NCBI RefSeq assembly: GCF_007655485.1
Contig: NZ_VJXQ01000002.1
Coordinates: 259,812 to 323,811 of the forward strand
Origin: Halobellus captivus
Lineage (GTDB): Archaea > Halobacteriota > Halobacteria > Halobacteriales > Haloferacaceae
Reading direction: 5' to 3'
Length of the DNA stretch: 64,000 nt
In this document: positions 1 to 64,000 of the stretch, piece after piece
How the letters are laid out: the number at the start of each line of letters is the position of its first letter
Position numbering within the stretch: the stretch's first letter is position 1
Notes under the pieces: generated by a model
What the model saw: only the letters and a program-made list of their open reading frames with translations
The model's database searches: none
What the model was told of the DNA's origin: nothing
Position numbers and translations under genes: made by a program

Positions 1-422
1 CGGTGCGGAGCATCAGCGGCGACGAGTTCCTGACCGTCGCGCGCGGGCAGGTCCGCGACCGCGGCGCAACCCTCGTCGAAGAGGAAGTGACGGCTGTCGG
101 GGAGGCCGACGAAGGCTTTGTCGTCTCGACTGACGACGACGAGTACGATGCCACGTACGTCGTGCTCGCGACAGGCGGCGATCGGAGTTTCGCGGAGGAG
201 CTCGGCTGCGACTTCACCGAGGAGGACGTCGTCGACGTGACCCTCGATATGGAGACCTCAGTCGAGAACGTGTACGCGACGGGTGCGATGGGCCGCGCCG
301 AGAAGTGGCAGGCGGTCATCGCCGCCGGGGACGGCGCTGCCGCCGTCCTCGACATCCTCTCGAAGGAGAAAGGCGAGTACTACCACGACTTCGATATGCC
401 GTCTGACGTCCCCGAGCTGTAA
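1..422 (+). CDS. NAD(P)/FAD-dependent oxidoreductase, thioredoxin reductase-like, 5' end outside window
   Basis: The open frame enters from the left edge, so only the C-terminal part (about 139 residues) is present and the true start lies upstream. Visible are an ATGG turn (VLATGG) and a C-terminal VYATGAMGRAEKWQAVIAAGDG stretch; the second is the G-D segment that binds the flavin ribityl/phosphate in thioredoxin-reductase-like proteins. The N-terminal dinucleotide-binding glycine motif and any redox cysteines would be in the missing part, so the exact substrate cannot be said. A probable small flavin reductase acting in the cytoplasm. Confidence 0.75.
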   Translation, partial: VRSISGDEFLTVARGQVRDRGATLVEEEVTAVGEADEGFVVSTDDDEYDATYVVLATGGDRSFAEELGCDFTEEDVVDVTLDMETSVENVYATGAMGRAEKWQAVIAAGDGAAAVLDILSKEKGEYYHDFDMPSDVPEL

Positions 423-438
423 CCGACGACGGCGACAT

Positions 439-504
439 CCGAATCGACTCCGTCAAACACCCGAATCGACTCCGTCAAACACCCGAATCGACTCCGTCAA
501 ACAC
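439..504. repeat. Perfect 22-bp tandem repeat, three copies
   Basis: Three identical 22-base units run head to tail at 439-460, 461-482 and 483-504, immediately after the stop codon of the flavin oxidoreductase. They fill most of the 110-base gap before the convergent TetR gene. No gene is visible here. Perfect identity suggests a recent duplication. Confidence 0.95.
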
Positions 505-532
505 CCGTAAACACTCAGACCAATCTCTGGAG

Positions 533-1165
533 CTACTGATTCTCGGGCTCGTCGGACGCGCGGTACAGCGAATCGAGAACGAACTCGTCGATCGCCCGTC
601 GGGCCGATTCCGGGGCATCCTCGTGTCCGAGCGCGAGCCGTCGCTCCCGCGAGACGTGTATCAGATCCGTGAGAAGTTGTCCCATCAGATCGGCGTCGAC
701 CTCCCGGAACGCCCCCGCTTCGATGCCGCGCTCGATGACGTCGACGATCCGCTCACGAAGGCGGTCGTAGTGTTCGGTGAACAGTTCGCGGTGGGCCTCG
801 TCGTGCTGTGCCGAGGCGTACAGCTCGTGATACACCGTCATCCGATCCCAGTGGGAGAAACCCTCCCGCTCGGGACCGAACAGACAGCGGTCGATCCGCA
901 TATCCAACTCCTCGCGGGGCCCCGTTTCCTCGTCGACCTCGATGCTGCCTTCGTACTGCTCGATGACGTACTCCAGGAACGACGACAACAGGTCGTACTT
1001 GCCGTCGAAATGATAGTGGATCACCTGCCGCGAGAGGTCCATCTCCGCCCCGATGTCGCGGACGCGGAGGTCCGAGTACCCGTGTTCGCGCAGCGCCCGG
1101 AAGGTGGCCTCCATAATCACCTCGCGGGTGTCTTGGGCGTCGACCGTCCCGTCCGATTCGCTCAT
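533..1165 (-). CDS. TetR/AcrR family transcriptional regulator
   Basis: About 210 residues, normal for the family. The N-terminal 60 residues form a TetR-type DNA-binding domain, with the recognition region around VRDIGAEMDLSRQVIHYHF followed by DGKYDLL. The remainder is helical ligand-binding/dimerisation sequence. I chose the ATG at 1165 because a TATA-like ATAT element lies at 1190-1196, which would give a leaderless mRNA; a longer reading from 1192 would start inside that promoter. The gene diverges from the membrane-protein gene at 1358, and an inverted repeat at 1270-1294 lies between them, so self-control and control of the neighbour are plausible. The ligand is unknown. Confidence 0.88.
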   Translation of the reverse strand: MSESDGTVDAQDTREVIMEATFRALREHGYSDLRVRDIGAEMDLSRQVIHYHFDGKYDLLSSFLEYVIEQYEGSIEVDEETGPREELDMRIDRCLFGPEREGFSHWDRMTVYHELYASAQHDEAHRELFTEHYDRLRERIVDVIERGIEAGAFREVDADLMGQLLTDLIHVSRERRLALGHEDAPESARRAIDEFVLDSLYRASDEPENQ

Positions 1166-1269
1166 AGGCGGACGTTGCGCCGCGAGGCACATATCGGTTT
1201 CCTCGCGGATTCAGCGATCGATCACGCCGCCGGTGACGAACCCGGTCAAAATCCGCATAAACCGGCGTG

Positions 1270-1294
1270 AATTTCGGCTGAACCGGGCGAAATT
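1270..1294. promoter_or_regulatory. Inverted repeat between tetR-like gene and membrane-protein gene (candidate operator)
   Basis: Seven-base arms AATTTCG (1270-1276) and CGAAATT (1288-1294) pair perfectly across an 11-base spacer. The site lies between two divergently transcribed genes, one of which encodes a TetR repressor. Size and symmetry suit a TetR-family operator, but binding is inferred. Confidence 0.4.
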
Positions 1295-1357
1295 GGCGTT
1301 CACGGCCGGTAGCGTTGATTACCGACACACTCCGAAGGGCACCCGGAGGAATCACTG

Positions 1358-1843
1358 ATGAGTTATCGCAGTCTCTTCGCATCGACGATGTCCGGATCGA
1401 CGCTTCCGACGCAGACAGACGCCGCAGTGGGCGCGGCGCACACAGGCGTACCCCTGCAACTTCCCGTGCAACTCGCTCGGTTTGACCCCCTCGACGGAGT
1501 GGTCGTCTTCGCCGTCAGTCTGCTCATCGGCGGTGCGGCGATCCACGTTGCCGCCAAGCACGTGATCTCTCGCGGCGAACCCGGTGGTCTGACCTTCGAG
1601 CACGCGGTCGTCACAGCGCTCCTGGGTGCGATCGCGTGGGCGCTGCTGTCGTGGATCCCGCTGTTCGGTTCGCTGTTCGGGCTCGTCGGCTGGATCGCCG
1701 TCATCCGCTGGCGGTATCCGGGCGGCTGGGTCAAAGCGGGCGTCACCGGTGCCGCCGCGTGGGCCGCCGCCGTCGTCGTCCTCGCGGCCCTGGAGTTAAT
1801 CGGACTCGGGTCGGTTTCGGCGCTCGGCGTTCCGGGAGCCTAG
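1358..1843 (+). CDS. Haloarchaeal membrane protein of unknown function
   Basis: About 161 residues with four likely membrane segments: around residues 46-66 (VVVFAVSLLIGG), 86-104 (VVTALLGAIAWALL), 106-124 (PLFGSLFGLVGWIAVIRW) and 132-152 (a run of Ala/Val). The first 40 residues are hydrophilic with no cleavable signal. A second ATG at 1388 is an equally possible start. No catalytic motif is recognised. It diverges from the TetR gene, which suggests but does not prove that it is the regulated target. Confidence 0.7.
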   Translation: MSYRSLFASTMSGSTLPTQTDAAVGAAHTGVPLQLPVQLARFDPLDGVVVFAVSLLIGGAAIHVAAKHVISRGEPGGLTFEHAVVTALLGAIAWALLSWIPLFGSLFGLVGWIAVIRWRYPGGWVKAGVTGAAAWAAAVVVLAALELIGLGSVSALGVPGA

Positions 1844-1861
1844 TCCGAATCGACACGCCAC

Positions 1862-1932
1862 TTCGCAGGAATAGCCGTGCTCGTCCGTTCGCAGGAATAG
1901 CCGTGCTCATCTGTTCGCGGAGATCACCGTGA
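1862..1932. repeat. 26-bp tandem repeat, two good copies plus a degraded third
   Basis: Units start at 1862, 1888 and 1914, each beginning TTCGC. The first two differ only near their ends (TCGTCCG against TCATCTG) and the third is diverged. The array lies in the gap between the membrane protein and the convergent isopentenyl phosphate kinase gene. Confidence 0.85.
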
Positions 1933-1942
1933 ACGGACGGCC

Positions 1943-2680
1943 TCAACCGTCGACGACGGTGCCGACCGAGTGGCCCGCGAGGAAGCCGTCGAGCACGTCG
2001 GGGCCGAAGATCGACGCGGGTGCGCCCAGTTCGAGCAGCGCGCGCACTTTCGCGGCCATTCCGCCGGTCACATCTGTCGTCTCTGCCCCGCCGAGGGCGT
2101 CGGCGACATCGTCGAGGTCCGTGATCCGCGGCACGACCGCCCCCGACTCGTCGTAGACGCCCGGTACGGTCGAACACAGGCCGACGCGGTCCGCGTCGAC
2201 TTCGCGCGCGAGGTGGGCGACCAGTTCGTCGCCGCTTATGATCGTCGCACCCGCGTCGATCTGTGCGATCACGTCGCCGTGGAGCACGGGGACGAACCCC
2301 TCCGCGAGCATCGTCGCCGTCGAGTCGGCCGCGAGCGAGAGCGTCGAGTCGGCGTCCCGCGCGCCCACCGAGAGGGGGTGGACCGGGAGCGCGGGGACGT
2401 CAGCCTCCTGCAACCGACGGACGACCTCGTCGTTGAGCCGCCGCATCGAATCGTGGATCGCCCAGATCCCCGCGGCGTCGCGGCTCCCATTCGAGGGGGT
2501 GACACCGTGTTTGTCGGCGTAGTGGTGCCCGAAGCTCCCCGCCCCGTGGACGAGGACGAGCCCTGAGACGTCGCTCTCGGCGACGGCATCGACGGCGCGA
2601 CCGAGCGCGTCGTCGTCGACGGTCTCGGGCGTCTCCTTGTCGGTGATGACGCTCCCGCCGAGTTTGAGGATCGTCGTCAT
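1943..2680 (-). CDS. ipk: Isopentenyl phosphate kinase
   Basis: 245 residues of the amino-acid-kinase fold. ILKLGGSVIT at the N-terminus is the phosphate-binding lysine/glycine loop. LVHGAGSFGHH (about residues 43-53) carries the histidine typical of IPK. DVTGGMAAK near residue 200 is the nucleotide-binding glycine turn. IPK phosphorylates isopentenyl phosphate to isopentenyl diphosphate in the archaeal mevalonate pathway; in haloarchaea it follows phosphomevalonate decarboxylase. The ATG at 2680 is two bases past the stop of the mevalonate kinase gene, so the two are co-transcribed and translationally close. A start further upstream would run through mevalonate kinase in another frame. Confidence 0.95.
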   Translation of the reverse strand: MTTILKLGGSVITDKETPETVDDDALGRAVDAVAESDVSGLVLVHGAGSFGHHYADKHGVTPSNGSRDAAGIWAIHDSMRRLNDEVVRRLQEADVPALPVHPLSVGARDADSTLSLAADSTATMLAEGFVPVLHGDVIAQIDAGATIISGDELVAHLAREVDADRVGLCSTVPGVYDESGAVVPRITDLDDVADALGGAETTDVTGGMAAKVRALLELGAPASIFGPDVLDGFLAGHSVGTVVDG

Positions 2681-2682
2681 TC

Positions 2683-3759
2683 TCACTCGGGTCCCGTTTC
2701 CGCGTTCGCACTCCCGATCGGCGTCGCGTTCGCGCCGCCGCTCCCGGATCCCTCCGCACGAACGCCCTCTCGGTCCAGTTCGGCGCGGAACGCATCGCGG
2801 CATTCGGCCGTGTACCGAAGCGCGGTCCGCGTCTCCGGCGTCGCATCGAGCGCGACGATGCAGCCGCTGCCACCAGCGCCCGTGAGCTTCGCGCCGTGTG
2901 CGCCCGCCTCGCGAGCGGCCCACACCATATTGTCGAGCGTGCGCGAGGAGACGCCGAGCGCTTCGAGCAACCCGTGATCGAAGTCCATCAGCCGCCCGAG
3001 CTCGTCGAGGAGGTCCGCTTCGGGATCGGCCTCGGGGTCGGCCGCCGCGAGCAGCGATTCGCCCGTGCGGACGATGTCGCCGATGCTCTCGACGGTGTCG
3101 GCGGCGAAGTCGTACTCCTCGCGCAGCGCGCGCACGCCAGCGACGAGTTCGCCGGTGTCGCCCGCGCCGCCGTCGAAGCCGACGACGAATGGGAGGTTCG
3201 GCGCGTCGATCCGTCGGCAGTCGTCGCCCTCGACTCTGACCGCGCCGCCCATCGCCGAGCAGAAGGTGTCCGCGCGCGAGGCCTGCCCGTCCTGGACGTC
3301 GTACTCGGCCCGGTACGCGCGGTCGGCGATCTCCTCCGCATCGAGTTCGACGCCGAGTTCGCGCGTGGCGGCGTCGATCCCGGCGACGACGACCGCGGCG
3401 GAGGAGCCGAGGCCCGCCCCGAGCGGGATTTCGCTCTCCACCGTGATGTCGAAGCCCGCGTCGGGCGCGTCGGCGGCGTCGCGGGCCTGTTCGACCGCGG
3501 CGTCGATGTAGCCGACCCCGGCGTCGACGAGACCCTCCGGAACGTCGATGTCGGGCCGGTAGTCGGTGTCGCCGGTGTATTCGACGGTGAATCCGTCGAG
3601 GCTCAGATCGCGTGCCTCGACTCTGATGTGGTCGTCCGCGCGGGCGTCGACGGTAACGGTGGCACGGCGCTCGATGGCGCACGGGACCGCCGGTTCGCCG
3701 TAGACGACCGCGTGCTCCCCGAAGAGGTACACCTTCCCGGGGGCGCTTGAGACGGTCAT
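2683..3759 (-). CDS. mvk: Mevalonate kinase
   Basis: 358 residues of the GHMP kinase family. APGKVYLFGEHAVVYGEPAV opens the protein, PLGAGLGSSAA (residues 112-122) is the GHMP ATP-binding loop, and KLTGAGGSGC (291-300) is the C-terminal GHMP motif. It phosphorylates mevalonate in the cytoplasm, the committed kinase step to isoprenoid diphosphates and therefore to archaeal ether lipids. A TATA-like CTTAAGC at 3783-3789 sits about 25 bases before the ATG, implying a short or absent leader. It heads a two-gene operon with isopentenyl phosphate kinase. Confidence 0.96.
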   Translation of the reverse strand: MTVSSAPGKVYLFGEHAVVYGEPAVPCAIERRATVTVDARADDHIRVEARDLSLDGFTVEYTGDTDYRPDIDVPEGLVDAGVGYIDAAVEQARDAADAPDAGFDITVESEIPLGAGLGSSAAVVVAGIDAATRELGVELDAEEIADRAYRAEYDVQDGQASRADTFCSAMGGAVRVEGDDCRRIDAPNLPFVVGFDGGAGDTGELVAGVRALREEYDFAADTVESIGDIVRTGESLLAAADPEADPEADLLDELGRLMDFDHGLLEALGVSSRTLDNMVWAAREAGAHGAKLTGAGGSGCIVALDATPETRTALRYTAECRDAFRAELDREGVRAEGSGSGGANATPIGSANAETGPE

Positions 3760-3782
3760 ACGGGAGGAATGCTGTGGCTGCC

Positions 3783-3789
3783 GCTTAAG
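3783..3789 (-). promoter_or_regulatory. TATA box of the mvk-ipk operon
   Basis: CTTAAGC lies about 25 bases upstream of the mevalonate kinase ATG on the minus strand, the usual haloarchaeal spacing for leaderless transcripts. Confidence 0.5.
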
Positions 3790-3843
3790 CTATCCGACTG
3801 GAATTGCTCGGTCGCCCGGCACGAGTCGCTCGGTCGCCCCCAG

Positions 3844-4158
3844 CTACTCGTCGATGTCGTCGAGCTCCGAGAGCGCGTCGCCCCCGCCGCGGAGGTGCTT
3901 CGCCGCGGCCGCGAGCGCGACGAGCAGGGCGAGGGCGACGAGACCGCCGATCTGGAGGGACCTCGATCCGCCGCAAAACGGCGCACAGCGCTTCGTATCG
4001 GACGAGCCGGAGTCGCGCTCGTCGGGCTGGGATTCGGTGGCGTCATCGTCAGACTCGCCCGCAGACGATCCGCCGATCGCGGGTGCCGTGTTGGTCGCGC
4101 TGAAGCTGAGTCCGTCGTGCAGATGGATCTCGAAGAACGTGAACGATTTCTCTGTCAT
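3844..4158 (-). CDS. Small single-pass membrane protein, unknown function
   Basis: 104 residues. It begins MTEKSFTFFEIHLHDGLSFSA, then an acidic, serine-rich stretch, a CAPFCGG dicysteine pair (about residues 58-62), one membrane helix (about 71-88, LQIGGLVALALLVALAAAA) and a short acidic tail. The N-terminal aromatic segment looks conserved-domain-like and I believe similar small proteins occur in haloarchaea, but I cannot assign a function. It lies upstream of mvk on the same strand with its own gap. Confidence 0.6.
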   Translation of the reverse strand: MTEKSFTFFEIHLHDGLSFSATNTAPAIGGSSAGESDDDATESQPDERDSGSSDTKRCAPFCGGSRSLQIGGLVALALLVALAAAAKHLRGGGDALSELDDIDE

Positions 4159-4306
4159 CTCACGTCTAGATACGCCGACAGGACGGAAAACCGTTGTGGA
4201 GATCGGGAATAGAAGTCCAATATGGAGGCCGAGAAAACGGGCGATCGAGGACCCGCCCCGAGAGAGAACTCGGTGGATTCACGTGTCAGGCAGTCTGAGC
4301 GATCGT

Positions 4307-5365
4307 ATGGACGATGACAGACGCGCGTTTCTGACTGATCTGCTGACGACACCGAGCCCCTCGGGGTTCGAGGCCGTCGGCCAGCGGGTGTGGCTCGAAT
4401 ACGTCCGCCAGTTCGCCGACGACGTGTGGACGGACGCGTACGGCAACGCGGTCGCCGTGCACCAGGGCGGATCGGACGTCTCGATCGCCTTCACCGGACA
4501 CGCCGACGAGATCGGGTTCATGGTCCGCGACATCACCGAGGACGGCTTCCTCCGGATCAGCCCGATCGGCGGCGCGGACCGGACCGTCTCGAAGGGCCAG
4601 CACGTGACCGTCCACGCCGAACCGCCGGTCGCGGGCGTCATCGGCCAGACGGCGATTCACCTGCGCGATCGCGACGAGGAGCGGTACGACGACATCGAGG
4701 CGCAGTTCGTCGACATCGGCGTCGGCGACGACGACGAGGCGCGCGAACTCGTCGAGGTCGGCGATCCGGTGACTGTCGAGACGCGCGTTCGACCGCTGCA
4801 CGGAACGCGGCTCGCCGCCAGGGGGATGGACAACCGCGTCGGGATCTGGTCGGCCGCGGAGGGTCTCCGCGCTGCCGCCGAAGCCGAGGTCGAGGCCACG
4901 GTGTACGCCGTGAGCACGGTGCAGGAGGAGGTCGGCGTTCAGGGCGCGAAGATGATCGGCTTCGAGCTCGATCCCGACGCCGCGATCGCGGTCGACGTGA
5001 CGCACGCGACCGACAACCCCGATATCCCGGGCAAGCGCAGCGGTCCCGTCGAACTCGGCGCGGGGCCGGTCGTCTCCCGCGGGAGCGCGAATCACCCCTC
5101 CCTTGTCTCGCTCGCGCGCGACGCCGCGTCGAGCGCCGACGTCGACGTGCAACTGCAGGCGACCGGCACGCGGACCGGGACTGACGCCGACGCGTTCTAC
5201 ACCGCCCGCAGCGGGATTCCCGCGCTGAATCTCGGGATCCCGAACCGGTATATGCACACACCGGTCGAAGTGATCGATACCGACGACCTGAGCGCCGCCG
5301 CCGACCTGCTCGGGGCCGTCGCCGCGCAGGCCGTCGACGCCGCCCCGTTCGGGCTGGAGCTGTAG
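4307..5365 (+). CDS. M42 family metallopeptidase (tetrahedral aminopeptidase type)
   Basis: 352 residues. The metal and catalytic motifs follow the M42 order: GHADEIGFMV near residue 63 (first zinc histidine and base region), GMDNRVG near 175 (bridging aspartate), QEEVGVQGA near 207 (catalytic and zinc glutamates), AVDVTHATDNP near 228, and NRYMHTPVEV near 312 (final histidine). These enzymes form hollow tetrahedral cytoplasmic peptidases that trim short peptides released by the proteasome. I chose ATG 4307 because the frame upstream reads low-complexity Arg/Ser sequence antisense to the membrane protein gene. Confidence 0.92.
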   Translation: MDDDRRAFLTDLLTTPSPSGFEAVGQRVWLEYVRQFADDVWTDAYGNAVAVHQGGSDVSIAFTGHADEIGFMVRDITEDGFLRISPIGGADRTVSKGQHVTVHAEPPVAGVIGQTAIHLRDRDEERYDDIEAQFVDIGVGDDDEARELVEVGDPVTVETRVRPLHGTRLAARGMDNRVGIWSAAEGLRAAAEAEVEATVYAVSTVQEEVGVQGAKMIGFELDPDAAIAVDVTHATDNPDIPGKRSGPVELGAGPVVSRGSANHPSLVSLARDAASSADVDVQLQATGTRTGTDADAFYTARSGIPALNLGIPNRYMHTPVEVIDTDDLSAAADLLGAVAAQAVDAAPFGLEL

Positions 5366-5476
5366 GACCGACGCGTTGCCGCACGGATGTGCGTCAATCG
5401 CGCTGACTGCACGGCCGCGCGTCGGTCGTGTCGTCCCCGTGTCGTCCGTGCCGAACCGTAACACGCCCGTTCGGGC

Positions 5477-5517
5477 GAAAGAAAACCGTTAAAAGTCGCC
5501 GCAGGGTGTTGTGAGGT
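5477..5517 (+). promoter_or_regulatory. rpl11 promoter, 44-base block shared with the zinc-finger/EF-1 beta operon
   Basis: The TATA-like CCGTTAAAAG (5486-5495) is embedded in a block that, counted through the start codon (5477-5520), matches 9824-9867 at 37 of 44 positions without gaps; 22 of the first 23 are identical. The spacing to the ATG is the same in both. Confidence 0.7.
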
Positions 5518-5994
5518 ATGGCTGGAACTATCGAAGTACTCGTTCCCGGCGGGGAGGCCAACCCCGGCCCGCCGCTCGGTCCGGAACTCGGACCGACTCC
5601 GGTGAACGTGCAGGACGTCGTTCAGCAGATCAACGATGAGACCGCCGCGTTCGACGGAATGGAAGTCCCCGTTACCGTCGAGTACGAGGACGACGGCTCC
5701 TTTACGATCTCCGTCGGCGTTCCGCCGACGGCCGAGCTCATCAAAGATGAGGCCGGATTCGACACCGGATCGGGCGAACCGCAGAAGGACTTCGTCGCCG
5801 ACCTGACGGTCGAACAGGTGAAGAAGATCGCCGAGCAGAAGTCCACCGACCTGCTCGCGTACGACCCGTTCAACGCCTCGAAAGAGGTCGTCGGGACGTG
5901 TACGTCGCTGGGCGTCACGATCGAAGGCAACAATCCGCGCGAGTTCAAACAGCGGATGGACGACGGCGAGTACGACGACGTCTTCGCCGAATAG
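5518..5994 (+). CDS. rpl11: Large-subunit ribosomal protein L11 (uL11)
   Basis: 158 residues with the diagnostic PGGEANPGPPLGPELGP proline/glycine segment at residues 10-26, which contacts the GTPase-associated rRNA, and the C-terminal rRNA-binding domain ending around GTCTSLGVTIEG. It forms the base of the ribosomal stalk together with P0 and L12 encoded just downstream. In haloarchaea L11 is transcribed apart from L1-L10-L12, and the 300-base gap with its own downstream promoter agrees with that. Confidence 0.98.
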   Translation: MAGTIEVLVPGGEANPGPPLGPELGPTPVNVQDVVQQINDETAAFDGMEVPVTVEYEDDGSFTISVGVPPTAELIKDEAGFDTGSGEPQKDFVADLTVEQVKKIAEQKSTDLLAYDPFNASKEVVGTCTSLGVTIEGNNPREFKQRMDDGEYDDVFAE

Positions 5995-6040
5995 AGCTCC
6001 GTTCGATTCTGCACGTCACAGCGCACGTCGCTGCTGTGGA

Positions 6041-6063
6041 TTCGATCCCCCGGCGGGTCTTTT
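6041..6063 (+). terminator. Possible terminator after rpl11
   Basis: A GC-rich run (CCCCCGGCGGG) is followed by TCTTTTC at 6058-6064, about 60 bases after the rpl11 stop. Archaeal termination relies on U-rich tracts, and a separate promoter follows, so termination here is plausible but not certain. Confidence 0.35.
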
Positions 6064-6200
6064 CGTCACCAACAGTACCCCAGAGCCGTGCGGCCGTCAC
6101 GCGATCCGGTGGTTTCCTCGCCGGAACCGTGCCGACCGTTCCCACAGATCTGGCGTCTCACCCGCGAAAACCGGCACGAGGAGGGATCTGCTTCGACGGA

Positions 6201-6206
6201 CTTAAG
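6201..6206 (+). promoter_or_regulatory. TATA box for the rpl1-rpl10-rpl12 transcript
   Basis: CTTAAG at 6201-6206 would place the transcript start near 6226, leaving a leader of about 70 bases before the rpl1 ATG. This matches the long-leadered L1-L10-L12 transcript described for Halobacterium. Confidence 0.65.
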
Positions 6207-6225
6207 GCCGCCATACCCGTTCGAT

Positions 6226-6294
6226 TCGACGAGACAGGCAGACGCCTGTTTCACTGACCCGTAGGAGCAATCCTGCGTACTACGGAGGTGAATA
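6226..6294 (+). promoter_or_regulatory. rpl1 mRNA leader, candidate L1 autoregulatory site
   Basis: The leader contains a perfect six-base hairpin ACAGGC/GCCTGT (6234-6249) and a second small stem around GGAGCAATCC. It ends in a strong GGAGGTG ribosome-binding site (6284-6290) five bases before ATG 6295. L1 proteins of archaea are known to bind their own leader through a mimic of the 23S L1 site. That this leader contains such a site is inferred from position and length, not proven by the fold. Confidence 0.5.
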
Positions 6295-6933
6295 ATGGCA
6301 GATACGATAGTTGACGCAGTCTCTCGCGCACTCGACGAGGCACCGCCGCGGAACTTCCGCGAAACGGTCGACCTCGCCGTGAATCTGCGCGATCTCGACT
6401 TAAACGACCCGTCGAAACGTGTCGACGAGTCTGTCGTTCTCCCGTCCGGTACCGGACAGGAGACGCAGATCGTCGTCTTCGCGAGCGGTGAGACAGCGCT
6501 CCGAGCGGAGGACGTCGCCGACCAGGTTCTGGACGGCGACGACCTCGAAGAGCTCGGAGACGACACCGACGCGGCAAAAGACCTCGCCGACGAGACCGAC
6601 TTCTTCGTGGCCGAAGCCAGCATGATGCAGGACATCGGCCGCTTCCTGGGGACGGTTCTCGGTCCGCGCGGTAAGATGCCGACGCCGCTTCAGCCGGACG
6701 ACGACATCGTCGAGACAGTGAATCGAATGAAGAATACGGTGCAGCTCCGCTCCCGCGATCGTCGGACGTTCCACACCCGCGTGGGTGCACAGGACATGGA
6801 CGCCGACGAGATCGCGGACAACATCGACGTCATCATCCGTCGTCTCGAGGCGAACCTTGAGAAAGGTCCGCTCAACATCGATTCGATGTACGTGAAGACG
6901 ACGATGGGGCCGTCCGTGGAGGTCGAGGCATGA
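6295..6933 (+). CDS. rpl1: Large-subunit ribosomal protein L1 (uL1)
   Basis: 212 residues of archaeal L1. The segment [20 protein letters not shown] near residues 114-132 is the conserved L1 signature around the rRNA-binding loop, and [13 protein letters not shown] closes the protein. It forms the mobile L1 stalk at the E site and in archaea represses its own operon by binding the mRNA leader. It overlaps the next gene by four bases (ATGA), so L1 and P0 translation are coupled. Confidence 0.98.
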
Positions 6934-7973
6934 GCGAAAGTGCCTCCGCCCGACGAACGGAGATCATCCCCGAGTGGAAGAAAGAGGAAGTCGCCGAACT
7001 CGTCGAGTTCCTCGAAGGCTACGAATCCGTGGGCGTCGTCGACGTCGCCGGTATTCCGAGCCGACAGCTCCAGAGTATGCGCCGCGAACTCCACGGCAGC
7101 GCGGAACTGCGGATGAGCCGTAACACGCTCACCGTCCGCGCGCTCGAGGACGTCGACGACGGGCTCGAAGAGCTCGTCGACTACGTCTCGGGACAGGTCG
7201 CGCTCGTGGGCACCAACGACAACCCCTTCGGGCTGTACAAGCAGCTCGAAGCGTCGAAGACGCCCGCACCGATCAGCGCCGGAGAGATCGCGCCCAACGA
7301 CGTCGTCATCCCCGAGGGTGACACGGGCGTCGACCCCGGCCCGTTCGTGGGCGAACTCCAGCAGGTCGGTGCCGCCGCGCGCATTATGGACGGTTCGATC
7401 CAGGTCACCGAGGACTCGAAAGTTCTCGAGGCGGGCGAGCCCGTCTCCGTGGAACTCGAAGGCGTTCTCGGGGAACTCGGCATCGAGCCGAAGGAGGTCG
7501 GTCTCGACCTCCGCGGCGTCTTCTCCGAAGGCGTCCTCTTCGAGCCCGACGAGCTCGCGATCGACGTCGACGAGTACCGCGCGGACATCCAGTCCGCCGC
7601 CGCGGCCGCACGGAACCTCTCGGTCAACGCGGGTTACCCGACGGCGCAGACCGCGCCGACGCTGCTCGCGAAGGCCGCTGGCGAGGCGAAGGCCCTCGGG
7701 CTGTTCGCCGCCATCGAGGACCCCGACGTGCTGCCCGATCTCGTCGCGAAGGCCGACGCGCAGGTTCGCGCGCTCGCCGCCCAGATCGACGACGACGAGG
7801 CGCTCCCGGAGGAACTCCGGGGCGTCGAGGCACCCGCACCGGCCGCCGAGGAGGCGGCCGACGCGGACGAAGACGAATCGGCTGACGAAGACACAGAAGC
7901 AGAAGCCGACGCCGACGACACCGACGACGATGACGACGACGGTGCCGAAGGCCTCGGCGCGATGTTCGGATAA
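6930..7973 (+). CDS. rpl10: Ribosomal stalk protein P0 (L10, uL10)
   Basis: 347 residues. The N-terminal rRNA-binding domain opens with [14 protein letters not shown]. The central archaeal/eukaryal insertion lies around residues 110-180. Then come helical L12-dimer binding segments and an acidic hinge (a long run of Asp/Glu around 310-338) ending GLGAMFG. That tail resembles the L12 C-terminus and recruits translation factors. Its ATG overlaps the L1 stop, and the L12 gene follows after 18 bases. Confidence 0.98.
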
Positions 7974-7991
7974 CCACAGAGGATTACGACA

Positions 7992-8327
7992 ATGGAATAC
8001 GTTTACGCAGCTCTCACCCTGAACGAGTCGGGCGAAGAGATCAACGAAGAGAACATCACCGCGGTCCTCGAGGCCGCCGGTGTCGATGTCGAAGAGTCCC
8101 GAGTGAAGGCGCTCGTCGCCGCGCTCGAGGACGTCGACATCGAGGAGGCCATCGAGACGGCCGCCGCCGCTCCCGCGCCCGCCGCGGGCGGTGCCGGTGG
8201 CGAAGTCGAGGCCGCTGACGACGACGGCGACGACGAGGCCGACGAGGCCGAGGAAGCCGACGACGGCGGCGACGACGACGAGGAAGAAGAGGCCTCCGGC
8301 GAGGGTCTCGGCAACCTCTTCGGCTGA
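7992..8327 (+). CDS. rpl12: Ribosomal stalk protein L12 (P1)
   Basis: 111 residues of the archaeal P1/L12 type. The N-terminal dimerisation domain ([18 protein letters not shown]) is followed by an Ala-rich hinge (about residues 57-72), a highly acidic segment and the tail GEGLGNLFG, almost the same ending as P0. Several dimers bind P0 and attract elongation factors. It is the last gene of the L1-P0-L12 operon. Confidence 0.98.
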
Positions 8328-8355
8328 GCGCGGACGCACAGCACGAAGACGCCGA

Positions 8356-8393
8356 ACGTCCCATCCGGACGTCGCGCCAACTCGTCTTTCGAT
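8356..8393 (+). terminator. Likely terminator after the L1-P0-L12 operon
   Basis: A six-base stem ACGTCC/GGACGT (8356-8361 with 8367-8372) is followed by two T-rich tracts, GTCTTTC and GATTTCTTTC. This is the kind of U-rich region at which archaeal polymerase stops. It lies about 30 bases past the rpl12 stop. Confidence 0.5.
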
Positions 8394-8504
8394 CCGATTT
8401 CTTTCGACGCTACCGGTGAGCGGCGGCGCTGGGACGTTCTCCGAAGCACGGGAACCCTCCCGTAGACGAACGTTCAAATACCGGGACGGGGCCACTGCGT
8501 CGCA

Positions 8505-9797
8505 ATGGCGTCGGCGACGATCATCCTCGCGTACGCACTGCTCGGCGTGGCCCTCGGCACGCTCACCGGTCTGCTCCCGGGCCTCCACGTCAACAGCGTC
8601 GCGTTTCTCCTCGTCGGCGTCGCGCCGAGCGTTGACGGTCCACCCGCCGCGGTCGGCGCGGCAGTCCTCGCGGCGGGCGTCGTGCACACGTTCCTCTCGA
8701 TCGTCCCCGGACTCGTTCTCGGCGTCCCCGACGCCGCGACCGCGCCGGGGGCGCTCCCCGGCCACCGACTGGTCCTCGCGGGTCGCGGCCGGGAGGCGAT
8801 CCGGCTCTCCGCGCTCGGAAGCGGCGTCGCCCTCGTCGTCGCCGCCGGCGTCGCGCTCCCGCTGTCGCGCGCCGTCGCCGCCGGACGCGACTGGCTGCTC
8901 GCCGCGCTTCCGGTTCTCCTGGCAATCGTCGCCGCCGCGCTCGTGCTCGCCGAACCGACCCGCCGCTCGCGGTTGGGCGGAGTCCTCTGTCTCGCCGTCG
9001 CGACCGCGCTGGGGTTTCTGACGCTCGATCTGCCCGCACAGGGCGTCTTGACACCCGAGGGCGCAGCCTCGATGCTCGCGCCGATCTTCGGCGGCCTGTT
9101 CGGCGCGCCCGTCCTGCTGGACGCGGTCGACGCCGACGGGATGATCCCGGAGCAGGACGGCGCGACGCTCGGACTGTCGCGGACCGAGACGCTGCGGGCC
9201 GCGGTGTCCGGCGTCGGCGGCGGAGCGCTCGTCGGGTATCTGCCGGGCGTCTCCGCGGGCGTCGCGGCGGTGCTGGCGCTGGGCGGTGCGGGCGGCAGCG
9301 GCCCCGCCGGGCGCGGCTCGGATCGCGCCTACGTCGTCGCGACCAGCGGTGCCGACACGGCGACCGCGGTCTTCGCCGTCGCGTCGCTCGCGGTACTCGG
9401 CGCGCCCCGCAGCGGTGTCACCGTCGCACTGTCATCGCTCGTGGCAGGCGGATCGGCAGGGACAAAAGAAGTACCCGGGTCAGCGACGACGGCGGCGGGT
9501 GGCCCGCTGGCGCTTCCGGAGATGCTGCTCGTGATCGTCTTCGCCGCGGGGCTGGCGATCGCGGTGCTCGTGACCGTCGGCGAGCGGTACCTCCTCGTCG
9601 TGCGTCGGCTCCCGCGACAGCCACTCGTGGTTGCGGTGTTAGCCCTCCTGCTGGCCCTCGCGGTCGGCTTCGCCGGAGCGCTCGGCGGGGCGGTGTTCTG
9701 TCTCGCCGCGGTCGTCGGCCTGCTGCCGCCGCGAGTCGGCGCGCGCCGCGTACATCTGATGGGTGTGCTCTTCGGACCGATCGTACTCGGTGGATGA
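8505..9797 (+). CDS. TctA-like (DUF112) membrane transporter
   Basis: 430 residues and about ten membrane helices. The paired glycine/proline motifs GTLTGLLPGLHVNS (about residues 19-32) and VGYLPGVSAGVAA (about 245-257) are the repeated half-motifs of the TctA/DUF112 permease family, whose bacterial members are the large subunit of tripartite tricarboxylate transporters. No TctB or TctC partner is visible nearby, so this is probably a stand-alone haloarchaeal member with unknown substrate. It sits between stalk and elongation-factor genes and shows no functional link to them. Confidence 0.85.
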   Translation: MASATIILAYALLGVALGTLTGLLPGLHVNSVAFLLVGVAPSVDGPPAAVGAAVLAAGVVHTFLSIVPGLVLGVPDAATAPGALPGHRLVLAGRGREAIRLSALGSGVALVVAAGVALPLSRAVAAGRDWLLAALPVLLAIVAAALVLAEPTRRSRLGGVLCLAVATALGFLTLDLPAQGVLTPEGAASMLAPIFGGLFGAPVLLDAVDADGMIPEQDGATLGLSRTETLRAAVSGVGGGALVGYLPGVSAGVAAVLALGGAGGSGPAGRGSDRAYVVATSGADTATAVFAVASLAVLGAPRSGVTVALSSLVAGGSAGTKEVPGSATTAAGGPLALPEMLLVIVFAAGLAIAVLVTVGERYLLVVRRLPRQPLVVAVLALLLALAVGFAGALGGAVFCLAAVVGLLPPRVGARRVHLMGVLFGPIVLGG

Positions 9798-9823
9798 CTG
9801 TCAGCGGCCGAGCGGATGACCGG

Positions 9824-9864
9824 GAAAGACAACCGTTAAAAGTCGCGGCCGGGTGCTGTAGAGT
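9824..9864 (+). promoter_or_regulatory. Promoter of the zinc-finger/EF-1 beta operon, twin of the rpl11 promoter
   Basis: Near-identical to the block before rpl11, with the same CCGTTAAAAG TATA element (here 9833-9842) at the same distance from the start codon. Conservation extends from the upstream GAAAGA through the TATA element towards the start site. Confidence 0.7.
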
Positions 9865-10044
9865 ATGAGCCAATCCGAACAGCGACTCGCCCGACAGTGC
9901 GTGTCCTGTGGCATCAACATCTCCGGCATGAGCGCGGCGACGTTCAACTGTCCGGACTGTGGTCACGAGATCTCGCGGTGTGCGAAGTGCCGAAAGCAGA
10001 GCAACCTCTATGAGTGCCCCGACTGCGGGTTTATGGGACCCTGA
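9865..10044 (+). CDS. Zinc-finger microprotein (HVO_2753-like)
   Basis: 59 residues with four CxxC knuckles: C12/C15, C29/C32, C39/C42 and C51/C54, enough for two zinc sites, each built from two knuckles. This matches a haloarchaeal zinc-ribbon microprotein studied in Haloferax volcanii (HVO_2753), reported to affect swarming and biofilm formation. Database names often call it an RNA-binding zinc ribbon. It is three bases upstream of EF-1 beta, so they form one operon under an L11-like promoter, which points to a translation-associated role. Confidence 0.92.
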
Positions 10045-10047
10045 ACG

Positions 10048-10314
10048 ATGGGAAAAGTAGCTGCCAAAATCAAGGTTATGCCGAGCAGCCCCGAAATCGA
10101 CCTCGACGAGCTTCAGGAGCGACTCGAACAGTCGCTCCCCGAGGGCGCGAAGATCAACGGCTTCGAGCGCGACGACGTCGCGTTCGGGCTGATCGCGCTG
10201 CTCCCGACCGTGATCGTCCCCGACGACGCGGGCGGCACCGAAGCGGTCGAAGACTCGTTCATCGGCGTCGACGGCGTCGAATCCGTCTCCGTCGAGAACG
10301 TCGGTCGCATCTAA
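10048..10314 (+). CDS. ef1B: Translation elongation factor EF-1 beta
   Basis: 88 residues, the usual length for the archaeal factor. It opens [19 protein letters not shown], and the ferredoxin-like fold ends with [18 protein letters not shown]. It is the nucleotide-exchange factor that reloads EF-1 alpha with GTP. It is co-transcribed with the zinc-finger microprotein. Confidence 0.96.
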
Positions 10315-10491
10315 CCCGTCAGTTCCGACCGTAGCTGTCGGCACTCGCCGACGACTGCGCTGACGACTTTTTCCGTTGGCTCTCGCTTCGCCGAGGCGCG
10401 GCTGCGTACGTTCGAATCCGGTTCGACACGATCGGATAGCCGATGCTCCGGACGGAGAACGTGATTGAACGGGTTCGTCGAAGGGAACCGG

Positions 10492-10752
10492 TCACTCCGC
10501 GCGACGGAGGAAGAGCAGCCCGACGAGCGGCGAGAGAATGAAGCCGATTCCGAGGGCGACGAGCAGCGGCAACCCGCCCGCGTCGACCGAAGCGGTCGCG
10601 GCGACGCCGACGACCGCGCCGAGGAGAATACTCGCGGAGACGCCGACGCCGAACTGTTCGAGCCGAGTGCTGGAGTCCTGATGCGCCGATTCGTCGGCAC
10701 CGCCGGAGGCACCCTCCGGAAGTTGTCCACCGGTTGCGAATTCCTGTGCCAT
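10492..10752 (-). CDS. Small two-helix membrane protein, unknown function
   Basis: 86 residues. A polar N-terminus (about 33 residues) is followed by two membrane helices, around residues 35-57 (GVGVSASILLGAVVGVAA) and 60-82 (GLPLLVALGIGFILSPLVGLLFL), and a short RRAE tail. It is convergent with EF-1 beta and divergent from rpl21e. I recognise it only as the kind of small membrane protein common in haloarchaea. Confidence 0.7.
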   Translation of the reverse strand: MAQEFATGGQLPEGASGGADESAHQDSSTRLEQFGVGVSASILLGAVVGVAATASVDAGGLPLLVALGIGFILSPLVGLLFLRRAE

Positions 10753-10858
10753 AGCCGAGCGTACGGTACCCGGTGGTTTAGATGTTGCCGAGACGCTCCG
10801 GTGAGGGGGAGTGTGACGGGTGCGATTCGCCGACCATCTCGCGGGACGGGAACGTGCG

Positions 10859-10866
10859 TTTTATAA
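10859..10866 (+). promoter_or_regulatory. TATA box for rpl21e-rpoF
   Basis: TTTTATAA at 10859-10866 lies 30 bases before the rpl21e ATG, giving a very short leader. Confidence 0.65.
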
Positions 10867-10895
10867 CCGCGTCGGAAGTACTGCCTGCAACGACT

Positions 10896-11186
10896 ATGCC
10901 GAGTTCCAACGGTCCACTTCACGGTACGCGAGGAAAGCTCTCGAACAAACCGCGCGAACGCGGAACGTCCCCGCCGCAGCGCGCCATTCAGGAGTTCGAC
11001 GAGGGCCAGAAGGTCCATCTGAAGATCGACCCAAGCGTCCGCGAGGGGCGCTTCCACCCGCGGTTCAACGGTCACACCGGCGAGGTCGTCGGTAAGCAGG
11101 GTCGCGCGTTCAAAGTCGAGATCGTCGACGGCGGCAAAGCGAAGACGCTCATCGCTCGCCCCGCTCACCTGCGCGCTCAGGAGTAA
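10896..11186 (+). CDS. rpl21e: Large-subunit ribosomal protein L21e
   Basis: 96 residues starting [20 protein letters not shown], the standard L21e N-terminus, with an SH3-like core ([20 protein letters not shown]) and a basic C-terminus. ATG 10896 is chosen because it follows the TATA box by the correct distance; the frame upstream crosses the promoter. Rpo4 follows after 12 bases. Confidence 0.97.
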
Positions 11187-11198
11187 CTCCGCACGCCG

Positions 11199-11555
11199 AT
11201 GACCATCTTCAAAGAGAAAGTGAGCGAGGAGTATTTGACCATTTCTGAGGTCAAGGTGCTCCTCGAGGACGTCGAGGCCGAGCGAGCCGCAGACGAAGAG
11301 CGCGAGCTCCGATACGAACTGGCCCGCGCCATCGAGCACGTGAACCGGTTCGCCCACCTCGACCCCGAGGAGTCCCGCGACTTCGTCGACGAACTCCTCG
11401 AACTGGAGAAGGTCGACATCACGACGGCGATCAAGATCGTAGACCTCCTGCCGCAGAGCCGAGACGAACTTCGCGCGGTGTACGCACAGGAGCGCTACGC
11501 GCTGAGCGGCGACGAACTCGACGAGATATTAGACGTCGTTGCAAAGTACGCCTGA
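11199..11555 (+). CDS. rpoF: RNA polymerase subunit Rpo4 (RpoF)
   Basis: 118 residues matching the archaeal Rpb4 homologue: MTIFKEKVSEEYLTISEVK, a heptad-rich middle and the HRDC-like C-terminal segment around DLLPQSRDELRAVYAQER. Rpo4 pairs with Rpo7 to form the polymerase stalk, which binds nascent RNA. The gene order L21e-Rpo4-DUF655-KsgA is conserved in archaea and supports the call. Confidence 0.94.
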   Translation: MTIFKEKVSEEYLTISEVKVLLEDVEAERAADEERELRYELARAIEHVNRFAHLDPEESRDFVDELLELEKVDITTAIKIVDLLPQSRDELRAVYAQERYALSGDELDEILDVVAKYA

Positions 11556-11587
11556 GGCGTCTCGTCACAGCCCGATCCGCGGCCAAC

Positions 11588-11597
11588 TATTTAAATA
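11588..11597 (+). promoter_or_regulatory. TATA box for the DUF655 gene
   Basis: TATTTAAATA at 11588-11597 is centred about 27 bases before ATG 11620, so the transcript is likely leaderless. Confidence 0.7.
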
Positions 11598-11619
11598 GGC
11601 CCTCGCCGTACGTCATCTT

Positions 11620-12276
11620 ATGACCACGACCGAGAGCGGAGACGCCGATGAGGCTCCCGAGTCGGCGGGTGACCCCGACGACGCCCCCGACGCGGAAGAC
11701 GCGAGCGACGCCGACGAGACGGAGGTGCGCTATGCGGTCATCTTAGATCACCTCCCGCACGGACGTGCGGACGACGATCGACCCCGACACCGCAAGTCGC
11801 CGCTGGCGTACGCGATCGGCGAGCGGGATTTCCGACTCTTCGAGATCACGCTCGAAGACGACGCGGACGTCTCGATCGGCGACCGCATCGTGATCGGCCC
11901 GAGCGAGGCGCGCGACGCAGTGGCGGGCTTCAAACAGGTGATGTACGACGACCTGTCGAACACCGCCTCCGCGGAGCTCGAATACGCGATCGAGGAGATC
12001 ATCGAGGCGAACGAGCGGCGTTTCGTCGACTTTTACAACGACGCGCAGCCGATCACGCTGCGGCTGCACCAGCTGAATCTCCTCCCCGGAATCGGGAAGA
12101 AGCTCCGGAACAACGTGCTCGATCAGCGAAAGCGCGGCCCCTTCGAGAGCTTCGAGGAGCTCGAAGAACGCGTCTCCGGGCTCCACCGCCCGAAGGAAGT
12201 CCTCATCGAGCGAATCATCGAGGAGTTGCGCGACGACGACCTGAAGTACAAGGCGTTCGTCGGTCGCGACGCCTGA
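11620..12276 (+). CDS. DUF655 family helix-hairpin-helix nucleic-acid-binding protein
   Basis: 218 residues. A disordered, Asp/Glu-rich N-terminal extension of about 33 residues precedes the conserved domain, which begins VRYAVILDHLPHGR. A helix-hairpin-helix motif, LHQLNLLPGIGKKLRNNVLDQR, lies near residues 148-169. The family is archaeal, occurs between Rpo4 and the rRNA dimethylase KsgA, and is thought to bind RNA or DNA. Context suggests ribosome assembly or transcription, but no reaction is known. Confidence 0.88.
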   Translation: MTTTESGDADEAPESAGDPDDAPDAEDASDADETEVRYAVILDHLPHGRADDDRPRHRKSPLAYAIGERDFRLFEITLEDDADVSIGDRIVIGPSEARDAVAGFKQVMYDDLSNTASAELEYAIEEIIEANERRFVDFYNDAQPITLRLHQLNLLPGIGKKLRNNVLDQRKRGPFESFEELEERVSGLHRPKEVLIERIIEELRDDDLKYKAFVGRDA

Positions 12277-12302
12277 CTGTTAGCTAACGACAGTCGTCTT
12301 TC
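12275..12302 (+). terminator. Hairpin with T-rich tail after the DUF655 gene
   Basis: GACTGT at 12275-12280 pairs with ACAGTC at 12290-12295, followed by GTCTTTC. The stem starts within the stop codon. The inner loop contains a ten-base palindrome, GTTAGCTAAC (12279-12288), so an alternative DNA-level role such as an operator for ksgA is possible. Confidence 0.45.
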
Positions 12303-12374
12303 GATTCGACGGGGTCGCGACCGCGAGGTGTGTGACCCGAGACGTTTACACTCTCCCGGCCGCAACGGGGGGCA

Positions 12375-13241
12375 ATGACAGATTCGACGGTTGACGCCGC
12401 GGCCGACCTTCGCGATCCCGACGACCTGCGTCGGCGGGCGGGCGTGCGCGGCGATCCCGACCGCGATCAGCACTTTCTTGTCGACGATCGAGTGCTCGAT
12501 CGGATTCCGAGCTACCTGCCGGACGACGCCGACACGACGCACCTGCTCGAGATCGGCGGCGGCACGGGCGCGCTCACGGATCGGCTCCTCCGCGTCGCCG
12601 ACGAGGTGACGGTCGTGGAGCGCGACCCGCCGCTTTCGGCGTTCCTCCGCGAGGAGTTCCGCGAGGCGGTCGACGCCGGACGGCTGCACGTCGTCGAGGG
12701 CGACGCGCTCGACGTCGACGTACCCGACTTCACAGCGTCAGTCTCGAATCTCCCGTACGGCATCTCCTCGGAGATCACGTTCCGGTTGCTCCCGGCGGAA
12801 CGCCCGCTGGTGTTGATGTTCCAGCGGGAGTTCGGCGAACGGATGGCCGCGGAGCCCGGAACCGACGCCTACGGTCGGCTGTCGGTGAGCGCCCAGCATT
12901 ACGCTGACGTCGAAGTCGTCGAGATCGTGCCGCCGACGGCGTTCGACCCCGCACCGGCCGTCGAGAGCGCGATCGTCCGCCTGCGGCCCAGAGCGCCGGA
13001 GTACGTCGTCGACGACGAGGCGTTCTTCTTCGACTTCGTGAAGGCGCTGTTTACCCAGCGGCGCAAGACGATCCGAAACGGGATTCGGAACACGGCGCAC
13101 ATCTCGGGACTCGAAGACCCGGAGGCGGTGGTCGACGCGGTCGAGTCAGCCGACGGGGATCTGCTCCGGGCGCGGGCTGGCTCGCTCACGCCTGCTGAGT
13201 TCGCCGAACTGACCGCGATCGCCGACGAACACGGCCGCTGA
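12375..13241 (+). CDS. ksgA: 16S rRNA adenine dimethyltransferase KsgA/Dim1
   Basis: 288 residues. The SAM-binding loop GGGTGALT lies at residues 61-68, the acidic residue binding the ribose follows (VVERD), and the catalytic NLPYGIS motif is at 125-131. The basic C-terminal domain (FTQRRKTIRNGIRN) contacts rRNA. It dimethylates the two adjacent adenines in the 3' terminal loop of 16S rRNA during small-subunit maturation. The MscS gene follows after 12 bases. Confidence 0.96.
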   Translation: MTDSTVDAAADLRDPDDLRRRAGVRGDPDRDQHFLVDDRVLDRIPSYLPDDADTTHLLEIGGGTGALTDRLLRVADEVTVVERDPPLSAFLREEFREAVDAGRLHVVEGDALDVDVPDFTASVSNLPYGISSEITFRLLPAERPLVLMFQREFGERMAAEPGTDAYGRLSVSAQHYADVEVVEIVPPTAFDPAPAVESAIVRLRPRAPEYVVDDEAFFFDFVKALFTQRRKTIRNGIRNTAHISGLEDPEAVVDAVESADGDLLRARAGSLTPAEFAELTAIADEHGR

Positions 13242-13253
13242 GGGGACACCAGC

Positions 13254-14669
13254 ATGTCCGAACTACTCCAGACGGGAATCGGAATCAACGGGATCGGCAA
13301 CGCCCTCTCGGGACTCTCGGAGGTGGTGCCGACGTTCACCGGCCGGATCGCTGTCACCTTCGCGATCGGCGTGGCCGTGATGGCGTTTCTCGCCCGGACG
13401 GACCACCTCCACGAGGCCGCCCCGGAGCGATTGGAGTCGACGGCGTGGCACCTCGTCGTCACGCTCGGGACGATGGCGATCGCCACGGGTGCTGGGCTCG
13501 CGATCGTCGGGCTCTGGGGGCTCTCGGACGAACTGTTCGTCGTCTTTGGGACGAGCTACGGCCCGGAGACGCTCGTCAAAGTCGGCGTCTCCGTGCTGTT
13601 CCTGATCGGCGCATACACGATGACGGGCCTGGTCAAACAGTTCGTCGACGAGTTGGTGGATACGCGGTCGTCGATCGGCGAGCACGAGCGCGAGATCGCG
13701 TACAGGCTGGGACAGGTCACGCTGTATCTCCTCGCGCTCACGATCATCCTCTCGCTGTGGAACGTGAACGTCGGCGGATTCCTCGTCGGCGCGGGGTTCC
13801 TCGGCATCGTGATCGGGATGGCCGCCAGACAGACGCTCGGGGCGATGCTCGCCGGGTTCGTCCTGATGTTCTCCCGCCCGTTCGAGATCGGAGACTGGAT
13901 CCAAGTCGGCGAGCACGAGGGCATCGTCACCGACATCACTATCGTCAACACGCGAATGCAGACGTTCGACGGCGAGTACGTGATGATCCCGAACGACGTC
14001 GTCTCCTCGGAGAGCCTCGTCAACCGGAGCCGAAAGGGCAGACTCAGAATCGAGGTCGAAGTGGGCGTCGACTACGACGCCGATCCCGAACGCGCCGCCG
14101 ATATCGCGAAAAAGGCCGTCACGACGCTCGACGATCCGATGAGCGTTCCCACGCCGCAGGTGGTCTTCAAGCGGTTCGGCGACTCGGCCGTCGTCCTCGG
14201 CGTCCGCTACTGGATCAACAACCCGAGCGCCCGGCGAAAGTGGCGCTCGCAGACGGCCGTCATCGCCGCGGTCAAGCAGGCGTTGAAGGAGGAGGGCATC
14301 AAGATCCCGTTCCCGCAGCGGGAGTTGACGGGCCGACAGGAATCCGGCGGGTTGGTCCTCGCTGGCGATTCGCGGCCGCCGGAGGACCAGATCGAGGACG
14401 GACCGTCCGAGAGCCGAACTGACGGCGTGCCGACCGAAGCGGGGTCGGAAAGCGAACGTTCATCGGCGGCACAGACCGACGGCGTCGCCGACGCCGAGCG
14501 GTCGGGGGCGCGGTCGAACGGTGAACCGAAGGGGACATCGGACGCGAAAGAAGAGAAATCTGACGCGGAGAAAGAACAACCGAGGACGGAAACCAAACAG
14601 TCCGAGACAAAAACTGACGGCGTTCCCGATCCGGCGCAGCCCGACGACGCGGGCGGGAATCAGTCGTGA
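13254..14669 (+). CDS. MscS-family mechanosensitive channel with long acidic tail
   Basis: 471 residues. Membrane segments lie around residues 25-45, 63-88, 103-125 and 148-175. The pore-lining glycine/alanine helix follows (GFLGIVIGMAARQTLGAMLAG), then the MscS beta domain beginning FEIGDWIQVGEHEGIVTDI. The last ~110 residues (from about 360) are hydrophilic, rich in Ser, Glu, Asp and Lys, and likely disordered. The channel relieves turgor at hypo-osmotic shock. Its stop overlaps the GTG of the following methylase. Confidence 0.92.
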   Translation: MSELLQTGIGINGIGNALSGLSEVVPTFTGRIAVTFAIGVAVMAFLARTDHLHEAAPERLESTAWHLVVTLGTMAIATGAGLAIVGLWGLSDELFVVFGTSYGPETLVKVGVSVLFLIGAYTMTGLVKQFVDELVDTRSSIGEHEREIAYRLGQVTLYLLALTIILSLWNVNVGGFLVGAGFLGIVIGMAARQTLGAMLAGFVLMFSRPFEIGDWIQVGEHEGIVTDITIVNTRMQTFDGEYVMIPNDVVSSESLVNRSRKGRLRIEVEVGVDYDADPERAADIAKKAVTTLDDPMSVPTPQVVFKRFGDSAVVLGVRYWINNPSARRKWRSQTAVIAAVKQALKEEGIKIPFPQRELTGRQESGGLVLAGDSRPPEDQIEDGPSESRTDGVPTEAGSESERSSAAQTDGVADAERSGARSNGEPKGTSDAKEEKSDAEKEQPRTETKQSETKTDGVPDPAQPDDAGGNQS

Positions 14670-15319
14670 GCGACGAGACGAAACGAGACCTCGCCGGTCG
14701 GCGAGGCGTCGAGACGAGCGTGTATCAGCCAGCCGAGGACTCTCGGCTCCTCTCGGAGGCGATCGGAGCGCGGGGACGGGGCCGACTGCTGGAGGTCGGG
14801 ACGGGATCGGGTTGGGTGGCTTCTCAGGCGGTCTCGGTCGACGCCGTGTCGGCGGTCGTCGCGAGCGACGTCAACCCCCACGCGTGTCGAGCGGCGCGTG
14901 AACGGGCGCTGGAGCCCCGCGGATCGACCGAGTCGCGGAGGGCCGAAGTGCCGCGGTTCGACGTCGTCCGCGCCGACCTCCTCGCGCCGTTCGTCGACGA
15001 CGCGTTCGACACCGTCGCGTTCAACCCGCCGTACCTCCCCACCGATCCCGACAACGAGTGGGACGACTGGATGGAACGCGCGCTCTCGGGCGGTGAATCG
15101 GGACGCGAACTGATCGATCCGTTCCTCGACTCCGTCGGGCGCGCCCTCGCGCCCGACGGAGTCGTGTTGCTCCTCGTGAGTTCGCTCACGGGGTTCGACG
15201 CGGTTGTCGAATACGCCGAAGCGCGCGGTTTCGACCGCGAGGTCGTTGTCGAGGAGTCGTATCCCTTCGAGACGCTCTCGGTGCTCGCGCTGACCGCCGC
15301 GGACGGAAACGGAGCGTAA
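14666..15319 (+). CDS. HemK2/PrmC-like protein methyltransferase
   Basis: 217 residues. LLEVGTGSG (residues 41-49) is the SAM loop and NPPYLP (120-125) is the glutamine/asparagine methylation motif of HemK-type enzymes. Archaeal and eukaryal members (Mtq2 type) methylate the GGQ glutamine of class I release factors, which is the likely role here. The start is GTG at 14666, overlapping the MscS stop by four bases. Lysine methylation has been reported for related proteins, so the substrate stays inferred. Confidence 0.88.
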   Translation: MSDETKRDLAGRRGVETSVYQPAEDSRLLSEAIGARGRGRLLEVGTGSGWVASQAVSVDAVSAVVASDVNPHACRAARERALEPRGSTESRRAEVPRFDVVRADLLAPFVDDAFDTVAFNPPYLPTDPDNEWDDWMERALSGGESGRELIDPFLDSVGRALAPDGVVLLLVSSLTGFDAVVEYAEARGFDREVVVEESYPFETLSVLALTAADGNGA

Positions 15320-15338
15320 GCCGCCGGTGTATTACTGA

Positions 15339-15367
15339 AAAGAATATAATTCTTTGGTAAATATTAA
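15339..15367 (+). promoter_or_regulatory. metE promoter with a palindrome abutting the TATA box
   Basis: Seven-base arms AAAGAAT (15339-15345) and ATTCTTT (15349-15355) form a perfect palindrome around ATA. The TATA box TAAATATTAA (15358-15367) begins two bases further on, about 27 bases before ATG 15394. A factor bound at the palindrome would cover the BRE, so it is a good candidate operator. The segment is far more AT-rich than its surroundings. Confidence 0.65.
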
Positions 15368-15393
15368 GCGCCAGCATTTCGTATCGGATTCCG

Positions 15394-16404
15394 ATGACTG
15401 AACTCGTCGCGACGACGCCCGGGTTGTTTCCGCTTCCGGACTGGGCGAAGTCGGACCTCGCGGACCTCAAGGGCCGCCAAAAGGCCGATCTCATCTCCGG
15501 TGACGAGTCAAACGCCGTGGTCTCGACGTACGAGCGCGCCCGAGCGGCGGTCGTCGACGATCAGTTCGACGCCGACCTCGACCTGTTCGTCGAGGGACAG
15601 CTCCGGTGGGACGATATGCTCGCGCATCCGCTGACCGTTCACGATCGCGTCGAGGCCGGACGGATCGCCCGTTACTACGACAACAACAACTTCTATCGGG
15701 ATCCCCGCGTCGTCGGCGAGTTGACCCCGTCCGGCGACGTCGGGGTCGAACTGACGGCCGCCTCGGAGTTGATCGACGAGACAGCCCCGCTGCAGGCGGT
15801 GCTTCCCGGGCCGTACTCGCTCGCCGACCTCGCGACCGACGCATATTACGGCGACGAACGGGAGTTCCTCTCGGCGCTCGCGGAGTTCCTGGCCGCGGAA
15901 GTCGACGCGTTCCCCGACCACGAGACACTCTTCCTCTTGGAGCCGTCGCTCGTCGAATCGCCGCCGGGAGACGACGTCGCCGAGGCCGTTCCGGAGGCGA
16001 TCGACGTCGTCGCGTCTGCGACCGACGCCGACGTCGTCGTCCACACGTACTTCGGCGCGCTCGGCGAGAAGACGTACGCGCACCTGATGGACGCCGACGT
16101 CGACGCGTTCGGCCTCGACCTCGTCGCCGATGACCGCGAGGCGACCGTGTACAACGCCGTCGAATACGGCGTGCCCGACGCCGTCGCGCTCGGCGTCGCC
16201 GACGGACAGAACACCCGAATCGAATCCGCCGAGACCCTTCGCGAGCGCGCCTCGTGGTTCACCGAGCAGGTCCCGATGGCGGACTTCGACACGGTCTATC
16301 TGAGCACCAACACCGAACTGTTCTACCTCCCCGTGAACCGCTATCGAGAGAAGCTCGCCGCGCTCGCCGCGGCGGCCGACATCGAACGGGAGGTAAGCGC
16401 CTGA
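15394..16404 (+). CDS. Methionine synthase MetE-like protein, N-terminal-type half
   Basis: 336 residues of the cobalamin-independent methionine synthase superfamily: TTPGLFPLPDWAKSDL at the start, the YYDNNNFYRDP segment near residue 90 and LSTNTELFYLPVNRYREK at the end. It lacks the zinc ligand set found in the next gene. Haloarchaea carry two adjacent MetE-type genes rather than one long fused enzyme, and both probably act together in methyl transfer to homocysteine. The A of its TGA stop is the A of the next ATG. Confidence 0.87.
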   Translation: MTELVATTPGLFPLPDWAKSDLADLKGRQKADLISGDESNAVVSTYERARAAVVDDQFDADLDLFVEGQLRWDDMLAHPLTVHDRVEAGRIARYYDNNNFYRDPRVVGELTPSGDVGVELTAASELIDETAPLQAVLPGPYSLADLATDAYYGDEREFLSALAEFLAAEVDAFPDHETLFLLEPSLVESPPGDDVAEAVPEAIDVVASATDADVVVHTYFGALGEKTYAHLMDADVDAFGLDLVADDREATVYNAVEYGVPDAVALGVADGQNTRIESAETLRERASWFTEQVPMADFDTVYLSTNTELFYLPVNRYREKLAALAAAADIEREVSA

Positions 16405-17471
16405 TGGTCCGAAACCCGTCGAACCGCGAGCAGTTCCGCCCCGCCGACCACGACGCCGAGCACTTCCTTCTGACGACCGTCGTCGGGAGTTACCCCAAGC
16501 CGACGTGGCTCACGCGCGCGAAGAAGCTGGCTGACGACTCCGAATCCGGCTTCGACGAGCGGGCGCTCGCGGAGGCGCAGGACGACGCCGCTCGACTCAT
16601 CACTCACGAGCACGAGCGCGCCGGGTTGGACACCGTCGTCGACGGCGAGATGCGCCGCGACGAGATGGTCGAGTACTTCGCTCACCGCATCCCCGGCTAC
16701 GAGTTCAACGGCCCGGTCAAGGTGTGGGGGCACAACTACTTCGATAAGCCCTCCGTCGTCTCCGAGGTCGAGTACGACGAGCCGTGGCTCCTCGAGGAAT
16801 TCGAGTTCACCGCGAGCGTCGCCACCAGACCGGTCAAAGTCCCGATCACCGGCCCGTACACGCTCGCGCGCTGGTCGTTCAACGAGGCGTACGACGACGA
16901 GGCCGCCCTCGCGTACGATCTGGCCGAACTCGTCAACGAGGAGATTCACCGGCTCGTCGAGGCCGGAGCGCGCTATGTTCAGATCGACGAACCCGCGCTC
17001 GCGACGACGCCGGGCGAGCACGCGATCGTCGGCGAGTGCCTCGAACGCATCGTCGACGGGGTGCCGGAAGACGTCCGCGTCTGTCTGCACGTCTGCTACG
17101 GCGACTACTCGAAACTCTACCCGGCGATCAACGACTTCCCGATCGACGAGTTCGACGTCGAACTCTGCAACGACGGTTACGAGCAGATCGACGTGTTTCG
17201 ATCGCCCGCGTTCGAGCCCGACCTCGCGCTCGGCGTCGTCGACGTCCACACCGCGGAGGTCGAATCCGTCGCGGAAATCAAATCGAACATCGAGCAGGGG
17301 CTGAAGGTCGTCTCGCCCGATCGACTCACCGTCTCGCCCGACTGCGGCGTGAAGTTGTTACCCCGTGAGATCGCCTACCAGAAGCTCGAAAACCTGGCCA
17401 CGGCAGCCCGCGAGATCGAGGCCGAACTCGACGCGGACGAAATCGAGATTGCCGGGCCGAGCGACGACTGA
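16404..17471 (+). CDS. metE: Methionine synthase MetE, catalytic zinc-binding half
   Basis: 355 residues. TTVVGSYPKPTWL opens the homocysteine-binding barrel, VDGEMRRDEM holds substrate-binding residues, VQIDEPAL provides the conserved aspartate/glutamate, CLHVCYGDY carries the zinc His-x-Cys pair and SPDCGVK the last zinc cysteine. It transfers a methyl group to homocysteine without cobalamin; the archaeal methyl donor is uncertain. ATG 16404 overlaps the previous stop by one base, so translation is coupled and the two proteins are probably equimolar. Confidence 0.92.
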   Translation: MVRNPSNREQFRPADHDAEHFLLTTVVGSYPKPTWLTRAKKLADDSESGFDERALAEAQDDAARLITHEHERAGLDTVVDGEMRRDEMVEYFAHRIPGYEFNGPVKVWGHNYFDKPSVVSEVEYDEPWLLEEFEFTASVATRPVKVPITGPYTLARWSFNEAYDDEAALAYDLAELVNEEIHRLVEAGARYVQIDEPALATTPGEHAIVGECLERIVDGVPEDVRVCLHVCYGDYSKLYPAINDFPIDEFDVELCNDGYEQIDVFRSPAFEPDLALGVVDVHTAEVESVAEIKSNIEQGLKVVSPDRLTVSPDCGVKLLPREIAYQKLENLATAAREIEAELDADEIEIAGPSDD

Positions 17472-17605
17472 ATAGGTTCGATGGGTCGCCGAAACCGGCG
17501 CACACAGACGGTCAATCGCCGATTTCGACGTTTGCTAGCACTTCGTCGAGCGCGACGCTCACTACTGAGCGCGTGTGCGGACGAACGCAGTCCGCAGTCG
17601 ATGTC

Positions 17606-17610
17606 AAAAA
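17606..17610 (-). terminator. T-run terminator of the rpl7ae-ndk operon
   Basis: On the minus strand, CGCTTTTTGAC lies 13-20 bases after the ndk stop codon and follows GC-rich sequence. An oligo-T tract at the end of a ribosomal operon is the expected archaeal terminator. Confidence 0.55.
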
Positions 17611-17623
17611 GCGGTCGGTGCGA

Positions 17624-18103
17624 TCAGTGCGCTTCGTCTTCGTACAGCCAGGCGGCGTCAATGCGCTCGTAATCGAGCAGTTCCTCGTCATCGAAGAACA
17701 GCCCGATCTCGCGCTCGTTTGCACCCTCGTCCTCGTGGTCGGAGGCGTGGATGACGTTGCGACCGAGATCGAGGCCGAAGTCGCCGCGGATCGTGCCCGG
17801 AGCGGACTCGGCGGGGTCGGTCTCACCGACCATCGAGCGGACCTGTCGGGTCGCGTCAGCGCCTTCCCAGACCATCGCGAAGACCGGACCCGAGGTGATG
17901 AAGTCGACGAGGTCGTCGAAGAACGGCTTGTCCTCGTGCTCGCCGTAGTGCTCGTGGGCGAGCTCCTGATCGATCTGCATGAACTTGCCGCCGACGAGCT
18001 TCAGACCGCGCTCCTCGAATCGGGAGACGACCTCGCCGATGAGGCCGCGCTGGACGCCGTCGGGCTTGACCATCACGAAGGTTCGCTCGTCGTGGTGGCT
18101 CAT
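17624..18103 (-). CDS. ndk: Nucleoside diphosphate kinase
   Basis: 159 residues. [17 protein letters not shown] is the N-terminal signature and GRNVIHASD contains the phosphorylated histidine (about H119). It equilibrates nucleoside di- and triphosphates through a phosphohistidine intermediate. The start overlaps the L24e stop by four bases. It is the last gene of the conserved archaeal rpl7ae-rps28e-rpl24e-ndk operon. Confidence 0.97.
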
Positions 18104-18297
18104 TTGTCAGATTCCTCGCTCGCGCCGCGGCCCGCTTCGGTCCACTCCAGATCTCGGGGCTCGCGGCCGAGTCGGTAGTTCTTCTCGGCCTTCGAGTCCT
18201 TGAAGTGGAGGATCGTCCCGTCGTTTTTCACGAGCATCGTTCCCGTACCCGGTTCGATCTCCTCGCCGGTGTAGTCGCACGTGCGCGTTTCGACCAT
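18100..18297 (-). CDS. rpl24e: Large-subunit ribosomal protein L24e
   Basis: 65 residues: [19 protein letters not shown], then the [13 protein letters not shown]-terminal motif. Many L24e proteins bind zinc through four cysteines. Here only C7 remains, and the second pair, usually near HFCSSKCEKN, reads [10 protein letters not shown], so this copy has lost the zinc site. Such losses are known among ribosomal protein paralogues. It starts three bases after the S28e stop. Confidence 0.95.
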
Positions 18298-18300
18298 AGA

Positions 18301-18525
18301 TTATCGACCTCCGATGGAGTCAGCATCCCGCTGCGTCTCGCGGAGCTGGAGGATGTCGCCCTCGCGGACGGGGCCCAGGACGTTCCGCGTGATGATGCGG
18401 CCCTGGTTCGAGCCCTCGCGGATGCGGCATTTGACCTGCATGGCCTCGCCGTGCATCCCTGTCTTGCCAACGATCTCGATGACCTCGGCGGACGTCGAGT
18501 CGCTGGCGGTCTCTTCTGCGCTCAT
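18301..18525 (-). CDS. rps28e: Small-subunit ribosomal protein S28e
   Basis: 74 residues with [20 protein letters not shown], the central [18 protein letters not shown] segment and the terminal [12 protein letters not shown]. It is an OB-fold protein near the mRNA exit and decoding region of the archaeal/eukaryal small subunit. It follows L7Ae by six bases. Confidence 0.97.
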
Positions 18526-18531
18526 CGTCGG

Positions 18532-18894
18532 TTACCGCAGTTCCTCGAGCTTCGCGGCGATGTCTTCGACCTGGCTCTCCGAGTCACCGGCGTCGACGAT
18601 GGCGGCGGCGGCGGAGCCGACTTCGAGGCCCGCGGCCTGTCCGACTTCGTCCTGCGTCTCGATGAAGACGTACGGGATACCCTTCTCGTCGGCGAGCTCG
18701 GGCAGGTGCATAACGATCTCTTCGGGCGAGACGTCCTCCGCGACGAAAACGAGCTCGGCGGTGCCGCGCTCGACGGCTTTGGTCGTCTCGTTGGTTCCTT
18801 TCTTTACGGTTCCTGTGTCTCGTGCGACCTCGAGGGCCTCGAGGGCATCCTCTGCGAGGTCGGCTGGGACGTCGAATTCTACGTAGACTGGCAT
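18532..18894 (-). CDS. rpl7ae: Ribosomal protein L7Ae (eL8), kink-turn binder
   Basis: 120 residues: [26 protein letters not shown], then the kink-turn-binding [14 protein letters not shown] (about residues 32-45) and [18 protein letters not shown]. It is part of the large subunit, box C/D and H/ACA RNPs and RNase P. ATG 18894 is preceded by GGAGAGGTG. A longer in-frame start would run into the structured leader. It heads the operon. Confidence 0.97.
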
Positions 18895-19020
18895 TGGTTG
18901 TTCACCTCTCCTGCTCGCGGGCTCGACTGCCCCGCCGGAAATTCGGGTTTCCCTGTCGGCGGGGAGTATCATCAACCCCGGGCAGGCTGTACACTTCGGT
19001 TGCTTCGGACCGCATAAAAG
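18895..19020 (-). promoter_or_regulatory. rpl7ae promoter and structured leader with mutually exclusive hairpins
   Basis: CTTTTATG (minus strand, near 19013-19020) is a TATA box, so transcription should start near 18990 and give a leader of about 95 bases, unusually long for a haloarchaeon. An eight-base perfect stem joins 18930-18937 and 18957-18964. The four bases 18961-18964 can instead pair with 18976-18979, making a small hairpin whose loop holds UGAUGA, the box C sequence of kink-turn RNAs. An outer stem 18927-18932/18980-18985 is also possible. The remaining gap up to 19132 shows no gene. Confidence 0.5.
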
Positions 19021-19132
19021 CGCTTTCAATGGCGTCGTGCCGTGGCACGACGACACACACGAATGTCAGCCACGTCGAACCGTCAGGCGAGCGACCGTTG
19101 GCCGATCGGCGAATAATCGACGAAATTCAGAC

Positions 19133-19217
19133 GAACGACCAGTAAAGAACCGGTAAACGACCGGAAACGGTAGGTGAACGACCGGATACGACAGGTGAAC
19201 GATCGACGAATGGTTGA
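19133..19217. repeat. Degenerate 21-22-bp repeat array upstream of tmcA
   Basis: Four units start at 19133, 19155, 19176 and 19197, each opening with (G/A)AACGA(C/T)C and the middle ones ending in a GGT. The spacing of 22, 21 and 21 bases equals two helical turns. The array lies 55-140 bases before the tmcA start, and the gap is otherwise empty apart from the L7Ae promoter. Confidence 0.75.
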
Positions 19218-19272
19218 AGGACGGGCGACCGGCGAACGCAATTTCCTTACGCTCCGGCGACGACGCCGGAGT

Positions 19273-21630
19273 ATGAACGTGGCCGCCCTCGCTGCGGACC
19301 TCCGCGCGGCGGCAGCGCGGACGAACCACAGGCGGTTGCTCGTCCTCGCGGGCGACCGCGACATCGGCATCGACGCCGCCTTCGACGCGATCGAGGGGGC
19401 CGACATCCCCGACGACGAGACGACGATCGTCACGACGCGCGAGGGGTTCCGCTTCGATCGTGTGGAGCCGAAACGCGCGCGAGAACTCCTCGGAACGACC
19501 CGGGCGGCCGTGATCCTCGACGCTCACGAGGGCTTCTCTCCGAACGCGCTCGGCCGATTAGTCGGCAGCGTCGACGGTGGAGGTCTCCTGATCCTGCTCG
19601 CGCCACCGCTCGATTCCTGGCCCGCGCACGGGAGTTCGTTCGAGTCGTCGCTGGCCGTCCCCCCCTACGATATCGAGGACGTCGGCGGCCGGTTCCGCGC
19701 GCGCCTCGTCGCCACCCTCCGCGATCATCCCGGAATCGCGGTCGTCGACGTCGACACCGGGACGGTCGAACGCCGCGGAGAGGCCGACGACGCGTCGGGG
19801 CACCGATCGACGCCCGCCGTTCCGCAGTCCGCATCCCGGCGGTTTCCGCGCGCGGCGTACGACGCCTGCCTGACCGCGGACCAGTCGCACGCGCTTCACG
19901 CGCTCGAAGCGCTCGACCGAGGGGGAGACGATCGCAGAGGAGACGATCACCGAAGAGGAAACGAAAACGGGACTGCGGTCGTCGTCGAGGCCGATCGCGG
20001 CCGAGGGAAGTCGAGCGCGGCCGGACTCGCCGCCGGATCGCTGGCGGCGGCCGGTCGCGACGTCCTCGTCACCGCCCCCGACCGACGGAACGCCGAGGAC
20101 CTGTTCGCCCGGGCCCGCGAGTTGGTGTCTGCGCTCGGCGTGTCCGCAGGTGAGACCGATAGCGATACGTCGCGGACCACAACCGACAGCGATACGTTGC
20201 GGACGGCATGCGGCGGTCAGGTCCGATATCTCTCACCCCCCGATGCCGCAGCCCTCCCCGGCGACCCCGACGTCGTCCTCGTCGACGAGGCGGCGGCGCT
20301 CCCCGTTCGACTGCTCTCGGCGCTGCTCGACGCCCCGGCGATCGGCTTTTTCACCACCGTTCACGGTTACGAGGGTGCCGGTCGGGGGTTCTCCGTGCGC
20401 TTTCGGGACCGGTTGGAAGCGTCGGATCACGACGTGACCGACGTGACGCTCACGGAACCGATCCGGTACGCGCCGGGGGACCCAATCGAGTCGTGGGCGT
20501 TCCGCGCGCTGTTACTCGACGCCCGTCCGCCCGTCGACGCGCTCGTCGCCGACGCCTCGCCGTCGACCGTCGAGTACCGGGCGCTCTCTGCGGGCGACCT
20601 CGACGGCGACGAACACCTGCTGCGTGCCGTGTTCGGCCTCCTCGTGTTCGCGCACTACCGGACGGAGCCGAACGACCTCGCGCGACTTCTCGACGCGCCG
20701 AACCTCCGCGTTCGCATCCTTGAACACGACGGGCACGTGGTGAGCGTCGCGCTGTTGGCGCGCGAGGGCGACCTGGACGCCGAGTCCCGAAAGTCGGTGT
20801 ACGAGGGATCGAGAATCCGCGGGAATATGATCCCCGACGTGCTGACGAGTCAACTCCGCGACGAAGACGCGGGGACGCCGCTCGGCTACCGCGTGGTGCG
20901 CATCGCGACGCATCACGCGGTTCGGTCGCGGGGACTCGGATCGACGCTCCTCACGGAGATTCGCGCCGAATTCGACGGCGAGGCCGACTACCTCGGCACC
21001 GGCTACGGCGCGACGCCCGAACTGCTGGATTTCTGGGCCGACAACGGCTTCTCGACGGCTCACCTCTCGACGACGCGAAACCACTCCAGCGGCGAGTACT
21101 CGGTGGTGATGCTGTCGCCGCTTTCGGCGGCGGGGCGGGAACTTCGAGACCGGCACGCTCGCCTGTTCCGGAACCGGATCGGCGACGTGCTCGTCGATCA
21201 GCTCCGCGACGCCGACCCCGACATCGTCCGCGGGGCGCTCGCAGGGTGTCCGGCCTCGGTCTCGCCGACGCTCTCGGAATACGAGTGGCGCGTCGTCGTC
21301 GGCGTCGCAGACGGCCCCGGTCAGTACGCGACCGCGCCGGGTGCGTTCCGTCGCCTGGCGCTGGCGGCGCTGCTCGGCGATGACGAGGACGGCGACACGG
21401 GCCGCGAGGCCACCGAACCCACCGCGACGCTGCCGCCGCGGCAGGAGCGGCTGCTCGTCAGGAAGATCCTCCAGGCACAGCCCGGTGACACCGTCGCCGA
21501 CGAACTCGGGTACGTCTCGACGCGCGAATGTCTCCGAGCGCTCGGTGCCGCCTACGCGTCGCTCGTCGATCGGTACGGCGACAGCGAGGTCGTCGGGGCC
21601 GAGCGCGCGCGATTCGGCCGGAACGAGTAG
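19273..21630 (+). CDS. tmcA: tRNA(Met) cytidine acetyltransferase TmcA
   Basis: 785 residues. The N-terminal DUF1726-type domain (about 1-170) precedes a RecD-like ATPase with Walker A GRGKSS (K246) and VLVDEAAALP as Walker B. The GNAT acetyltransferase domain follows, with RGLGSTLL (about 553-560), and a C-terminal tRNA-binding tail. It makes N4-acetylcytidine using acetyl-CoA and ATP; in archaea the targets may include rRNA as well as tRNA. The linkers around residues 215-235 and 295-311 contain in-frame short duplications (TDSDTSRT/TDSDTLRT). I chose ATG 19273, after the repeat array, because upstream residues are not family-like. Confidence 0.93.
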   Translation: MNVAALAADLRAAAARTNHRRLLVLAGDRDIGIDAAFDAIEGADIPDDETTIVTTREGFRFDRVEPKRARELLGTTRAAVILDAHEGFSPNALGRLVGSVDGGGLLILLAPPLDSWPAHGSSFESSLAVPPYDIEDVGGRFRARLVATLRDHPGIAVVDVDTGTVERRGEADDASGHRSTPAVPQSASRRFPRAAYDACLTADQSHALHALEALDRGGDDRRGDDHRRGNENGTAVVVEADRGRGKSSAAGLAAGSLAAAGRDVLVTAPDRRNAEDLFARARELVSALGVSAGETDSDTSRTTTDSDTLRTACGGQVRYLSPPDAAALPGDPDVVLVDEAAALPVRLLSALLDAPAIGFFTTVHGYEGAGRGFSVRFRDRLEASDHDVTDVTLTEPIRYAPGDPIESWAFRALLLDARPPVDALVADASPSTVEYRALSAGDLDGDEHLLRAVFGLLVFAHYRTEPNDLARLLDAPNLRVRILEHDGHVVSVALLAREGDLDAESRKSVYEGSRIRGNMIPDVLTSQLRDEDAGTPLGYRVVRIATHHAVRSRGLGSTLLTEIRAEFDGEADYLGTGYGATPELLDFWADNGFSTAHLSTTRNHSSGEYSVVMLSPLSAAGRELRDRHARLFRNRIGDVLVDQLRDADPDIVRGALAGCPASVSPTLSEYEWRVVVGVADGPGQYATAPGAFRRLALAALLGDDEDGDTGREATEPTATLPPRQERLLVRKILQAQPGDTVADELGYVSTRECLRALGAAYASLVDRYGDSEVVGAERARFGRNE

Positions 21631-21704
21631 TACATACTCGTCGAGAGTAGCAGTTCGGAACCGTCGGCAAAAGCGTTCATCACCCTCGGCGACCACTCTC
21701 GCAT

Positions 21705-22184
21705 ATGGATCCCCTCAGTTGGTTCTTTTTCGGTCTCGTCGCGCTCGGCGTCGCGGGATCGGTGTTGCCGCTCGTTCCGGGCGGATTTCTCTCGGTCGTC
21801 GGCGTCGTCGGCTACTGGTGGTCGACCGGGTTCGCGGAGCCCTCGCCGCTGCTCGTCGTCGTATTGGTCGGCGTCGGCCTCCTCACGATGCTCGTCGACT
21901 ACTTCGGCGGCGCCATCGCGGCCCGCGCTGGCGGGGCGTCCATCATAACGATGGGGGCCGCGGTGCTCGTCGGATTCCTGCTCCTCGTCGTCGCCGGACC
22001 GGTGGGATTCATTGTCGGCATCGCCGGGACCGTCTTCGCCGTCGAGTTCGCCCAGCACGCGGACACCGAACGGGGCCTCCGCGTCGCACTCTATGCGACG
22101 GTCGGCGTGCTGGCGTCAACAGCGGTCCAGGTCGTCCTGACCGCCTCGGTGTTCCTCGTGCTCGCGTTCGTCGTGTTCATCTGA
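21705..22184 (+). CDS. DUF456 family membrane protein
   Basis: 159 residues with about four to five hydrophobic helices. GSVLPLVPGGFLSVVGV near residues 17-33 is the conserved proline/glycine segment of DUF456, LVDYFGGAIAARAGGAS near 64-80 the second motif, and GPVGFIVGIAGTVFAVEF the third. The Gly-rich hairpins suggest a compact bundle. The molecular function is unknown. It is transcribed from its own gap after tmcA. Confidence 0.85.
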   Translation: MDPLSWFFFGLVALGVAGSVLPLVPGGFLSVVGVVGYWWSTGFAEPSPLLVVVLVGVGLLTMLVDYFGGAIAARAGGASIITMGAAVLVGFLLLVVAGPVGFIVGIAGTVFAVEFAQHADTERGLRVALYATVGVLASTAVQVVLTASVFLVLAFVVFI

Positions 22185-22233
22185 GGGAGGGTCAACGAAG
22201 ATCCATTCGGCAGATTTGCGATCCGACGGTGGA

Positions 22234-22240
22234 ATTATAT
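22234..22240 (+). promoter_or_regulatory. TATA box for the GNAT gene
   Basis: ATTATAT at 22234-22240, about 27 bases before GTG 22264. It fixes the start of a leaderless mRNA and excludes the longer in-frame start at 22216. Confidence 0.6.
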
Positions 22241-22263
22241 CGTTCGTGGTTCTATCTATCCCC

Positions 22264-22755
22264 GTGAGCGTCAACGTCGAGACGCGGGTGGACGCCCCGG
22301 GATCCGCCGAGTTCGCCGCCGAGGCGTGGGAGCTCAAAGAGCGCATCCGCGAGCGCGAAGGCGTTCTCAAGCAGCGACGCGCCTTCTTCGTCGACGCCTA
22401 CCGTCGCGCGACAGATCACCTGCTTTATGAGGGCGACGACCTCGTCGGGTTCGCGTCGGTCCGGCGCGACGGCTACATTCTCTTTCTCGCGGTCGCGCCC
22501 GAACGCCGCGGCGAAGGCTACGGCAAGCGGCTCGTCGCCGCGGCGTTGCAGGATCACGACTCGATCTCCTGTCACGCGCGGGCGTCGAACGAGGGCGCGC
22601 TGTCGTTCTACGATCACCTCGGCTTCGAGACCCTGCGGCGGATCAACGGCTATTACGAGGACGGCGGCGACGCGTACTACCTCCGCCTCGGCGACGGCGC
22701 ATCGCTGCGGGAGAAGTTCGCCGAGTTCTTTCGACGGTCCGTGACCGGCCCGTGA
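22264..22755 (+). CDS. GNAT family N-acetyltransferase
   Basis: 163 residues, starting at a GTG (VSVNVETRVDAPG). The acetyl-CoA loop is ERRGEGYGKRLV (about residues 79-90). ASNEGALSFYDHLGF (about 106-120) is the RimI-like motif B, where Tyr often protonates the leaving CoA. The C-terminal YYEDGGDAYYLRLGDGAS segment suggests a haloarchaeal RimI-type N-terminal or small-molecule acetyltransferase. The substrate is unknown. Confidence 0.88.
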   Translation: MSVNVETRVDAPGSAEFAAEAWELKERIREREGVLKQRRAFFVDAYRRATDHLLYEGDDLVGFASVRRDGYILFLAVAPERRGEGYGKRLVAAALQDHDSISCHARASNEGALSFYDHLGFETLRRINGYYEDGGDAYYLRLGDGASLREKFAEFFRRSVTGP

Positions 22756-22780
22756 TCCCGGACGGTCGAGACCGCAGTGG

Positions 22781-22790
22781 CGATTTATCT
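22781..22790 (+). promoter_or_regulatory. TATA box for the rubredoxin-like protein gene
   Basis: CGATTTATCT at 22781-22790, about 27 bases upstream of ATG 22814. Confidence 0.5.
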
Positions 22791-22813
22791 CGATGGCGCG
22801 CCAATACGGCTGT

Positions 22814-23137
22814 ATGAGCAATACAAACACCACCAGCGACACGAGCACCACCGAGCCGTCGACGCGAGTGCTCAAACCCGGAGAGCTGTTGTACGACGCG
22901 GACGGGGCCGAGGTCGGTACGGTCCGAGCGATAACCGAGTACGGCGTCGAAGTCCGAACCCGCGGCGGCGTCGAGACCGCGTCTCTCAAACAGGCGCTCA
23001 GGGGAGACTCCGGAGAAGGGTACCTGCTCTGGCGCTGCGCCACCTGCGGCGAGTTAGGTGACCTCGAACAGATTCCGGATCGCTGCCCGGGGTGTGACGC
23101 CCCGCGCGAGGAACTCTACGCGTATCTGGAAGACTAA
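22814..23137 (+). CDS. Rubredoxin-like zinc-ribbon protein (probably DUF7130)
   Basis: 107 residues. A Thr/Ser-rich N-terminal 18 residues lead into a small beta domain (LLYDADGAEVGTVRAITEYGVEV) and a C-terminal rubredoxin-like knuckle pair, C75-x2-C78 and C91-x2-C94, that should hold one Zn or Fe. Similar proteins are widespread in haloarchaea; the DUF number is from memory. It could be an electron carrier or a structural zinc protein. The stop codon lies inside a 17-base sequence repeated 25 bases downstream. Confidence 0.8.
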   Translation: MSNTNTTSDTSTTEPSTRVLKPGELLYDADGAEVGTVRAITEYGVEVRTRGGVETASLKQALRGDSGEGYLLWRCATCGELGDLEQIPDRCPGCDAPREELYAYLED

Positions 23138-23165
23138 CGTCGACGGAAATCTGGAAGACTAACGT
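23124..23165. repeat. 17-bp direct repeat duplicating a stop-codon region
   Basis: The same 17 bases, ATCTGGAAGACTAACGT, occur at 23124-23140 and 23149-23165. The first copy contains the final codons and TAA stop of the rubredoxin-like gene; the second lies in the gap. The duplicated period is 25 bases. Confidence 0.95.
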
Positions 23166-23214
23166 GTGGCGGCTGGTCTCCCCAGACGTCCTGCGCCGGT
23201 GGTCCCTGAACTCG

Positions 23215-24072
23215 TCACTGTCGCGGGAGGCTCTCGATACCGTTGTCGGTGATCACCTCGTCGAGCAGTTCGACCGGTGTGGCGTCGTAGGCGGGATTCT
23301 CGATCACGACGTCTTCGATGGGTTCCAGCGACACCTCCGCGGGCGGGCGGAGCTCGTTCTCGAAGACGAAGCCGTCGTCGACAATCTTCGCCGCCGACCC
23401 GACGACCGTGACGGGGACGTCGAGGTAGTTCGCCGTGGCGACAATCGGGAACGTGCCGACGCGGTTGTACAGCGTGTCGTCGACGATGCAGTCCATGCCG
23501 ACGACGACCCGATCGCACTCCTCGAGGAACGTGCCAGCCGCGCCGTCGACCAGTAGATGCGGTTCCACGCGATCCAGGGCCGCGAGCCTGCGTGCCGTCT
23601 TCCGCCCGAGGAAGCGGGGCCTGGCCTCGGTGACGTAGGCGGTCAGGTACGTACCGTCGGCGGCGGCCCGCTCGACGGCTTCCAGGACGGTCGACGAGTA
23701 GTCGTGGATGAGAAACGTCCCGTTGTCTTCGAACGTCGGAACGGCGTTTGTGGCCGCGCGCGACTTCCCCTGTTGGACGTCCTCGACGACCCGTTCGATC
23801 ACTTCCTCGAGGAGCGACTTTGCCTCGGGGACCGCGTCCTTCCGGTCGACGACGTTCACGAGGACGGTCTGCATCGCGTTGTACAGCGACGCGTGCGAGG
23901 GGTTCGCCCGCTTGAGCGCGCTCGCGTTCCGTTCGAGGTCGCGCTCGAACTCCTCGACTGTGGCGTGATCGCGTTCGAGCAGGTCCGAGAGCGCCTGCGT
24001 CGCCTTCATAGCCACGACGGACGAACTGTGCGTCTGCATCTCCCGGATCTCCGCGATCGTCTCGTCGATCAT
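23215..24072 (-). CDS. eIF-2B alpha/ribose-1,5-bisphosphate isomerase family protein
   Basis: 285 residues. A helical N-terminal domain (about 1-100) precedes a Rossmann-like domain with TYLTAYVTEARPRFLGRKTARRL, VDGAAGTFLEECDRVVVGMDCIVDDTLYNRVGTFPIVATANYLDVPV, and the closing IEDVVIENPAYDATPVELLDEVITD. The family includes regulatory eIF2B subunits, methylthioribose-1-phosphate isomerase and the AMP-pathway ribose-1,5-bisphosphate isomerase. Haloarchaeal members have been linked to nucleoside/AMP catabolism, but isomerase and initiation-factor functions cannot be separated by eye. Confidence 0.85.
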   Translation of the reverse strand: MIDETIAEIREMQTHSSSVVAMKATQALSDLLERDHATVEEFERDLERNASALKRANPSHASLYNAMQTVLVNVVDRKDAVPEAKSLLEEVIERVVEDVQQGKSRAATNAVPTFEDNGTFLIHDYSSTVLEAVERAAADGTYLTAYVTEARPRFLGRKTARRLAALDRVEPHLLVDGAAGTFLEECDRVVVGMDCIVDDTLYNRVGTFPIVATANYLDVPVTVVGSAAKIVDDGFVFENELRPPAEVSLEPIEDVVIENPAYDATPVELLDEVITDNGIESLPRQ

Positions 24073-24165
24073 ATTCGAGAGTCGACGACTCGGGTCAAAG
24101 ACCTTCCGACGACGGCGACCTGCGAGAGAGCGGGCGACAGGCGCTGCGAGAGATGGATCGGCCGA

Positions 24166-24435
24166 TCACTCCTCGGGGACTTCGTCGGGATCGCGACCGC
24201 CGTCGCCTGCGTCGAAGCGCCACGCGTATCCGAAGACGCCGAGCGCGACGAGAACCCAGATCACGCTCCCGACGCGAACGGCGAACTCGACGCGCGCGGC
24301 CCACGTCGGCAGCGAGGTCTGCAGCGAGAGCGCCGCGACGATCGGCGCGCCGACGACAATCGTGAGGACGAACGTCGTCTGCATCACCCAGCCGTAGTCG
24401 ATCCCGTCCGGTTCAGAGGTCTCGACGGGTTGCAC
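24166..24435 (-). CDS. Small two-helix membrane protein (probably DUF5822)
   Basis: 89 residues. ETSEPDGIDYGWVMQ precedes helix 1 (about 17-39, TTFVLTIVVGAPIVAALSL); WAARVEFAVRVG leads into helix 2 (about 54-73, VIWVLVALGVFGYAW) and an acidic, Asp-rich tail. The family name is recalled, not searched. It is a haloarchaea-specific membrane protein of unknown role, upstream of the eIF2B-like gene on the same strand. Confidence 0.72.
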   Translation of the reverse strand: MQPVETSEPDGIDYGWVMQTTFVLTIVVGAPIVAALSLQTSLPTWAARVEFAVRVGSVIWVLVALGVFGYAWRFDAGDGGRDPDEVPEE

Positions 24436-24499
24436 GGATTCGACTTCGGCGGCGGCGTGAAATTGATGCCGGTTTCGAGCGGTACGGTCGAACAGAGAA

Positions 24500-24540
24500 G
24501 ATGTCGAAACGAGGCCTAGAGGAGATGTCGAAACGAGGCC
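24500..24540. repeat. 17-bp direct repeat, period 24
   Basis: GATGTCGAAACGAGGCC occurs at 24500-24516 and 24524-24540, in the gap just before the end of the convergent hydrolase gene (its stop is at 24545). No gene lies in the gap. Confidence 0.95.
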
Positions 24541-24544
24541 CAGC

Positions 24545-25324
24545 CTACGCGGACACGCGCCGGTCGAGAAAGTCGGTGAGTGCGTCGTTGAACGCTCCGG
24601 GGCGCTCGAGCATCGCGAGGTGTGCCGCGTCGTCGATCACTGACAGCTCACAGTCGGGAAGGGCAGCGCAGAGTTCCTCGTGATAGTGTGGGGGTGTGAG
24701 CCGATCGTACTCACCGACGAGGGCGAGCGCGGGGACGTCAATGGCGGAAAGCTGGCCCCGGACGTCGAAGGCGTGCGCCGTGCGGAAGTCGCGTTCGAGG
24801 ACCGCTTGTCCGGTGTTTCGGAGTGCGCTCTCGGAGACCCCGAGTGTCCCCTCGTCGGCGTCGTGAAAGAGGTGATCCGGCTTGTGAAAGAACTCGACGA
24901 CGCGGTCGAAATCCGTCGCGACCCACTGGAAGAGGTCGTCGAGCACGGGGAGTCGCGCGCCCGTCCCCGCCAAGACTGCACCGGAGACGTCGAGGTCGCG
25001 TTCGAGGAGCGCCGTCAGGACGACCGCGCCTCCGAGCGAGTTGCCGAGGAGGACGTCCGCGTCGGCGGCCTCCGCGACGGCGACGACGTCGTCGACGTAC
25101 GCCGAGAGCGCCTCGTAGCCCGGTTCCGCGGAAACGTCGTCGCTGTCGCCGTGACCGCTCAGATCGACCGCGATCAGCGGGAACCGGTCTGCGAGTTTCG
25201 CCTGTGCGCTCCAGACGCGGTGGGTGCCGCCGCTGCCGTGGACCGCGAGAACGGTGGGGCCCTCCCCCCCGCGATCGAACGTTCGGTAGGCCGTCTCCCG
25301 GCCGTTATGAGTTATCGATTGCAT
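24545..25324 (-). CDS. Alpha/beta hydrolase
   Basis: 259 residues. VHGSGGTHRVW (28-38) forms the oxyanion-hole turn, GNSLGG (94-99) is the nucleophile elbow with S96, GEYDRLTPP holds the catalytic aspartate near 208, and DDAAHLAMLERP the histidine near 235. The triad is complete, so it should be an active esterase, lactonase or C-C hydrolase, but the substrate is not evident. A TATA element, GTTTATAC (25348-25356 on the minus strand), lies about 27 bases before the ATG. Confidence 0.88.
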   Translation of the reverse strand: MQSITHNGRETAYRTFDRGGEGPTVLAVHGSGGTHRVWSAQAKLADRFPLIAVDLSGHGDSDDVSAEPGYEALSAYVDDVVAVAEAADADVLLGNSLGGAVVLTALLERDLDVSGAVLAGTGARLPVLDDLFQWVATDFDRVVEFFHKPDHLFHDADEGTLGVSESALRNTGQAVLERDFRTAHAFDVRGQLSAIDVPALALVGEYDRLTPPHYHEELCAALPDCELSVIDDAAHLAMLERPGAFNDALTDFLDRRVSA

Positions 25325-25624
25325 ACCGTTTGGTTGGATCGGCCCCAGTATAAACCCTGAACGTGGTGGTTGTCAACTGTCCGAAAGGTATCGGATTCCC
25401 GCATCCCGATCGAGAAACCCTCCGCTGGGCGAGCGCCACGGTCACTGGACAGCCGGGAGAGGGCCAGGCTGTGAACCGACCCACTGCGAAAGCGGATGCA
25501 AAATCGATCGACCGTGAGATCGGACCGCAATTCAACCGTAGTTGACGACCATCCCTCGCTGTCTTGCGATTAGTGGTAGAAAAGTTTAAATACTAAAGCG
25601 ACTAACTTGTGGTTAGGAATCACG
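25325..25624. other. 300-base intergenic region with two divergent promoters
   Basis: It holds the minus-strand TATA of the hydrolase (25348-25356) and, at the other end, the plus-strand TATA TTTAAATA (25585-25592) of the DUF7127-cdc48 operon followed by CTAAC-N5-GTTAG (25602-25616). The roughly 200 bases between are open in several frames but lack start signals, and I see no gene there. Confidence 0.6.
25585..25616 (+). promoter_or_regulatory. Promoter of the DUF7127-cdc48 operon with a palindrome near the transcript start
   Basis: The strong TATA TTTAAATA (25585-25592) is preceded by a purine-rich GAAAAG, a good BRE. The palindrome CTAAC-TTGTG-GTTAG (25602-25616) overlaps the expected start site (about 25614), a typical place for a repressor to block initiation. 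Confidence 0.6.
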
Positions 25625-25873
25625 ATGAGTATCAAACAATTAGCCGGTGGAGACGAGCGGATTGTCCGTCGGTACGAATACGAGGACCGCTGGGTTCTCG
25701 CCGCGGACGTCGGCGTCGATGACGAGAATCTCGACGTTGATGTCGTCGGCACGACGGCGATTGTCGTCGCCGAGACCGGTGGCGAAATTTCCGAGGCCGA
25801 GTTCGAGCTTCCCGGAACGAACGCGACGATCACGACGAACAACGGCGTACTCACCATCACTGTGGAACAATGA
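25625..25873 (+). CDS. Small beta-rich protein (probably DUF7127), Hsp20-like
   Basis: 82 residues from ATG 25625: [30 protein letters not shown], alternating strands, ending [23 protein letters not shown]. The final strand pattern resembles the GVLTI(T/R)V end of the alpha-crystallin domain, so a miniature Hsp20-like fold is plausible. It overlaps the cdc48 ATG by four bases (ATGA). The coupling suggests a cofactor or substrate adaptor for the AAA ATPase. The DUF name is from memory. Confidence 0.82.
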
Positions 25874-28131
25874 AGCTCACTGTCAAACCCCTAAAACAAA
25901 AGGACGCGGGCCGGGGACTCGCGGCGATCGACCGGCAGGCGGCCGAAGAGTTGGACCTAGAAGGCGGCGACTACATCCGAATCGACGGCGACGGCGGCAC
26001 CGCAATCGCCCGCGTCTGGCCCGGCTATCCCGAGGATAGCGGGACCGGCGTCATCCGGATCGACGGGCGGCTCCGCCAGCAGGCGAACGTCGGAATCGAT
26101 GACCGCGTCGAGGTCGAGAAGGCCGACATCAAGCCCGCGAAGCACGTTTCCGTCGCACTCCCACAGAACCTCCGGATCAGCGGCAACATCGGCTCGCACC
26201 TGCGCGATAAGCTCGCGGGTCAGCCCGTCACGCAGGGGCAGAACATCCGGGTCCCGTTCGGGTTCGGCTTTATGTCCTCGTCGAGCCAGCCCATCCCGCT
26301 GAAGGTCGCCTCGACCGAACCGGAGGGGACGGTCGTCGTCACCGACTCGACGGAAGTGACGATCAGCCAGACGCCCGCCGAAGAGATTCAGTCGGGCGCT
26401 GACGCCGAGGCCGACACGCCATCTATCACCTACGAGGACATCGGCGGACTCGACCGTGAGCTCGAACAGGTGAGAGAGATGATCGAGCTGCCGATGCGAC
26501 ATCCCGAGCTGTTCCAGCGGCTCGGCATCGAGCCGCCGAAGGGCGTGCTTCTGCACGGCCCGCCCGGAACGGGGAAGACCCTGATCGCGAAGGCCGTCGC
26601 CAACGAGATCGACGCCTCCTTCCACACGATCTCCGGTCCGGAGATCATGTCGAAGTACTACGGCGAGTCCGAAGAACAGCTTCGGGAGATCTTCGAGGAG
26701 GCCGAGGGGGCCGCCCCGGCGATCGTGTTCATCGACGAGATCGACTCGATCGCGCCCAAGCGCGGCGAGGCGGGCGGCGACGTGGAACGGCGCGTCGTCG
26801 CGCAACTGCTCTCGCTGATGGACGGGCTCGACGAGCGCGGCGAGGTCGTCGTCATCGGCGCGACCAATCGGGTGGACGCGATCGATCCGGCGCTGCGGCG
26901 CGGGGGTCGCTTCGACCGTGAGATCGAGATCGGCGTCCCGGACCGCGAGGGACGGAAAGAGATCCTGCAGGTCCACACGCGGAATATGCCGCTCTCCGAC
27001 GCCGTCGACCTCGACGAGTACGCCGACAACACGCACGGCTTCGTCGGTGCCGACATCGAGAGCCTCGCGAAGGAGGCGGCGATGAACGCGCTGCGGCGCA
27101 TCCGTCCCCAGCTCGATCTCGAATCCGACGAGATCGACGCCGAGGTGCTCGAATCGCTCACGGTGACCTCAAAGGACTTCAAGGAAGCCATCAAGGGTAT
27201 CGAGCCCTCGGCGCTACGGGAAGTGTTCGTCGAGGTCCCCGACGTCTCCTGGGAGAACGTCGGCGGTCTCGAAGACACCAAAGAGCGCCTCCGCGAGACG
27301 ATCCAGTGGCCGCTCGAATACCCCGAGGTGTTCGAGGCGATGGATATGCAGTCGGCGAAGGGCGTCCTGATGTACGGTCCGCCCGGAACTGGAAAGACGC
27401 TGCTCGCGAAGGCCGTCGCCAACGAGTCGGAGTCGAACTTCATCTCGGTGAAGGGGCCGGAGCTGCTCGATAAGTACGTGGGCGAGTCCGAGAAGGGCGT
27501 CCGCGAGATATTCAAGAAAGCCCGCGAGAACGCGCCGACGATCGTGTTCTTCGACGAGATCGACTCGATCGCGACCGAGCGCGGCAGCAACACGGGCGAT
27601 TCGGGCGTCTCCGAACGCGTCGTCTCCCAGTTGCTGACCGAACTCGACGGGCTCGAAACGCTGGAGGACGTCGTCGTTATCGCAACGACGAACCGCCCGG
27701 ACCTGATCGACTCGGCGCTGCTCCGTCCGGGACGGCTCGACCGCCACGTGCACGTGCCCGTCCCTGACGAGGAGGCCCGCCGGGCGATCTTCGCGGTCCA
27801 CACCGAGCACAAGCCGCTGGCCGACGACGTCGACCTCGACGAACTCGCCTCGCGGACCGAGGGCTACGTCGGCGCCGACATCGAGGCGGTCGCCCGCGAG
27901 GCCTCGATGGACGCGAGCCGCGAGTTCATCAACAGCGTCTCGCGCGAGGAAGTCACCGAATCGGTCGGCAACGTCCGCGTGACGATGGAGCACTTCGAGC
28001 ACGCGCTCGGGGAGGTCGGCCCCAGCGTCACCCCCGATACGCGCGAGCGCTACGAGGAGATCGAAGAGCGCTTCCAGACCAGCGAGGTCGAGCGCGAACC
28101 CGAACCGGACGTCAGCCGGACGTTCCAGTAA
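25870..28131 (+). CDS. cdc48: CDC48/VAT-type AAA ATPase
   Basis: 753 residues. The N-terminal double-psi-barrel substrate domain spans about 1-180. D1 has Walker A GPPGTGKT at 230-237 and Walker B VFIDEID near 285-291; D2 has a second GPPGTGKT at 503-510, Walker B FFDEID and the arginine-finger region [12 protein letters not shown] short acidic C-terminus follows. A hexameric unfoldase that pulls proteins for proteasomal degradation or remodels complexes. Haloarchaea have several paralogues. It is translationally coupled to the preceding Hsp20-like gene. Confidence 0.97.
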
Positions 28132-28437
28132 CGCGAGCGCCGTCCCGGCGCGTCTCTAGGCACCCCAACCGGCCCATCGACGGGCTTTTATTTCCGATCT
28201 CTCGAAGAACGTAGTACGGAACGCCACACGGCGACAAAAGTAAATCAGATTACTGTTTCTTTCACCGGAAATCCGGTGTCGTCTCACGGTCAGGGTTCGT
28301 CACCGCCTCCGGGAACGACGTCCGTCGCTCACAGCGTCGTGATTCTATACCGCGTCGCAATTCCATACCGTAGCTCACGCCGTCCTGGAATCACAACGTC
28401 TCACGGTTCGAGGCAGTCGGTACGAACGACTGCCGCG
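28132..28437. other. 306-base gap with terminator-like tract, hairpin and short repeats
   Basis: GGGCTTTTATTTCC (about 28181-28194) is a probable terminator for cdc48. A perfect hairpin, CACCGG-AAAT-CCGGTG, spans 28263-28278. Further on, two degenerate 18-base units (CGTCGTGATTCTATAC-like, from about 28336 and 28354) and a partial inverted copy (GGAATCACAACG, near 28384) occur. No convincing gene or tRNA is present. Confidence 0.55.
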
Positions 28438-28905
28438 CTAGTCGTCGAGCGCGGCGAGATCGTCGAGGATCTCCGACGCGTGACCCTCGGGTGAGACACC
28501 CTCGTAGGCGAGGGCGACGTCGCCGTCGGGGCCGACGACGTACGTGTTGCGGAAGACGCCGTCGAAGGTGTTACCGAACATATTCTTCTCGCCGTAAGAG
28601 TCGTAGGCCGTCGACACCGAGCCGTCCTCGTCGGAGAGCAGTCGGAACGGAAGGTCGTACTCCTCGGCGAACGGCGCGAGGTCGTCGACGGGGTCGTCGC
28701 TGATCCCGAGGACGGTCACGCCGCGGTCTTCGAACTCATCGTAGGAGTCCCGGAACCCGCACGCCTCGGTCGTACAGCCGGGCGTGTCGGCCCGTGGGTA
28801 GAAGTAGACGACGACGTACTCGCCGCGGTAGTCCGACAGGGAGACGGTCTCTCCGCGCTGGTCTGTTAATTCGAATTCGGGGGCAGTCTCGCCGATATCG
28901 AGCAT
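28438..28905 (-). CDS. bcp: Peroxiredoxin, BCP/PrxQ type
   Basis: 155 residues. The active-site segment YFYPRADTPGCTTEACGFRD has the peroxidatic C44 and resolving C49 five residues later, the atypical 2-Cys PrxQ arrangement. GISDDPVDDLAPFAEEYDLPFRLLSD and the C-terminal domain follow the family. It reduces peroxides with electrons from a thioredoxin-like partner. I prefer ATG 28905 (MLDIGETAPEFEL, the standard start); an upstream ATG at 28935 would add ten atypical residues. Confidence 0.94.
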   Translation of the reverse strand: MLDIGETAPEFELTDQRGETVSLSDYRGEYVVVYFYPRADTPGCTTEACGFRDSYDEFEDRGVTVLGISDDPVDDLAPFAEEYDLPFRLLSDEDGSVSTAYDSYGEKNMFGNTFDGVFRNTYVVGPDGDVALAYEGVSPEGHASEILDDLAALDD

Positions 28906-28976
28906 CGTCCGTACCTCGGACGAACCCGGCTTCAACGTACCGCTCGAATGCGAGCGAAGTCACTGAGAGAGCGGAA

Positions 28977-29939
28977 TTAATCGAGTCGTTCGGCCGCGTC
29001 GCGATCCAACAGCGGCCCCGCGTTCGTCGTCGGAAGCGTCACCACGTCCTCGGATTCGAGGTCGTACTCGCGCTCGTCGACGCCGAAGATCTGTCCGACG
29101 TCCTCCGTGATCCGCAGCGTCACGCGCTCGGTGTCGTCCGGTCGCCCGTCCAAGCCGTCTGTCCCGTCGGTTCCGTCGCCGATCACAGGCGCATCCGGGG
29201 CCGTCGCGTCCGGCGGCGCGTCCGGTGGGACGTCGGCTGGAACACCCGAAGCATCTGACACCGACTCCGCTGACTCCGAAACCGGCGAGTCCGCCGGTTC
29301 CGACACCGACCCGCTCGCGTCTGCCGATGCTCCGTCCGTGTCGGGCGATGCTGTGTCCGTCTCAGCCGATGAAGCGCCATCGCCGCCCATCGCCTCGCTG
29401 AGAACGTCGTCCGGCGCGAGCGGCTCCGGAGCGGACGTCGTCGGCTCCGGCGTCGACGACGCTGTCGTAGCCGCCTCGGTCGTCGCATCTGTCTCGGTGA
29501 TCGCCGCATCCGCCTCAGTGGTCGTCGCGGCCGGGCCGCCCTCCGAGCCACCTTCGCCAGCCAGCACGTCGAGGACGGCCTGACGGTTCTGCTTGATCCG
29601 ACCGACGAGCCCGTCGAACAGTTCCCGCTCCTCGGCGGTGAGGCCCTCCGTGTCGGCGCTCATATCCGCCGCCGCGAACGACGCGAGCTTGACGACCTTG
29701 CCGACGCGGCGCTCGTAGATCGATTCGACGACGTCCTCGGCCGTCTCGATCTCGTCGGTCAGTCGTCCGACGTCGGGATCGGCGAACGGGTCCTCGGCCG
29801 CGTCGGCCGCGCGGCGGCGCTCGGCTTTGCGCTCCGCGATGAAGGCCGCGACGTCCTCGTAGAACGAGTCACGGAGATGCTGGAGGCTGTCCTTCTGCCG
29901 CTCTGTCCGTCGGACGCTCCGTAACTCGTCTAAGTTCAT
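28977..29939 (-). CDS. GINS complex subunit (Gins51 type)
   Basis: 320 residues. The N-terminal helical A domain (about 1-120; [22 protein letters not shown], then [13 protein letters not shown]) and a C-terminal B domain (about 272-320; [22 protein letters not shown]) are joined by a very long disordered linker rich in Ala, Asp, Ser, Thr and Glu. GINS links Cdc45/RecJ-like protein and MCM in the replicative helicase. The start overlaps the primase stop by four bases, so helicase and primase components are made from one message, an arrangement known in archaea. Confidence 0.86.
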
Positions 29940-31093
29940 TCTTTGATCTTCTCCGCGCGTCCCCGGGCCATCAAGAAGATCCCGAGGCACTCCTCGACGG
30001 ATCGCTCTCCCTCCGACATAGTAAACGTGTCGCCGTCGAACGTCGTCTCCCCCGGCTCGGTCACGTTCACCTTGATCTCGCGGCCGCGGAACCGCTCGGG
30101 AATCGCGTCCTCGAGGGGATTGAAATCGTCTAGTTCGTCGCGGGAGAGCGCCTTGACCACCAGTCCGGACCCGCCGTGGAGGCTGCCGGGCAGGCGAATG
30201 AGGCGCTTCGTGTCGGTGGTGACGGGTTCGTCGATCGGCGCGGTCTCCTCCTCGGTGGCTTCCGTCGCCAGCGCGTCGACGAGGATACGTGTCCCGGGGC
30301 CGCCCGCCTCGACGTTCCCCTCGCGGATCGCCTCGAAGTTGTGTCGCACCTGTCCGAGGATCGTCTGCGCGCGTCCCTCGCCGATGCCGTCGAGCTCTTG
30401 GAGTCGGTTCAGCGCCTCGTCCTCGCCCATCTCGCGCAGCCGTTCCGCGAGCGCGACGAGGCGGCGGTGCACGCGAGCGCCCCAGCCGCCGCGACGGCGG
30501 AGGACGCGGCGGGTCGTTCCGCGGTTCGATTCCGTTTCGATCAACCCGTCGACGTCCAAATCGATCGCGCGAACGTAGTCGACGATCTCTCTGCGGGCCT
30601 CGCTGTCGAGCCCTCTCACCCCGGGATCGCGGACGTGGACGTGGTAGCCGCGGCCCCCGGAGAAGACCACCTCGGTCTCCTCGAAGGCGAAGTCGTCGTC
30701 GATGAAATCCAGGAGGTTCAACAGCTCTCCTTTGCACGCCGCGAGCATCTCCGCGTACGACGTCGTCTCGGGATCGACCCCGGGGAGGTGGTCGGCGTCG
30801 AGGTCGAAAACTAGGTCGGCCGACTGCCAGCCCTTCTCGTCCATCGAACTCGCGCCGGGGTCTGCGAACCGGGCCGACGAGAAGTAGACGTGCTGCGGCG
30901 CGGTGCGGTGCAGGAAGTCGCCGAGGTCGCCGACGTCGAGCAGCGACTGGTGGCGGACCATCCGCGTCGCGCCCGCGCTCCAGGGGATGTGTCCCCACTC
31001 GCGGCGCTCGGCCGCAGGGGGGAGGGAGACGTCGCTGCGGCGGTAGTAATCGCCGAACCGACCTTCCAGATACGTCCGCGTGCGCGCCTCCAT
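29936..31093 (-). CDS. priS: DNA primase small (catalytic) subunit
   Basis: 385 residues. DLVFDLDAD (about 93-101) supplies the metal-binding aspartates, [10 protein letters not shown] (145-154) is the conserved glycine/histidine motif of archaeal-eukaryal primases, and [13 protein letters not shown] (about 302-314) the nucleotide-binding turn. It makes RNA/DNA primers with PriL, which is not in this window. ATG 31093 ([17 protein letters not shown]) is the family start. The gene is followed by GINS with overlap. Confidence 0.96.
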
Positions 31094-31188
31094 TCGTCGC
31101 CGTGGGTTTTGGAGCGAGGAGTAAAGCCGTTGCGCCTCGGCGACGCGTCCCGGCAGCGATCGCGATTCGAGGGCGTCGACGGTGCGGT

Positions 31189-32250
31189 TCAGGCGAACTG
31201 TTCGCGGTCCGGAACCCCGTCGCGGCCGAGGAGGATCTCCTGGGCCTCGACGTCCTCGAAGGCCGCCACCAACCCGCCGATCTCCAGCACGCCGTCGTCG
31301 GTTTCCAGACGCAGCGACGCGACCTCTTCGGACGCTTCCAGCGTGGCGGTCTGGACTTCGCCCTCGACGATCACGGGTTCGCCGGTCTCGACGTCCCGCC
31401 CCGTGATCGAGGCGTAAAACGGTCCGTTCAGTTCGCGGACGTCCTTCACGGCCCTGCGGATCGACGCGTAGCGCCGAGGGAACGGTCGACGCTTGCCGTC
31501 GGCGGCGAGCACTTCGGCCGTCGACCACAGGACGGTTCCGAAGAAGCCCGAGACCAGAAAGCCGAGCGCCGAGCGGTTGAAGATGACGCCGTAGCGGTCG
31601 CGGTCGTCGCGCAGGGCGTCTTGCGTCGCGTAGATCGAGTAGTTGCCGTCGGCGACGGCGAGAACCGGCGTGGTGATCCCCCGGCGAGCGCGTGCGACGG
31701 TGGCGACTTCGAGGTAGTCGAACTCGTCCGGATCCGGCGCGCGTGACAGCGGGGTCACGAGCAGGTCGACGCTCACGCCGTCGTCGATGGCGGCGGCGAG
31801 GTCCTCGCGGAACCTGCGGAGCAAATCCGGGGTGAGCGAGAGCACGAGTTCGTACTCGGCGCTCTCGATGATCTCTTCGACGTATCGCAGAATCGTCGAG
31901 CGGGACTTCACGAGGGACACGGCCTCGGTGTCTCGCGCGGGTGCGGTGTACCGCGCTTCCAACTCCGAGACGAGGCTGTCGAGCGACTGTTTCACGTTGC
32001 CGAAGGCGTCATTGGGTTCGACGGCGACGATCTTCATCGGGCGCGACTCCCTGAGTTCGACGAGGCCGCGGTCCGAGAGGCTTCGCACGGTATCGTACAC
32101 CCGGGGCTGCGGGATCTCCGTTCGGTCGGCGATTTCGGAGGCCGTGAGTTCGCCGTGTTCGAGCACGGCCAGGTACGCCTCGATCTCGTACTCGCCGAGG
32201 TTGAAGCGCTCTCCGACCCGCTCCAGCGTCGTGCGGAGTTCGTCTGCCAT
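31189..32250 (-). CDS. TrmB family transcriptional regulator
   Basis: 353 residues. An N-terminal winged helix (about 15-75; [38 protein letters not shown]) is followed by a dimer helix and a C-terminal effector domain with a phospholipase-D-like half ([22 protein letters not shown]) and a beta domain. TrmB-type proteins usually sense sugars and control sugar transport or central carbon genes. It lies 95 bases before priS on the same strand. Whether it regulates replication genes or acts elsewhere is unknown. Confidence 0.9.
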
Positions 32251-32398
32251 ACTCGATGGCTCTCACCCCGGTCACTTACTGTTTACTATGCTTCGAGTAG
32301 CACCCTATTTCGGAATTCGATGAAAACGGGGTCAGCGAGCGCGCCGGGCAGGCAACAATACCGATTCCCCGGTTAGTGAACACATCGGTTCGCCGTTG

Positions 32399-32409
32399 AA
32401 TAAATATAA
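32399..32409 (+). promoter_or_regulatory. TATA box for the xdhC-like gene
   Basis: AATAAATATAA at 32399-32409, about 30 bases before ATG 32437, in a short AT-rich segment between the divergent TrmB and XdhC genes. Confidence 0.65.
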
Positions 32410-32436
32410 GCTTCGGCAGCCGATAGCGTGTGTGTG

Positions 32437-33249
32437 ATGGACGAGCACGGAGGGGACGAGGGACCGTCCGGCGTGTACGGTCGCATCGAGGAACTGACCG
32501 CGGCCGGGGAGACGGTCGCGCTCGCGACCGTGACGCGAGTAGACGGGTCTGCCCCGCAGGATCCCGGGGCGGCGATGCTCGTTCGCGCCGACGGGAGCAC
32601 GGAAGGAACGGTGGGGGGCGGAACGGTCGAAGAGCGCACGCGCAGGGCGGCGGTCGACGCGATCGAGGAGCGGACGCCGCGGACCGAACGCTGGGAACTG
32701 CGGCCCGAGGGCAACACCGGTATGGTCTGCGGCGGAGAGATGGACGTGTTCATCAACGTGATTCCAGGAACCCAACGACTGATCGTCGCGGGCGGCGGTC
32801 ACATCGCACAGTCGCTCGCACCGATGGCTGTCGAATTAGGATACGACGTTTTCGTCGTCGACGACAGAGCGGAGTTCGCCACGGAGACGCGATTCCCCGA
32901 CGCGGAGGTGCACGTCGACGACTACGACGCGGGGATCGAGACGATCGGCGTCACGGACAATACCGCCGTCGTCGTCGCCACGCGGAGCGGCCACTTCGAC
33001 CGCGTCGCCTCTCGGGAATCCCTCGAACGGGGGGCGTACTACGTCGGTCTCGTGGCTTCCGACACAAAGGCCGAACGCGTCTCCGAGGGACTGCGAGAGG
33101 ACGGCGTCGCCGAAGACGATTTCGAGCGGTTCCATTCGCCGGTCGGGCTGGACCTCGGCGGGGGAGATCCGGCGGACGTCGCCCTCTCAATCCTCGCAGA
33201 ACTCAACCGCGTCCGAAACGGACTCACGCCCGGTTCAGTCGATTCCTAG
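32437..33249 (+). CDS. XdhC/CoxI-like molybdenum cofactor maturation protein
   Basis: 270 residues. The N-terminal XdhC domain shows TVTRVDGSAPQDPGAAMLV (about 31-49) and GTVGGGTVEE (57-66). The C-terminal Rossmann domain begins LIVAGGGHIAQSLAP (about 107-121). XdhC-type proteins hold and sulfurate the molybdenum cofactor and insert it into molybdenum hydroxylases. The PaoABC-like enzyme genes follow after 271 bases with their own promoter. The usual XdhC cysteine of the GGC-type loop is not seen here. ATG 32437 agrees with the TATA position. Confidence 0.9.
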   Translation: MDEHGGDEGPSGVYGRIEELTAAGETVALATVTRVDGSAPQDPGAAMLVRADGSTEGTVGGGTVEERTRRAAVDAIEERTPRTERWELRPEGNTGMVCGGEMDVFINVIPGTQRLIVAGGGHIAQSLAPMAVELGYDVFVVDDRAEFATETRFPDAEVHVDDYDAGIETIGVTDNTAVVVATRSGHFDRVASRESLERGAYYVGLVASDTKAERVSEGLREDGVAEDDFERFHSPVGLDLGGGDPADVALSILAELNRVRNGLTPGSVDS

Positions 33250-33347
33250 CCGCAGACGTCTTGGTCCCGCCGATATATCGGTTTCCTGACTGTTTGGATT
33301 CCGCAGATATCTAGATTCCCAGATCGTCTGGAATCGGCTCCGTCACT
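33241..33347. repeat. Degenerate 16-17-bp tandem array after the xdhC-like gene
   Basis: Units beginning G(A/T)TTCC or similar start at 33241, 33264, 33281, 33297, 33314 and 33331. The last four periods are 17, 16, 17 and 17 bases. The first unit overlaps the TAG stop of the xdhC-like gene. The rest of the gap to 33486 has no visible gene. Confidence 0.65.
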
Positions 33348-33486
33348 CGCCGAGAGCCACCGATCCCACGTGAACGGGTTCCTTTCGTCAGGTGGGGCAC
33401 TTGCTTCCAACACCACTTGCTCTGGATAGCAATCGAGCGGGCCGAGATCAGTGAAAATTCCACCGGTGTCCCCTTCCGGAGGCCGA

Positions 33487-33496
33487 ACCTATATGA
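33487..33496 (+). promoter_or_regulatory. TATA box for the molybdenum hydroxylase operon
   Basis: ACCTATATGA at 33487-33496, about 29 bases upstream of ATG 33521. It supports a separate transcript for the three structural genes. Confidence 0.6.
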
Positions 33497-33520
33497 ATGT
33501 GTGTGAAAGATAATCAAGGT

Positions 33521-34171
33521 ATGTCTACGACAGACGTACCGGACGAGTCGGAGCCGGGGGGAAGCGACGACTCGGGAGGACCATCCCGCCGCGATATCAT
33601 CAAAGGGACGATCGGTGGGACGCTCGTCGCCGCAAACGCCTATCTGTTCAACAATATCAGGCAGACGTCGGCGCAGGGCGACGGGACACCGGGGGTCCGA
33701 GAGCGGTTCTCGAATCAATTGAAACTGACAGTCAACGGTCGCGAGCGCTTCGTCAGAGTCGAAGATCAGGAACGCTTGGCGGAGACGCTCCGATCTAAAC
33801 TCGGGTTGACCGGAACGAAGTTCGGCTGCGATCGGGCGATGTGCGGTGCATGTACCGTACAGATCGAGGGCGATCCGATCTACAGCTGCACGTACTTCAC
33901 GAAAGACGCGGTCGGCAAGGAGGTCACGACGGTCGAAGGGCTGTCGGAGGGCGGTCAACTCCACCCGATTCAGGAGTCGTTCATCGAGGAGCTGGGCGGC
34001 CAGTGCGCGTTCTGTACGCCTGGGATGATTATGTCCGCGAAGTCGTTGCTGGAGGAGAACGGAGATCCCACGCGCGAGGAAGTCAAAGACGCCCTCGAAG
34101 GGAACCTCTGTCGCTGTGGCAACTACGAGAACGAGATCGAGAGCGTGCTCACAGCGGCCGAACGGATGTGA
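33521..34171 (+). CDS. Tat-exported [2Fe-2S] subunit of a molybdenum hydroxylase (PaoA-like)
   Basis: 216 residues. A polar N-terminus leads to the twin-arginine motif PSRRDIIKG (R23, R24) and a moderately hydrophobic segment (about 29-44), a Tat signal. The plant-type ferredoxin domain binds one cluster via C103, C108, C111 and C123. The C-terminal helical domain binds the second via C162, C165, C197 and C199. E. coli PaoA carries the same signal and exports the folded heterotrimer. No lipobox cysteine is visible, so soluble or anchored by the uncleaved signal are both possible. The large subunit begins six bases after its stop. Confidence 0.93.
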   Translation: MSTTDVPDESEPGGSDDSGGPSRRDIIKGTIGGTLVAANAYLFNNIRQTSAQGDGTPGVRERFSNQLKLTVNGRERFVRVEDQERLAETLRSKLGLTGTKFGCDRAMCGACTVQIEGDPIYSCTYFTKDAVGKEVTTVEGLSEGGQLHPIQESFIEELGGQCAFCTPGMIMSAKSLLEENGDPTREEVKDALEGNLCRCGNYENEIESVLTAAERM

Positions 34172-34177
34172 TCGTTC

Positions 34178-36607
34178 GTGTCTGAACACAACTACGTCGG
34201 AAACGATTTCGAGGTACCGGACGGCCGAGCGAAGGTAACGGGCGAGGCGAAGTACGCCGACGACTACCAGTTCGACAACCTGCTGCACGCGAAGACCGTC
34301 AAAAGCCCCTATGCACACGCGAGGGCCAGGAGTATCGACACGTCCGCGGCGGAGGCGATGTCTGGCGTCGAGGCGGTCATCACCCACGAGGACGTTCCGG
34401 ACGCGGCGATCGGGGAACCGGTGCTGGCCGAGGAGCCCCTGACGTTCGGCTATCCGGTCGCCGCGGTCGCCGCAACCGACGAGTACACTGCGGCCGCCGC
34501 CGTCGAAGCGATCGAGGTCGATTGGGAGGTCCTGGACCACGTCGTCGATCCCATCGAGACGCTCAAGCCAGGCAGCCCGAACGCGCGCCCCGAGGGGAAC
34601 GTCCCGACCGGCGAGGCGGGAGGCGAGGGCGCGGAAGGGCAGGGCGGAGCGGAGGCCGCCGCCGACACGATCAAGTGGGAAAACGCCGACTTCAGCGGCG
34701 ATTTCCCCGAGGACCCCGGCGACTTCACGATGGAGTGGAACTGGGGCGACGTCTCGGAGGGGTTCGAGAACGCCGAGACGATCTACGAAGACACGGTCAA
34801 GGCACAACCTCAGCCAACGAATCCGATGGAGCCCCGTTCGACCGTCGCCGAGTGGGGCACCGACGGACACGTCACGATCTGGGGCTCCAGTCAGAGCATC
34901 AGCCTGACGCATACGGGCGTCGCCGGAATGATCGAGAAACCGCCGACGGAGGTCACCTTCATCTGCAACTTCGCCGGTGGCGGCTTCGGTTCCAAGGGGA
35001 CCGCATACCCGCAGATGGCCGTTCCGGCGTTTCTCTCCCGGGAGGTCAACCGCCCGGTAAAGATCCGCGGAACCCGCCGCGAGGAGTTCCACTGGGGCAA
35101 CGGCCGCGCCACGTACATTGCGCGGACGCGGGTCGGCCTCGACGGCGACGGGAACATCACCGCAATGGAGATCGACGCCGTCGGCGACGCCGGAGCCTAC
35201 TCCGCCGACGCGCTGTCGACGCTCAGTTCCGGGTTCAACTCGCTGACGCAGTGTTGGCAACCCGAGACGCTCCGGTTCCGCGGCATCGGCGTGTTCACGA
35301 ACACGCCAAAACGATGGCCGCAGCGGGGTCCCGGACAGAACCAAGCGGCGTTGGCCATCGCTCAAGTCATCGACGAGGCGGCGAAACAGGCGGGCTTGGA
35401 CCCGCTGGACGTCTGTCTGCAGAACTCCCCCGAGAACAGAGGACCGGCGGGCGCAGAGCGACTCCCAATGACGAGCGCGTATCTCGGGGAGGCCTACGAA
35501 CTGGCGGCCGAGGCGATCGACTACGAGGAGAAGCGAGCCCGTTCGGGGACCCGTGAGGGATCGAAGGTGTACGGCGTCGGGATCGCGTCGGCGTCCCACC
35601 AGTCCGGCTACATCGGGTTCGACGGCCTCGTGGTCGTCCACACCGACGGCACCGTCGAGGTGCGGCAGGGTGCGGGGAACCTCGGCACCGAGAGTTTCGC
35701 CGCGGTCGCTCGGATGGTCGCGGACACGATGGGCGCCGACTGGGACGACGTCGAGGTCTCGTGGGGCAGCAGCGACAAGTCCTCGTTCACCCTGGGGCAG
35801 TTCTCTTCGAACACGACGTTCACCGAGGGGCTGGCAAACGTGAAGGCCGCCGAGACGGCCGTTCAGTACCTGAAAGAACTGGCCGCACAGGAACTCGGGG
35901 GAACCGCCGACGCGTACAACGTCGAGAATCACGAGGTCGTCCACGGGCAGTCCGGAGAATCGATCTCCTTCGCCGAGGCCGCTCAGGCGGCCGTCGATGC
36001 AGGCGGCAAGTATACGGCCGAGGAGATCCCGGAACAGTACCAAGAGAGTCTCGTCCCCCTGACGATCGCCGCTGCGAGCGACGCGGTGGGACAGGGGCTC
36101 GTCGCCTTCGGCAAGAGTACCGGCGAAGACCTCGACGGGTTCGTCACCTCCTTCGCCGGGGCGATCGCGGAAGTCTCGGTGGACCTAGAGACCGGCAAGG
36201 TCGTCGTCGAAGAGATGGCGAACTACAACGACTCCGGGACGGTGATCCACCCCGAGAGCTTCAAGGCCCAAGTCGAGGGCGGGGCCATCCAGGGGATCGG
36301 CTACACCCTCTTCGAGCAGTACCGCCACGATCAGGACACCGGTATTCCGGTGAATACGGACCTCTACAAGAGCAAGCCGCCGTCGATCCACGACTACGTC
36401 TCCGGCGACCTTCACGTCGGCGCGGTCGGCGAGCCCGACCCCTTCGGACCCTTCGGGGCCAAAGGTGTCGGAGAACCGCCGTACGGGGCGGCGTCTGGCG
36501 CGGTCGCAGCGGCGATCAAAGACGCCCTCGGCACGAGCTTCAGCGAGTTCCCTGTCACTCCCGACAAGGTGCTTGAGAAGGTCCGCGCAGGGGAGGTGGA
36601 CAGCTAA
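34178..36607 (+). CDS. Molybdopterin-binding large subunit of a xanthine dehydrogenase/aldehyde oxidase family enzyme (PaoC-like)
   Basis: 809 residues from a GTG start. The N-terminal 'hammerhead' domain shows KVTGEAKYADDYQF. GGGFGSKG (267-274) and RGPGQNQ (R383) contact the cofactor, and GAKGVGEPP near the C-terminus contains the catalytic glutamate (about E766). An acidic Gly-rich insertion lies around residues 130-190. The CSFR active-site motif of form I CO dehydrogenase is absent, so an aldehyde or N-heterocycle substrate is more likely. It lacks its own signal and probably rides out on the Tat signal of the small subunit. Substrate unknown. Confidence 0.92.
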   Translation: MSEHNYVGNDFEVPDGRAKVTGEAKYADDYQFDNLLHAKTVKSPYAHARARSIDTSAAEAMSGVEAVITHEDVPDAAIGEPVLAEEPLTFGYPVAAVAATDEYTAAAAVEAIEVDWEVLDHVVDPIETLKPGSPNARPEGNVPTGEAGGEGAEGQGGAEAAADTIKWENADFSGDFPEDPGDFTMEWNWGDVSEGFENAETIYEDTVKAQPQPTNPMEPRSTVAEWGTDGHVTIWGSSQSISLTHTGVAGMIEKPPTEVTFICNFAGGGFGSKGTAYPQMAVPAFLSREVNRPVKIRGTRREEFHWGNGRATYIARTRVGLDGDGNITAMEIDAVGDAGAYSADALSTLSSGFNSLTQCWQPETLRFRGIGVFTNTPKRWPQRGPGQNQAALAIAQVIDEAAKQAGLDPLDVCLQNSPENRGPAGAERLPMTSAYLGEAYELAAEAIDYEEKRARSGTREGSKVYGVGIASASHQSGYIGFDGLVVVHTDGTVEVRQGAGNLGTESFAAVARMVADTMGADWDDVEVSWGSSDKSSFTLGQFSSNTTFTEGLANVKAAETAVQYLKELAAQELGGTADAYNVENHEVVHGQSGESISFAEAAQAAVDAGGKYTAEEIPEQYQESLVPLTIAAASDAVGQGLVAFGKSTGEDLDGFVTSFAGAIAEVSVDLETGKVVVEEMANYNDSGTVIHPESFKAQVEGGAIQGIGYTLFEQYRHDQDTGIPVNTDLYKSKPPSIHDYVSGDLHVGAVGEPDPFGPFGAKGVGEPPYGAASGAVAAAIKDALGTSFSEFPVTPDKVLEKVRAGEVDS

Positions 36608-36609
36608 CC

Positions 36610-37599
36610 ATGCAACAAGATATGATCCCGCCGCTCGAGCACATCGACGCCACGAGCGTCGAGCACGCCGTGCGGCTCTTAGGCGAACACGGCAGTGACG
36701 CGGCAACGATCGCTGGAAACACCGACGAGATCAACTGGCTGAAGAACCGCGACCGCACGCCGGAAGTGCTGGTCGACCTCAAGCCGATCGAGGAGCTGAA
36801 AGAGATCGAAGAGACGAGCGACGGCGGGCTCCGAATCGGCGCGCTCGCGACGCTCTCGGACGTCCAGAACCACGACGCGGTCAACGACGGGTATTCGATC
36901 ATCGCGGACGCGATGGGCGAGATCGCGACGCCGCAGATCCGAAACCAGGGGACGATCGGCGGTAACCTCACGCAGGATTCGCGCTGTTGGTACTACCGCG
37001 GCGGGTTCGACTGCTACCGCGCGGGCGGGAATACCTGCTATGCGATCACCGGCGAGTCGAGCGACCACGCGGTCACCGACTACTCGCGGTGCATCACCGC
37101 GCACCCGTCAGACGGGGCCGTCGCGCTCATCGCACTCGACGCCGAGGTCGTCGTGCGCGGACCTCGAGGAGAGCGACGCGAGCCGCTCTCGGAGTTCTTC
37201 GTCGGCCCCGAGGACAACATCACCGTGATGCACGACCTCGCACACGACGAGATCCTCACTCATATCGAGGTTCCCAGCGACTGGCGCGGCACGAACTTCT
37301 ACTTCGAGAAGGTCCGTGGGCGGGACGCGTGGGACTTCGCGATCGGAAACATCGCCGCCGCGGTCAAAACGAGCGGCGGAACCGTTTCGGATCTCCGCCT
37401 CGTCGCCAACGGGTTCGCGCCGACGCCCAAGCGGCTTCGGACCGCCGAACGGTCGATTCGCGGGAGCCGACTCTCCGAAGGCAACATCGCGTCCGCCTCG
37501 GAGAACGTGCTCCCGAACGCGAGACCGCAATCGGACAACGAGTACAAGCTGAACCTCGCGGACGGACTGGTCAAGCGGGCGCTGAGTAACGTCGCCTGA
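36610..37599 (+). CDS. FAD subunit of the molybdenum hydroxylase with an extra [4Fe-4S] site (PaoB-like)
   Basis: 329 residues. The N-terminal FAD domain has TIAGNTDEINWLKNR (33-47) and QIRNQGTIGGNL (109-120). Directly after comes a cysteine-bearing insertion with C126, C135, C143 and C161, ending HPSDGAVAL. The same kind of insertion in E. coli PaoB and in 4-hydroxybenzoyl-CoA reductase binds a [4Fe-4S] cluster. The CO dehydrogenase C-terminal domain follows. It starts two bases after the large subunit and completes the heterotrimer. Confidence 0.92.
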   Translation: MQQDMIPPLEHIDATSVEHAVRLLGEHGSDAATIAGNTDEINWLKNRDRTPEVLVDLKPIEELKEIEETSDGGLRIGALATLSDVQNHDAVNDGYSIIADAMGEIATPQIRNQGTIGGNLTQDSRCWYYRGGFDCYRAGGNTCYAITGESSDHAVTDYSRCITAHPSDGAVALIALDAEVVVRGPRGERREPLSEFFVGPEDNITVMHDLAHDEILTHIEVPSDWRGTNFYFEKVRGRDAWDFAIGNIAAAVKTSGGTVSDLRLVANGFAPTPKRLRTAERSIRGSRLSEGNIASASENVLPNARPQSDNEYKLNLADGLVKRALSNVA

Positions 37600-37667
37600 G
37601 CAGCCCACACATCTTCCCCGATTCTTCTCCGGTTCTCCAAGGGTCACGAATCGCGGAGCGATGCGTC

Positions 37668-38363
37668 TCAGGAGTCCACCGCGACCGCCCGGGCGTCGAA
37701 GTCGTCGAACTCCTGTGCGAGACTGGGGACGTCGCCGACGGTGCGGAACGTCACGGTGAACGGAACCGAGTCGCCGGGCGAGACGTCTCCGTTCGGTCTC
37801 GTGGTTCGAACGCCGATCACGTTGTCCTCTTCGTCGTAGAATGCGACGACGATTTCGGCCGCCCGCGACTCGCGACCCTCGTTACGAACGGTCCCGGAAA
37901 CGGAGATACGGTTCTGTGAGCTGTCGGCGACCGCCGCATCGACGGAGAACTCACCGTCGCTGGCTGTCGTTCGTTCCGTGGTGAGAGAGACGTTGTAATC
38001 GTCGACCTCCTCACTCGTGTCGGCGTGGATATCGAAGGGTGCAGCGTCTCCGGGCGCGATCGGTTCACCCAGGACGCCGCCGACCGCTTCACCGACTACC
38101 TCACCATCGCGGTAGTAGGTGACCGTCACCGTCGCGTTCCCGACCGGATACGAGTGCCCGTTGTACACCTCGCCGACGACCGTGGGTCTGCCCAATCGGT
38201 CGAGGTGGTACGTCGTCCCTTCGACCGTGGCCTCGCCCGCGAGCGGTACTGAGGGGACGTCGATCTCGCTGTCGGTGACGATCAGTTCGACGCCGACGAG
38301 CCCCCCGTACGTGAGACCGGCCGCCAGGAGCGCACCGATGAGGACCGCCTTGGTGTCGACCAT
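37668..38363 (-). CDS. Membrane-anchored extracellular protein with beta-sandwich repeats
   Basis: 231 residues. MVDTKAVLIGALLAAGLTYGGLVGVELI is an uncleaved anchor or signal. Two beta-sandwich domains follow (about 50-135 and 136-225), each with a strand pattern like VTYYRDGEVVGEAVG/VAFYDEEDNVIGVRTT, typical of FxLYD-type domains of haloarchaeal surface proteins. It is convergent with the hydroxylase operon. Its role is unknown; it might bind a partner at the cell surface. Confidence 0.72.
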   Translation of the reverse strand: MVDTKAVLIGALLAAGLTYGGLVGVELIVTDSEIDVPSVPLAGEATVEGTTYHLDRLGRPTVVGEVYNGHSYPVGNATVTVTYYRDGEVVGEAVGGVLGEPIAPGDAAPFDIHADTSEEVDDYNVSLTTERTTASDGEFSVDAAVADSSQNRISVSGTVRNEGRESRAAEIVVAFYDEEDNVIGVRTTRPNGDVSPGDSVPFTVTFRTVGDVPSLAQEFDDFDARAVAVDS

Positions 38364-38556
38364 CCATCGGGACACAGGTTGGCGGCGGACATAAGCACTG
38401 GCCCCACCGTTCAGGTGCGAAAGCGACGAACTGCAGTGGCTCCGAAGTTACGGAGACGTTCTATCGTGGCCGAACAGTTGAACCGCACAGATGCCAGTAA
38501 CGCCCGGAGAGACGCCACTGTTTTCCCGATAGCGCCGCGACAGAAGAGGAGAGCCG

Positions 38557-38889
38557 ATGTCGTTCAACGTGTTCGAGATTCGAGGCGTATACCTCTTCGA
38601 GGGGAGCGAGTCTGTGCCACCGTCGCTGGAGGGCTACTACAACGACGCCGAAGATCGATACGAGATCCCGGAGAAGGGCGATTTGAATGCGCTCAGAAAC
38701 GAGTGGCGTCTCGTAACCGACCTCGACGCGTACCGCGTCGTCTTCGACCGCGACCCGCCCGCGGACGTACGCTCGACCGCGGTCTTCGTCGAGGAAGGCC
38801 CGATCCGAACGACCCTTCTCTGTCCCGACGAGGCGGCGGTCGACCGGGCGCTCGAAGCGGGCGGACGGTTGGTCGAGGGCGAAACATAG
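38557..38889 (+). CDS. Small soluble protein, unknown function
   Basis: 110 residues: MSFNVFEIRGVYLFEGSESVPPSLEG, then mixed alpha/beta sequence ending in acidic ALEAGGRLVEGET. It has no cysteine pair, signal or membrane helix, and I recognise no family. The codon pattern looks genuine (strong third-position GC) and it is the only good frame in this stretch. Confidence 0.55.
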   Translation: MSFNVFEIRGVYLFEGSESVPPSLEGYYNDAEDRYEIPEKGDLNALRNEWRLVTDLDAYRVVFDRDPPADVRSTAVFVEEGPIRTTLLCPDEAAVDRALEAGGRLVEGET

Positions 38890-38988
38890 CTCCGGCTGTC
38901 GCGAAAGCGAGGAGCGCGCTTGATACCTCGTGAGTGATGAGAGAAAGTGAGAGAAAAGCGCGCGAAGGGCAATCGGAGCGCCGCTGTT

Positions 38989-39408
38989 TCAGTTGCTCAC
39001 CCGAACCGAAAGATCCGCGCCGACGAGGCCGAACACCGACCAGGCGATCGTCAGCACCAACAGCATACCGAAGACGACCGGCCACAGCGTCACGCCGAAC
39101 GTCCCCGTGATGAAGCCCGACCACGCGCCGAACAGCCCCGCCACGAGGACGACGAGGGCCGTCGTGATCGCGGCGAACGCTCCGGCGACGACACCAGCGA
39201 CGCGTTCCTCGCCGACGGGTGACAGCCGTGCAGCGACGGTTCCGCCGATGAGCGGCCATCCGACGAGAAGAACGACGTAGCCGACAACGCCGCCGACCTG
39301 CAGACCGAACAGGTGAAGCAGGCCTAATACGGTGATCACCGCGCCCCCGACGACGTCGGGGGAGGCCTTCAGGCCGCTGGAATCTGAGTGTGTGACGTTT
39401 GTTGCCAT
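38989..39408 (-). CDS. Four-helix membrane protein (DUF5518-like), unknown function
   Basis: 139 residues from ATG 39408. Helices lie around 16-34, 35-54, 64-92 and 96-125, rich in Gly and Val, with the loop ARLSPVGEERVAGVVAGAFAA that recurs in haloarchaeal DUF5518-like proteins. A minus-strand TATA (GTATTTTTATCC, near 39431-39443) is correctly placed. No catalytic residues are apparent. Confidence 0.75.
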   Translation of the reverse strand: MATNVTHSDSSGLKASPDVVGGAVITVLGLLHLFGLQVGGVVGYVVLLVGWPLIGGTVAARLSPVGEERVAGVVAGAFAAITTALVVLVAGLFGAWSGFITGTFGVTLWPVVFGMLLVLTIAWSVFGLVGADLSVRVSN

Positions 39409-39492
39409 AGTTCGCACATCACGTGGCGAGTGGATAAAAATACCGCCGTGACACCCACCGATACCAGTCGCAAAGCGACAAACCGCACGGGG

Positions 39493-40092
39493 CTATCGTG
39501 GCTCGTATCGCTTCACGAGTTCCCAGTACTCCGCGGGCGTGTCCACGTCGGCGAAGATCCGTTCGTCGTCGACGGCGATCTCACGGGTGTCGGTGTCATC
39601 CGCCCGAACGACCGCTCGCGCGCCGCGGTCCTCGGGCGCGGATTCGAGCGCATCGAACGTGCTCGCCGTGAAAAGCGGCGGATGGCCGCTCCCGCCGTCG
39701 ACGGTGGGAACGATGACGTCGCCGCCGTCGGCGGCCGCGGCTGCGAGTGTCTCGACGACAGCGGACGGGGTCACCGGGCAATCGACTGGGTTCAAGAACA
39801 CGCCGTCGGCGTCGCGCTCGTCCGCGTACTCGACGACCACTTGTACCGATGAGAGCATCCCCGACTCGTACGCTGGGTTCTCGCGAACGGTAGCGCCGGA
39901 GAGGTCCGCTCGGGCGCGAACCTCCGCTGCTTCATAGCCGAGAACGACGACCGGTTCGATTCCCGCCTCCGAATACGTCTCGACGAGTCGTTCGACGAAG
40001 CGACGGCCGTCGAACGTCAGCAGGGGTTTCGGAAAGCCGCCCATCCGCGTCGATTTTCCGGCGGCGGTGATCGCGGCGACGAACCTCGACAT
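39493..40092 (-). CDS. MocA-like molybdenum cofactor nucleotidyltransferase
   Basis: 199 residues of the MobA-like NTP transferase fold. ITAAGKSTRMGGFPKPLLTFDG (8-29) is the nucleotide-binding loop, VFLNPVDCPVT (about 98-108) holds the metal-binding aspartate, and GGSGHPPLFTAST (about 131-143) resembles the GHP motif of MocA rather than MobA. MocA makes molybdopterin cytosine dinucleotide, the cofactor used by PaoABC-type enzymes, so its position next to such an enzyme makes sense. It is the last gene of a four-gene operon. Confidence 0.85.
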   Translation of the reverse strand: MSRFVAAITAAGKSTRMGGFPKPLLTFDGRRFVERLVETYSEAGIEPVVVLGYEAAEVRARADLSGATVRENPAYESGMLSSVQVVVEYADERDADGVFLNPVDCPVTPSAVVETLAAAAADGGDVIVPTVDGGSGHPPLFTASTFDALESAPEDRGARAVVRADDTDTREIAVDDERIFADVDTPAEYWELVKRYEPR

Positions 40093-40093
40093 C

Positions 40094-40507
40094 TCACTCG
40101 CGTTCGAGGTGATCCGTCAGTTCGTCGAGGAAGAAGAATTTCATCATCACCGACTGGAACACCGCCATCCCGTTGAGATTATCCGCCATTCGAGACGTGA
40201 CCGCGTCCTGTTCGGAAAGTAGCTGCAGTACGGTTCGAGCCTCCTCGATTTCGGGTTCCATATCGTCGAGAAACGACCGGTACGTCGGCGTGTCGAACTC
40301 GTCGTGGTGGTCGGCGACGGCCAGCGCGGCCTCGTAACCGTCTGCGAGCCCCGCCTCGAAATCCGCGACGTACTCTTTGGTCTGACCCGTCCCCGACTGT
40401 ACCGTCTCCCGATCGATCCCCTCTCCCGCGAAGGAGATCAGGAACTCGTAGGCGATCTCGACCTGCTCGATCGCGTCACGAAGATCCGTTACTGGCGTCT
40501 CAGGCAT
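40094..40507 (-). CDS. Small acidic helical protein of the molybdoenzyme accessory operon
   Basis: 137 residues, nearly all helical by composition: TPVTDLRDAIEQVEIAYEFLISFAGEG, then SGTGQTKEYVADFEAGLADGYEAALAV, and a C-terminal hydrophobic, methionine-rich patch (FQSVMMKFFFLDEL). No cysteine or signal. It lies one base upstream of the MocA-like gene and 26 bases after the fusion regulator gene. A chaperone-like role for the enzyme is conceivable, but I do not recognise the family. Confidence 0.72.
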   Translation of the reverse strand: MPETPVTDLRDAIEQVEIAYEFLISFAGEGIDRETVQSGTGQTKEYVADFEAGLADGYEAALAVADHHDEFDTPTYRSFLDDMEPEIEEARTVLQLLSEQDAVTSRMADNLNGMAVFQSVMMKFFFLDELTDHLERE

Positions 40508-40533
40508 GGCACTCAGTTGCGTAGCTCTCCGTA

Positions 40534-41688
40534 TTACTCTTCGGGAACCCGCGTCCACGCGCCGGTTGTTAGCCGTCTCACGTCACCCTCGCGCTTCAAC
40601 CGGTGGAGGGTGATTCGGCAGGTCTCCTCGGTGACGTCGAGGCAGGCACTGATCTCGGTGGTGGACGCCGACGGGAGGGAGTCGAGCACGTCGATCGCGC
40701 GTTCGCCGTGGTCTTCGGGGCTGAAACTCTCGGCGTTCATCGGTGCCGCCCCGTACTGCTGCATCACGTTTCGGCTCTGCGTCTCGGTCGTTTGCTCCGT
40801 CTCCCCGAGGTCGGGGTCGTACTTTCTGACCGCATCCCGAAGCGCGTCGAACCCCGCTGCGCCGTCGACGACCGTGGTCCCGCTGGGTCCGTCCACGCGG
40901 TAAACGGGGGCGGTGAACACCGCGTCAGGTGTTCGTGGCGAGTTCGAGACTTGCGCGTTGTCGTCTCGCGGGCCATCCTCGTCGCTGTCGTCTTGCGGGC
41001 CATCCTCGTTGGCGACGTCTTGTGAGTCTCCCCCGTCGACGTCGGCTGTTGGGTCGGCTCCGTCGACGCCCGTTTCCGGGTCTGCGGCCTCTGCCCTGCC
41101 ATCCGCACCGACTCCGTCGTCCTCGGGACTGTCGAGGGCGCTCCGAGGCCGGAGCGGCTCTCTACCGGGCGTACCGCGGACATCGAACGCAGACAGCTTC
41201 GCGACGGTCTGCCTCGCGAGTTCGAGATCCCGTCCAACGGCCGCGGTGGCCCGGCGTGAACCCACCGCGTCCGCTACTGATCGGCCATCCAGACCGGGAA
41301 CTACCTCGGCTGCCTCGCGTATCGCCTCCGGTGTCGCCGTCGGCTGACCGGCCGCGAACGTCCGATCGGCGATCTCCCTCGCGAGCGCGAACGCCGCGTC
41401 GGTTCCGCCCAGTTCACGAGCGGTGGCGACCGCCTCACAGGCCGTCCACGACGACGGGAATCCGTCGGCGGTAACCGATGAGTCCACCGGCATACCGCCA
41501 CCGTCGGAACGTGAGCGTATCTCGGCCGTAGACTGGGTGTTGTCGAGCGAATGCGGAACAGAGACAGCACATCGGTACGTGATATCGACATCTCCGAACA
41601 CGTACTCCGCTCGCGATCGGGTCGGTCGCCGTCGGTACGCGTCGATCGATAGCGGATCCGAAAACAGCGTGATCGAGACGTCGGACAT
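40534..41688 (-). CDS. Thioredoxin/DsbA-like protein fused to a winged-helix domain
   Basis: 384 residues. The first ~165 begin VSITLFSDPLSIDAYRRRP and resemble a DsbA/FrnE-type thioredoxin fold with a helical insertion (EAIREAAEVVPGLDGRSVADAV), but the CxxC active site is missing. An acidic, Gln/Asp-rich linker (about 185-255) has short internal repeats (EDGPQDDSDEDGPRDD). The C-terminal ~65 residues look like a winged helix (HGERAIDVLDSLPSASTTEISACLDVTEETCRITLHRL). It may regulate or chaperone the molybdoenzyme. The domain calls are my reading of the pattern. Confidence 0.65.
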   Translation of the reverse strand: MSDVSITLFSDPLSIDAYRRRPTRSRAEYVFGDVDITYRCAVSVPHSLDNTQSTAEIRSRSDGGGMPVDSSVTADGFPSSWTACEAVATARELGGTDAAFALAREIADRTFAAGQPTATPEAIREAAEVVPGLDGRSVADAVGSRRATAAVGRDLELARQTVAKLSAFDVRGTPGREPLRPRSALDSPEDDGVGADGRAEAADPETGVDGADPTADVDGGDSQDVANEDGPQDDSDEDGPRDDNAQVSNSPRTPDAVFTAPVYRVDGPSGTTVVDGAAGFDALRDAVRKYDPDLGETEQTTETQSRNVMQQYGAAPMNAESFSPEDHGERAIDVLDSLPSASTTEISACLDVTEETCRITLHRLKREGDVRRLTTGAWTRVPEE

Positions 41689-41732
41689 AGGTATCCGTCG
41701 GTGTGCGGTGAAAAAAGAGATGGCGGTCCCAG

Positions 41733-42692
41733 TTACTCGCGTCCGTCTGCGGGCTCCTCGCGCGCGGAGTCGCCGCCGTCGGTGGCTTTCGAGCCGCCGA
41801 TCTGCCAACTCGTCGGCGAGTATTTCTCGGCGTACTCCTCGACGGTGACGCGTCCGGTGATCATACTCTTCGTGATCGCCCACTCGTTCGGGCGGAGCGC
41901 GAAGTAGACGTGGCCCATCACCAGCGCCAACAGCGCGACGGCGAAGAAGTCGTGGAAGACGAAACTCCACGCGATCAGCCCGGGCGCGTCGGCCGTCCCG
42001 AGGCCGAACTGAACGCCGAGGAGGGAGAACTCACGCGTCGCCCCCCACAGCGGTTCCAGACTCACCCGTCGAAGAAGAACGAACCCGGTCGCGATCACGG
42101 CGAGAGAAGCGCCAGTGACGCCCCAGTGTAAGAGCTTCTGTGCGCTCGGGTACTCGAACTGCCTGGGGTATTCCTCGGTCTGTCCGATCAGGTTCCTGAA
42201 CCGTCGCCAGAGGTCTTTGGCGTCTGCGACGCCGAACCACATCTTCGACCACGTGCCCTTGTACGCCACGTGCGCAACGTGGAAGATCACGTATCCGATG
42301 AGGACGACCGCCGATACGATGTGTACGTCGAGCCACGACAGCCCCGGCACCGCCCGGAGTGTCACCTCCTTGTTCATAATCACGAAGCCGGAGAGCATCA
42401 GCGCAAAAATCGAGATCGCCATCACCCAGTGAGAGACCCGTTGTGCCAGAGAGAACCGTTTGATGTCATCGACACCTTGCTCCTCCAGTGACCGCTCGAC
42501 CTCCGACTTCGATGGATCGTCCGGCCGCGTCGTGTGGTCAGTCGGATTCCACAGCTCGCGTAGTATGTAATGGACCAAAAACGTGAAGGTCCCAAGGAAT
42601 GCGAACACGAGCAAAATGTCCCAGCTCAGGCCGACAATGACCTCACGCCCCGCCCGTTGCGCGTATCTGAATATATCGATTCCGAGAGGCAT
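41733..42692 (-). CDS. b-type cytochrome, formate dehydrogenase gamma-like
   Basis: 319 residues with five likely membrane helices (around 22-43, 87-106, 123-144, 190-208, 243-265). Histidines at 88, 124, 138, 141, 189, 247 and 261 include the heme b ligand set of the FdnI/PhsC superfamily, and RPNEWAITKSMITGRVTVEEYAEKY is the characteristic C-terminal region. Such subunits pass electrons from periplasmic Fe-S enzymes to quinone. As first gene of the accessory operon beside a Tat-exported molybdoenzyme, it is the likely electron outlet. That pairing is inferred. Confidence 0.88.
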   Translation of the reverse strand: MPLGIDIFRYAQRAGREVIVGLSWDILLVFAFLGTFTFLVHYILRELWNPTDHTTRPDDPSKSEVERSLEEQGVDDIKRFSLAQRVSHWVMAISIFALMLSGFVIMNKEVTLRAVPGLSWLDVHIVSAVVLIGYVIFHVAHVAYKGTWSKMWFGVADAKDLWRRFRNLIGQTEEYPRQFEYPSAQKLLHWGVTGASLAVIATGFVLLRRVSLEPLWGATREFSLLGVQFGLGTADAPGLIAWSFVFHDFFAVALLALVMGHVYFALRPNEWAITKSMITGRVTVEEYAEKYSPTSWQIGGSKATDGGDSAREEPADGRE

Positions 42693-42712
42693 ATCTTAAT
42701 GATCTTCATACC

Positions 42713-42727
42713 AAGACTTAAACTTAG
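42713..42727 (-). promoter_or_regulatory. Promoter of the cytochrome b accessory operon
   Basis: On the minus strand, CTAAGTTTAAGTCTT has TTTAAG centred about 28 bases before the cytochrome ATG at 42692. The surrounding 60 bases are unusually AT-rich. Confidence 0.55.
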
Positions 42728-42815
42728 GGTAGCCGGAATATGTCGGTCTATGACACAGCAGTGGCGTCACTCGATTTGCGGCCCTCCGAAGGGGGCTGCG
42801 GACGAACCACGGTGC

Positions 42816-43553
42816 TCACATATACATTCGATCTTCGGGTAACTCCTCGTTGTGCTCTTCCATCCGCTCGGCGAGTTCGGCGTAGTACTGTTCGACTTCG
42901 GCGGCGAACGCTTCGAGCGGTCCGGCGTCGATGCCGATGTTGTAGACCTCTTCGACGGTCTCGACGAGGCGGATCGAGGCCTGGATATCCGGAACTTGCG
43001 CGTGAACGGGCGTGACGAAGGTGCAGACGCCCAGCGGCGAATCGAGTCCGCGCTCGATCAGCGCGGCGTTGGTGCCATCGAGGAAGCCGCGGCCCATCGC
43101 CGGGATCGATCCTCCGCGGAGTCGCCGCTCGCGGTAATCGTCGGTCGCGATGTAGTACGTCACGTGCTCGTCGGGTCCGTGCGGAATGGGGATGCCCGAG
43201 AGAATCGCGATTTCGAGCACGCCGTTGGCCTCCGTCCAATCCAAGATGGCGTTGGCGAACGTCCGCCCCGCACCCACGGGAACGAACAGTTCGCCGACGA
43301 GCACGGTCACGTCGAGATTCTCGCGAGAGAACAGCCGCGTGTGGTGCCGCGGTCGACCGCTTTCGAACGGCGTCACCGTCGGCAACCCCTCGACGGACAG
43401 ATGCCCCATCTCTTGGAGATCGAGGTGGTCGACGATGTAATCGGCAGCGGTGAGTCCCGCAAGCCCGTAGGCGGAGAACCCGGCGAGAAGCGTTTCACTG
43501 GGTGCCGTCTCGTGTGTGATCGTGAAACCCGGAGTGTGTTGCGGCGCGCTCAT
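42816..43553 (-). CDS. PAC2 family protein (proteasome assembly chaperone-like)
   Basis: 245 residues. LLAGFSAYGLAGLTAADYIVDHL (21-43) is the PAC2 glycine-rich N-terminus. VLVGELFVPVGAGRTFANAILDW and VLEIAILSGIPI follow, and PDIQASIRLVETVEEVYNIGIDAGPLEAFAAEVEQYYAELAERMEEHNE forms the C-terminal helices. Eukaryal PAC2 assists proteasome assembly. The archaeal role is not settled, though related archaeal proteins bind proteasome particles. Confidence 0.9.
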   Translation of the reverse strand: MSAPQHTPGFTITHETAPSETLLAGFSAYGLAGLTAADYIVDHLDLQEMGHLSVEGLPTVTPFESGRPRHHTRLFSRENLDVTVLVGELFVPVGAGRTFANAILDWTEANGVLEIAILSGIPIPHGPDEHVTYYIATDDYRERRLRGGSIPAMGRGFLDGTNAALIERGLDSPLGVCTFVTPVHAQVPDIQASIRLVETVEEVYNIGIDAGPLEAFAAEVEQYYAELAERMEEHNEELPEDRMYM

Positions 43554-43635
43554 CGTACGCCCGGATACGCCGACCTATCACCTTACTGTTTCTACGAGGT
43601 GGTTGAAGGCGCACGCGCGGCCTGGCGACGGCGTC

Positions 43636-43708
43636 GGTGATACTCTCAGGGGGTCGCGATGGTGACACTCTCAACAATCGCGGCGGTGACACTCTCAGCG
43701 GTCGCGAC
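43636..43708. repeat. Three imperfect 24-25-bp tandem units before mscS
   Basis: Units begin GGTGA(T/C)ACTCTCA at 43636, 43661 and 43685, with periods 25 and 24. They fill the middle of the 255-base gap between the divergent PAC2 and MscS genes. The array could be read as codons preceding MscS, but the family-like start at 43809 lies after it. Confidence 0.85.
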
Positions 43709-43808
43709 GAGAAAGCCTCGAATTAGCATCGATTTTCCCATCCTCGAATCCGGGGACGGCAGCCGTGGGGCGGAACGCTTTTTGCCCGACCCTCTCGTGG
43801 ACGGAGGT

Positions 43809-44816
43809 ATGCAGTCGGCGACGACCCCCACGACGACGCCTATGCCCGCAGCGGTCACCGGTGGTGACGTGCTCGTTGCCGTACCGGAGTGGCTCCAGTT
43901 CCCCGGTTGGCGGGTGGTGTTCGCCGTCCTCGCCCTCGTCACGGGGGTGCTCCTCTCTCGGTACGTCGTCCGACTCGTCGGGCGACCCGTCGCGAGGCAG
44001 TTCCGTCGCCAGAGCGTCGCCCAGACCGTCCTTCGGCTCGTCCGTTTGGCCGTCGTGTTCGTCTCCGTCGGCGTCGCGGCCCGCATTCTCGGCCTCAAAG
44101 TCGGCGACTTGGTGCTCTCGGTAACGGTGTTCTCGGCCGTGCTCGGTATCGTCCTCGCGCCGATCGTCGGGAGCGTGATCAACGGGCTGTTCATCCTGGC
44201 CGATCAGCCCTACGAGATCGGCGATCTGATCGAACTGGACGACGGCCGAAAGGCGTTCGTCGACGAGATCACCATTCGATACACGAAGCTGTTCACCCTG
44301 GATAACACGTTCCTCGTCATCCCGAACTCGGCGATCCGCGACCACTTCGTGACGAACTACTCCGCGGAGGACGAACGCGTCCGCCAGGATCTTGAGGTCG
44401 TCGTCACCTACGAGTCCGACACCGAACAGGCCAGAAAGCTGATGCGCCGCGCGGCCGCGACCGACGAGGAAGTGATCGAGGGCGGCCCGGACATCCGCGT
44501 CGGAAGCGCCCGCTATCCCGCGCGGCCGACGGTTCTGCGCTCCTCGTTCGGGGACGACGGGGTCGTGCTCAACCTCCGGTACTGGGTGAAGCGACCGTAC
44601 AAGCTCCCGACGGTCGAATCCCGGGTCCGCGATCGGATCTGGGAGGCGTTCAAAGCAGACGACGCGGACATCGAGTTCGCGTACCCGCACCGACACCTCA
44701 TCTTCGACGAGTCGAGCGGGACGCTGGACGCCGCTGTTGGTGAGCGGGAAACGTCACGAGGACCGTCGAGAACGGTGGTCGATACGTCGACAGGCGCGCC
44801 GTCCGAAGAACAGTAG
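43809..44816 (+). CDS. MscS-family mechanosensitive channel, short form
   Basis: 335 residues from ATG 43809, which is preceded by GGAGGT. Three membrane segments lie around 33-53, 70-90 and 98-125 (VLSVTVFSAVLGIVLAPIVGSVINGLFILAD), followed by the MscS beta domain YEIGDLIELDDGRKAFVDEITIRYT and the C-terminal alpha/beta domain. It is the second MscS-type channel of the window and lacks the long tail of the first. Probably an osmotic release valve. Confidence 0.9.
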   Translation: MQSATTPTTTPMPAAVTGGDVLVAVPEWLQFPGWRVVFAVLALVTGVLLSRYVVRLVGRPVARQFRRQSVAQTVLRLVRLAVVFVSVGVAARILGLKVGDLVLSVTVFSAVLGIVLAPIVGSVINGLFILADQPYEIGDLIELDDGRKAFVDEITIRYTKLFTLDNTFLVIPNSAIRDHFVTNYSAEDERVRQDLEVVVTYESDTEQARKLMRRAAATDEEVIEGGPDIRVGSARYPARPTVLRSSFGDDGVVLNLRYWVKRPYKLPTVESRVRDRIWEAFKADDADIEFAYPHRHLIFDESSGTLDAAVGERETSRGPSRTVVDTSTGAPSEEQ

Positions 44817-44891
44817 GCGAGACGACGCCGCTGCCCGCTCGGCCGTGACTGGCACGGCTCCTGGGCCGGTTAGTCATCGGTAGAGGTGCCC

Positions 44892-45299
44892 TCAACTATC
44901 GGCACGGACCGTGATAACCGTGCATTCGAGCTTTTCTCGCAGGTACGTCTCGATGTCGGGGTCGTCGAGGAACCGACGAAGCATCTTGCGCCACCGACTG
45001 GCCTGTTTCGAGCCGAGGACGACGACGTCGGCGTCGTCCGCCGCGACCTCTTCGAGGATCGTCTCCTCGACCAGAAATCCCCGGCGAACGACGTACCGCG
45101 TTCGCTCCAGTGGGCCGAAGACCGATTCGACCGCTCGTTTTAGTTCGGCGCGGGTCACGCCGTGGCTCTCCTGATAGAGGTCGACGTGGAGGACTGTCAG
45201 TTCGGCTTCGCGCTCCTCGGCGATGCGTACCGCCTCCGAGAGCGTCGCTCGCGAATGCTTCGACAGCGGATACCGAACGGGGACCACGACGCGCGTCAT
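44892..45299 (-). CDS. Universal stress protein family, ATP-motif-poor form
   Basis: 135 residues, a UspA-like alpha/beta fold: MTRVVVPVRYPLSKHSRATLSEAVRIA, LTVLHVDLYQ, then EEVAADDADVVVLGSKQASRWRKMLRRF. The ATP-binding G-x2-G-x9-G(S/T) pattern after VLGS is absent, so it probably does not bind ATP in the usual way. The role is general stress or signalling. Confidence 0.86.
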   Translation of the reverse strand: MTRVVVPVRYPLSKHSRATLSEAVRIAEEREAELTVLHVDLYQESHGVTRAELKRAVESVFGPLERTRYVVRRGFLVEETILEEVAADDADVVVLGSKQASRWRKMLRRFLDDPDIETYLREKLECTVITVRADS

Positions 45300-45450
45300 C
45301 GTCGTGACCGAGGAGGTGATGGCCCCTGAACGTTTCCACTTGGATCGGGGACCGGAAGCGGGCCGCCGGGCGGGCCACGAACCCGTCGTCGAGCGGTCCG
45401 TGAATTCGTCGATCAGTCTCGGCCGATACGTAGAACCGATCTCGACCCAC

Positions 45451-45500
45451 GTTCCGGTCCAACCTCTGTTCCGGTCCAGGCCTCTGTTCCGGTTGCGGCC
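45451..45500. repeat. Short 17-18-bp degenerate repeat, three units
   Basis: Units open GTTCCGGT at 45451, 45468 and 45486, spanning the end of the gap before the stop codon of the 5'-nucleotidase gene at 45500. No gene lies between 45300 and 45499. Confidence 0.75.
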
Positions 45501-46894
45501 TACTCTCCGGACGGTCCGGCGACCGTCTCGGAGTCCGAGACGCGAGCAATCCGCCCTTCGACGGTCGCGTTCAGTCCGAACGCTCTCGCGTAGGCGGCAA
45601 CGACCTCGTACTGAATGTCGCCCTCGCCGACCCGGTGGCGCTCTTCGAGTGTCGGAAACTCGTGATCGCTGTGAAGCAGATACGCCGACGTCGCGACGGT
45701 GTAGCGCCTGTCGGCGTCGACGGGATCGCCGCCGACGCGAGCGCCGAGTAGCTCCCGTGTCTCGTCATCCCAGCGGATCTCCGCTCCGGCGAAGTGCCCG
45801 TGCCACCACTCGGAGTCCCCGAAGTCGATGACGGCCGCCGCGGACTCGCGAAAGACATCCAACAGCTCGCGTCCGGTGAGCTCCGCGCTGACGACGCGTT
45901 CTTCGAACGGTACGACGCTCACGATGTCGGCGACGGTCACTTCGCCCGACAGCGCCGGTCCCTCGCGGATCCCGCCGCTGTTCTGCAGTCCGACGTCGGC
46001 ATCGAGCGACCAGCGGTAGGCGTCGGCGATCACGTTGCCGATCCGACACTCGCCAGCGTACACCGTCGCATCGCTTCGGTCGAGCGGTTCGTCGACCGAC
46101 GCGACCACCTCGTCGAGCCCCGCGGCGTCGACGCGACCCCGGAGCGACGTTACCACGTCTTCGGCCACCGGTGCGTCTGCGGTCTCGTGTCGTTGGACCT
46201 CGATCTGGCCCGTCGCGTCGAACGCGACCTCGAAGATCACGTGCCCGTTCGCCCCCGGGCGGAGCAGGAGCGTCCCGTCAATCCGCTCGCAGCGCTCGAC
46301 GTGCAGGTGACCGCCGAGGATCACGTCGACGTCGACGCGGCGCGCGAGTTCGTCGTCGCCGGTGCCGAGATGTGAGAGCGCAACCACGCGATCGACGCCC
46401 GCGGAACGAAGTTCGGCGACGGCCTCTTCCGCCGCTTCGTAGGGGTCTGCGAATCGGAGTTCTCCGGCCATCGGATTAAGCGAGGGCGTCGCCGGGTCGG
46501 TGACGCCGAAGAGTCCGAGGCGGACGCCGTCGACCTCCTGGATCACGTGCGAGCGGACGTGCTCGGCGGCGAACCGCTCGCCGTCGGCGTCGTAAACGTT
46601 CGCCGACAGCCATAACTGGGGCGCGTCGGCGACGAGCGACCGGGCCGCTTCCGGTCCGAAATCGAAGTCGTGGTTGCCGAACGTTTCGACGTCCGCGTCG
46701 ATCGCGGAGAAGAAGTCCAGCGCCTGACGGCCGCGTTCGATCAGCGCGAGCACGCCCGGAGCGGTGTTGTCGCCGGTCCCGCAGACGAGCGCGTCCGCAC
46801 CGTTACGTGACCGAATCGCGCCCGCGAGGCGACCGACCCGAACCGGGTCGTCGTAGACGTTCTCGACGTCGGAGTACTGGAGGAGACGCGGCAT
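45500..46894 (-). CDS. 5'-nucleotidase/UshA-type metallophosphatase
   Basis: 464 residues. The calcineurin-like metallophosphatase domain has QYSDVENVYDDP, CGTGDNTAPG, FGNHDFDFG, LSHLGTGDD and GGHLHVER in order, supplying the dimetal ligands. The C-terminal 5'-nucleotidase domain begins around YAGECRIGNVIADAYRW and includes NSGGIREGPALSGEVTVAD. No signal peptide is present, so it should act in the cytoplasm on a nucleotide or other phosphoester. The specificity is not visible. Confidence 0.9.
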   Translation of the reverse strand: MPRLLQYSDVENVYDDPVRVGRLAGAIRSRNGADALVCGTGDNTAPGVLALIERGRQALDFFSAIDADVETFGNHDFDFGPEAARSLVADAPQLWLSANVYDADGERFAAEHVRSHVIQEVDGVRLGLFGVTDPATPSLNPMAGELRFADPYEAAEEAVAELRSAGVDRVVALSHLGTGDDELARRVDVDVILGGHLHVERCERIDGTLLLRPGANGHVIFEVAFDATGQIEVQRHETADAPVAEDVVTSLRGRVDAAGLDEVVASVDEPLDRSDATVYAGECRIGNVIADAYRWSLDADVGLQNSGGIREGPALSGEVTVADIVSVVPFEERVVSAELTGRELLDVFRESAAAVIDFGDSEWWHGHFAGAEIRWDDETRELLGARVGGDPVDADRRYTVATSAYLLHSDHEFPTLEERHRVGEGDIQYEVVAAYARAFGLNATVEGRIARVSDSETVAGPSGE

Positions 46895-46948
46895 TCACGC
46901 GCAGTGGTCGCGCTGGAAAATTGAAGTCGTCGATGTCGGCAGACGACG

Positions 46949-47152
46949 CTACTCGCCGCGAAGTTCGAAGGCGACCGTGACCTCCGCTTGGTATTCGTGG
47001 CCGTCGACCGATGCGACCTCCACGCCGAGTTCGTCGACCTCGATCCAGTGGACGTTGTCGAGGGTCTCTTCCGCGCGGTCGATCGCGTCGTCGACCGCGT
47101 CGTCGAAGCTGTCTGCACTCCGGCCGATCAGGGTTACTTTCTTGAACACCAT
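46949..47152 (-). CDS. Dodecin, flavin-binding dodecamer
   Basis: 67 residues from ATG 47152: [47 protein letters not shown] and a final strand. The Trp of NVHWIEVD is the aromatic residue that stacks on the flavin in Halobacterium dodecin, a hollow dodecamer that stores riboflavin and lumichrome. A minus-strand TATA (AAACTTATC, 47181-47189) lies about 30 bases upstream and supports this start over a longer one at 47233. Confidence 0.94.
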
Positions 47153-47257
47153 CGCCGTGCGACTGTACAGCACGGAACAGGATAAGTTTCGGGGACGAAA
47201 GGGGATCTCTCCCGCTGGTCGTTGCCACGGCACAGGTGATCCGAGCCGTCATCTCCG

Positions 47258-47914
47258 TTACCCCCGCGAATCATCTAACCTGGCGGTGAGCGCGTCGGTG
47301 ACCTCGCCGAGCTGGTTGCTGCCGTAGACCGCGACGAGGATCGCGCCGATGGTGTTGAAGACCAGATCGAGCATCGAATCGCTGAGGCCGTACTGCGTGA
47401 GTACTCCGGGGGTTCCGGTGTATCCGGCGAGGAGACTGATGCCGAACTCGATGACTTCCCAGAGGACCCCGAAGGCGAGCACGAAGAGGAGGATGAAGAC
47501 GAAGTGAAAGCGCGGCGGAAACGAGACCGCATCGGAGTGGATGTCGACGGCGCGGGTGGTGGCGTAGCCGACGCCCGCGACGATACTGGCCGAAAGGGCG
47601 TGCGTGAGGTGATCCCACCACCAGACGTTCGCGTAGGGCTTGCCGATCCCCGGCCACGCGATCGTCCCGAGCGCGTGCAGGAACACCGCCGCGGAGATCC
47701 ACAGTGCCAACCCCGCGTCCATCGGAATGCCGAGGTCGCGTTCGAGGATCCCCGGCAGGAACGTTACGAGCAGGCCGATCGAGGCGTTGACGACCACGCC
47801 GCCGCTGCGGAGCGCGAGCCCCGCGAGGAGCATCACCGCGAGAAAGATCTGCATCCCGCGGGCGGCCTGCCGCTGACGACGCTCCGAGATGTGAAGGAGG
47901 TCCCGGACTCTCAC
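47258..47914 (-). CDS. Membrane protein, DUF2238/YjdF-like
   Basis: 218 residues with about six hydrophobic helices. WWWDHLTHALSASIVAGVGYA near residues 97-117 is the conserved HxxH-like segment of the DUF2238 family, and LAFGVLWEVIEFGISLLAGY near 145-165 the second. SDSMLDLVFNTIGAILVAVYG ends the core. Function unknown. Its ATG overlaps the stop of the preceding gene by four bases, so the two membrane proteins are co-expressed. Confidence 0.8.
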   Translation of the reverse strand: MRVRDLLHISERRQRQAARGMQIFLAVMLLAGLALRSGGVVVNASIGLLVTFLPGILERDLGIPMDAGLALWISAAVFLHALGTIAWPGIGKPYANVWWWDHLTHALSASIVAGVGYATTRAVDIHSDAVSFPPRFHFVFILLFVLAFGVLWEVIEFGISLLAGYTGTPGVLTQYGLSDSMLDLVFNTIGAILVAVYGSNQLGEVTDALTARLDDSRG

Positions 47915-48687
47915 GGCTCGTTCACCTCCTCTGTCGACTGGGACGGCACGCGGTCGGTCTCTACGTCGACACCGGTGTTCTCCCCCGCGTCGACACCGGT
48001 GCTCTCCCCCGCGTCGGCGACGTCATCCTCCACCGAATCGGCCACAGGATATGCCGCCGCGGCACTGTCTGGGATGCGGCGCACGAGTCGGGCGTGACGC
48101 CGGAAGTAGTACTCGAAGAGCACGCCCGCGAACACGCCAGCGACGGTGGCGGCGACGAAATCCCACATCATCGCCTCCTCGATGACGTGCTCGGGGCGGC
48201 CGTCGTACAGGAACCGGGTGCCGAGGAGCACGTCCGAGAGCCACCGGACGACGGCCCAGATCCCGGCGGCGGCCATCGTCGTCACGACGACGAAGACGAC
48301 TGCGAACCGGTGGTTCATTTTCACGGCCGTGAACACGTCGAGTTCGACGGCGATCAACAGGGCGACGGCGGCGACGGCGACGTACGTCACGATCCGTCCC
48401 GAGAAGGTCATCCCCCCCACCGACTCGCCCGCGACCAACGCGCGGATGACGATCGGCAGTGCCGCGAGAGAGACGACCTCCCAGGGGAGCATCGCGGTCG
48501 GGCTCCGGCGAGCGATCAGGGGGACGAGCCCGATGGCGAGCACCGCGAGCGTGAACCCGGCCCACTCGTAGTCGCCGCTGAGAGCCTGGCCGACGGTCGC
48601 GACCGCCAGGAAGAGGAGGATCGTCCCCGCCAACACGGCGTTGAGCCGACGGCTCTCGACGACGCTCGACAGCCCGGAGTTCGACAT
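47911..48687 (-). CDS. Haloarchaeal membrane protein with acidic tail, unknown function
   Basis: 258 residues and about seven hydrophobic segments in the first 200. The C-terminal 50 residues are hydrophilic and acidic, with an in-frame 24-base duplication that gives AGESTGVD/AGENTGVD. The loop MMWDFVAATVAGVFAGVLFEYYFRRHAR may be conserved. It is translationally coupled to the DUF2238-like gene; a two-component membrane complex is possible. Confidence 0.75.
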   Translation of the reverse strand: MSNSGLSSVVESRRLNAVLAGTILLFLAVATVGQALSGDYEWAGFTLAVLAIGLVPLIARRSPTAMLPWEVVSLAALPIVIRALVAGESVGGMTFSGRIVTYVAVAAVALLIAVELDVFTAVKMNHRFAVVFVVVTTMAAAGIWAVVRWLSDVLLGTRFLYDGRPEHVIEEAMMWDFVAATVAGVFAGVLFEYYFRRHARLVRRIPDSAAAAYPVADSVEDDVADAGESTGVDAGENTGVDVETDRVPSQSTEEVNEP

Positions 48688-48789
48688 ACCACTCGGTAGG
48701 CGCGTCTTGCTACTAAACGGTTCGTGCGGTGTCGCGAAAAACGAGCCCTCGTTGGGCGGTCGATTCTGCGCGCGTCTGCGAGCGTCGGT

Positions 48790-49131
48790 TCAGCTCGCGT
48801 CCGGGTGATAGACGTCGTAGTCGCCGTCGTCGTCGACGCCGATCACGGCCCACTCGTAGGCGGGATCGACGCTCGCGAGTCGGTTCTGTACGTCCCCTGT
48901 CTCTCCTTTCGGAGCGACGAAACAGCGGAATCGATACGTTTCGGACGGCTCGCCGCCGTCTGCGAGTACGCGGCGTCCGCGTAGGTCTTCGCCGTCCGAA
49001 AGCGCCGTGACGCGAACCGTGCGCCACTTTCGCTCGGCGACGAAGTCCGGTCCGTCGCCCGAGACACTGTAACCCAGGCGGGTGAAAATCGCCCGAGCGT
49101 CCTCCGAGGGAGGCATGCTGACAGGGGGCAT
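48790..49131 (-). CDS. Small haloarchaeal protein (probably DUF7116)
   Basis: 113 residues from ATG 49131; ATG 49116 is an alternative. MPPSEDARAIFTRLGYSVSGDGPDFVAERKWRTVRVTAL resembles a restriction-endonuclease-like or stress-protein N-terminus, followed by RRVLADGG, YRFRCFVA and a final AYEWAVIGVDDDGDYDVYHPDAS. The minus-strand TATA GATTTATG (about 49159-49166) lies some 30 bases before 49131. Function unknown; the family number is from memory. Confidence 0.7.
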   Translation of the reverse strand: MPPVSMPPSEDARAIFTRLGYSVSGDGPDFVAERKWRTVRVTALSDGEDLRGRRVLADGGEPSETYRFRCFVAPKGETGDVQNRLASVDPAYEWAVIGVDDDGDYDVYHPDAS

Positions 49132-49235
49132 GTATCTCAGCCTTCTACGGCTTGGAGCATAAATCTTGTTACGGTCTAACATACAATGGCGCGCAGACGG
49201 AGCGTTGGCCTTCCGCGCTCGCGCTCTCGGTCGCG

Positions 49236-49487
49236 CTACTCGTGGGCCGCGTCCCACTCGTCCGGCTTTCGGATGTTACCGCAGACGTTACACTCGATGC
49301 GGCCCATCGTGTCCATCGCGTTGTCGGTGGACTCGCAGTTCTCACAAAAGAAGCCCCATCGCTCCGTTCGCTCGGGAGTGGCGTAGACGACGAAAAAGGG
49401 ACCGTTCGCGCCGCGTTCGGCATCAGTCCGATCGACGTACACCGTCTCGCCTGCGACTGTTTCGACGGGATCGAGTTCGACGGCCAT
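49236..49487 (-). CDS. Small zinc-ribbon protein (probably DUF5816)
   Basis: 83 residues from ATG 49487: a beta domain (MAVELDPVETVAGETVYVDRTDAERG, FFVVYATPERTERWGFFC) and a zinc ribbon with C48-x2-C51 and C66-x2-C69. It is divergent from nothing obvious and has its own TATA-like GTATAG. A haloarchaea-specific protein of unknown role. Confidence 0.78.
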   Translation of the reverse strand: MAVELDPVETVAGETVYVDRTDAERGANGPFFVVYATPERTERWGFFCENCESTDNAMDTMGRIECNVCGNIRKPDEWDAAHE

Positions 49488-49566
49488 ACCCGCGATTACC
49501 GGAGGAGGGGTATAGCGTTCACGCTCGGGAGCGGCGGTCGAGACGAACAAAGAGTCGGTGATTGCG

Positions 49567-49628
49567 CAAGTCGGATTCCGGTAACTGCTCAAGTTGGATC
49601 TCAGTAACTACTCAAATCGAATCACTAG
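49567..49628. repeat. Three imperfect 23-bp tandem units
   Basis: Units start CAA(G/A)T at 49567, 49590 and 49613. The first two match at most positions (CAAGTCGGATTCCGGTAACTGCT-like) and the third is partial. They fill the 147-base gap before the IscA gene's stop codon at 49635. Confidence 0.85.
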
Positions 49629-49634
49629 AGCTTC

Positions 49635-50003
49635 CTATGTGCGGAACGACTCGCCGCAACCGCACTCGCTGACGACGTTCGGGTTTTCCACGTGGAAGCC
49701 CGCGCCTTGGAGGCCGCCCTCATAGCGCAGCGTGGAGCCGCCGACGTAGTTCTGACTCGCCGGATCGACGAAGACGCGAAGCCCGTGCTGTTCGACGATC
49801 GCATCGTCGGGTTCGGGCTCGTGATCGAACCGCATCCCGTAGGAGAGCCCCGCGCAGCCGCCCTGCTGGACGAACAGACGGAGGCCCGCCTCGTCGGCGT
49901 CGAGTCCCTCGGATTCGATGAGCCGAATCGCCTCCGACGCCGCCTCCTCGGTGACGGTCACGGCGGTTTCCCCGCCACTGTTGTCGGCCGTCTGGGTGCT
50001 CAT
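49635..50003 (-). CDS. A-type iron-sulfur cluster carrier (IscA/ErpA)
   Basis: 122 residues. The three cluster-binding cysteines are C50 (GGCAGLSYGM) and C114/C116 (SECGCGESF). An acidic 12-residue N-terminal extension precedes the core. A-type carriers pass Fe-S clusters to apo-enzymes; the window contains several customers, including the molybdenum hydroxylase, though no direct link is shown. Confidence 0.94.
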   Translation of the reverse strand: MSTQTADNSGGETAVTVTEEAASEAIRLIESEGLDADEAGLRLFVQQGGCAGLSYGMRFDHEPEPDDAIVEQHGLRVFVDPASQNYVGGSTLRYEGGLQGAGFHVENPNVVSECGCGESFRT

Positions 50004-50160
50004 ATGAACGTAGATAGCGGACCCAAGGTGTTAATCTTGACGCCCGCGGAATACCGTCGAGAGTGACATCCGGACGACGCCCCCACCGCTCGGTCGCTCT
50101 CACGTGCCCCAGCCCCTCCCCGGAACCTCACGAATCCGGTCACCCCCAGCGCGTCACGGG

Positions 50161-50167
50161 ATATATG
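50161..50167 (+). promoter_or_regulatory. TATA box for the universal stress protein gene
   Basis: ATATATG at 50161-50167, about 27 bases before ATG 50192. Confidence 0.55.
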
Positions 50168-50191
50168 ATGCCCCGTTGAGTACCGCCAGGT

Positions 50192-50611
50192 ATGTACGAG
50201 ACGATTCTCGTTCCGACGGACGGTAGCGAGCAGGCAGACGCCGCTCTCAAACACGCAGTTTCGCTGGCCCGCGAGCACGACACGACGGTTCATCTGCTCT
50301 ACGTCGCTGACAGCAACCGCGACAGCGTCACGACGCTCGGCGGCAAGGTCGTCGACGCGCTCGAACGCGAGGGAGAACGGATCGTCGAAGACACCCTCGG
50401 CGATCTGGACGGAACCGTCGACGTCGTCGACGCCGTCGAGGTCGGCGATCCCGTCGAGACGATTCTGGCGTACGCAGAGAAGATCGACGCCGACGTCATC
50501 GTGATGGGCACGCACGGGCGCCGCGGCCTGGATCGCTACCTCCTCGGAAGCACCACCGAACGGGTCGTCAGACGATCGTCGCTGCCGGTTCTGACGATTC
50601 GCGGCGAGTGA
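50192..50611 (+). CDS. Universal stress protein, ATP-binding type
   Basis: 139 residues. MYETILVPTDGSEQADAAL opens the UspA fold, and VIVMGTHGRRGLDRYLLGSTTERVVRRSSLPVLTI near the end contains the complete G-x2-G-x9-GST ATP motif. Unlike the USP at 44.9 kb it should bind ATP. Likely a dimeric stress-response protein. Confidence 0.93.
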   Translation: MYETILVPTDGSEQADAALKHAVSLAREHDTTVHLLYVADSNRDSVTTLGGKVVDALEREGERIVEDTLGDLDGTVDVVDAVEVGDPVETILAYAEKIDADVIVMGTHGRRGLDRYLLGSTTERVVRRSSLPVLTIRGE

Positions 50612-50674
50612 GCGGGCGGCCGAAAACGTATCCGAACCCGCGTATGCAGTCGAATCGGCGTCCGTCGGAACAGT

Positions 50675-50768
50675 AGCGGTTCGCGGGAAGCAGCGGCTTC
50701 GCCGGGAACCGGCCTCTTCGCCGGAAAATCAGCGCCTTCGTCGAGAACCAGCGATCACCAAGAGAATC
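50675..50768. repeat. Degenerate 17-20-bp repeat, about five units
   Basis: Units resembling AGCG(G/C)(C/T)TTCG start at 50675, 50692, 50711, 50731 and 50750. They fill the gap between the USP gene and the convergent methyltransferase, running over the latter's stop at 50767. Similarity is clear for the first four units and weak for the fifth. Confidence 0.6.
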
Positions 50769-51543
50769 AACGATCCACAGGGACGTCCGTTTCGATCGGG
50801 CGAACCCCGCGACCGACCACGACGCCGGGGAGGTCGCTCTCGCCCGCCACCAACACGTGCTCGAATCCCGCCGATTGGAGCGCCTCGGTGAGTCCGTCGG
50901 CAGTGGTCGTCTCGATCGATCGCCGCTCGGTCACGACGGCCGTTGCGCCTGTTTGCCGATCCGTGACTCGGTAGTCGATCTCGACGGCTCTCGATCCGAC
51001 GACGTCGACGGCGCGTTCCAAGAGGTACCGCGTGCCGCTGTACGTTTCGACGCCAGATTCGAGCACGGCGGTCGGCTCGGTGGGCGCGGCGACGACGGCG
51101 ATGCCTCCCGGCCTGAGCGCCCGGTACGCTGTCACACAGATCTCGGACGCGGAGAAACGGGCGGTCGCCTCCTCGACGGCACAGACCGCGTCGAAGACGG
51201 GCCTGACGGGCGGAGCGGTCGGGTTGCCTCGGACGACCGTCCCGCCGCGTGCAGCGGCGAAGCGGAGCTGCCGCCTCCGGTCGTCGACCCCGACCACATC
51301 GTAGCGGTGGCCGAGCGGCTCCAACAGTGCGCCGACGCCGCAACCGAGTTCGAGCACGCGGTCGACGTCCGCGGGCAGCCGGGCGGTGACGAGCTGCGCG
51401 CGGCGTCCGCCCCACTCCTCGGCGACCGTGCGCGCGATCACCGGTGCCAGCGTCGTCGCGGCCGTGTGGGTCGCGGACGGCTCCGCCAGCACGGCCGCAC
51501 AGGCGTCCGCGAACGACGGCGGGCGACGCGGTCGGTCCGTCAT
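50767..51543 (-). CDS. Class I SAM-dependent methyltransferase
   Basis: 258 residues. VDRVLELGCGVGALLEPLGHRYDVVGVD (about 59-86) is the SAM-binding region, followed by VRGNPTAPPV and FDAVCAVEEATARFS in place of motif IV. LRPGGIAVVAAPTEP is the post-motif turn. Substrate unknown. It lies four bases after the hisD stop on the same strand, so it is co-transcribed with or located directly upstream in the same operon as hisD, though no role in histidine synthesis is known. Confidence 0.82.
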   Translation of the reverse strand: MTDRPRRPPSFADACAAVLAEPSATHTAATTLAPVIARTVAEEWGGRRAQLVTARLPADVDRVLELGCGVGALLEPLGHRYDVVGVDDRRRQLRFAAARGGTVVRGNPTAPPVRPVFDAVCAVEEATARFSASEICVTAYRALRPGGIAVVAAPTEPTAVLESGVETYSGTRYLLERAVDVVGSRAVEIDYRVTDRQTGATAVVTERRSIETTTADGLTEALQSAGFEHVLVAGESDLPGVVVGRGVRPIETDVPVDR

Positions 51544-51547
51544 CGCG

Positions 51548-52900
51548 TCACTCGTCGCCCGATTCCGACTCGGTGTCCGCCGCCGACGTGGCTGCCCCGT
51601 CCACCGAGCCGAACCGCGCCCGGACGCTCTCTGCGTGGGCCTCCAGGCCCTCGGCCTCCGCGAGCGTCGTTATCGTCTCCGAGAGGGCGTCGAGCCCCGC
51701 ACGGTCGAGACGCTGTACGGTCGTCGAGCGGAGGAAGGTATCAACCGAGAGCCCGCCGTAGCGCTTCGCGCCGCCGGAGGTGGGAAGGACGTGATTCGTC
51801 CCGGAGGCGTAGTCGCCAGCGGCGACGGGCGTGTACGGGCCCAAGAAGACGCTCCCCGCGTTCGAGATCCGGTCTAAGAGCGCCTCGTCGTCGTCGGCCT
51901 GGATCGAGAGGTGCTCGGCGGCGTACTCCTCGGCGAACAGCACGGCCTCGGACATCGACCGCGCGTGCAGGACGCCCGAGGCGTCGTTCTCGAGTGCGTC
52001 GCGGATCACGTCGGTTCGCTCGCGCTCGCCCGCCTGTGTCTCGACGGCCTCGACGACGTCCGCGGCGAGCGCCTCGTCGTCGGTCACGGTGACGACCGAC
52101 GCGTTCGGGTCGTGCTCGGCCTGCGCGAGGAGATCCGCGGCGATGAACCCCGGATCGGCGGACCCGTCGGCGAGGACGAGGATCTCGGAGGGTCCAGCGA
52201 GGAAGTCGATGTCGACGTCGCCGCGCACCTCGGCCTTCGCCGCGGTGACCCACTTGTTCCCGGGGCCGACGACCTTCTGTACCGAGGTCACGGTTTCGGT
52301 CCCGTACGCCAGCGCGCCGATCGCCTGCGCGCCGCCGACACTGTAAACTGCGTCCGCGCCCGCGACGTGGGCGGCCGCGAGCGTGACGGGGTTGATATCC
52401 TTGGCGGGGGGCGTCGCGAGCGCGACGTGCTCGACGCCCGCGACTTTCGCGGGGACGACGCCCATCAGCACGCTGGAAGGGTAGGCGGCGGTGCCGCCGG
52501 GGGCGTAGACGCCGACGCGCTCCAGCGGTCGGAAGCGGCGGCCGAGTTCCCTGCGGCCGGACTCTCTGCCTCCCGCATCGAACGCCTCTCGCCAGTCTGC
52601 GGGGACCTGTCTCTCGTGGAACCGCCTGACGTTCTCCGCGGCCGTCTCGATCGCCTCGCGCAGGTCGTCGTCGATATCCTCGTAGGCGCGTTCGGCGGCG
52701 TCGCTCACGTCGAGATTGCCGACCTCGACGCCGTCGAACTCCCGACAGAACTCGCGGATGGCGACGTCTCCCTCGGTTCGCACGCGATCGAGGATCTCCC
52801 GGACGTCGCCGCGCACGTCGGCCACGCCAGCATCGCGATCGAAGAAGGCCGCTCGTTCGTCGGGCGAGAGTTCCGAGATGGCCCGAACTTGCAGCGTCAT
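51548..52900 (-). CDS. hisD: Histidinol dehydrogenase
   Basis: 450 residues from ATG 52900. VGVYAPGGTAAYPSSVLM, VGPGNKWVTAAKAEV, DFLAGPSEILVLAD, LLAQAEHDP and GTNHVLPTSGGAKRYGGLSVDTF follow the family in order and include the zinc and catalytic residues. It converts histidinol to histidine with NAD in the last two steps of histidine synthesis. An acidic Ser/Asp tail of about 20 residues is extra. The methyltransferase follows it four bases downstream on the same strand. Confidence 0.96.
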   Translation of the reverse strand: MTLQVRAISELSPDERAAFFDRDAGVADVRGDVREILDRVRTEGDVAIREFCREFDGVEVGNLDVSDAAERAYEDIDDDLREAIETAAENVRRFHERQVPADWREAFDAGGRESGRRELGRRFRPLERVGVYAPGGTAAYPSSVLMGVVPAKVAGVEHVALATPPAKDINPVTLAAAHVAGADAVYSVGGAQAIGALAYGTETVTSVQKVVGPGNKWVTAAKAEVRGDVDIDFLAGPSEILVLADGSADPGFIAADLLAQAEHDPNASVVTVTDDEALAADVVEAVETQAGERERTDVIRDALENDASGVLHARSMSEAVLFAEEYAAEHLSIQADDDEALLDRISNAGSVFLGPYTPVAAGDYASGTNHVLPTSGGAKRYGGLSVDTFLRSTTVQRLDRAGLDALSETITTLAEAEGLEAHAESVRARFGSVDGAATSAADTESESGDE

Positions 52901-52925
52901 ACCCCGCGATTCGGCGCGGGCGGGT

Positions 52926-53001
52926 AAGGACGTTCCGGATGTTCGATACTGGCGAGGAAGGACGTTCCGGACGTTCGTCGCGATGCGAGTAAAGACGTTC
53001 C
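52926..53001. repeat. 32-33-bp tandem repeat upstream of hisD
   Basis: AAGGACGTTCCGGA(T/C)GTTCG occurs at 52926-52945 and 52958-52977 with one mismatch, and AAAGACGTTCC follows at 52991, giving periods of 32 and 33. The array covers the hisD promoter area and the end of the secreted protein gene's downstream gap. Confidence 0.85.
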
Positions 53002-53030
53002 AAAAGTGGAAGTCGCGAGAGGGCCGACGG

Positions 53031-53582
53031 TTACAGCACCTGTCGCTGCTCGGTGAACGTGACCGTCCGGTCGGCCGTTTGGACGGTCGTCTGGATGGTG
53101 ATCCACCCGTCCTCATTACGGACTTTCATCGCCTCGCTGAACGACAAATCGACCTCGCGGGTCGCCGTGTAGGATTCGCCCGATTCGAGGGTTCCGACCG
53201 GCTCTTCACCGCGCCAGACCTCATCGCCGTCGGTGCCCTGCCCGGCGAAGATACGACTGTAGACCGTGGTGTCCTCTGCGGTCGTGTCCTGGTTGTTCGT
53301 CAGTGTCGTGGTGACCTCTCGGCAGGTCGTCCCGCACTCTTCGACGTTCTCGATCACGAAGCCGAACGGCGGGGTCGACGTCACCGCGGCGTCCGCGTCG
53401 GAGCCGTCGCTCGCTCCGTTCGATCCGCTGTCGCTTTCGGCCGTATCCTGCGGCGTCGACGCCGTCGGGAACGGCTCTGTGTCGTCGCCGGAGCTTCCGG
53501 GGAGGACGTCGTCGCCGACAATGACGACTCCCGCTCCGACGGCGACGAGCAACGCGATGACAACGATCGGTGTTCCGTTCAT
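53031..53582 (-). CDS. Membrane-anchored extracellular protein, FxLYD-like
   Basis: 183 residues. MNGTPIVVIALLVAVGAGVVIVG is a signal or anchor. A Ser/Asp/Thr-rich linker (about 30-72) leads to one beta-sandwich domain (75-183) with an unusual ECGTTC dicysteine loop near 82-87, possibly a disulfide outside the cell. No lipobox is seen. The function is probably extracellular binding. Confidence 0.7.
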   Translation of the reverse strand: MNGTPIVVIALLVAVGAGVVIVGDDVLPGSSGDDTEPFPTASTPQDTAESDSGSNGASDGSDADAAVTSTPPFGFVIENVEECGTTCREVTTTLTNNQDTTAEDTTVYSRIFAGQGTDGDEVWRGEEPVGTLESGESYTATREVDLSFSEAMKVRNEDGWITIQTTVQTADRTVTFTEQRQVL

Positions 53583-53725
53583 ATGTGTGTGTGTCTGAAA
53601 TGGGTGCCCATTGGGAGGGTGGCAATCAGTTACGTGGGCTATGTGGGTGGCACCCCGAAAGGGATACCGGTGTCAGCGGGGGTTCATCCCGTTTGGGAGC
53701 CAGCTATTCTCGTCGGTATCGGTTC

Positions 53726-54136
53726 TCAGGCGTCAGTAGATTCGTCGTCAGTCTCGCTTTCGTCATCGCTGTCACCGACGTCCTCACCGTTACCGGCCGC
53801 GTCGCTCACGGACGGGCCGAGCGAATCGATCGATCCGTCGATGAATCCGTTGATGAGGCCGTGGATATCCGAGACGAAGTCGGGGACGGCACTCGGGAGG
53901 TCCTCAGGGGGTCCAGCCTGCCCCGCGGCGCCGGATCCCGCGTTGTCGGCAGCCGGTGATTCGTTAGCCGTCTCCTCGGACGTATCCGACGCGTTCGCCG
54001 CGCCGTCGGACGCGTTCGCGGCGGTCGCCGCGCCGCCGTTGTCTGCCGTGGCTGTGCTCCCCGGAATCGCGGCCGCCGAGCCCGTCGCAACGAGGAGCGC
54101 TGCGAGCGCAACGGCGAGTAGCTTCGTTCGGTTCAT
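53726..54136 (-). CDS. Secreted Ala/Asp-rich protein
   Basis: 136 residues. MNRTKLLAVALAALLVATGSAAA is a Sec signal peptide with a cleavage site near AAA-IPG. The mature part is nearly all Ala, Asp, Gly, Ser, Glu and Asn, with one amphipathic segment (VPDFVSDIHGLINGFIDGSIDSLG) and a very acidic tail. No domain is recognised. Confidence 0.7.
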   Translation of the reverse strand: MNRTKLLAVALAALLVATGSAAAIPGSTATADNGGAATAANASDGAANASDTSEETANESPAADNAGSGAAGQAGPPEDLPSAVPDFVSDIHGLINGFIDGSIDSLGPSVSDAAGNGEDVGDSDDESETDDESTDA

Positions 54137-54300
54137 TGGTGATCTGCACCCGGATCGTTAGCTCGAGGGGACCTAAACCGTCGAGTCGCTAAATCGGTTT
54201 CCGCCCGGGTTTCGCGGCAGTTAATCCGAATTAGCCGGGGTTGAATCGGATTTGAGTGGGTGCAATTGACGGCAAGGCTTCCAGCGCCGCCAACTGTCGC

Positions 54301-54969
54301 TCAGACTCGCGCGACGACGCGCGCGGGCGCGCCATCGGCGTCGATCCGGAGCGGGAACGCGAGTAACTCGAACGAACCGTCCGGAAGCGCGTCCAGATTG
54401 CAGACGTTCTCGACGATCGGCAGTCCCGCGCCGAGGAGCGCGCGGTGTGCGGGGTGATCCGTCTCGCGGTCCGAGGGATCGGGGCTGAGCGCGTCGGTCG
54501 CGACCGCGACGCCCGCGTCGGCACACAGGCGCGCCGTTTCGGCCGCGAGAAACGGGTGTTCGAGCATTCGGTCGGTTCCCCACTCGTCTGCCCAACCGGT
54601 GCGGAAGACGAGCGCGTCGAGATCGGTTCTCGACCCCGTACCGCGTAATCCGTCCACAACCGACGGGGCGATCGCTTCTCCGGCACCCACGTCGCGGCAG
54701 TCGACGACGCGCGCGGTGAACCGCAGGTCACCCGGCCCGAACGAGTCGAGCGTCGCTCCCGCGGGATCGACGTGCGCCGGGGCGTCGACGTGCGTGCCGG
54801 TGTGCGATCCGAGTCCGAGTCGGGACACGCGGTAGCCGTCGTCCCCGTGGGTCGCGTGCGGTTCGACGATTACCGGTGGATCACCGGGATAGACCGGCAT
54901 CCCCGACTCGATCGGTCGCGTGAGATCGACGAATCGATCGCTGCCTGCCCCCGGCGTCTGATCGGTCAC
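54301..54969 (-). CDS. Cyclase/kynurenine formamidase-like metal hydrolase
   Basis: 222 residues. VDLTRPIESGMPVYPGDPPV opens the fold and SHTGTHVDAPAHV (55-67) supplies the metal ligands H56, H60 and D62. GWADEWGTDRMLEHPFL and DALSPDP follow the family. Members hydrolyse formamides or similar amides. The substrate is not visible. It ends 332 bases after the preceding gene and starts eight bases after gltX. Confidence 0.86.
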   Translation of the reverse strand: MTDQTPGAGSDRFVDLTRPIESGMPVYPGDPPVIVEPHATHGDDGYRVSRLGLGSHTGTHVDAPAHVDPAGATLDSFGPGDLRFTARVVDCRDVGAGEAIAPSVVDGLRGTGSRTDLDALVFRTGWADEWGTDRMLEHPFLAAETARLCADAGVAVATDALSPDPSDRETDHPAHRALLGAGLPIVENVCNLDALPDGSFELLAFPLRIDADGAPARVVARV

Positions 54970-54977
54970 GGACGTCC

Positions 54978-56729
54978 CTAGGGGTGCGTCCAGTAGACGA
55001 CCGACTCGTCGGAGCCGTGCTCGTCGACCCGGACGAACCCGATCCGTTCGAACTGGATCACGTCGTCGACGTCCGTCTCCGCGAAGTCTGGTTCGGCGAC
55101 GCCGTCGACGTCACCCTCGGGCGTCCGCATACGAACGTCGATACCGCCCGCGGCGGGCGCCCAGTGGACGACGTCGACGTCGCCGTCGCGCACCGCGTCG
55201 ATGTCGTCGTCGGTGACAACGAGCCGTTTGTCGGACGCGGCGTCCCCATCGTCGGCGCTTCCGTCGCCCTCGCGGCGGACGCACGCGAATCCTTTCAGCC
55301 AGACGCGCTCGCCTGCGGCGGGGACGTCGTCGGGTTCGAGGAGGACACCCGCCGTCGCGGGAATCGTTCGTTCACCGCGCTCGGCGTGGTCGGGGTGCAG
55401 CGGCGGGTGCCCGGCGTCTGGATCGCCCTCGACGACGAAGCGCTCGCCGTCGCGGACGAGGAAGTAGCGCTCGGCATCGTCGTCAACGAGCTCTCTGTTC
55501 GCCGCATAGATCGAACTCATCGAGAGGTCGACGTTCGAGGTCGACGTGCCGAGCGCGATCAGCGCGTCGACGACCGCCTCGCCGCGGATGCCACGCCGAC
55601 GGAGGCTCTGAAGCGTCGGGGCGCGCGGGTCGTCCCAGCCGTCGAGTTCGCCCGCGTCGATCTGCTCTTTCAGCGTCGACGTCGAGAGCTTCACGTCGTA
55701 GGCGTCGATCTGAACGTGCCCCCAGTGGACGACTTCGGGGTACTCCCAGTCGAAGTAGTCGTAGACGAACTGCTGGCGCTTCGCCGAGTCCTGGAGGTCG
55801 ATGCCGCGGATGATGTGCGTGACGCCCGTGAGGTGGTCGTCGACGCCGGACTGGAAGTCGAGCATCGGCCAGCAGCGGTAGTCGGAAGCCTCCTCGCGCG
55901 GGTGCGGCGTGTCGATCATCCGGAAGGCGACCCAGTCGCGGAGTGCGGGGTTCTTATGTTCGATGTCCGTACGCACGCGGAGGACCATCTCTCCGGACTC
56001 GTACTCGCCGTCGATCATCGCGCGGAACTCCTCGTGGGTCGTCTCCGCGTCCTTCTCGCGGTGCGGGCAGGCCTCGCCGCCGTTCTTCAGTTCAGAGAAC
56101 GTCTCGCCCGAACAGGAACACGTGTACGCGCCGCCCGCGTCGATCAGTTCGCGGGCGTGCTCGTAGTACGTCTCCACTCTGTCAGAGGCGATGATGACGT
56201 CGTCGGGATCGAAGCCGAGATACGCGATATCGTCCAGAATGGCGTCGTACGCGTCGAGGTCCGGGCGCTTCGTCTCGGGGTCGGTGTCGTCGAAGCGGAC
56301 GATAAACGAGCCGTCGTAGCGCTCCTTGTACGTCCCGATGACCGCGGGCATCCGCGCGTGGCCGATGTGCCACGGACCGTTGGGGTTGGGCGCGGCACGC
56401 ATCCGAATCTCGTCGTACTCGTCGACGTTCGGGAGGTCCGGGAGGTCGTGGTCGTCGCCCTCGTCCTCGGCTTCGATCTCTGCGAGTTCCTCGGGCGCGA
56501 GGTCCTCCAGTCGCTCGCGCTTTTCGGCGGTGGAAAGGCCGTTGACGCGGGCGACGACGCCCCCGACGACGCCCGGAATTTCGTCTCCGTGCGGGCGGAA
56601 ATCGGGGTTCTCGCCCATCAGCGGCCCCATCACGGCCCCGACGTCGGCGTCGCTCTCGTACTTCACCGCGTTCAAGAGCGCGTGCTTTTCGGCCTCGCGC
56701 TCGACGCGTTCGCGTAGATCGTCGTCCAT
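54978..56729 (-). CDS. gltX: Glutamyl-tRNA synthetase, archaeal type
   Basis: 583 residues. An N-terminal appended domain (about 1-105) precedes the class I catalytic core with APNPNGPWHIGHARM (HIGH at 121-124) and KLSTS near 390 in place of KMSKS. It contains a CxC...C/H zinc-like region (YTCSCSGETF...CPHRE). C-terminal beta-barrels bind the anticodon. In haloarchaea this non-discriminating enzyme also charges tRNA-Gln, later amidated by GatDE. ATG 56729 (MDDDLRERVEREAEKHALLNA) is the family start. Confidence 0.96.
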   Translation of the reverse strand: MDDDLRERVEREAEKHALLNAVKYESDADVGAVMGPLMGENPDFRPHGDEIPGVVGGVVARVNGLSTAEKRERLEDLAPEELAEIEAEDEGDDHDLPDLPNVDEYDEIRMRAAPNPNGPWHIGHARMPAVIGTYKERYDGSFIVRFDDTDPETKRPDLDAYDAILDDIAYLGFDPDDVIIASDRVETYYEHARELIDAGGAYTCSCSGETFSELKNGGEACPHREKDAETTHEEFRAMIDGEYESGEMVLRVRTDIEHKNPALRDWVAFRMIDTPHPREEASDYRCWPMLDFQSGVDDHLTGVTHIIRGIDLQDSAKRQQFVYDYFDWEYPEVVHWGHVQIDAYDVKLSTSTLKEQIDAGELDGWDDPRAPTLQSLRRRGIRGEAVVDALIALGTSTSNVDLSMSSIYAANRELVDDDAERYFLVRDGERFVVEGDPDAGHPPLHPDHAERGERTIPATAGVLLEPDDVPAAGERVWLKGFACVRREGDGSADDGDAASDKRLVVTDDDIDAVRDGDVDVVHWAPAAGGIDVRMRTPEGDVDGVAEPDFAETDVDDVIQFERIGFVRVDEHGSDESVVYWTHP

Positions 56730-56889
56730 TAGGCGTTCGTGCGTCCTCCCCGGTAAAAACAGGCCCGGATTGGGTGCTGACGGCGCTCCCGAGGCGGAGG
56801 ACCGACGCGCTTCTGCGGTAACAGATCGACGCGCTCCCGCCGTGGAGCAGACGTATTTCAACGAGAGGTGGCCGATCCGTTCCGAATCG

Positions 56890-57336
56890 CTACATCCCGC
56901 CCGCGGACGCGTCGGATCCGTGGCTCCGCGTCATAATGACGCCGCTCGCGAGCATCAGTAGCGCGAGGAACGCCATCCCGGCATCCCAGCCCATCCCGGC
57001 GGTCATCGCGCTCCCGCCCATCATCCCGTCGCCCGCCGACATTCCACCGGTCATTCCCGACCCCGTCCCCGACCCGGGCATCATTCCGGTTCCGAGCAGG
57101 GCCTGGTTGAGGAGCATCACGGCGGCGTACCCGATCATCAGCGGTCCGCTCGCACCGCCCAATCGATCCGCGTAGTCCGTGAGTAAGACGACGCCGTGGA
57201 CGAGTACGACGACGCCGAGAAGGGCCATCACCCATCCGCTGGCGCCCATTCGAGTCGCCGTCGACGCGCTCCACAGCGAGTACGTGCCCGAGGCGAACGC
57301 GATCGACGCCCCGTACAGGCGAGTGTTCGAGACCAT
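56890..57336 (-). CDS. Membrane protein with Met/Gly-rich loop, unknown function
   Basis: 148 residues. Four hydrophobic helices lie around 5-24, 33-53, 65-85 and 118-137. A loop of about 35 residues (86-117) holds many methionines and glycines (GTGMMPG, GMTGGMSAG, MMGGSAM), a composition seen in copper-binding loops. The protein is embedded in the membrane with the loop on one face. A metal role is only a suggestion. Confidence 0.72.
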   Translation of the reverse strand: MVSNTRLYGASIAFASGTYSLWSASTATRMGASGWVMALLGVVVLVHGVVLLTDYADRLGGASGPLMIGYAAVMLLNQALLGTGMMPGSGTGSGMTGGMSAGDGMMGGSAMTAGMGWDAGMAFLALLMLASGVIMTRSHGSDASAGGM

Positions 57337-57437
57337 ACCGCGCCTTCACCGGCGACGACCAAGAAGGTCCGGCAGAAGGGGCGACCGACCGCCCACCCAC
57401 CGCACTGTTTTGTCAGCGGCGGTTGAACGTCACGGTG

Positions 57438-58121
57438 ATGACCTTCGATCCGGACCGCGTGCGGACGGTGACGTTCGACTCCTACAGCACCATCGTCGAC
57501 GTCGACGCCGCCGAGTCTGCCCTCGCCGATCGCGTCGCCGAGCCGGAACCGATCTCGAAGCTCTGGCGGGCGCGCTCGATCGAATACACGTTCGTCGCCA
57601 ACGAGATCGACGCCTACCAGCCGTTCTACGAGATGAACCGCGACGCGCTGCAGTACGCGCTCGACGCGCACGACGTCGACCTCTCGACGACAGAGCGCGA
57701 CGAGATCCTCTCGGTCTATCACGAACTCGACGTGTTCGACGACGTGCGCGACGGGATCGAGCGCCTCCGCGAGGGTGGCTACGACTGTTATGTCGTTTCC
57801 AACGGCAACCCCGAGATGTTGGCGTCGATGGTCGACCACGCAGACATCGGTGATCTCCTCGCGGACACGGTCAGCGCCGACGAGGTCCGGACGTTCAAAC
57901 CGAACGCGGCGATCTACCGTCACGCCGCGGCCCGCACGGGAACGCCGATCGACGAAATCGCGCACGTGACCGCCGGGTGGTTCGACGTGATGGGCGCGAA
58001 GCACGCCGGAATGCAGGGCGTCTGGGTCGATCGAAAAGGGACGCCGTGGGAGCCGTTCGATGGGCGGCCGGACCTGACCGTCGAGACGCTCTTCGAGCTA
58101 GCGGACGCGCTCGACGTCTGA
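57438..58121 (+). CDS. Haloacid dehalogenase type II-like HAD hydrolase
   Basis: 227 residues from ATG 57438. RTVTFDSYSTIVDV (about 8-21) holds the nucleophilic aspartate, CYVVSNGNP the second HAD motif, KPNAAIYRHAA the lysine and AHVTAGWFDVMGAKHAGMQGVWVDR the last. Fold and order match 2-haloacid dehalogenase-like proteins, which can also be phosphatases. Its stop codon lies in a repeated segment. Confidence 0.88.
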   Translation: MTFDPDRVRTVTFDSYSTIVDVDAAESALADRVAEPEPISKLWRARSIEYTFVANEIDAYQPFYEMNRDALQYALDAHDVDLSTTERDEILSVYHELDVFDDVRDGIERLREGGYDCYVVSNGNPEMLASMVDHADIGDLLADTVSADEVRTFKPNAAIYRHAAARTGTPIDEIAHVTAGWFDVMGAKHAGMQGVWVDRKGTPWEPFDGRPDLTVETLFELADALDV

Positions 58122-58154
58122 CAACGGAGACCCGTCTGAGCGTCTGACAACGGA
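58115..58154. repeat. 14-bp direct repeat duplicating a stop-codon region
   Basis: CGTCTGACAACGGA occurs at 58115-58128 and 58141-58154, period 26. The first copy contains the final codons and TGA stop of the HAD gene, as at 23.1 kb. Further diverged copies (CGTCTGAGTCTGAAG, GTGTCTGAACCCGAAG) continue to about 58208. Confidence 0.9.
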
Positions 58155-58218
58155 ACACGTCCGGTCGTCTGAGTCTGAAGACGCATCCAGGTGTCTGAAC
58201 CCGAAGAAACGGCCGGGG

Positions 58219-59265
58219 TCAGTACCCGCGAGTGATGAGGTAGTCCGCGAGGTCGCACAGCAGGTCGCGGGCCTCGTTGTCCGGGAGCACCGAGAGGTGA
58301 TCTTTCGCGTTCTCGGTGAGCTCTTCGGCCTTCGCCTCGGCGTACTCGATCGACCCGGCGACCCGCAGCTCCTCTACCGCGGCGTCGATCTCGGCCTCCG
58401 AGACCGAGTCGACGTCGTCGGTCCCGACGAGGGAGTCGACGTCGACGCCCTGCTGGCGCGCGTGCAGGGTGATGAGCGTCTCCTTGTTCTCGACGAGATC
58501 GGAGCCGCGCTGTTTGCCGAGCTTCTCGGACGGAACGGTCAGATCGAGGACGTCGTCCTGGATCTGGAACGCGCGCCCGGAATCGATTCCGTAGCGGTAG
58601 AGCGCATCGACGGTTTCGCCGTCGGCGTCCATCAGGACGGCCGCCGTCGCGGTCGCCGCGCCGTACAGGACCGCGGTTTTCAGCTCGACCATTTCGAGGT
58701 ACTCCTCGGGGAGCACCCGGGTTCGGCGCTCGAACTCGACGTCGAGCGCCTGCCCCTCACAGATCTGAATGCAGGTGGTCGCGAGCCGTCGGACGGCTTC
58801 GAGTCCGTTCGCGGGGTCCGCGCCGGACTCCGAGAGCAACTCGAACGCCTTCGCGTAGAGCGTGTCGCCCGCGAGGATCGCCGTCTCGGTGTCGTACTCT
58901 TTGTGCACTGCGGGGACGCCGCGCCGGAGATCGTCGTCGTCCATAATGTCGTCGTGGATCAGCGTGAACGACTGGATGACCTCGATGCTCGTCGCGGCCG
59001 ACATCACGTCGATTTCGGTGCCGTCGAGCGCCGGGAACGAGCGGTAGTTCTCGGAGAGCGGCTCGACGTCCGCGAGCGCCTCCGCAGTCAGCAGGGCGAC
59101 AGTCGGCCGAAGCCGCTTGCCGCCCGCCTTCAGCAGGTAGCGCGTCGCCTCGTAGAGGCGCTCGGGGGACTTCATCGGGACGTCGTCGTCGAGCGCCTCG
59201 TTGACGAGTTCGCGTCGCTGTCGGACCGCGTCGAGTACCCGCTTTTCCGCCGCGTCCGAACTCAT
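58219..59265 (-). CDS. idsA: Polyprenyl diphosphate synthase (geranylgeranyl type)
   Basis: 348 residues. LLKAGGKRLRP (44-54), IHDDIMDDDDLRRG with the first DDxxD at 105-109, and FQIQDDVLDLTV with the second near 235. The small residue and Thr before the first aspartate motif allow C20 product, in keeping with archaeal lipids. It extends the prenyl diphosphates supplied by the mevalonate-kinase/IPK pair at 2-4 kb. It starts one base after RNase J and is in the same operon. Confidence 0.95.
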   Translation of the reverse strand: MSSDAAEKRVLDAVRQRRELVNEALDDDVPMKSPERLYEATRYLLKAGGKRLRPTVALLTAEALADVEPLSENYRSFPALDGTEIDVMSAATSIEVIQSFTLIHDDIMDDDDLRRGVPAVHKEYDTETAILAGDTLYAKAFELLSESGADPANGLEAVRRLATTCIQICEGQALDVEFERRTRVLPEEYLEMVELKTAVLYGAATATAAVLMDADGETVDALYRYGIDSGRAFQIQDDVLDLTVPSEKLGKQRGSDLVENKETLITLHARQQGVDVDSLVGTDDVDSVSEAEIDAAVEELRVAGSIEYAEAKAEELTENAKDHLSVLPDNEARDLLCDLADYLITRGY

Positions 59266-59266
59266 T

Positions 59267-60625
59267 TCACTCCACCAGCTGGATCATGTTCCCGTTCCGC
59301 GTGGCGTGCAGGTCTCGGCCCATCTGGTACCCCTGCGACTCCGCGAGGTCGACGTACGGAGCCATCCCCTTGAGGTCTTGGTGGGCGGGGATGACGTGCT
59401 GGGGCTGAAGCGCGTCGAGCATCTGGTAGTGGCCTTCCTCGCGCAGGTGCCCGGAGACGTGGATCTCGTCGTAGATCCGCGCGCCCTGCATCCGGAGCAG
59501 GCGCTCGGACTGGTAGCGCTGGCCCTCGTTCGTCGGCTCCGGGATGACCCGCGCACTGAAGATGACCTTGTCGCCGTCCTCGATTTCGTACGGCGTCTCG
59601 CCGCGGCCCATCCGGGTGAGCATCGCCCGCGGCTCGCCCTGGTGACCCGTGACGACGGGCAGGAAGTTCTCCTTTCCTTCCTTCATAATCCGCTTGAACG
59701 TCCGGTCGACGGACTTGCGGTGGCCGTACATCCCGACGTCGTCGGGGAAGTCGACGAAGCCGAGTCGCTCGGCGGTGCCGGAGTACTTCTCCATCGAGCG
59801 ACCGAGCAGGACGGGCTGTCTGCCGATGTCTTTCGCGAACTCGACGATCGAGGAAACGCGCGAGACGTGCGAGGAGAACGTCGTGGCGACGATCCCGCCG
59901 TCGTAATCTTCGATCGATCGGATCGTGTCTTCGAGGTGGTTACGCGCGTGCGACTCCGAGGGCGTGCGGCCCTTCCGGCCCGCGTTCGTACAGTCCTCGA
60001 TGTAACAGAGGACGCCGTTGCCCTCGCGGCCGATCTCGCGGAACCGCTCCATATCGATCGGGTCCTCGAGGACGGGCGAGTGGTCCATCCGCTTGTCGAG
60101 GCCGTAGACGATCGCGCCCTCGGGCGTGTGCAGGACCGGGTTGACCGCGTCGATGATCGAGTGAGTGACGTGGACGAACTCCATTTCGACGTTGCCGGAG
60201 TCGCCGATCGACATCGTCTCGCCGCCCTCCATCTTGATGAAGTCGTTGTCGAAGCTCCCGCTGAACTTCGTTTCGTCTTCGACCTGCTGTTTCGCGAGTT
60301 CGATCGTGAACGGAGCCGCCACGATCGGCGCGTCGTATCGGTGCGCGAGTTTCGGGATCGCACCGATGTGGTCGAGGTGGCCGTGCGTCGGCACGATGGC
60401 CTTCACGTCGCCCTCGAGATCGGACATCACCCGGTCATCCGGGATGGCGCCCATATCGATCAAGTCGAGGCTGTGCATCTTTTCGGTCTCCACGTTGTCG
60501 TGGATGAGGACCTGACTGAGGTTCAGACCCATGTCGAAGATGACGACGTCGTCGCCCGCGCGAACGGCCGTCATCTGTCGACCGACCTCTTCGTATCCGC
60601 CAATTGTCGCGATTTCGATTTCCAT
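59267..60625 (-). CDS. rnj: Archaeal ribonuclease J
   Basis: 452 residues. The metallo-beta-lactamase motif [10 protein letters not shown] (80-89; H81, H83, D85, H86) is followed by [13 protein letters not shown], the beta-CASP domain [25 protein letters not shown] and [27 protein letters not shown]. Haloarchaeal RNase J is a 5'-3' exonuclease that degrades RNA. The gene heads the RNase J-idsA operon; a minus-strand TATA-like CATAAGG (about 60675-60681) lies upstream. Confidence 0.94.
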
Positions 60626-61062
60626 AGTTGAATCCGAGCATCGAAAGCCACTGCGAAGGGCGATTGTCGGCCCTTATGACGTGGCGAGGGTGCTCACTCA
60701 AACGTCCCGTTGTGGCGTAGTTGCCGCCCCGTCGTGGAGCGACGCGTCTCGGGACCGATCGGCCCCGGCGTCTTACAGCGCGTCGGTCGTCGGTCCCGCG
60801 TGCCTCGATCGCATCCAGGCACTTGCCCGCGGGAGTTCTGGTACTGGTCGATTCTCGGCCAGGGACTAAAAACTATCCGGGTTAGTGGCGAGCGTCGATT
60901 CGGGTGGAGGAAGGGCAATATCCGACTGGTTCAGGATTCCATAGCCCGCCAATGATTCACACCGTCTTTCACATAGTCCCCCCAATGGAGGAGTCAGATT
61001 ATCGGATTCGATAGTTTCGGGGAAACGTTGACTATCAAAGACGTCAGCCGTTGCGGTAAGCC
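60626..61062. other. 437-base region between RNase J and histidine kinase, no gene seen
   Basis: It contains the RNase J promoter near 60675-60681 and an AT-rich ACTAAAAACTATCC segment (about 60866-60879) that could be a promoter. The 180 bases up to the GTG at 61063 have no clear TATA box except TATCGGATTCGATAG-like sequence. Short reading frames exist but lack codon bias. Confidence 0.5.
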
Positions 61063-62304
61063 GTGACTGGGGACGAACCACCTGCTATCTGCGGGATCTC
61101 CGATGTCGACTTCTTTGAGCGTCTGCCAGTTCTGACCGCCCTGACGACGACCGATGACAGTGGAGCTTTGGTTCTCGAAGACTGTAACGACCGGTTCGCC
61201 CGACGACTCGGACGCACGCGAGCCGAGCTTTCCGGGCGGCCGTTGGCCGAGTTGTACGCGTCGGGAGCGATGCCGCCATCGGTGACGCCCGACGGAACGC
61301 ACGGCGCGGAGTCCGGTTCTCGAGTGAAACCAGACGCCGGGAACGCGCTTCGAGACGTGGACGCAGACGCGCTCGATACCTCCGAGGGAACTGACCCCAT
61401 CGGATCGCGCGACCGCAGCCGGTTCAGGTGCCGTTCGTCGGATTCGACACGCTCGGTAGAGACGGTCTCACCGGATCGGACGAGACGTGGAACCGACACC
61501 GACGACGAGGAACCCGTTTACACCCTCGTCAGGGCCGACGGCCGCCTGATCCAGACCATCGCTGAGGTGATCCCACGCGCCGACGCAGCGGAGGGATTCG
61601 TTATTTTTCACGTCGATGTAACTCGGCAGAAGCGCAGGGAAGAGCAGGCGGAAGTCCTGAATCGACTGATGAGACACAACGTCCGAAACGATCTGAACTT
61701 GCTCCGAGGCCACGCGAAAATCCTCTCGAGCCACGACGACGACGAGGTCGTCGACTCCGCGGCCGTATTCGACCGAGTCGCGGACCGCTGGCTGGGGCTG
61801 GCCGAAACGGTCCGCGACATCGAGCGATTGTTCGACGAGGTCTCCACGGAGACCGCGAGGGTCGAAGAGGTCGTCACCTCTGCCCGCCGAACGGTCGAAC
61901 GAGAATTGACCGAGGCGTGCATCGAAATCGAGTGCGGCGTGGCGGCCTCGAAACGCGTCTCCGAGCGCCTCCACGTCGCGCTCGTCGAACTCTGCGAGAA
62001 CGGTATCAAACACAACGACGAGCCCACCTCAAGCGACGACCCCACCGTTCGAATCACCGTCGAACAGAGCGACGCACCCGAGTGGATCACGATACACGTG
62101 GTGGACAACGGTCCAGGAATCCCCTCACAGGAACTGACCGCGCTCGACGTCGACGGCGAGACGCCCCTTCAACACGGCAGCGGCCTCGGTCTCTGGCTGG
62201 TCCAATTCGTCGTTCGACGGCTCGGCGGTGAGATCATCGCGCGAGAGCGGAACGGAGGCGGCACCGTCGTCTCGATGCACGTCCCGCTCGCCGACCACGC
62301 GTGA
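61063..62304 (+). CDS. PAS-domain sensor histidine kinase, orphan
   Basis: 413 residues from a GTG start. The N-terminal PAS-like half-domain (about 12-77) is separated from IIDE-like VFIFHVDVTRQKRR (about 180-192) by a ~70-residue hydrophilic insertion rich in Ser, Arg, Asp and Thr. The phosphoacceptor box is RLMRHNVRNDLN with H205, and the ATPase N, G1 and G2 boxes are VELCENGIKHND, VVDNGPGIP and GSGLGLWLV. No membrane segment, so cytoplasmic. No response regulator lies nearby. Confidence 0.9.
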   Translation: MTGDEPPAICGISDVDFFERLPVLTALTTTDDSGALVLEDCNDRFARRLGRTRAELSGRPLAELYASGAMPPSVTPDGTHGAESGSRVKPDAGNALRDVDADALDTSEGTDPIGSRDRSRFRCRSSDSTRSVETVSPDRTRRGTDTDDEEPVYTLVRADGRLIQTIAEVIPRADAAEGFVIFHVDVTRQKRREEQAEVLNRLMRHNVRNDLNLLRGHAKILSSHDDDEVVDSAAVFDRVADRWLGLAETVRDIERLFDEVSTETARVEEVVTSARRTVERELTEACIEIECGVAASKRVSERLHVALVELCENGIKHNDEPTSSDDPTVRITVEQSDAPEWITIHVVDNGPGIPSQELTALDVDGETPLQHGSGLGLWLVQFVVRRLGGEIIARERNGGGTVVSMHVPLADHA

Positions 62305-62498
62305 TTCCGGGGGGAGACTCGGCCGGGGACGTGGGTCATTTAACTGCCCGTCCGCTCCTCTACGTGCCCGTTCACCTGCTCTCTGTACAGCTCATCCGTC
62401 CAGTCCCGACAGGACAGGAGAGCGGCACCGCTCGGAGAGAATTCGCTCACGGTGGTGACCGCATCCGATCCTTCGAGGCCGCGTGGCGGTTCGGCACA

Positions 62499-62505
62499 TT
62501 TAATA
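62499..62505 (+). promoter_or_regulatory. TATA box for lsm-rpl37e
   Basis: TTTAATA at 62499-62505, about 27 bases before ATG 62529, giving a leaderless mRNA. Confidence 0.65.
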
Positions 62506-62528
62506 CCGAAACGGGAGGCGCTTGGGGT

Positions 62529-62759
62529 ATGAGCGGACGACCCCTCGACGTTCTCGAAGCCGCACTCGAAGACGTCGTCACGGTCACGTTGAAGGACGGA
62601 ACCGCGTACTACGGCACGCTCGCCGGGTACGACCAACATATGAACGCGGTGCTCGAACCGTCGGCTGACGCCGAGGACGCCGTGGGAGACCTCGACGCCA
62701 CGGCAGTCGAAGACACAACGATTATACGCGGCGACAACGTCGTCACGATACAAACATGA
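62529..62759 (+). CDS. lsm: Sm-like protein Lsm
   Basis: 76 residues, the usual length for the haloarchaeal Lsm. [41 protein letters not shown] is Sm motif 1 and [12 protein letters not shown] motif 2. It forms a heptameric RNA-binding ring that associates with tRNA-derived and small RNAs. It overlaps the L37e start by four bases (ATGA). Confidence 0.96.
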
Positions 62760-62932
62760 CGGGCGCAGGAACCCCAAGTCAAGGAAAGAAGAACAAAACG
62801 ACGCACGTCAAGTGCCGCCGCTGCGGTGAGAAATCCTACCACGTGAAAAAGAAAAAGTGCTCCTCGTGCGGCTTCGGCAAGTCGGCGAAGCGCCGGGGCT
62901 ACGAGTGGCAGTCGAAAGCTGGCGATAACTGA
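62756..62932 (+). CDS. rpl37e: Large-subunit ribosomal protein L37e
   Basis: 58 residues: [19 protein letters not shown], then a zinc ribbon with C20-x2-C23 and C35-x2-C38, and the basic C-terminus [16 protein letters not shown]. It binds 23S rRNA near the exit tunnel. It is too short for many gene finders but the match is unambiguous, and the Lsm-L37e coupling is conserved. Confidence 0.96.
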
Positions 62933-63067
62933 GCGGCTTCGGACCGACGGATCTGTTTTCTGTTCGATCTCCTCGCGATTTCACGCCCTCTGGTCCCATC
63001 GTGGGAGAGAACACCACACGAAGGCCGAGGAGGTGGACCTTTGGCGACGGAACCGCACGGATCCAAT

Positions 63068-63685
63068 ATGAGCGACGAACACGAGACACACGGTCATCAC
63101 GACGACCACGATCACGGCCATACTCACGACCACGACAACAAGCACGCGCACGACCACGAGGACCACCACACACACGAGCACGGGGACCACCACGCACACG
63201 ACGTCGGATCGCTCGGCGTCGCCGTGTTCACCGTCTCGACGTCGCGGTCGCTCGATGAGGACCCCGCGGGCGACGTCATCGCGTCGGCCTTCGAATCCGC
63301 AGGCCATAATATCACCGTCAGAGAGATCGTTCCCGACGACTTCGACACGCTCCAATCGAAGGTCAACGCCGTCGTCGACCGCGACGACGTCGAGGTAGTC
63401 GTGACGACCGGCGGCACAGGGGTCACGCCGGACGACGTGACCGTCGAGGCCGTCTACGACCTCTTCGAGAAGACGCTTCCGGGCTTCGGCGAGCTGTTCA
63501 GACGGTACTCCGAGGACGAGATCGGGACCCGCGTGGTCGGAACACGAGCGACCGCGGGCGTCGTGCAAGGCGTCCCTGTGTTCTGTCTCCCCGGCAGCGA
63601 GAACGCCGCCCGACTCGGCAGCGAGGAGATCATCGTTCCCGAAGCGCCGCACCTGGCGGGACTGGCGACGCGCCCCGAGGAGTGA
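63068..63685 (+). CDS. moaB: Molybdenum cofactor protein MoaB with histidine-rich N-terminus
   Basis: 205 residues. The first 44 residues contain 19 histidines interleaved with Asp (HGHTHDHD, HHTHEHGD), a metal-chelating tail. The MoaB/MogA domain follows: VGSLGVAVFTVSTSRSLDEDPAG (about 46-68), VVTTGGTGVTPDDVTVEAV (about 111-129) and VFCLPGSENAARL. It adenylates or otherwise activates molybdopterin. It may serve the molybdenum hydroxylase at 33-37 kb. The His tail could store Ni, Zn or Cu. Confidence 0.92.
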   Translation: MSDEHETHGHHDDHDHGHTHDHDNKHAHDHEDHHTHEHGDHHAHDVGSLGVAVFTVSTSRSLDEDPAGDVIASAFESAGHNITVREIVPDDFDTLQSKVNAVVDRDDVEVVVTTGGTGVTPDDVTVEAVYDLFEKTLPGFGELFRRYSEDEIGTRVVGTRATAGVVQGVPVFCLPGSENAARLGSEEIIVPEAPHLAGLATRPEE

Positions 63686-64000
63686 GGAACTCACAGGCTT
63701 GCGTCCGACGGTATCGAATGGCGAACAGTCGGCACCCGGTCGCGACAGACCCCGTTGATCGCGACGACTCCCTCCCGCGCCGACGTGCCGAAACAACCGC
63801 GGCCCGACGCGGGGTGACGCTCAGAGCACACCCACGCTGGCCGCGTTCTCGTATATAAACGCTCGCTGGGCCCTTTTCGGGGCAACGTCCTCGTCGCGCG
63901 CGAGAACCGTAATCCCCGACGCTCGTGTGCGGATTGCGGTGTGACTATACGTATACGTAACTGATCGCGGTGCGGCCATGCGTGGCCTTTTAATGCCGCT
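63686..64000. other. Window end: promoter-like sequence without a visible gene
   Basis: After moaB, GTATATAAAC (63851-63860) is a strong TATA box on the plus strand, and the reverse strand also reads as one (GTTTATATAC). A palindrome TATACGTATA (63946-63955) and a small hairpin GGCCA-TGCG-TGGCC (63974-63987) followed by TTTT occur near the edge. No plus-strand start codon with a good frame follows in the window. Confidence 0.5.

Follow-up and report, generated by a model that had tools for sequence, protein, structure and literature searches.

The aldehyde oxidase PaoABC of E. coli leaves the cytoplasm as a trimer in which PaoB and PaoC are escorted by the Tat signal of PaoA (PMC4273604), and its physiological electron acceptor has been reported as unknown (PMC3958847). 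In acetic acid bacteria, a molybdoprotein-cytochrome aldehyde dehydrogenase reduces ubiquinone, usually with three hemes c, a heme b having been reported for the aldehyde dehydrogenase of Komagataeibacter europaeus (PMC9171043); in formate dehydrogenase-N, the FdnI subunit binds two b-type hemes and has a site for menaquinone (PMC13397495). The locus described here holds the genes of a three-subunit enzyme of the xanthine oxidase family close to that of a di-heme cytochrome b, and our best reading, which we consider probable, is that of a respiratory, outward-facing, aldehyde-type molybdenum dehydrogenase that feeds quinone via this cytochrome.

Gene content and conservation of the locus

The window, by which we mean the whole stretch of 64,000 nucleotides that was analysed, belongs to the 3.35 Mb genome of a haloarchaeon of the Halobellus group. 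Reading frames and Pfam matches confirm the place and strand of every gene named in the initial annotation, and the XdhC and MocA-like genes, which it had regarded as dedicated to the enzyme, are both present in all eight homologous loci (Table 1). That inventory was nevertheless incomplete, since it left unmentioned the FxLYD and four-TM proteins, which are core in every one of these loci. A 110-aa protein encoded at 38557-38889 on the + strand was likewise passed over.

Table 1. Genes of the molybdenum hydroxylase locus, numbered from the first letter of the window
Product	Position	Strand	Evidence and conservation
XdhC-family Moco insertion/sulfuration chaperone	32437..33249	+	PF02625 + PF13478 (XdhC_CoxI + XdhC_C); 8/8 loci
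[2Fe-2S]x2 small subunit with Tat signal R23-R24	33521..34171	+	PF00111, PF01799 (Fer2 + Fer2_2)
Mo-cofactor subunit, xanthine oxidase family	34178..36607	+	PF01315, PF02738, PF20256
FAD subunit, extra [4Fe-4S]-type Cys loop (C126, C135, C143, C161)	36610..37599	+	PF00941, PF03450
FxLYD-domain protein, membrane-anchored, core gene	37668..38375	-	NF038353 above cutoff; 8/8 loci
110-aa soluble protein, without family match	38557..38889	+	7/8 loci, 52-72% identity
Small membrane protein, about 4 TM, core gene	38989..39408	-	hydropathy; 8/8 loci
MocA-like NTP transferase, CTP type predicted	39493..40092	-	PF12804 (NTP_transf_3)
Helical protein, predicted 4-helix bundle	40094..40507 (or -40558)	-	AF2 pLDDT 81.8; 8/8 loci
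DsbA/YjbH-like thioredoxin fold + winged helix fusion, accessory	40534..41688	-	Foldseek; 7/8 loci
Di-heme cytochrome b, FdnI-like, 5 TM	41733..42692	-	PF01292 (Ni_hydr_CYTB); four His ligands

Nine genes (XdhC, the Fe-S, Mo and FAD subunits, the FxLYD, four-TM, MocA-like and helical proteins, and cytochrome b) form a core that tblastn recovers in 8/8 loci, within about 11 kb and including a reordered locus of another family. From the accessory set of four genes originally proposed, cytochrome b, the helical protein and the MocA-like gene belong to this core, and the fusion protein does not: like the 110-aa protein, it occurs in 7/8 loci, both being missing from the most distant one (L044, in genome G073). 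In the window the enzyme genes lie on the + strand and cytochrome b on the opposite strand, and hence they do not constitute one operon, which counts against the proposed coupling; in L044 the enzyme cluster and the operon of the cytochrome stand side by side in divergent orientation, an order unlike that of Halobellus but with the same genes still together. FxLYD and XdhC share 4 nt there, where the start codon of the former overlaps the stop of the latter, and this ties the FxLYD protein to the enzyme. A TrmB-type regulator and a PAC2 gene flank the cluster in the window; beyond the four closest Halobellus loci neither was found.

The class survey covered 391 haloarchaeal genomes, with orthologs called at >50% identity for the Mo subunit, at least 60% for cytochrome b and by strong matches for the helical protein. 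Orthologs of all three occur in the same 7 of the 391 genomes and are always clustered, and within the genus Halobellus the Mo subunit and cytochrome b are both present in 6 of 17 genomes and both absent from the other 11. The co-occurrence of enzyme genes and cytochrome operon that the initial annotation proposed as a check is thereby borne out, Mo subunit and cytochrome b tracking each other exactly among these haloarchaeal genomes, and the opposite outcome, a lack of co-occurrence, was not obtained. The seven genomes represent about three lineages, namely Halobellus, a second genus of its family (G258) and, from outside that family, G073, and because of this relatedness the co-occurrence is strong without amounting to a formal probability. 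Weak matches to the helical protein in G045 and G409 were rejected as spurious, lying inside a 791-aa reading frame that in G045 also matches the Mo subunit. The gene set is real and well conserved, with exact co-occurrence of enzyme and cytochrome b.

The enzyme subunits and their predicted export

Domains scoring above the Pfam cut-offs (MoCoBD_1, MoCoBD_2, a/b hammerhead, 2x[2Fe-2S] and FAD_binding_5) place the enzyme in the xanthine oxidase family. The Mo subunit, with Ald_Xan_dh_C, MoCoBD_1 and MoCoBD_2, bears a catalytic-type Glu in GVGEPP along with its three family domains, and its lack of a signal agrees with the original description; the FAD subunit combines FAD_binding_5 with CO_deh_flav_C. 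Among named organisms, Halobellus rufus (92%) and H. clavatus (72%) have the Mo subunits nearest to that of the window. The latter is 29% identical to PaoC and to XdhA alike and falls below every NCBIfam equivalog cut-off, NF041671 giving 240.8 bits against a cut-off of 1180. Two trees united the window-type Mo subunits in one fully supported clade on a long branch, outside the pair formed by PaoC and Rubrobacter, and a tree constrained to join them to PaoC was not rejected (p-AU 0.277). Given the equal identities and these trees, the term PaoABC-type used in the initial annotation holds for the layout (a Tat-bearing small subunit, the Cys loop and XdhC) and finds no support as a statement of descent, which is neither shown nor excluded.

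The four extra cysteines of the FAD subunit (C126, C135, C143 and C161), also noticed early on, are kept in 8/8 loci and align one to one with cysteines of E. coli PaoB; E. coli XdhB is without the loop, and aldehyde oxidase 5y6q has it in common. Such a loop supports a predicted additional [4Fe-4S] cluster. In 4-hydroxybenzoyl-CoA reductase and PaoB-like proteins, the extra [4Fe-4S] cluster sits close to the end of the chain that holds FAD.

The small subunit, which starts at 33521, contains the twin arginines R23-R24 (in SRRDIIKG) and the eight cluster cysteines that had been ascribed to it, as its sequence and the Fer2 and Fer2_2 matches attest. The motif SRRxxIKGxIGG is found in 8/8 small subunits, the NCBIfam model for PaoA matches across the signal region, and, as in PaoABC, the Tat signal resides on the Fe-S subunit with none on the Mo or FAD subunit. 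Among about 30 other haloarchaeal xanthine oxidase-family loci with a neighbouring Fe-S subunit, a twin-arginine motif upstream of the Fe-S domain was found in none. Judging from this signal, the enzyme is probably moved outside the cell, and by analogy with PaoABC we infer that it would travel as a trimer on the small-subunit signal.

Cytochrome b, accessory proteins and rival readings

The cytochrome matches PF01292 with 87.9 bits (cut-off 30.1) and is missed by the equivalogs TIGR01583 and TIGR02125, and a profile built from seven orthologs retrieved only FdnI (1kqf_C) from the PDB, weakly (E 4.6e-5). Residues H18, H57, H155 and H169 of FdnI, its heme ligands, align with H88, H124, H247 and H261 of the haloarchaeal protein, all four being invariant across the orthologs of the eight loci. 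Hydropathy indicates five TM helices, and in 8/8 orthologs the loops predicted inside carry 5-9 positive charges and those predicted outside 0-3, a pattern that argues for an FdnI-like core topology with H124 and H247 toward the outside and H88 and H261 toward the inside. This predicted placement of the hemes is as expected for outward-to-inward electron transfer. The gene is the sole PF01292 gene of the window genome, relatives on plasmids were not found, and when a profile was run against 393 genomes of the phylum only the window's own protein came back, a result that does not demonstrate absence outside haloarchaea since few genomes were drawn per genus.

As regards maturation, XdhC matches NF045664 below its cutoff. 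The MocA-like protein is 27% identical to E. coli MocA, with which the motifs TAAGxSxRMG and GHPxLF are common or nearly so, and reaches neither the MocA nor the DVU_1551 equivalog cut-off (TIGR03310, 111.7 vs 186.45 bits; NF045665, the nearest, also below); gene and motifs suggest a molybdopterin cytosine dinucleotide cofactor. The FxLYD protein, with one N-terminal TM segment by hydropathy, and the four-TM protein, which gave no Pfam or NCBIfam match, probably serve the anchoring or assembly of the complex. The helical protein, likely starting at an ATG at 40507 (with a GTG alternative at 40558), had no match under E 0.001 in a fold search; its role as a cytoplasmic assembly factor or chaperone is a guess, made because it has no signal or TM segment and co-occurs strictly with the enzyme. 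The fusion couples a DsbA-fold domain without CxxC to a winged helix, with YjbH as its top fold match (Foldseek, E 2.7e-6; model of modest quality, pLDDT 64). The missing CxxC and the YjbH-like fold speak against a disulfide oxidoreductase and make an adaptor or regulator the more likely reading of the modelled protein.

Whether the cytochrome belongs to this enzyme at all deserves scrutiny, since the best-known partners of PF01292 cytochromes are formate dehydrogenase and hydrogenase, and an Fdh-alpha gene (TIGR01591 above cut-off) is present on another contig of the window genome. The cytochrome might thus serve another enzyme, be it formate dehydrogenase or a further Tat dehydrogenase, and stand here by chance or through shared maturation, which we regard as most improbable. 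Chance is ruled out by the retention of the gene set in seven other species, and a fortuitous adjacency of the cytochrome is likewise rejected by its genome distribution. Fdh-alpha, whose N-terminus carries no Tat signal, occurs in 13 of 13 good-quality Halobellus genomes, several of which (about half) have no cytochrome b, whereas the presence of the cytochrome tracks the Mo hydroxylase exactly. Since Fdh-alpha is found in genomes devoid of it, the cytochrome goes with the Mo hydroxylase rather than with formate dehydrogenase, of which it is therefore disfavoured as a subunit; its exact match to the enzyme in 7/391 class genomes upholds the earlier view of a dedicated cytochrome.

A different acceptor is brought into play by the L044 locus, where a COX2/CuA-like lipoprotein gene directly follows the FAD gene: the electrons could go to a copper carrier, either soluble or a lipoprotein (CuA-like or halocyanin), leaving cytochrome b a lesser or assembly-related role. 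We deem this unlikely, given that the CuA-like gene was seen neither in the window nor in the other neighbourhoods examined, whereas cytochrome b is present in 8/8 loci with invariant heme ligands. Very unlikely, too, is a reading built on the likeness to 4-hydroxybenzoyl-CoA reductase, even though this enzyme tops the PDB matches of the Mo subunit and the NCBIfam matches of the FAD subunit, and its additional [4Fe-4S] cluster and inverted flow are named in reference 33 as listed in PMC3958847. A CoA thioester is improbable as an external substrate, all three subunits score far below the cut-offs of the corresponding equivalogs (TIGR03193/03194/03195), and the four-Cys loop is common to the aldehyde oxidases PaoABC and 5y6q.

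Proposed mechanism and relation to described systems

Returning to the quinone-linked dehydrogenase with its di-heme cytochrome b, we infer complex formation, the electron route, the quinone site, the cofactor form and the substrate along the following lines. The MocA-like enzyme would form a dinucleotide Mo cofactor in the cytoplasm, which XdhC would sulfurate and then insert, whereupon the folded Fe-S/Mo/FAD trimer would leave by Tat; the FxLYD and four-TM proteins would assist at the membrane, and the helical protein may act in the cytoplasm as an assembly factor. The compound oxidised on the outer face would be a small one, probably an aldehyde or N-heterocycle, and electrons would pass from Mo via the 2x[2Fe-2S] centres, FAD and [4Fe-4S] to the outer heme (H124/H247), and thence via the inner heme (H88/H261) to menaquinone close to the cytoplasm, a course like that in formate dehydrogenase-N. 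It is quite possible, although we propose it tentatively, that this amounts to an electrogenic half-loop of the FdnI type built on a xanthine oxidase-family enzyme, with FxLYD, four-TM and helical proteins as a purpose-built assembly set, such a set not being known for any molybdoenzyme. If so, with the substrate oxidised outside, quinone reduced inside and electrons crossing the membrane through two stacked b hemes, the oxidation itself would build membrane potential. The locus also makes two to three families of uncharacterised haloarchaeal proteins candidates for a part in molybdoenzyme assembly.

With PaoABC-PaoD of E. coli the locus shares the three-subunit layout, the Tat signal on the Fe-S subunit, the PaoB-type four-Cys loop and an XdhC-like chaperone. 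It differs in the low identity of its Mo subunit to PaoC, with which the trees do not unite it although a joint clade was not rejected, and in the additional MocA-like, FxLYD, four-TM and helical genes; moreover, the E. coli gene cluster is without a cytochrome, whereas the haloarchaeal locus has cytochrome b, which offers a concrete, testable acceptor for an enzyme built like PaoABC. 4-Hydroxybenzoyl-CoA reductase resembles it as the best solved Mo-subunit match and in the extra [4Fe-4S] of its FAD subunit; we know of no Tat export or cytochrome b for that enzyme. A search of the literature, limited to open papers, found no molybdenum hydroxylase that is partnered by a cytochrome b.

The aldehyde dehydrogenase of acetic acid bacteria is similar in being a periplasm-facing molybdopterin cytosine dinucleotide enzyme whose electrons reach ubiquinone through hemes (PMC9171043). 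Its usual partner, unlike the one considered here, is a triheme c-type subunit. To our knowledge, no PF01292 cytochrome accompanies it. Since a quinone-linked Mo aldehyde dehydrogenase is thus already known from these bacteria, what appears to be new is the use of a di-heme cytochrome b of the FdnI type, together with the set of archaeal genes. The gamma subunit of formate dehydrogenase-N (FdnGHI) is likewise a PF01292 cytochrome with the four heme-ligand His aligned and the same core topology, compared with which the haloarchaeal protein has an extra N-terminal TM helix. The catalytic subunit of FdnGHI belongs to the unrelated DMSO reductase family, in contrast to the xanthine oxidase-family FAD enzyme encoded here; hence, a redox half-loop of the formate dehydrogenase type would reach an unrelated family of Mo enzymes.

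Regulator and thioredoxin-fold neighbours

Of the homologous loci, only the four closest Halobellus ones were found to have the TrmB-family regulator beside XdhC, which could point to sugar-dependent regulation. The 110-aa gene adjoins a second YjbH/DsbA-like gene in four homologous loci (L069, L070, L071, L083), and this second protein is absent from the window, L072, L073 and L044.

Features neighbouring the cluster
Feature	Position	Strand	Remark
TrmB-family (sugar-sensing) regulator	window 31189-32250	-	adjoins XdhC
SCO1-, TlpA-type thioredoxin- and CcdA-like ORFs	L043:4974-6835		H. clavatus; by eye
Two mutually similar ORFs, lipoprotein solute-binding-protein-like	L083:5143-7116; 12767-14755	+	by eye
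Second YjbH/DsbA-like protein	L069:10774-11682; L070:9497-10297; L071:10365-11198; L083:7911-8753
COX2/CuA-like lipoprotein	L044:5236-5775	-	G073; CTVPCSDGHTGM motif, SATGC lipobox

Flanking ORFs likened by eye

In G258 (L083), the minus-strand part of the cluster sits between the two solute-binding-protein-like ORFs, the second being followed by permease-like and ATPase-like ORFs. The SCO1/TlpA/CcdA-like ORFs lie a few kb upstream of the H. clavatus cluster and, on this likeness, are of the kind that one would expect for assembling copper or heme proteins.

A CuA-like lipoprotein gene in G073

No COX2/CuA-like lipoprotein gene was seen in the Halobellus loci; in G073, a genome of another family, the FAD subunit gene directly precedes one, whose product is a possible alternative electron acceptor.

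Follow-up and report, generated by a model that had tools for sequence, protein, structure and literature searches.

A putative YjbH-like protein without an active-site CxxC in a haloarchaeal molybdenum hydroxylase cluster

A xanthine dehydrogenase-type gene cluster in Halobellus captivus

The window, a 64,000-nucleotide stretch of the Halobellus captivus genome with a GC content of 62-71% in 2-kb steps, contains the genes for a molybdoenzyme of the xanthine dehydrogenase family. On the plus strand, an XdhC-family maturation factor (32428..33249) is followed by a 2x[2Fe-2S] subunit (33497..34171; Fer2_2, E 2.7e-28), the molybdopterin catalytic subunit (34178..36607; PF02738, 3.5e-59; PF20256, 3.2e-47) and the FAD subunit (36610..37599), the first and last of these being annotated by family search. 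They face a group of minus-strand genes headed by CytB, a membrane subunit resembling cytochrome b561 and the formate dehydrogenase gamma subunit (41733..42692; PF01292, 9e-25). After a gap of 44 bases comes P1 (40534..41688), the subject of this analysis, and then, downstream on the same strand, P2 (40094..40507) and a MocA-like molybdenum-cofactor nucleotidyltransferase (39493..40092; NTP_transf_3, 3e-36; MocA, 4.1e-32). Two small genes lie between the groups, one on the plus strand (38557..38889) and one on the minus strand without family assignment (38989..39417), the latter conserved in 7/7 clusters. The reading frame of P1 is genuine, beginning with ATG and encoding 384 amino acids without a CxxC motif, and the Pfam annotation of its neighbors bears out the placement of this gene in a molybdoenzyme cluster by the first-pass annotation.

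Near the N-terminus of the FeS subunit, a hydrophobic stretch comes after the motif SRRDIIK. Because this motif was recognized as Tat-like by eye, and the Pfam TAT_signal family matched only at E 0.11, export of the enzyme is graded only as likely. P2 is a 137-amino acid, all-helical protein that matches no NCBIfam family and no Pfam family over the cut-off. Its predicted structure, a helix bundle with pLDDT 78, found no significant match in the PDB; its identification as TorD was considered and dropped for want of support. The C-terminal helix of P2 is strongly conserved (NGMSVFQSVMMKFFFLDELTDHLER).

The cluster is flanked by two further genes of interest. A TrmB-family regulator (31189-32250) is divergent from XdhC; it is 92-94% identical and likewise adjacent in four other close genomes, and was not seen near XdhC in genomes G276 or G191. 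In the window, the next gene on the upstream side of CytB resembles PAC2-family proteasome assembly chaperones (42816-43553). The 20-kb stretches of G276 and G191 showed no such gene next to the cluster, so its association is not constant and it was dropped as a functional partner.

P1 and the enzyme co-occur in an all-or-none fashion in the genomes searched. Whole-genome searches found seven full-length P1 orthologs (E<=1e-156), that of the window included. Of the 170 family genomes, these seven are also the ones with P2 and with a catalytic subunit at E<=1e-100. Within the genus of the window, 6 of 17 genomes possess all three and 11 possess none, some of the 11 being incomplete assemblies. 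Eleven genes are shared by all seven clusters, namely those for XdhC, the FeS, molybdopterin and FAD subunits, three small proteins, MocA, P2, P1 and CytB. P1 is the least conserved of these, with 58-61% identity to its four close orthologs, compared with 79-93% for the catalytic and FAD subunits, CytB, MocA and P2. Much of the divergence falls in the linker and one loop.

Four of the seven clusters (G217, G276, G320 and G191) encode a second cysteine-less paralog, P1', beside the small gene that corresponds to 38557 in the window and that comes after P1' in those clusters (L013:6362-7213, L015:6902-7762, L016:6774-7685 and L049:12419-13294). P1' is missing at that place in the window, Halobellus rufus and G219. 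The corresponding place in the window (38376..38556) holds no recognizable remnant, and a search for a remnant in the window or a copy elsewhere in the genome, conducted partly without a positive control, found neither. In a tree of 34 chosen rows, rather than of all matches (the row of locus L108 being from genome G180), P1 and P1' formed sister clades with support of 98/97; the tree carried a long-branch warning, and the grouping may reflect long-branch attraction. When their winged helix-turn-helix (wHTH) domains were compared directly with hhalign, no match was obtained (0.1%).

Domain organization and relatives of P1

Searches with the single P1 sequence (Pfam, NCBIfam and phmmer against the PDB) were weak or empty. 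Pfam PF13743 (Thioredoxin_5) aligned with residues 9-160 at E 0.029, and the score of 14.5 bits is below the curated cut-off of 27 bits for membership. The P1' proteins of G191 and G217 score 39.5 and 14.1 bits, respectively. Winged-helix families matched the C-terminus at E 0.01-0.07 (PaaX/DeoR at 0.01-0.05), and the wHTH was also matched by phrog_633, a phage family annotated as a 'transcriptional regulator' (E 2.8e-4).

Profile comparisons provide stronger evidence. The P1 profile matched a family of haloarchaeal proteins that retain CxxC at 99.1% (hhalign, E 6.7e-19), and three blocks, all encoded on the minus strand, matched individually. Residues 1-166 (41191..41688), the N-terminal beta-alpha-beta part and helical insertion of a DsbA-like thioredoxin fold, scored 98.4%; residues 258-290 (40819..40917), comprising the cis-Pro strand, a hairpin and the last helix of that fold, scored 95.4%; and the last ~58 residues (327-384; 40537..40710), the winged helix, scored 88.9%. 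In controls with 30 column-shuffled templates per block, the maxima were 1.1, 3.8, and 2.2%, respectively. The cis-proline itself, P261, is invariant in 16/16 aligned homologs. C84 is kept in 7/7 orthologs, as is C349 of the winged helix, where C357 is kept in 6/7. Thus, the first-pass annotation of a DsbA-like N-terminus and a winged-helix C-terminus is backed for both halves by remote homology, and the description of P1 as a cysteine-less thioredoxin fold joined to a winged helix is right.

The long acidic linker that had also been described exists, but it does not lie between the two folds. It spans residues 187-257 (40918..41130, minus strand), of which 32% are D or E, with a net charge of -20 and only 33% identity to the four close orthologs. 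Because the blocks on either side, 1-166 and 258-290, both match the CxxC family, this stretch is an insertion inside the thioredoxin fold, immediately before the cis-Pro strand. What separates the thioredoxin fold from the wHTH is a conserved connector of ~36 residues (291-326; 40711..40818, minus strand), which is the best conserved block of the protein (81% among close orthologs).

The active site of the thioredoxin fold is degenerate. The segment DPLSIDAYRRRP (D11-P22; 41623..41658, minus strand) aligns with DPFCTWCWGAEP of the CxxC relatives, and CxxC is found in 0/7 P1 orthologs. Specifically, the two cysteine positions are occupied by S/A and A/G/V in the P1 orthologs and by D/N and G in P1'. 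The FrnE/DsbA oxidoreductases (PF01323) share with P1 a thioredoxin fold with a helical insertion, but P1 lacks the catalytic CxxC of these thiol oxidoreductases. FrnE was also a weaker match of A3, a pooled profile.

Structural modelling contributed little. The AlphaFold model of P1, built from a two-row alignment, had a mean pLDDT of 38.7, which is too poor for judging folds. Foldseek found nothing significant with this low-confidence model; YjbH chains ranked 2, 3 and 5 (E 0.46-0.72) among hemagglutinin fragments, and these model-based ranks are given little weight.

The closest characterized relative of P1 appears to be YjbH/SpxH, an adaptor protein of the Bacillota. A profile built from the seven P1 orthologs had as its top PDB match 6ghb, the Spx complex of Geobacillus kaustophilus YjbH (E 2.4e-5). 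This match covered the thioredoxin part only, the P1 profile stopping short of the winged helix at the C-terminus of 6ghb. The profile of P1' likewise had 6ghb as its top match (E 1e-10), and that of the haloarchaeal CxxC relatives covered it end to end, wHTH included (E 2.5e-45). A3 reached E 4.3e-36; since it contains the CxxC relatives, the separate P1 and P1' profiles were used. Thus, P1 shares with YjbH/SpxH (6ghb, 6gho) the DsbA-like thioredoxin fold with its helical insertion and, through the CxxC relatives whose C-terminus aligns with that of 6ghb, a winged helix on the same chain. P1 differs in having lost both cysteines, in the acidic insertion before the cis-Pro strand, in the extra connector before the wHTH and in its linkage to a molybdenum hydroxylase.

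YjbH/SpxH consists of a thioredoxin domain and a C-terminal winged helix, and its known activity is protein binding, the thioredoxin domain and the helical insertion being the parts that contact Spx (PMC7253607). YjbH of S. aureus lacks CxxC, and in B. subtilis and S. aureus the degradation of Spx does not depend on the cysteines, although they do matter in Listeria (PMC7253607). Given this layout and the S. aureus example, the combination of a winged helix with a thioredoxin domain lacking its cysteines is of a known kind, and the fusion is not the unusual one that it was first taken to be. Among the titles returned by literature searches, none concerned an archaeal YjbH or a YjbH encoded with a molybdoenzyme.

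Other haloarchaeal proteins share the two-domain layout of P1. The broader family (alignment A2) of Thioredoxin_5-wHTH proteins, unlike P1, retains the active site CTWCWG. At 11 loci encoding CxxC or CxxS forms (two with CxxS), a glutathione-S-transferase (GST)-like gene was within 6 kb in ten (L017, L056-L058, L061-L063, L099, L101 and L102), and a molybdoenzyme cluster in none. This arrangement suggests that the YjbH-like protein and the GST-like protein form a thiol-redox pair. A second, separate group of cysteine-less Thioredoxin_5-wHTH proteins, of ~255-418 amino acids, is encoded at 15 loci (L105:9433-11520, L051-L054, L104, L107-L114 and L116). Most of its members have a long, acidic, Gly/Ala-rich N-terminus, and their active site reads DALSAMSWG or DPWDxxGWG. 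At 14/15 loci the gene adjoins one conserved gene, of about 290 amino acids in most, which at the one locus tested matches PADLOC 'TGT' (E 4.6e-22). Around L107 lie genes for a DUF499 protein, a protein weakly matching PglZ and a DNA methylase of the DUF1156 family. Possibly, the acidic-N-terminus protein and its TGT-like neighbor constitute a two-gene defense unit. A class-wide search with A3 yielded matches in 135/292 genomes, most of them apparently generic DsbA or wHTH proteins, and these were not counted as family members. Scans of viral contigs with profiles A2 and A1 found no relative.

Possible functions of P1

The function of YjbH in bacteria, as an adaptor that delivers Spx to ClpXP, cannot persist as such in H. 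captivus, because the genome contains neither Spx/ArsC-family proteins nor ClpP, and ClpX yielded only generic AAA matches below the cut-off; bacterial controls were positive. P1 is therefore not YjbH/SpxH in the proper sense. A related role would be that of an archaeal proteolysis adaptor that hands over a folded client to Lon or the proteasome, for instance a regulator or an enzyme subunit that has not matured. The YjbH superfamily supplies the precedent (PMC7253607), and the PAC2-family gene next to CytB in the window would fit. The absence of the bacterial partners and the inconstancy of the PAC2 gene both count against this role, which seems rather improbable.

The first-pass annotation suggested that P1 would be an unusual DNA-binding regulator. 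In that case, the wHTH would bind the promoters of the cluster, and the pseudo-thioredoxin would serve as the sensor, responding to a ligand or an intermediate of maturation. Besides the profile evidence for the winged helix (Pfam, hhalign and phrog_633), the segment of the recognition helix and wing has a net charge of +2 to +4 in 5/7 orthologs, but two orthologs, with charges of 0 and -2, have lost this basic character. Strongly conserved blocks are found in five genomes upstream of the FeS gene (window 33470-33487, CCCCTTCCGGAGGCCGAA) and of CytB (42711-42730, ACCCTAAGTTTAAGTCTTGG), and CCGGAA is the sole 6-8-mer common to these two promoters, but the three promoters named by the first-pass annotation (32.4, 33.5 and 42.7 kb) do not share any 6-8-mer in the five genomes. 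By analogy with YjbH, a protein adaptor (PMC7253607), a winged helix alone would not imply DNA binding. Moreover, XdhC has a separate TrmB-family regulator as its neighbor, both in the window and in four close genomes, and this is a more ordinary candidate for local control. Overall, the step from fold to DNA-binding regulator is not supported, and such a role for P1 is considered unlikely.

It is also conceivable that P1 is a decaying, functionless duplicate of a CxxC thiol oxidoreductase. Its fast divergence, lost active site and variable linker would be expected of such a gene. However, the reading frame is open in 7/7 clusters, and P1 is retained with the cluster in 7/7 genomes. Outside the linker, third codon positions vary more than first and second positions among the four close orthologs; in the C-terminal part the differences are 0.36-0.43 and 0.06-0.17, respectively. 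This explanation is disfavored and appears exceedingly improbable.

On balance, P1 is probably a thiol-inactive YjbH-like protein that was recruited as a dedicated protein-binding accessory of the probably exported xanthine dehydrogenase-type enzyme, with a role in maturation or proofreading or as an adaptor. Given the YjbH layout, holding or escorting a partner protein is a likelier task for P1 than gene switching through DNA. The reading as a dedicated accessory draws on the finding that YjbH-like lineages differ by partner, whether GST-like, TGT-like or hydroxylase. In this view, P1 is a haloarchaeal member of the YjbH/SpxH-like superfamily, in which CxxC has been lost and the variable acidic insertion has been gained before the cis-Pro strand. 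The lineage would have been recruited to the molybdenum hydroxylase cluster and, on the tree obtained, duplicated into P1 and P1', the latter being missing from some clusters. P1 would be cytoplasmic and, like YjbH with Spx, would use its pseudo-active-site face together with the helical insertion to bind protein. Its client would be a hydroxylase subunit, perhaps the FeS subunit with its Tat-like N-terminus or the apo-catalytic subunit, held in a maturation or proofreading step during insertion of the cofactor delivered by XdhC and MocA and before export. The helical P2 may act alongside P1.

Several considerations weigh against P1 as an accessory. Its low conservation is unusual for the tight partner of a well-conserved enzyme, and the basic wHTH in 5/7 orthologs and the phrog_633 match are consistent with DNA binding. 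XdhC already accounts for the known cofactor insertion, and no other member of the xanthine dehydrogenase family is known to depend on a YjbH-like protein. The folds of XdhC/PaoD, TorD, and NapD differ from that of P1, and XdhC is itself already encoded in the cluster. By its genomic linkage, P1 is a candidate for the molybdoenzyme maturation chaperones. Enzymes of the xanthine oxidase family use dedicated chaperones, and the role proposed for P1 resembles that of XdhC/PaoD, TorD, and NapD, that of a dedicated accessory in maturation or export proofreading of one molybdoenzyme (PMC10609526; PMC2997495).

A more elaborate and very doubtful proposal is that P1 and P1', as two cysteine-less YjbH-like adaptors, form an archaeal proofreading device together with P2. 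The pseudo-thioredoxin faces would hold an immature subunit of the exported molybdenum hydroxylase, and the acidic insertion and wHTH would decide whether it is loaded with cofactor and exported by Tat or passed on to the proteasome or Lon, with C349 and C357 reporting the redox state. If true, the device would represent a class of its own among molybdoenzyme accessories, apart from XdhC, TorD, and NapD.

In P1, the YjbH layout is found in an archaeon without the known bacterial target or protease. In addition, YjbH-like lineages are tied to different partners: the CxxC form to a GST-like gene, the acidic-N-terminus form to a TGT-like gene and P1/P1' to the molybdenum hydroxylase. YjbH-type function in the absence of Spx and ClpXP thus becomes approachable in a compact gene cluster, and an extra maturation step for exported xanthine dehydrogenase-type enzymes could emerge.
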